A stretch of DNA of 8,464 bases from JBFLXN01 sp040755715 [NCBI: Candidatus Edwardsbacteria bacterium] (GTDB lineage Bacteria; Edwardsbacteria; AC1; JBFLXN01): NCBI GenBank assembly GCA_040755715.1, contig JBFLXN010000121.1, positions 1-8,464 on the forward strand. The letters are read 5' to 3'. The position numbers were made by a program, and so were the translations under genes. This document shows positions 1-8,464 of this stretch, piece by piece. The notes below the pieces were generated by a model, which worked only from the letters and a program-made list of their open reading frames with translations, had not been told where the DNA came from and did no database searches. Each line of letters begins with the position of its first letter. Position 1 is the first letter of the stretch.

Positions 1-38
1 CTGAAGTTATTTCAAATTTCCAAATATTTAGGTGATAG

Positions 39-120
39 TTTGCACCGAAATCGGAAAAGCTAACAAACATATTGATATTTCAGCGTCTTCCTTTAAAATT
101 TGCACCGAAATCGGTGAAGC
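39..120. repeat. Pair of palindromic direct repeats 60 bp apart, upstream of the PstS-like gene
   Basis: Two copies of TTTGCACCGAAATCGG begin at 39 and 99, each followed after two variable bases by AAGC, so the shared unit covers 39-60 and 99-120. The core is an inverted repeat: copy 2 reads CACCGA-AA-TCGGTG (103-116) with 6-bp arms, and copy 1 keeps only the inner CCGA/TCGG arms. Copy 2 ends 14 bp before the candidate -35 box, so the pair could be operator sites for the 172 gene. They could equally be terminal repeats of an insertion sequence lying to the left, since paired short repeats are typical of some IS ends. The sequence does not resemble the E. coli Pho box. The rest of 1-134 shows no gene: all forward frames are closed before 64. 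Confidence 0.6.
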
Positions 121-134
121 CCCAAAATTTTTTC

Positions 135-169
135 TTGACATTTGGTAAGAAAAATTGGTATCTTATAAT
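135..169 (+). promoter_or_regulatory. Probable sigma70-type promoter of the PstS-like gene
   Basis: A perfect -35 hexamer TTGACA lies at 135-140. Two overlapping -10 candidates follow: TATCTT at 159-164 with an 18-bp spacer, and perfect TATAAT at 164-169 with an over-long 23-bp spacer. The first would start transcription at about 171-172, on or next to the ATG at 172, giving a leaderless mRNA. The second would start it inside codon 2. No Shine-Dalgarno sequence lies before 172, which fits leaderless initiation. Confidence 0.6.
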
Positions 170-171
170 AA

Positions 172-1152
172 ATGTGGAAAAGGAAGATATTCTGGCTGAC
201 AATTATTCATACTTGCATTTTTTCTTTGATTGCCTTTAACCTCCGCTGTCGCCAGCGGGAATCCAAAGGAGGCCCGGGGCAACAAATCTTAGAGTCTGAA
301 ACAGCTACTGCTGGATATATTGTGGTGCAAGGCTCGGATACGGCTTCACCAATGATGCTTCGCGCTGCTGAAGTCTTTATGGACCTCTACTCCAAAGCCA
401 AAATCCTAGTTTTAGGCAGTGGCTCAAAAGCTGGCATCGCCGCACTTAATGAGGGCAAAGCCAGAATTGCCGTGATGTCTCGCCAACTCAATAGCCAAGA
501 GAAAAAGATTCTTACTCTCAATGGAATTGAAATAGAAGAATTCAAAATCGCCTTAGATGGAGTAGCTGTTATTGTCAATCCAACTAATACGATGGAGAGA
601 CTTACTCTACCACAAATTGCCAAGATTTTCAAGGGTGAAATTAGAAACTGGCAAAGTCTGGGTGGGCTAAACCTTCCAATTATTGTGGTCACTCGAGCAT
701 CTAATTCCGGAACTTATGAATATTTTCAAAATGAAGTTTTGGCAGGACACAAATACTCTGTTAAAGCCTATCCTTGCACTACCACCATTCAGGTAATTGA
801 AATGGTTGGCAAATATAAAGGCGCGATTGGCTACATCGGAATGAACCGTCTTTATCGGAGTTGGGAACCCTGGCCACCTCAGCCTGATGAAAGAATCAAA
901 ACCTTGTCTGTGGCTAAGGATGCAAAATCAGATTTTATCTATCCCGACCAAGAGACGGTAGACAATAAAACTTACCCACTTATACGAGAAATTTATCTTT
1001 ATACTAATAAGAATGAAGAAAACAAACATGAAAGGGGCTTATCAAGTTTAGCCAATGGTTTTGTCTCCTTCCTGATGCATAGTCAGGGGCAAAAAGTAGT
1101 AGCGGCTTATGGATTTGTGCCAGTAACCGTGCCGGTGAAGATTAGAAAATAA
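172..1152 (+). CDS. pstS: PstS-like phosphate-type substrate-binding protein
   Basis: This is a 326-residue exported solute-binding protein of the PstS/PBP-like-2 family, which captures phosphate in the periplasm for the PstCAB transporter. A basic start and hydrophobic stretch (about 1-25) form a signal sequence. Cys26 could be a lipoprotein anchor, but the context NLRC is a poor lipobox. Family motifs are in order: GSDTASP (54-60), GSGSKAGIAAL (82-92), SR (103-104), DGVAVIVNP (129-137), IFKGEIRNW (152-160), Arg175 with SGT (179-181) as likely anion contacts, and GAIGYIG (217-223). The length is normal. No transporter genes follow, so within the window it is an orphan; a TPR protein and a two-component pair lie downstream. 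The ATG at 172 is chosen because the signal sequence begins there, although it has no ribosome binding site and sits almost on the -10 box. The fold is clear; phosphate as ligand is inferred from the family. Confidence 0.88.
   Translation: MWKRKIFWLTIIHTCIFSLIAFNLRCRQRESKGGPGQQILESETATAGYIVVQGSDTASPMMLRAAEVFMDLYSKAKILVLGSGSKAGIAALNEGKARIAVMSRQLNSQEKKILTLNGIEIEEFKIALDGVAVIVNPTNTMERLTLPQIAKIFKGEIRNWQSLGGLNLPIIVVTRASNSGTYEYFQNEVLAGHKYSVKAYPCTTTIQVIEMVGKYKGAIGYIGMNRLYRSWEPWPPQPDERIKTLSVAKDAKSDFIYPDQETVDNKTYPLIREIYLYTNKNEENKHERGLSSLANGFVSFLMHSQGQKVVAAYGFVPVTVPVKIRK
242..259. repeat. Perfect GC-rich hairpin inside the 5' part of the PstS-like gene
   Basis: CCGCTG (243-248) and CAGCGG (253-258) form a perfect 6-bp stem around a TCGC tetraloop, extended by a T-G wobble (242/259). 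It encodes residues 24-30 (LRCRQRE), the odd basic segment directly after the signal sequence. It stands out from its AT-rich surroundings. It may be a small inserted repeat or an mRNA structure near the translation start. Confidence 0.4.
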
Positions 1153-1271
1153 AGGTCAAGGAGTTCCCGAAGTGGTTGGCTCTGAAGCAAAGCAGGCAAA
1201 AATCTCCTTGAAAAACCATTAGACGCCGTTAACGGAAAATTTAAAATCTACAACCTAAAAAGGAGGTTTAG
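1153..1271 (+). promoter_or_regulatory. Structured leader with a partly sequestered Shine-Dalgarno before the TPR gene
   Basis: The 119-bp gap holds no gene. A consensus AGGAGG (1261-1266) sits 5 nt before the ATG at 1272. CTA-C-AACCT (1248-1256) can pair with AGGTT-TAG (1264-1271) with one bulged C, closing a loop that holds the first part of the ribosome site, so translation could be modulated by this hairpin. Further upstream TCAAGGAG (1156-1163) matches CTCCTTGA (1204-1211), an 8-bp stem around a 40-nt loop, and CCGTTAACGG (1226-1235) is a perfect palindrome. No T-run follows these, so they do not look like a terminator, and I recognise no known riboswitch class. The TPR gene may therefore be read through from the gene at 172. 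Confidence 0.45.
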
Positions 1272-2732
1272 ATGTTAAAAAAAGAATGGATTGTCTTCCT
1301 CGTCTTCTGGTGCTTTCTTACGGTTAGTTCAGTTCAAGCGGCCACCCCGGAGGATTTAGTCAGGGAAGGTATGGCAGCCGAAGCCAGTGGTGACTATCAA
1401 ATGGCGATTGATTTTTTCAAAGAAGCTATCAGCCTGAAACCCAAATATGGAGAAGCGCACTATCGCTTAGGTGAAGTCTATGCTCAGAGCGGAATGACTC
1501 AGGAAGCTATCAGTGAACTTAAAGAGGCTCTGCGTTTTAAATATGAACCACTTCAGGTTCGTCTGGCTTTAGGACTGGCTTATTATAAAGGTGGAATGTT
1601 TGAGGAAGCAGAGAGAGAATACAACGAGATTCTTAAACAAACTCCGAACAATCCGTTGATTTATTATAGTCTCGGTGATGTCTATTTGCAGAAAGGTGCT
1701 TATGACCAGGCTACCAATGCTTATCGCCAAGCATTGCAACTTGACCCTAACTTTGCCAAAGCCCATAAAGGTCTGGGCAATCTCTTTCATCGCCAAAGAA
1801 TGTTTAACGAAGCCATTAGTGAGTTCAAGCAAGCCATTGAGCTGGAGCCAAACCTAGCTGACACCTATTCTGACCTCGGTTCCCTTTATTTTGAAATGGG
1901 GAGGTACCCTGAATCAGTCGCTAGTTTAGAACGCTATGTGGAATTGCGACCAAAGGATGCAGTAGGTCATTTTATTTTAGCCAAGGCTTATGACGCTCAA
2001 AAGGAAACACAAAAGGCTTTGACAGCTATTAGGAAGTCAGTGGAACTAAATATTAGAGGCGGTGAAGCGTATGGGATTTACTATTTCTATGCCAAATTAG
2101 CCACAGACCTTAAACTCTGTGATGAAGCAATGACTGCTTATGAAAGGGTTCTGGAAATAGACCCAAGTGACCCTAATATCTGGGAAAAACTGGGTAAGGT
2201 CTGTACGGAGAAAGGAATTTCTGTTACTGATACCGCCAAGGCACACCAAGCCTGCCGCAAAGCGGTTGAGGCCTACTGTAAGGCGATGGAAATTGATACC
2301 ACCAGAACCCGCGACCTGCTTTTCAAAATTAGTCTGGTCTATTATACAATGGGAAACTATGAAAAATCCATAGAAACATTTACTAAAGTGATTGAGATTA
2401 ATCCAAGCGCTGCCGGGGCCTATATCAATAGAGCCTTGGCCTATTCGGCCCGAGGGACGGAGCTTTCCAAATCAAACAAAAACACAGCCGATGAGTATTA
2501 TTATAAAGCCATTGCTGACTTTGAAAAAGGCCTTAAGATTAAACCTGATTATTTGCAGGCTTGGAATTGGCTGGGGGACCATTACGATTTTATGGGCACG
2601 ACTGAAAAAGCTATCAAAGCCTATAAAGAGGTAATCAATAGAGCACCTGAGAGTAAAGAGGCTCAGGAAGCGACGAAGAAGATACAGGACATTCGCAAGC
2701 GCAAGACTAAACCACCTACGCCCGTATGGTAA
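1272..2732 (+). CDS. Exported tetratricopeptide-repeat (TPR) protein
   Basis: This 486-residue protein consists almost wholly of TPRs, helical hairpins that form a protein-binding scaffold. A signal peptide (about 1-24, hydrophobic core then VQA before ATPED) predicts export to the periplasm or cell surface. From about residue 26 the 34-residue pattern repeats around twelve times, for example at 26-58, 60-93, 94-127, 128-161, 162-195, 196-229 and 230-263. It continues less regularly to about 461, with longer spacers at about 310-330 and 395-410, and ends in a basic, Pro-rich tail (KRKTKPPTPVW). There is no enzymatic domain. The start is well supported by AGGAGG five bases upstream. It lies between the PstS-like gene and a sensor kinase, so it may act as a periplasmic assembly or signalling partner, but nothing in the sequence names its target. 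Confidence 0.9.
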   Translation: MLKKEWIVFLVFWCFLTVSSVQAATPEDLVREGMAAEASGDYQMAIDFFKEAISLKPKYGEAHYRLGEVYAQSGMTQEAISELKEALRFKYEPLQVRLALGLAYYKGGMFEEAEREYNEILKQTPNNPLIYYSLGDVYLQKGAYDQATNAYRQALQLDPNFAKAHKGLGNLFHRQRMFNEAISEFKQAIELEPNLADTYSDLGSLYFEMGRYPESVASLERYVELRPKDAVGHFILAKAYDAQKETQKALTAIRKSVELNIRGGEAYGIYYFYAKLATDLKLCDEAMTAYERVLEIDPSDPNIWEKLGKVCTEKGISVTDTAKAHQACRKAVEAYCKAMEIDTTRTRDLLFKISLVYYTMGNYEKSIETFTKVIEINPSAAGAYINRALAYSARGTELSKSNKNTADEYYYKAIADFEKGLKIKPDYLQAWNWLGDHYDFMGTTEKAIKAYKEVINRAPESKEAQEATKKIQDIRKRKTKPPTPVW

Positions 2733-2750
2733 GAATAACAGTCCTATATT

Positions 2751-2850
2751 CCGCAGATGGTCACAGATTGAAAGAAACAGATGAGCACAGATATTTCCGA
2801 AGGCATCTGTGTCCATCTGGTATCTTTTTATCGGTGCTAATCTGTGTAAG
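2751..2850. repeat. CACAGAT/ATCTGTG palindromic intergenic repeat element
   Basis: The gap before the kinase gene holds a large imperfect hairpin built from CAGAT words. The inner stem pairs 2778-2792 with 2805-2819 (CAGATG and CACAGAT against ATCTGTG and CATCTG, one mismatch and one wobble) around a loop that contains a CC-GAA-GG mini-stem (2797-2803). An outer stem pairs CACAGATT (2762-2769) with AATCTGTG (2839-2846). Sequences of this style, with alternating 'cacagat' and 'atctgtg' words, are familiar to me as dispersed intergenic repeats in many bacterial genomes; that is recollection, not a search. The transcript would form a strong stem just before the kinase start, with possible effects on mRNA stability or translation. 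Confidence 0.75.
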
Positions 2851-2859
2851 AATTATCAA

Positions 2860-5415
2860 ATGCAGGCAGTAGCGATTATTTCCGTTGTTTGTTTAACGAT
2901 TGCTTTCTTAGTTCCTATCTTTGCTTTTATTCTTTATTTTTCCCAGAGAAGAAAGGTGATAACTTATCTTACTTTGGGCTTGATTTCTATTTATGCATTT
3001 ATTTTTGAGTTTGCTCAAATAATGATTTATTCGGCCGAAGATAATTTTCCTTCGGCTCTATTCTGGCATCGCTTCCAACATTTGGGAGTGATTTTGTTTA
3101 TCCCCGGAAGCGTCCACTTTGCGACCTCCTTCATTCAAAAAGAGAAGCGAGGTCTTCTTTTTTGCCTTTATTTGTTGGCTTTCCTCTTACTTCCTTTAAG
3201 TTGGACAAATCTCTTTTTGCATCCGCCTCCAGTAAAGACTTTTTTCGCCTGGCAAGGGACTCCTGGTCCGCTTTATTATGTCTTCGCGGTCCTCCTTATA
3301 ATAGTAGTAATTTATTCAATTATTCTTATCCTAATAGGCTTCCAAAAGAGCGACCGACTGCTGGAAAGAAGAAATCTCCTGTTCGTTCTTTTAGGTTCCT
3401 CTCTCTTTGCTTTAGCTGGGTTCGTGGACCTGGCGGCCACTATGAAATTCTTACAGTTCTATCCTTTATTTGAATACGGCTTTTTTGCTTTCATTTTCTT
3501 TTGTGGTTTATCTGCCACATTTTCTTTTGTGAACATTAACCAACAATTGAGTAGAGCACATCAAAAATTGCAGGAACATACCGAGCATTTGGAAGAAAGA
3601 ATTAATCAGCGAACCAAAGAGCTTTCTCTCATCAATCAAATCAGTCAGGCAGTCACTTCTATTCTTGATTTAGATTTACTCCTTCAAGAAGCGGTTCATC
3701 TCATTAATAGAACGCTGGGTTCCCTTTACACCGCTATCTTTCTCCTCTCGGAGGATAGGTCTGAATTGAAACTCAGAGCCTATGTCGGTGAAGAAGATAC
3801 CAGAACAATCAATCCAGCAATTAAATTAACTCAAAAAGGTTTAATTCCCTGGGTGGTGATGAACCGAGCCCCCTTAATAATTCCTGATGTGACCCAAGAT
3901 TTTAGATACCTCAAAGGAATAGAAGGTGTGATTTCAGAAATGGTAGTGCCATTGAAGCGAGAAGAAAAGATTATTGGTGTCATTGATGTAGGTAGTTGCC
4001 GGCTGAATGCTTTTTGTTTAAGTGAATTGCGATTATTAGAGCAAATAGCCGCCCCACTCAGTATTGCCATAGAAAATGCAAAGCGCTATGAAGACCTTTT
4101 AAAAAAAGACAGTCTAATTGCCAAGAAAGTTGAACAACTTTCTACTATTTTGAGTGTGGGCAATTTCTTAAAATCAGACCTTGAAGTAAAGGAAATTTTG
4201 AAGGCAGTGTGCAAAGCGGCTCAGGAAACCAGTGGTTTTCAGGTGATTGCTATTGGACTGGTCAATGAAAATGACGGAACGTTTCAATTGCAAGGTTTTG
4301 CCGGAGTGCCTGAAGAAGAAGAGAAAAAGTTAGCTTCACAAAAAACTTCTTTTGAGAAAATGCGTTCCCTTTTGCAAGACAAATTTTTAATTAGCCATTC
4401 CTATTTTGTCAGTCATGAGTACAAGCTGTGGGAAGAGTCAAAAGAAAAGGGAATGACTTATATCCCCCCTCAACCAGAAAAAGCAGGACTCAACGGTTAT
4501 CCCTGGCATGCAGAAGACGCCCTTTTAATTCCTCTGGAGACCAAGGAAAAAAAGATGATTGGTTTAATAGAAGTAGATGCGCCTCTTGATGGAAAAGTGC
4601 CAACAGAAGAGACCGTTAAGACCTTAGAAATTTTAGCTAATCAGGCAGCACTTGCCTTAGAAAATGCCCGCTTGTTTGAAAATCTCAAAAAGGCAAACCA
4701 AGTCAAATCCGATTTTGTTTCTAATGTCTCTCATGAATTGAGAACACCTTTAGCCTTGATTAAAAGCTACACAGAAACAGTTTTTAGACATAAGGATTTA
4801 ACAGAATTGCAAGAGAAATCTTTCTATGAAATTATTACTTCAGAAATAGACCGACTTTCAAATCTAATTGAAGACCTTTTAGACCTCTCAAAACTTGAAG
4901 CCGGCCGGGTAGAACTAAAACCTACCTATATCAACTTTTATCCACTGGGTAAGAAGCTAATGGCCAAGTTTGAAAAAGAAGCAGAAATAAAAGGAATAAA
5001 TCTTTCTACTGATTTCTCAAAGGAGATGTCGCAAATTTTTGTTGACAGTGCTTCCTTAGAACAGATGCTTACCAATCTTCTGGCTAATGCCTTCAAATTC
5101 ACACCACCTAAAGGGAAAATAGAAATGGGAGCAAAAGTCATTGGCCATAGCGGTCAAATTTGGATTAGCGATACGGGTAGAGGAATTTCCAAAGAAGATT
5201 TACCACATATCTTTGAGAAATTTTATCAAGCGAAGACGACGCAGGAAGAGATAAGAGGAACAGGATTAGGGCTTTCTATTGTTAAATACTTGGTGGAAGC
5301 CCAGGGCGGAAAAGTGGAAGTGGAAAGTGAATGGGGCAAGGGAAGTAAGTTTACTCTTTATCTCCCACTACCCACTAAAGAAGAGACGATACGGAGCTTA
5401 TTTGACAATGAGTAA
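2860..5415 (+). CDS. Membrane sensor histidine kinase: 7TM, two GAF domains, HisKA and HATPase
   Basis: This 851-residue kinase senses a signal and phosphorylates a response regulator, almost certainly the product of the next gene. The N-terminal part has seven hydrophobic segments (about 3-27, 33-57, 67-92, 97-119, 136-161, 172-194, 202-224), matching the 7TM sensor module of histidine kinases. A coiled coil (about 230-260), GAF 1 (about 270-408) and GAF 2 (about 430-603, with a DAPLDG motif) follow. The catalytic core is intact: SHELRTP with phosphoacceptor His625, N-box Asn743 in NAFKFTP, G1 box DTGRG from Asp771, and G2 box GTGLGL from Gly800. There is no receiver domain. I start at the ATG at 2860, just before the first membrane helix. 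An in-frame GTG at 2809 would add 17 residues, but it lies inside the hairpin repeat's right arm and is less likely. Neither start has a strong ribosome site. The ligand is unknown. Confidence 0.93.
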   Translation: MQAVAIISVVCLTIAFLVPIFAFILYFSQRRKVITYLTLGLISIYAFIFEFAQIMIYSAEDNFPSALFWHRFQHLGVILFIPGSVHFATSFIQKEKRGLLFCLYLLAFLLLPLSWTNLFLHPPPVKTFFAWQGTPGPLYYVFAVLLIIVVIYSIILILIGFQKSDRLLERRNLLFVLLGSSLFALAGFVDLAATMKFLQFYPLFEYGFFAFIFFCGLSATFSFVNINQQLSRAHQKLQEHTEHLEERINQRTKELSLINQISQAVTSILDLDLLLQEAVHLINRTLGSLYTAIFLLSEDRSELKLRAYVGEEDTRTINPAIKLTQKGLIPWVVMNRAPLIIPDVTQDFRYLKGIEGVISEMVVPLKREEKIIGVIDVGSCRLNAFCLSELRLLEQIAAPLSIAIENAKRYEDLLKKDSLIAKKVEQLSTILSVGNFLKSDLEVKEILKAVCKAAQETSGFQVIAIGLVNENDGTFQLQGFAGVPEEEEKKLASQKTSFEKMRSLLQDKFLISHSYFVSHEYKLWEESKEKGMTYIPPQPEKAGLNGYPWHAEDALLIPLETKEKKMIGLIEVDAPLDGKVPTEETVKTLEILANQAALALENARLFENLKKANQVKSDFVSNVSHELRTPLALIKSYTETVFRHKDLTELQEKSFYEIITSEIDRLSNLIEDLLDLSKLEAGRVELKPTYINFYPLGKKLMAKFEKEAEIKGINLSTDFSKEMSQIFVDSASLEQMLTNLLANAFKFTPPKGKIEMGAKVIGHSGQIWISDTGRGISKEDLPHIFEKFYQAKTTQEEIRGTGLGLSIVKYLVEAQGGKVEVESEWGKGSKFTLYLPLPTKEETIRSLFDNE

Positions 5416-5454
5416 AAATAAGGCTCTTTATGAAAATTATGGAAAGGATTCATT

Positions 5455-5524
5455 GCAAAATTAGCAATGCAAAATTAGCATTTTAAATTGCTAATTGCTA
5501 ATTTTGAACTGTTAACTGATAATT
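5455..5524. repeat. Heptamer-phased palindromic tract in the kinase-regulator gap
   Basis: From 5455 the sequence can be cut into ten consecutive 7-mers in one phase, for example GCAAAAT, TAGCAAT, GCAAAAT, TAGCATT, then GCTAATT twice, GTTAACT and GATAATT. It also folds: CAAAATTAGCAAT (5456-5468) is the perfect reverse complement of ATTGCTAATTTTG (5494-5506), and inside this TTAGCA (5475-5480) pairs with TGCTAA (5489-5494). It fills half of the 138-bp gap. A weak promoter can be read in it (TTGCTA 5496-5501, GATAAT 5518-5523, 16-bp spacer), which would let the regulator operon be transcribed apart from the kinase. Confidence 0.7.
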
Positions 5525-5543
5525 TTTCGTTCCTAAATGTGGA

Positions 5544-5548
5544 AGGAG
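5544..5548 (+). promoter_or_regulatory. Shine-Dalgarno site fixing the response-regulator start
   Basis: AGGAG within GGAAGGAGA lies 5 nt before the ATG at 5554. It is the only good ribosome site in the gap. It rules out the longer reading from the TTG at 5488, whose first codons come from the heptamer repeat rather than from the receiver domain. Confidence 0.85.
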
Positions 5549-5553
5549 ATTAT

Positions 5554-6264
5554 ATGCCAAAAGCAAAAATCTTAGTGGTTGATGATGAAGTTAAACTGGT
5601 AGAAATAATAAGACTAAACTTAGAAAAAGCTGGCTATGAGGTGTTTGAAGCTTACAATGGTGAGGAAGCATTAATGGTAATGAAGGAAGCAAGACCCGAC
5701 CTAATTATTGCCGACATTATGATGCCTAAGATGAATGGCTACCAATTGTGTCGTCGCGTGAGACAAAACCCAGAATTTTACTCCATCGGTTTTATTTTTC
5801 TCACTGCCAAGGCTCACACCGAAGACGAAGTCAAAGGATTATGGGTGGGAGCTGACGACTATGTGACAAAACCTTTTGATATAGACAGACTATTAGCCCG
5901 AGTAGAAGCCCGACTGAAGAGAACTCAAGAGACAAAAGAAAGGGCCCAAAAGGGAGAACTTTCAGGAAAAATCACTAGCGGCCAATTCATTGATATTCTT
6001 CAAGTGTTAGAGCTGGGGAAGAGAAATGGGGTGTTGACCGTAAAGAGCGGGACAGAAACGGGCTATATCTATATCAGAGAGGGCAAAGTAGCTGGTGTTC
6101 ATTTAGAAGTGAAAGATGAAAAAGCAATCTACGAAATTCTTGAGTGGAAAGAAGGTGAATTTCATTTTGAACCCCGAGAAATTAGCGCAGAAAAAAGACT
6201 TTCTCTTTCAGTTCAACAGCTTCTATTAGAATGGGCGAAACATTACGACGAATGCAAAAAGTAA
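5554..6264 (+). CDS. Response regulator with receiver and PATAN (DUF4388) output domain
   Basis: This 236-residue protein should receive phosphate from the kinase encoded upstream. The receiver domain (about 3-123) is complete: acidic pair Asp10-Asp11, phosphoacceptor Asp54 in IIADIMMP, Thr84 in FLTAKA, Tyr103 as the aromatic switch, and Lys106-Pro107. After a charged linker (about 124-133) comes a PATAN/DUF4388 domain (about 134-230, GELSGKITSGQFIDILQVLE, then GVLTV, YIYIREGKVAGVHL and the FHFEP ending). PATAN domains occur in PatA-type regulators and are thought to mediate protein contacts rather than DNA binding. The protein therefore probably acts on a partner such as a motility or polarity component, not as a transcription factor; that is inference. 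The start at 5554 is set by the strong ribosome site. The gene overlaps thiD by 13 bp. Confidence 0.93.
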   Translation: MPKAKILVVDDEVKLVEIIRLNLEKAGYEVFEAYNGEEALMVMKEARPDLIIADIMMPKMNGYQLCRRVRQNPEFYSIGFIFLTAKAHTEDEVKGLWVGADDYVTKPFDIDRLLARVEARLKRTQETKERAQKGELSGKITSGQFIDILQVLELGKRNGVLTVKSGTETGYIYIREGKVAGVHLEVKDEKAIYEILEWKEGEFHFEPREISAEKRLSLSVQQLLLEWAKHYDECKK

Positions 6265-7043
6265 GACTGGCTTTGACCATCGCTGGGTCTGACCCTACTG
6301 GTGGGGCAGGGATTCAAGTAGACTTAAAAACCTTTAGTGCCTTTGGCCTCTATGGATTTTCTGTGCTCACTGCTATTACGGTGCAAAACACCGTAGGAGT
6401 CAAAGAAATTTTTCCTGTTCCGGCTGATTTTGTTTCTCACCAGTTAGAAGCGCTTTTATCTCTTTGGACATTTCCAAGCAGTAAAGCCGGTATGTTGACA
6501 AATTCATCTATTGTAGAAAGTGTGGCTGAGAAAATCAAAGAATCTCAGATAGGAAAATTTGTTCTTGACCCGGTAATGAAAGCAAAAAATGGCACATTGC
6601 TTTTAGATGAACCAGGGCAAGAAATGTTAATTAAGAAATTACTACCGCTAACCTGGCTAATTACGCCAAATATTGAAGAAGCAAAAATTATTACAGGAGT
6701 GGAAATAAAGAACTTAACCACAATGAAAAAAGCCGCCCGAGTGATTAACCAAATGGGAAGCAAAAATGTTTTAATCAAAGGAGGACACCTTACGGGAAAA
6801 CCTTTGGATTTGCTCTTTAATGGCAAGAGTTTCCGCACTTATGAAGATGAGCGTTTGCCAAAAGAGATGCATGGAACAGGTTGTGCCTTTTCCGCCGCCA
6901 TTACCGCCTTATTAGCTAAAGGTGAAAGTCTGGAAAAATCTGTGGAAAAAGCAAAAATGTTTGTCAATCGGGCAATTGCCGATTCATTATGCTTAGGAGG
7001 AAAGTATAGCCTTTTTCAAACAATCCGCAGCGGAATCAAATGA
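6252..7043 (+). CDS. thiD: Hydroxymethylpyrimidine/phosphomethylpyrimidine kinase (ThiD)
   Basis: ThiD phosphorylates HMP and then HMP-phosphate in the cytoplasm, giving HMP-pyrophosphate, the pyrimidine half of thiamin. The 263-residue product has the normal length and family signature: LTIAGSDPTGGAGIQVDLK (about 7-25), the TAITVQNT segment, VLDPVMKAKNG, ITPNIEEA, VLIKGGH, and the active-site loop HGTGC with Cys211. It belongs to the ribokinase-like fold. The ATG at 6252 aligns with usual ThiD N-termini; an in-frame ATG at 6231 would add seven residues. Neither has a clear ribosome site, so translation is probably coupled to the response-regulator gene it overlaps. No TPP riboswitch and no other thi gene is seen here, so it is probably expressed with its unrelated neighbours. 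No fused ThiE or ThiN domain is present. Confidence 0.94.
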   Translation: MQKVRLALTIAGSDPTGGAGIQVDLKTFSAFGLYGFSVLTAITVQNTVGVKEIFPVPADFVSHQLEALLSLWTFPSSKAGMLTNSSIVESVAEKIKESQIGKFVLDPVMKAKNGTLLLDEPGQEMLIKKLLPLTWLITPNIEEAKIITGVEIKNLTTMKKAARVINQMGSKNVLIKGGHLTGKPLDLLFNGKSFRTYEDERLPKEMHGTGCAFSAAITALLAKGESLEKSVEKAKMFVNRAIADSLCLGGKYSLFQTIRSGIK

Positions 7044-7050
7044 GGGAAAG

Positions 7051-7776
7051 ATGAAAGAAATGCTTATGAGACTTTATCAACTACAAATGATTGATAATCG
7101 TATCAATGAACTTTTCCAAAAACAAAAAGATTTACCAGAACAAGTTGTAACTTTACAAAAGTTACTTCAGAGACGAGAGGAAGAATTGGCGATTAAGAAA
7201 AGACAACTTCAGGAAGTCCAGAAAAAGAGAAGGTCTGCTGAACAGGATTTAGAAGAAAATAATGAGAAGATAAAAAAGTATCAAGCCCAGCTCTTTCAAG
7301 TGAAAACCAACAAAGAATATACAGCCATTCTTCATGAAATTGAATTAGGGAAGAAAAAATCGTCCGCTATAGAAGATATTATCTTATTAGCTATGGAAGA
7401 AATAGACAAACTTCTTAAGGAAGAAAAAATATTGGAATTCCAATTAGCCAAAGAGCGAGAAGAAATAAAAACTGAACGAGGAAAAATTGAAAAGGCAATT
7501 GTTAAAATTGAAGAAGATTTAGCCATTGAAAAAGACCGGCGAAGGAATCTTACAGTTAGACTTTCAAAAGACCTTTTATCTCTCTATGAGCGAGTGGCGA
7601 AAGGAAGAGATGGCATCGCTGTGGTTAACATAAAAGAAGGATGTTGTGGTGGCTGCTATATCTCTCTGCCACCCCAACGAATTCAAGAAATAAAGAAGAT
7701 GGACTTATTAATTACCTGTGAACATTGTGGCCGAATTCTTCTTGAGGTAAAGGAGACGAACGGCTATGCTATTTAA
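7051..7776 (+). CDS. Coiled-coil C4 zinc-ribbon protein (COG1579/zf-RING_7 type)
   Basis: This 241-residue protein matches the widespread bacterial family of long helical hairpins with a C-terminal zinc ribbon. Residues about 5-180 are highly charged coiled coil, interrupted at about 82-92 by the family-typical QVKTNKEY turn. The ribbon follows: Cys199-x2-Cys202 (CGGC) and Cys223-x2-Cys226 (CEHC), an intact four-Cys zinc site, with a further Cys198. Members are thought to bind nucleic acid or act as adaptor proteins, but the exact role is not settled, so I give no gene name. It begins 7 nt after thiD with GAGGG at 7042-7046 as ribosome site, and it overlaps the RNase HI gene by 11 bp. A zinc-ribbon gene beside an RNase HI gene is, from memory, a recurrent arrangement in bacteria, which supports a link to RNA or DNA metabolism. 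Confidence 0.9.
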   Translation: MKEMLMRLYQLQMIDNRINELFQKQKDLPEQVVTLQKLLQRREEELAIKKRQLQEVQKKRRSAEQDLEENNEKIKKYQAQLFQVKTNKEYTAILHEIELGKKKSSAIEDIILLAMEEIDKLLKEEKILEFQLAKEREEIKTERGKIEKAIVKIEEDLAIEKDRRRNLTVRLSKDLLSLYERVAKGRDGIAVVNIKEGCCGGCYISLPPQRIQEIKKMDLLITCEHCGRILLEVKETNGYAI

Positions 7777-8284
7777 GAAAATTATTTTGGAAATTGATGG
7801 GGCTTGTAGAGGTAATCCTGGCGAAGCCGCTGTCGGAGTGGTAATTCGCCAAATACTCCAGACTACAGACGAGAGACTGGAGACCTCGGACATAGGACCT
7901 AAAACTTCGGACATCGGGTCAACTGAAGAATTTTCTGCCTATTTAGGTCTCGCTACCAATAATGTCGCCGAATATAAAGCACTACTCTTTGGTTTGAACA
8001 AAGCCAAAGAATTCGCTGTTCGCTGTTTGCAGCTGGCAAATAGCAAACAGCAAATAGCAATATTGGTAAAGACTGATAGTGAACTCTTGGCTAAACAAAT
8101 AAATGGTGAGTATCAGGTAAAATCCCCGAAACTCAAATTGCTTCACAGAGATACACTTAGGCTTCTTGAGAATTTTTCTGATTGGAAAGTTATCTCTGTT
8201 TCCAGGACTGAAAATCGTCAGGCTGACAGATTAGCCCAGTTGGAACTCCGACAACACATCAAGCATAAAAAAGATAAGAGATAG
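7766..8284 (+). CDS. rnhA: Ribonuclease HI family protein with two repeat-encoded insertions
   Basis: RNase HI cleaves the RNA strand of RNA-DNA hybrids using two metal ions. The 172-residue product keeps all four catalytic acids: Asp11 (IDGACRGNPG), Glu69 (TNNVAEYKALL), Asp104 (VKTDSELL) and Asp154 (NRQADRLAQ). Spacings compared with E. coli RNase HI (D10, E48, D70, D134) are informative. Asp-Glu is about 20 residues longer, Glu-Asp about 13 longer, and the last interval is shorter, as in family members without the basic handle. The extra residues fall at about 32-53 (with TSDIGPK-TSDIG) and about 84-99, exactly where the DNA is heptamer-phased repeat. Both lie in likely surface loops, so activity may be retained. 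AGGAG at 7751-7755 lies 10 nt before the ATG, and the gene overlaps the zinc-ribbon gene by 11 bp. It appears to be the last gene of the run. Confidence 0.9.
   Translation: MLFKKIILEIDGACRGNPGEAAVGVVIRQILQTTDERLETSDIGPKTSDIGSTEEFSAYLGLATNNVAEYKALLFGLNKAKEFAVRCLQLANSKQQIAILVKTDSELLAKQINGEYQVKSPKLKLLHRDTLRLLENFSDWKVISVSRTENRQADRLAQLELRQHIKHKKDKR
7861..7923. repeat. Heptamer-phased GAC tract inside the RNase HI gene
   Basis: Nine consecutive 7-mers run from 7861, most starting with GAC: GACTACA, GACGAGA, GACTGGA, GACCTCG, GACATAG, GACCTAA, AACTTCG, GACATCG, then a degenerate GGTCAAC. Nine units make 63 nt, or 21 codons, so the reading frame is preserved. They encode about residues 32-53, a Thr/Ser/Asp-rich stretch with no counterpart in ordinary RNase HI, in the turn between the first two predicted strands. 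Confidence 0.75.
8015..8063. repeat. Second heptamer-phased, hairpin-forming tract inside the RNase HI gene
   Basis: Seven consecutive 7-mers starting with GC run from 8015: GCTGTTC, GCTGTTT, GCAGCTG, GCAAATA, GCAAACA, GCAAATA, GCAATAT. The tract also contains a perfect 9-bp inverted repeat, GCTGTTTGC (8022-8030) against GCAAACAGC (8043-8051), with a 12-nt loop. It encodes residues 84-99, before the strand bearing Asp104, and accounts for the long Glu69-Asp104 spacing. Confidence 0.7.
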
Positions 8285-8304
8285 AGCCAAATGATTCTTA
8301 TCTC
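8267..8304 (-). terminator. Probable minus-strand intrinsic terminator
   Basis: Read on the minus strand, GATAAGA (8302-8296) and TCTTATC (8279-8273) form a 7-bp stem, extended by an A-T and a G-U pair, with a 16-nt loop, followed at once by six T (8272-8267). It would stop transcripts arriving leftward from the transposase gene and overlaps the 3' end of RNase HI. On the + strand AGAGATAG (8277-8284) can pair with CTATCTCT (8313-8320), but the loop is 28 nt and the T-rich run (8329-8340) is not adjacent, so + strand termination here is less certain. Confidence 0.5.
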
Positions 8305-8364
8305 AAAAACTCCTATCTCTGAAATTAATTTTGCTTTTTTCTACTTTTTCTCTGTTAGCTAAAT

Positions 8365-8399
8365 TTCAAAAGTGAACCATTTAAACTTCAAAAGTGAAC
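8365..8399. repeat. Paired 13-bp repeats, probable insertion-sequence end
   Basis: TTCAAAAGTGAAC occurs at 8365-8377 and again at 8387-8399, 22 bp apart. Each copy is itself an imperfect palindrome (TTCA/TGAA arms). One copy lies inside the last codons of the minus-strand transposase fragment and the other just beyond its stop. Multiple short repeats at the tip are characteristic of IS21-like and related elements, so this is probably one terminus of the element continuing beyond the right edge. Confidence 0.5.
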
Positions 8400-8464
8400 T
8401 GCTGTAGATCACTGATTTTTACTCTTTGAACATCGATAAGTTTGTTATTACACCAGAATCTGAC
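8381..8464 (-). CDS. C-terminal fragment of a transposase/integrase, cut by the window edge
   Basis: The minus strand is open from the window edge to a TAA at 8383-8381, giving 27 codons that begin VRFWCNNKLIDVQ and end with SDLQQFTFEV. The small beta-strand pattern (RFW, then KLIDVQRV) followed by a short tail resembles the C-terminus of DDE-type integrase-fold transposases (IS21/IS481/ISNCY-like). The match is by memory only and the fragment is short. Its end coincides with the paired TTCAAAAGTGAAC repeats, which supports an insertion-sequence reading. The element would lie almost wholly to the right of this window and point leftward, convergent with the RNase HI gene. Confidence 0.45.
   Translation of the reverse strand, partial: VRFWCNNKLIDVQRVKISDLQQFTFEV

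Follow-up and report, generated by a model that had tools for sequence, protein, structure and literature searches.

What gives three tracts of differing sequence the same strict 7-nt period, and how can two of them lie within the gene for a conserved enzyme? The tracts occur in a stretch of 8,464 nt from a Candidatus Edwardsbacteria genome (contig JBFLXN010000121.1), referred to here as the window, and they belong to the heptanucleotide arrays, a class of bacterial repeats already described. Why bacterial repeats favor 7-nt units has been an open question since 2007 (PMC4679880, PMC4692102). The features concerned are the following:

5454 to 5526, no strand assigned: tract 1, in the spacer between a histidine kinase gene and a response regulator gene
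7766 to 8284, forward strand: RNase HI gene, 172 aa (PF13456, E 1.2e-16), holding tracts 2 and 3 in frame
7853 to 7923, forward strand: tract 2, GACNNNN-like heptamer units, coding for about residues 32–53 of RNase HI
8012 to 8063, forward strand: tract 3, a hairpin with units from TTCGCTG to ATAGCAA, coding for about residues 84–100 of RNase HI

Lag matches were scored within 42-nt segments, with 40 dinucleotide shuffles of the whole window as control. The best lag-7 score was 33/42 at 8012 (shuffle top 26), 69 positions had at least 60% lag-7 matches (shuffle mean 0.1), and among lags 2–21 this level was attained only at 7, 14, and 21. In a separate test of each tract with 5,000 shuffles, no shuffle equaled the lag-7 matches at 5455–5524 (36/63), 7861–7923 (32/56), or 8015–8063 (30/42), and 0.04% of shuffles of the first equaled its score at some lag of 4–12. 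Tandem 7-nt units beyond chance, as claimed in the first-pass annotation, are therefore present in all three tracts, but not throughout tract 1: its left part (5454–5483) is a 14-nt duplication in which lag 7 is not significant (P 0.12), and only the right part (5484–5526) is heptameric (ATTGCTA, ACTGTTA, ACTGATA). A fourth trace proposed at 10–23 is at chance level (P 0.048 taken alone) and was dropped, two-unit matches of at least 6/7 being equally frequent in the window outside the tracts (22) and in ten shuffles (14–25).

The histidine kinase gene stops at 5415, upstream of tract 1, and 27 nt separate the end of the tract from the ATG at 5554, after GGAAGGAG, which was adopted as the start of the response regulator; the mechanically called ORF of this regulator begins at TTG 5488. 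The tract contains an inverted repeat with a predicted RNA stem at about 5456–5506.

The RNase HI of the window is predicted to keep the RNase H fold and its four catalytic acidic residues. The modeled structure has a pLDDT of 90.3 and matches the RNase H1 structure 4e19 (TM to target 0.87–0.90). Of 494 confirmed matches, the best 80 served as relatives, and in an alignment of the window with 32 of these loci (L018 was omitted owing to a stop in the matched range) D11 and E69 are invariant and D104 and D154 occur in at least 90%; the window protein retains all four, which we take to be the catalytic set. At tracts 2 and 3 its loops are 18 and 11 residues above the commonest homolog length, based on 88 rows that include three second copies (L088 of L002; L083 and L104 of L006). 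That both tracts fall inside one coding gene was absent from the first-pass annotation.

In-frame inserts in conserved proteins were found for RNase HI and for other proteins, with arrays located in GatB, GltX, LepA, TrmD, the CCA enzyme, and UvrC (Pfam was run on 19 of 29 ORFs from outside the window). Four of these families, GatB, LepA, the CCA enzyme, and GltX, were followed up, each picked because one member bears an array. Their 91 relatives have 17 lag-7 tracts in 14 genes (GatB 5/24, LepA 3/24, CCA enzyme 6/24, GltX 0/19), whereas lag 6 gave none and lags 9 and 12 one tract each, and codon shuffling of all 95 genes gave two tracts in 20 shuffles. Two of the 17 (L225 and L236, in the C-terminal part of the CCA enzyme) should be discounted because the site is of equal length in all 24 relatives and a conserved peptide there may itself favor lag 7. 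The dominance of 7 in core genes, although units of 6, 9, or 12 keep the reading frame, points to the making of arrays, rather than to selection, as the source of the preference. Since 7 and 3 share no factor, a perfect array gives one 7-residue peptide in all three frames.

Seven of the 23 in-gene tracts show no gain in length and the others are 2 to 35 aa above the mode, which in several loops is common to few relatives; the only gains that are multiples of 7 aa are 7, 21, 28, and 35. Growth by exact 21-nt increments fits GltX of genome G015, whose insert of 21 aa equals 63 nt or nine heptamer lengths relative to 14 of 19 relatives, but fails for RNase HI and most other cases and was rejected. 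Relative to three more GltX sequences the difference is 22 aa (of the rows compared, L183 is the query and L190 does not align across the site), and the insert is only partly repeat. Insert lengths are thus mostly not multiples of 21 nt, so slippage of whole units alone is insufficient. At one CCA loop the words of the arrays change from species to species, species-level relatives differ in word and length at one site, and the CCA genes L226 and L229 have AACT-type units.

Autocorrelation, proposed in the first-pass annotation as a check, was run on parts of other genomes, with ORFs called mechanically. Heptamer arrays also occur in a number of further uncultured bacteria, some of them belonging to the nearest phylum, at densities that reach roughly 100 lag-7 arrays per Mb; others had none in the stretches examined. 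Genome G014 has 14 lag-7 tracts (two being one duplicated sequence) and none at other lags of 4–13, G015 has 18 plus one at lag 6 over the same range, and six genomes of the G003 phylum have no lag-7 tracts in 17–120 kb. Lag-8 tracts are also present (four in G001, six in G049), and the mixed remainder (1148 kb) has eight tracts at lag 15 versus seven at lag 7. Array-making activity varies strongly from genome to genome, and with array-rich and array-free genomes side by side in one phylum, the factor responsible can be searched for. The first-pass annotation suggested a shared process by which 7-nt units are made or tolerated, and this is supported by the lead of lag 7 in several sampled genomes and by the recurrence of words within genomes (below). 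For annotators, such arrays account for odd loop inserts in candidate-phylum proteins.

The best explanation, which we hold at a probability of about 0.5, is a genome-specific process in which DNA is copied locally and inaccurately in steps of 7 nt, with fold-back, the products being tolerated in loops and spacers. Replication or repair would re-copy the preceding ~7 nt in a slippage-like manner, often with errors and with the 7-nt step as its own ruler, and would often fold back to leave an inverted arm. Arrays would then persist at sites where the damage is small, namely spacers and the surface loops of proteins; within a gene, an array would survive if it introduced no stop codon and changed the length by a net multiple of 3. 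An earlier proposal already invoked slippage, with the polymerase contacting 7 nt (via PMC4679880, PMC4692102). Among 35 arrays from the window and other genomes together, unit identity drops from 0.77 to 0.42 with unit distance, compared with values near 0.60 in order-permuted arrays, as neighbor copying would give; identity at distance 1 is inflated by the choice of arrays for lag-7 similarity. Words drift along an array and units are most like those adjacent, so the first-pass view that spacing and not sequence is conserved describes the relation between arrays but not that within them. An inverted partner (at most two mismatches in 14) lies within 150 bp of 40/67 arrays versus 72/250 control comparisons (Fisher P 6e-6, a rough value as the controls reuse arrays).

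The main rival, possible but doubtful in our judgment, is that small dispersed elements spread through the genome and sometimes land in frame, the heptamers being their hairpin arms. Rickettsia palindromic elements, which are palindromic in-frame inserts in core proteins, are the model, but they are one defined element, whereas here only heptamer arms are common, and in one genome (G049). Words do recur within genomes, a point that the first-pass annotation proposed to check: among 66 arrays, 14.0% of word pairs within a genome differ by at most one base, compared with 3.8% between genomes, a level matched by none of 1,000 label permutations. Identical 21-mers occur on several contigs in a few genomes and in most not at all, and GAAATCC is found on four contigs each of G074 and G092. 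In G049, related arrays form a dispersed hairpin family, gathered by similarity to one array and comprising 12 loci plus one in G038. Eleven of these 13 loci are two-armed, with CAGANNN units, a short turn, and TCTGNNN units. The second arm is common to loci, with matches at E <= 0.001 in 15 of 156 flank pairs, exclusively between right flanks, and L274 and L276 are identical over 32 bases of it and share a short left flank by eye. The proposition that same-word arrays are alike nowhere outside the array is overturned by these common second arms, which give more weight to such elements and to a protein that reads the period (below) and less to local copying and to functional hairpins (below). 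Against elements, nothing beyond the arms is common to the family loci at E <= 0.001, no flanking sequence is common to same-word loci in G120 or in G077, unit drift is unlike copies of one element, array lengths vary, and we know of no transposase accompanying heptamer arrays. Same-word loci of G074 have 10 flank bases in common; other short matches in this comparison were parts of the query below the heptamer-array threshold.

Neither the recurrence of words within genomes nor the fixed-core family of G049 is given by local copying, and both point to dispersal or selection. A bolder reading, which we regard as rather unlikely, is that in some uncultured lineages a dedicated, genome-encoded process with a 7-nt ruler writes arrays with fold-back arms into spacers and loops of universally conserved enzymes and spreads favored words within a genome. 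Candidate enzymes would be an error-prone polymerase, a reverse transcriptase, or a terminal-extension enzyme, and such a process, if real, would keep supplying the genome with leader hairpins and its proteins with novel loops.

It is distinctly improbable that the period is read, with the spacing preserved by selection because some DNA- or RNA-binding protein requires sites 7 nt apart; a translational regulator, as proposed for TAACTGA (PMC4679880), would be one such protein. The position of tract 1 close to the response regulator start is consistent with such a protein, as is the G049 family, which has a fixed CAGA/TCTG 4-nt core every 7 nt and lies mostly just upstream of start codons. Ten of its 11 two-armed loci are within 30 nt of the start codon of a short open frame, versus 0.35 of random spacer windows, for which the gene definition differs. 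However, in the sampled genomes together 13/27 spacer arrays are near starts versus 10.9 expected, and 11 are near gene ends versus 11.5 expected, and a general preference for gene starts was dropped as these counts are near random placement. Furthermore, 32/67 arrays lie mostly within mechanically called ORFs, unit similarity decays with distance, and the 73 arrays have 59 different consensus words with only slightly uneven phase conservation (0.96 to 0.52, versus 0.94 to 0.58 under uniform substitution). A reading protein, one of the mechanisms raised in the first-pass annotation, is thus not well supported by the arrays at large, although the G049 family sustains the idea. That a conserved trinucleotide anchors the units (GAC for tract 2, ACT/AGT for arrays in general) was rejected as a general rule on the same phase values; ACT/AGT is present in 29/73 words, fewer than GAA, AAT, AAG, and AAA. 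The CAGA core in G049 is the exception.

That tracts 1 and 3 are functional hairpins (terminators, attenuators, or RNA-processing sites) with incidental heptamers is very improbable, for although both are more stable than their shuffles (tract 1, z −2.5 on the forward strand; tract 3, z −3.7 forward and −5.4 reverse), tract 2 folds no better than its shuffles (z −0.1), tract 3 is in mid coding region, and the sequence has no T run directly after the tract 1 stem.

Heptanucleotides are the most abundant class of long simple sequence repeats in most prokaryote genomes, and in coding DNA units in multiples of three are the likeliest (Mrazek et al. 2007, via PMC4679880, PMC4692102). The present arrays share the tandem 7-nt units of that class, but with degenerate units, with words that vary both within one array and from one to the next, and with locations in the conserved core genes of lineages not yet cultured, even though 7 is not a multiple of 3. 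Direct TAACTGA repeats of Beggiatoaceae, Cyanobacteria, and Bacteroidetes are mostly intergenic, often just upstream of start codons, with some in ORFs (PMC4679880). They too are heptamer arrays, and tract 1 carries AACTGTTAACTGATAA while L226 and L229 have similar units, but TAACTGA itself occurs once in tract 1, with no tandem copies there. That report describes one word, in ORFs mostly at protein ends, whereas here there are many words, within domains. The GGGAATC and GGGGA(T/C)T heptamers of Xanthomonas and Nostoc are G-rich and quadruplex forming, and three cyanobacterial heptanucleotides are mentioned in the same source (PMC4692102); degenerate units and some inverted pairs are points of likeness to the former, but the window tracts are without repeated G runs, none having three or more G per unit. 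Tandem repeats of the archaeal Borg elements lie inside ORFs, add disordered peptide, and are genome specific, with slippage discussed, but their in-ORF units are all divisible by three in length, in contrast to the 7 nt found here (PMC9879509).

Heptameric repeats are thus already known, and what is new is the variant that lies within genes although three does not divide its unit length; a literature search covering a minority of subscription journals returned no report of heptamer arrays in candidate-phylum core genes. The cyanobacterial heptamer repeats known as STRR (Calothrix) have fixed words, and we know of no in-gene inserts for them. The likeness to them drawn in the first-pass annotation is fair, several tandem heptanucleotides being present in one genome in both cases.

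Three tracts that the first-pass annotation set apart by a strict 7-nt period despite unrelated sequence (5454–5526, 7853–7923, and 8012–8063) do have that period. When the window was compared with itself at lags of 2–21 (width 42 bases), positions at 60% identity occurred only at lags 7, 14, and 21, and the lag-7 scores of tracts 1, 2, and 3 were each matched by 0 of 5000 shuffles. Tract 1 is heptameric in its right part, its left part being a 14-nt duplication instead, and the two units at 10–23 proposed as a possible fourth trace are no more than chance yields. Folding is stronger than in shuffled sequence for tracts 1 and 3 but not for tract 2. Tract 1 lies in the spacer between the histidine kinase and response regulator genes, and the RNase HI gene contains both tracts 2 and 3; the gene set is as follows:

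PstS-like binding protein, + strand
TPR protein, + strand
Histidine kinase, + strand
Response regulator with DUF4388, + strand
ThiD, + strand
CT398-like zinc-ribbon protein, + strand
RNase HI, 7766–8284, + strand

The closest relative of the zinc-ribbon protein among the genomes compared is found in genome G003 (43% identity), whose phylum also includes G002, a candidate division TA06 genome; the window therefore probably derives from an uncultured bacterium with no near relative in this set.

The window RNase HI was compared with homologues in two alignments, one of the best 80 of 494 and one of 88 rows, in which three rows duplicate a gene already included. Loop 1 has 32 residues vs 8–20 in these homologues (mode 14, 63 rows), and loop 2 has 21 vs a mode of 10 (70 rows), with one row at 36 and others up to 17. 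The modes are thus exceeded by 18 and 11 residues with the frame intact, and the sequence alignment shows acidic residues retained at all four catalytic positions. A predicted structure built on 33 sequences (mean pLDDT 90.3) matches the fold of solved RNase HI; its weak region, residues 31–50, is the first insert, and the second is modeled as a helix end and the loop after that helix.

Lag-7 tracts recur in other genomes, sampled as fetched loci and stretches rather than whole genomes. Seven is the leading lag in some of them, namely G014 (Parcubacteria; 14 tracts in 120 kb, two being one duplicated sequence), G015 (Jorgensenbacteria; 18 in 172 kb), G001 (Planctomycetota; 12 in 102 kb), and, from the G003 phylum, G049 (11 tracts over 266 kb) and G089 (six over 93 kb). 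Two each were counted in G003 (168 kb) and G038 (120 kb), and none were found in the sampled parts of G002 (17 kb), G065 (80 kb), G083 (33 kb), G090 (40 kb), G108 (20 kb), or G116 (120 kb). Lag 8 is also present, with four tracts in G001 and six in G049, and the remaining 1148 kb sampled gave eight tracts at lag 15 and seven at lag 7. Mechanically called ORFs contain most of the length of 32 of 67 arrays, which is below expectation from a coding share of 0.82–0.93. All 19 array-bearing ORFs scanned against Pfam, out of 29, match families, including GatB, GltX, LepA, TrmD, CCA-adding enzyme, UvrC, phosphoglycerate kinase, MetK, and a PurL-like protein.

In a test less affected by how the loci had been chosen, the period was also followed in 91 relatives of GatB, LepA, CCA, and GltX picked by homology with the query genes excluded, these families having been selected since one member of each bore an array. 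Fourteen genes carried 17 lag-7 tracts (GatB 5/24, LepA 3/24, CCA 6/24, and GltX 0/19), two of which fall in conserved peptide that may cause their lag. Lag 14 had seven tracts, lag 21 two, and lags 9, 12, and 20 one each, with zero at every other lag from 4 to 23; codon shuffling of all 95 genes over 20 rounds gave two lag-7 tracts. The dominance of 7 in genes probably stems from how the arrays form, because units of 6, 9, or 12 nt, each frame-safe singly, should win under selection.

In 35 arrays with at least six units, unit identity declines from 0.77 between neighbors to 0.42 six units apart, vs about 0.60 at every distance once unit order is permuted. This decay is what error-prone copying from the neighboring unit would leave. 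An inverted partner lies within 150 bp of 40 of 67 arrays, vs 72 of 250 control comparisons. Among 73 arrays there are 59 consensus words, more alike between loci within a genome than between genomes. Distant lineages carry exact three-unit arrays of one word. Of 41 genomes in the G015 family, 3 have such an array of GAAATCC and 0 of GAAGTCA; of 120 in the G003 phylum, 8 and 6 do, respectively. The backward-read control gave four matches in G015 for GAAATCC and two in genome G134 for GAAGTCA.

The simplest account is local recopying of DNA with a 7-nt step, plus fold-back, which would be active in some genomes and inactive in others, the arrays being tolerated where harmless. The step could be due to a dedicated enzyme or to a property of ordinary polymerases, the latter proposed in 2007 as told in PMC4679880 and PMC4692102.

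The main rival is a dispersed hairpin element, favored by second arms shared among G049 loci. Twelve G049 loci and one from G038 were picked because they resemble a single array or word, and 11 of the 13 are two-armed: the first arm consists of CAGANNN units and, past a short turn, the second of TCTGNNN units. The second arm is common to loci in 15 of 156 flank pairs; beyond it, no sharing was detected among the 13 loci at the threshold used. For 10 of the 11 two-armed loci, there is a start codon within 30 nt that opens a frame of 40 or more codons; among random G049 spacer windows the fraction with a start this near is 0.35, under a stricter gene definition. Spacer arrays of all sampled genomes showed no gene-start preference (13 of 27 near a start vs 10.9 expected). 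Given the shared two-armed arrays near starts, G049 may, as a single case, carry a spreading or selected leader hairpin made of heptamers, and tract 1 of the window is similar to these hairpins in shape and place. A protein reading the 7-nt period is less likely and ranks below the hairpin element.

The hairpins of L327–L339, from G049 and G038, stand mostly directly upstream of start codons, and that of L334 precedes a putative murG-like gene, as read by eye. On G049 contig C7, spacer pieces of L153 (18320–18890 and 19510–19600) match many other G049 places; they are below the main threshold for heptamer arrays and represent another dispersed repeat family. The L153 array at 7888–7949 has two flanks matching separate contigs, C5 and C24, of G038, a relative from the same family, and may be located at a rearrangement breakpoint.

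Individual sites are also reused. The G015 GltX has a 21-residue insert, in part heptamer array and in part other sequence; among 19 relatives, 14 are exactly 21 residues shorter and three 22 shorter, one being not comparable at the insert site. A different insert of 16 residues occupies this site in the GltX of the remaining relative, L184. One CCA enzyme loop is array-bearing in the query as well as in 5 of 24 relatives; the words mostly differ, with L226 and L229 having theirs in common. We therefore infer from this loop and the GltX site that permissive loops are reused while words turn over. Seven of 23 measured tracts add no length.

By eye, the L184 insert (G177, a sister species) has a CACGAA-like word every ~9–11 nt, not 7. 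Loop lengths of LepA (L303–L326), GatB (L278–L301), and CCA (L224–L247) are very variable among CPR species even without a visible array, and such array-less loops are perhaps decayed arrays.

Two direct repeats were seen near the window ends. A 22-nt repeat upstream of the PstS-like gene (39–60 and 99–120; 91% identical, starts 60 bp apart) has no relation to the 7-nt period, and an 18-nt repeat downstream of RNase HI (8360–8377 and 8382–8399; 94% identical, starts 22 bp apart) might belong to the end of an insertion sequence or to a site for a regulator.
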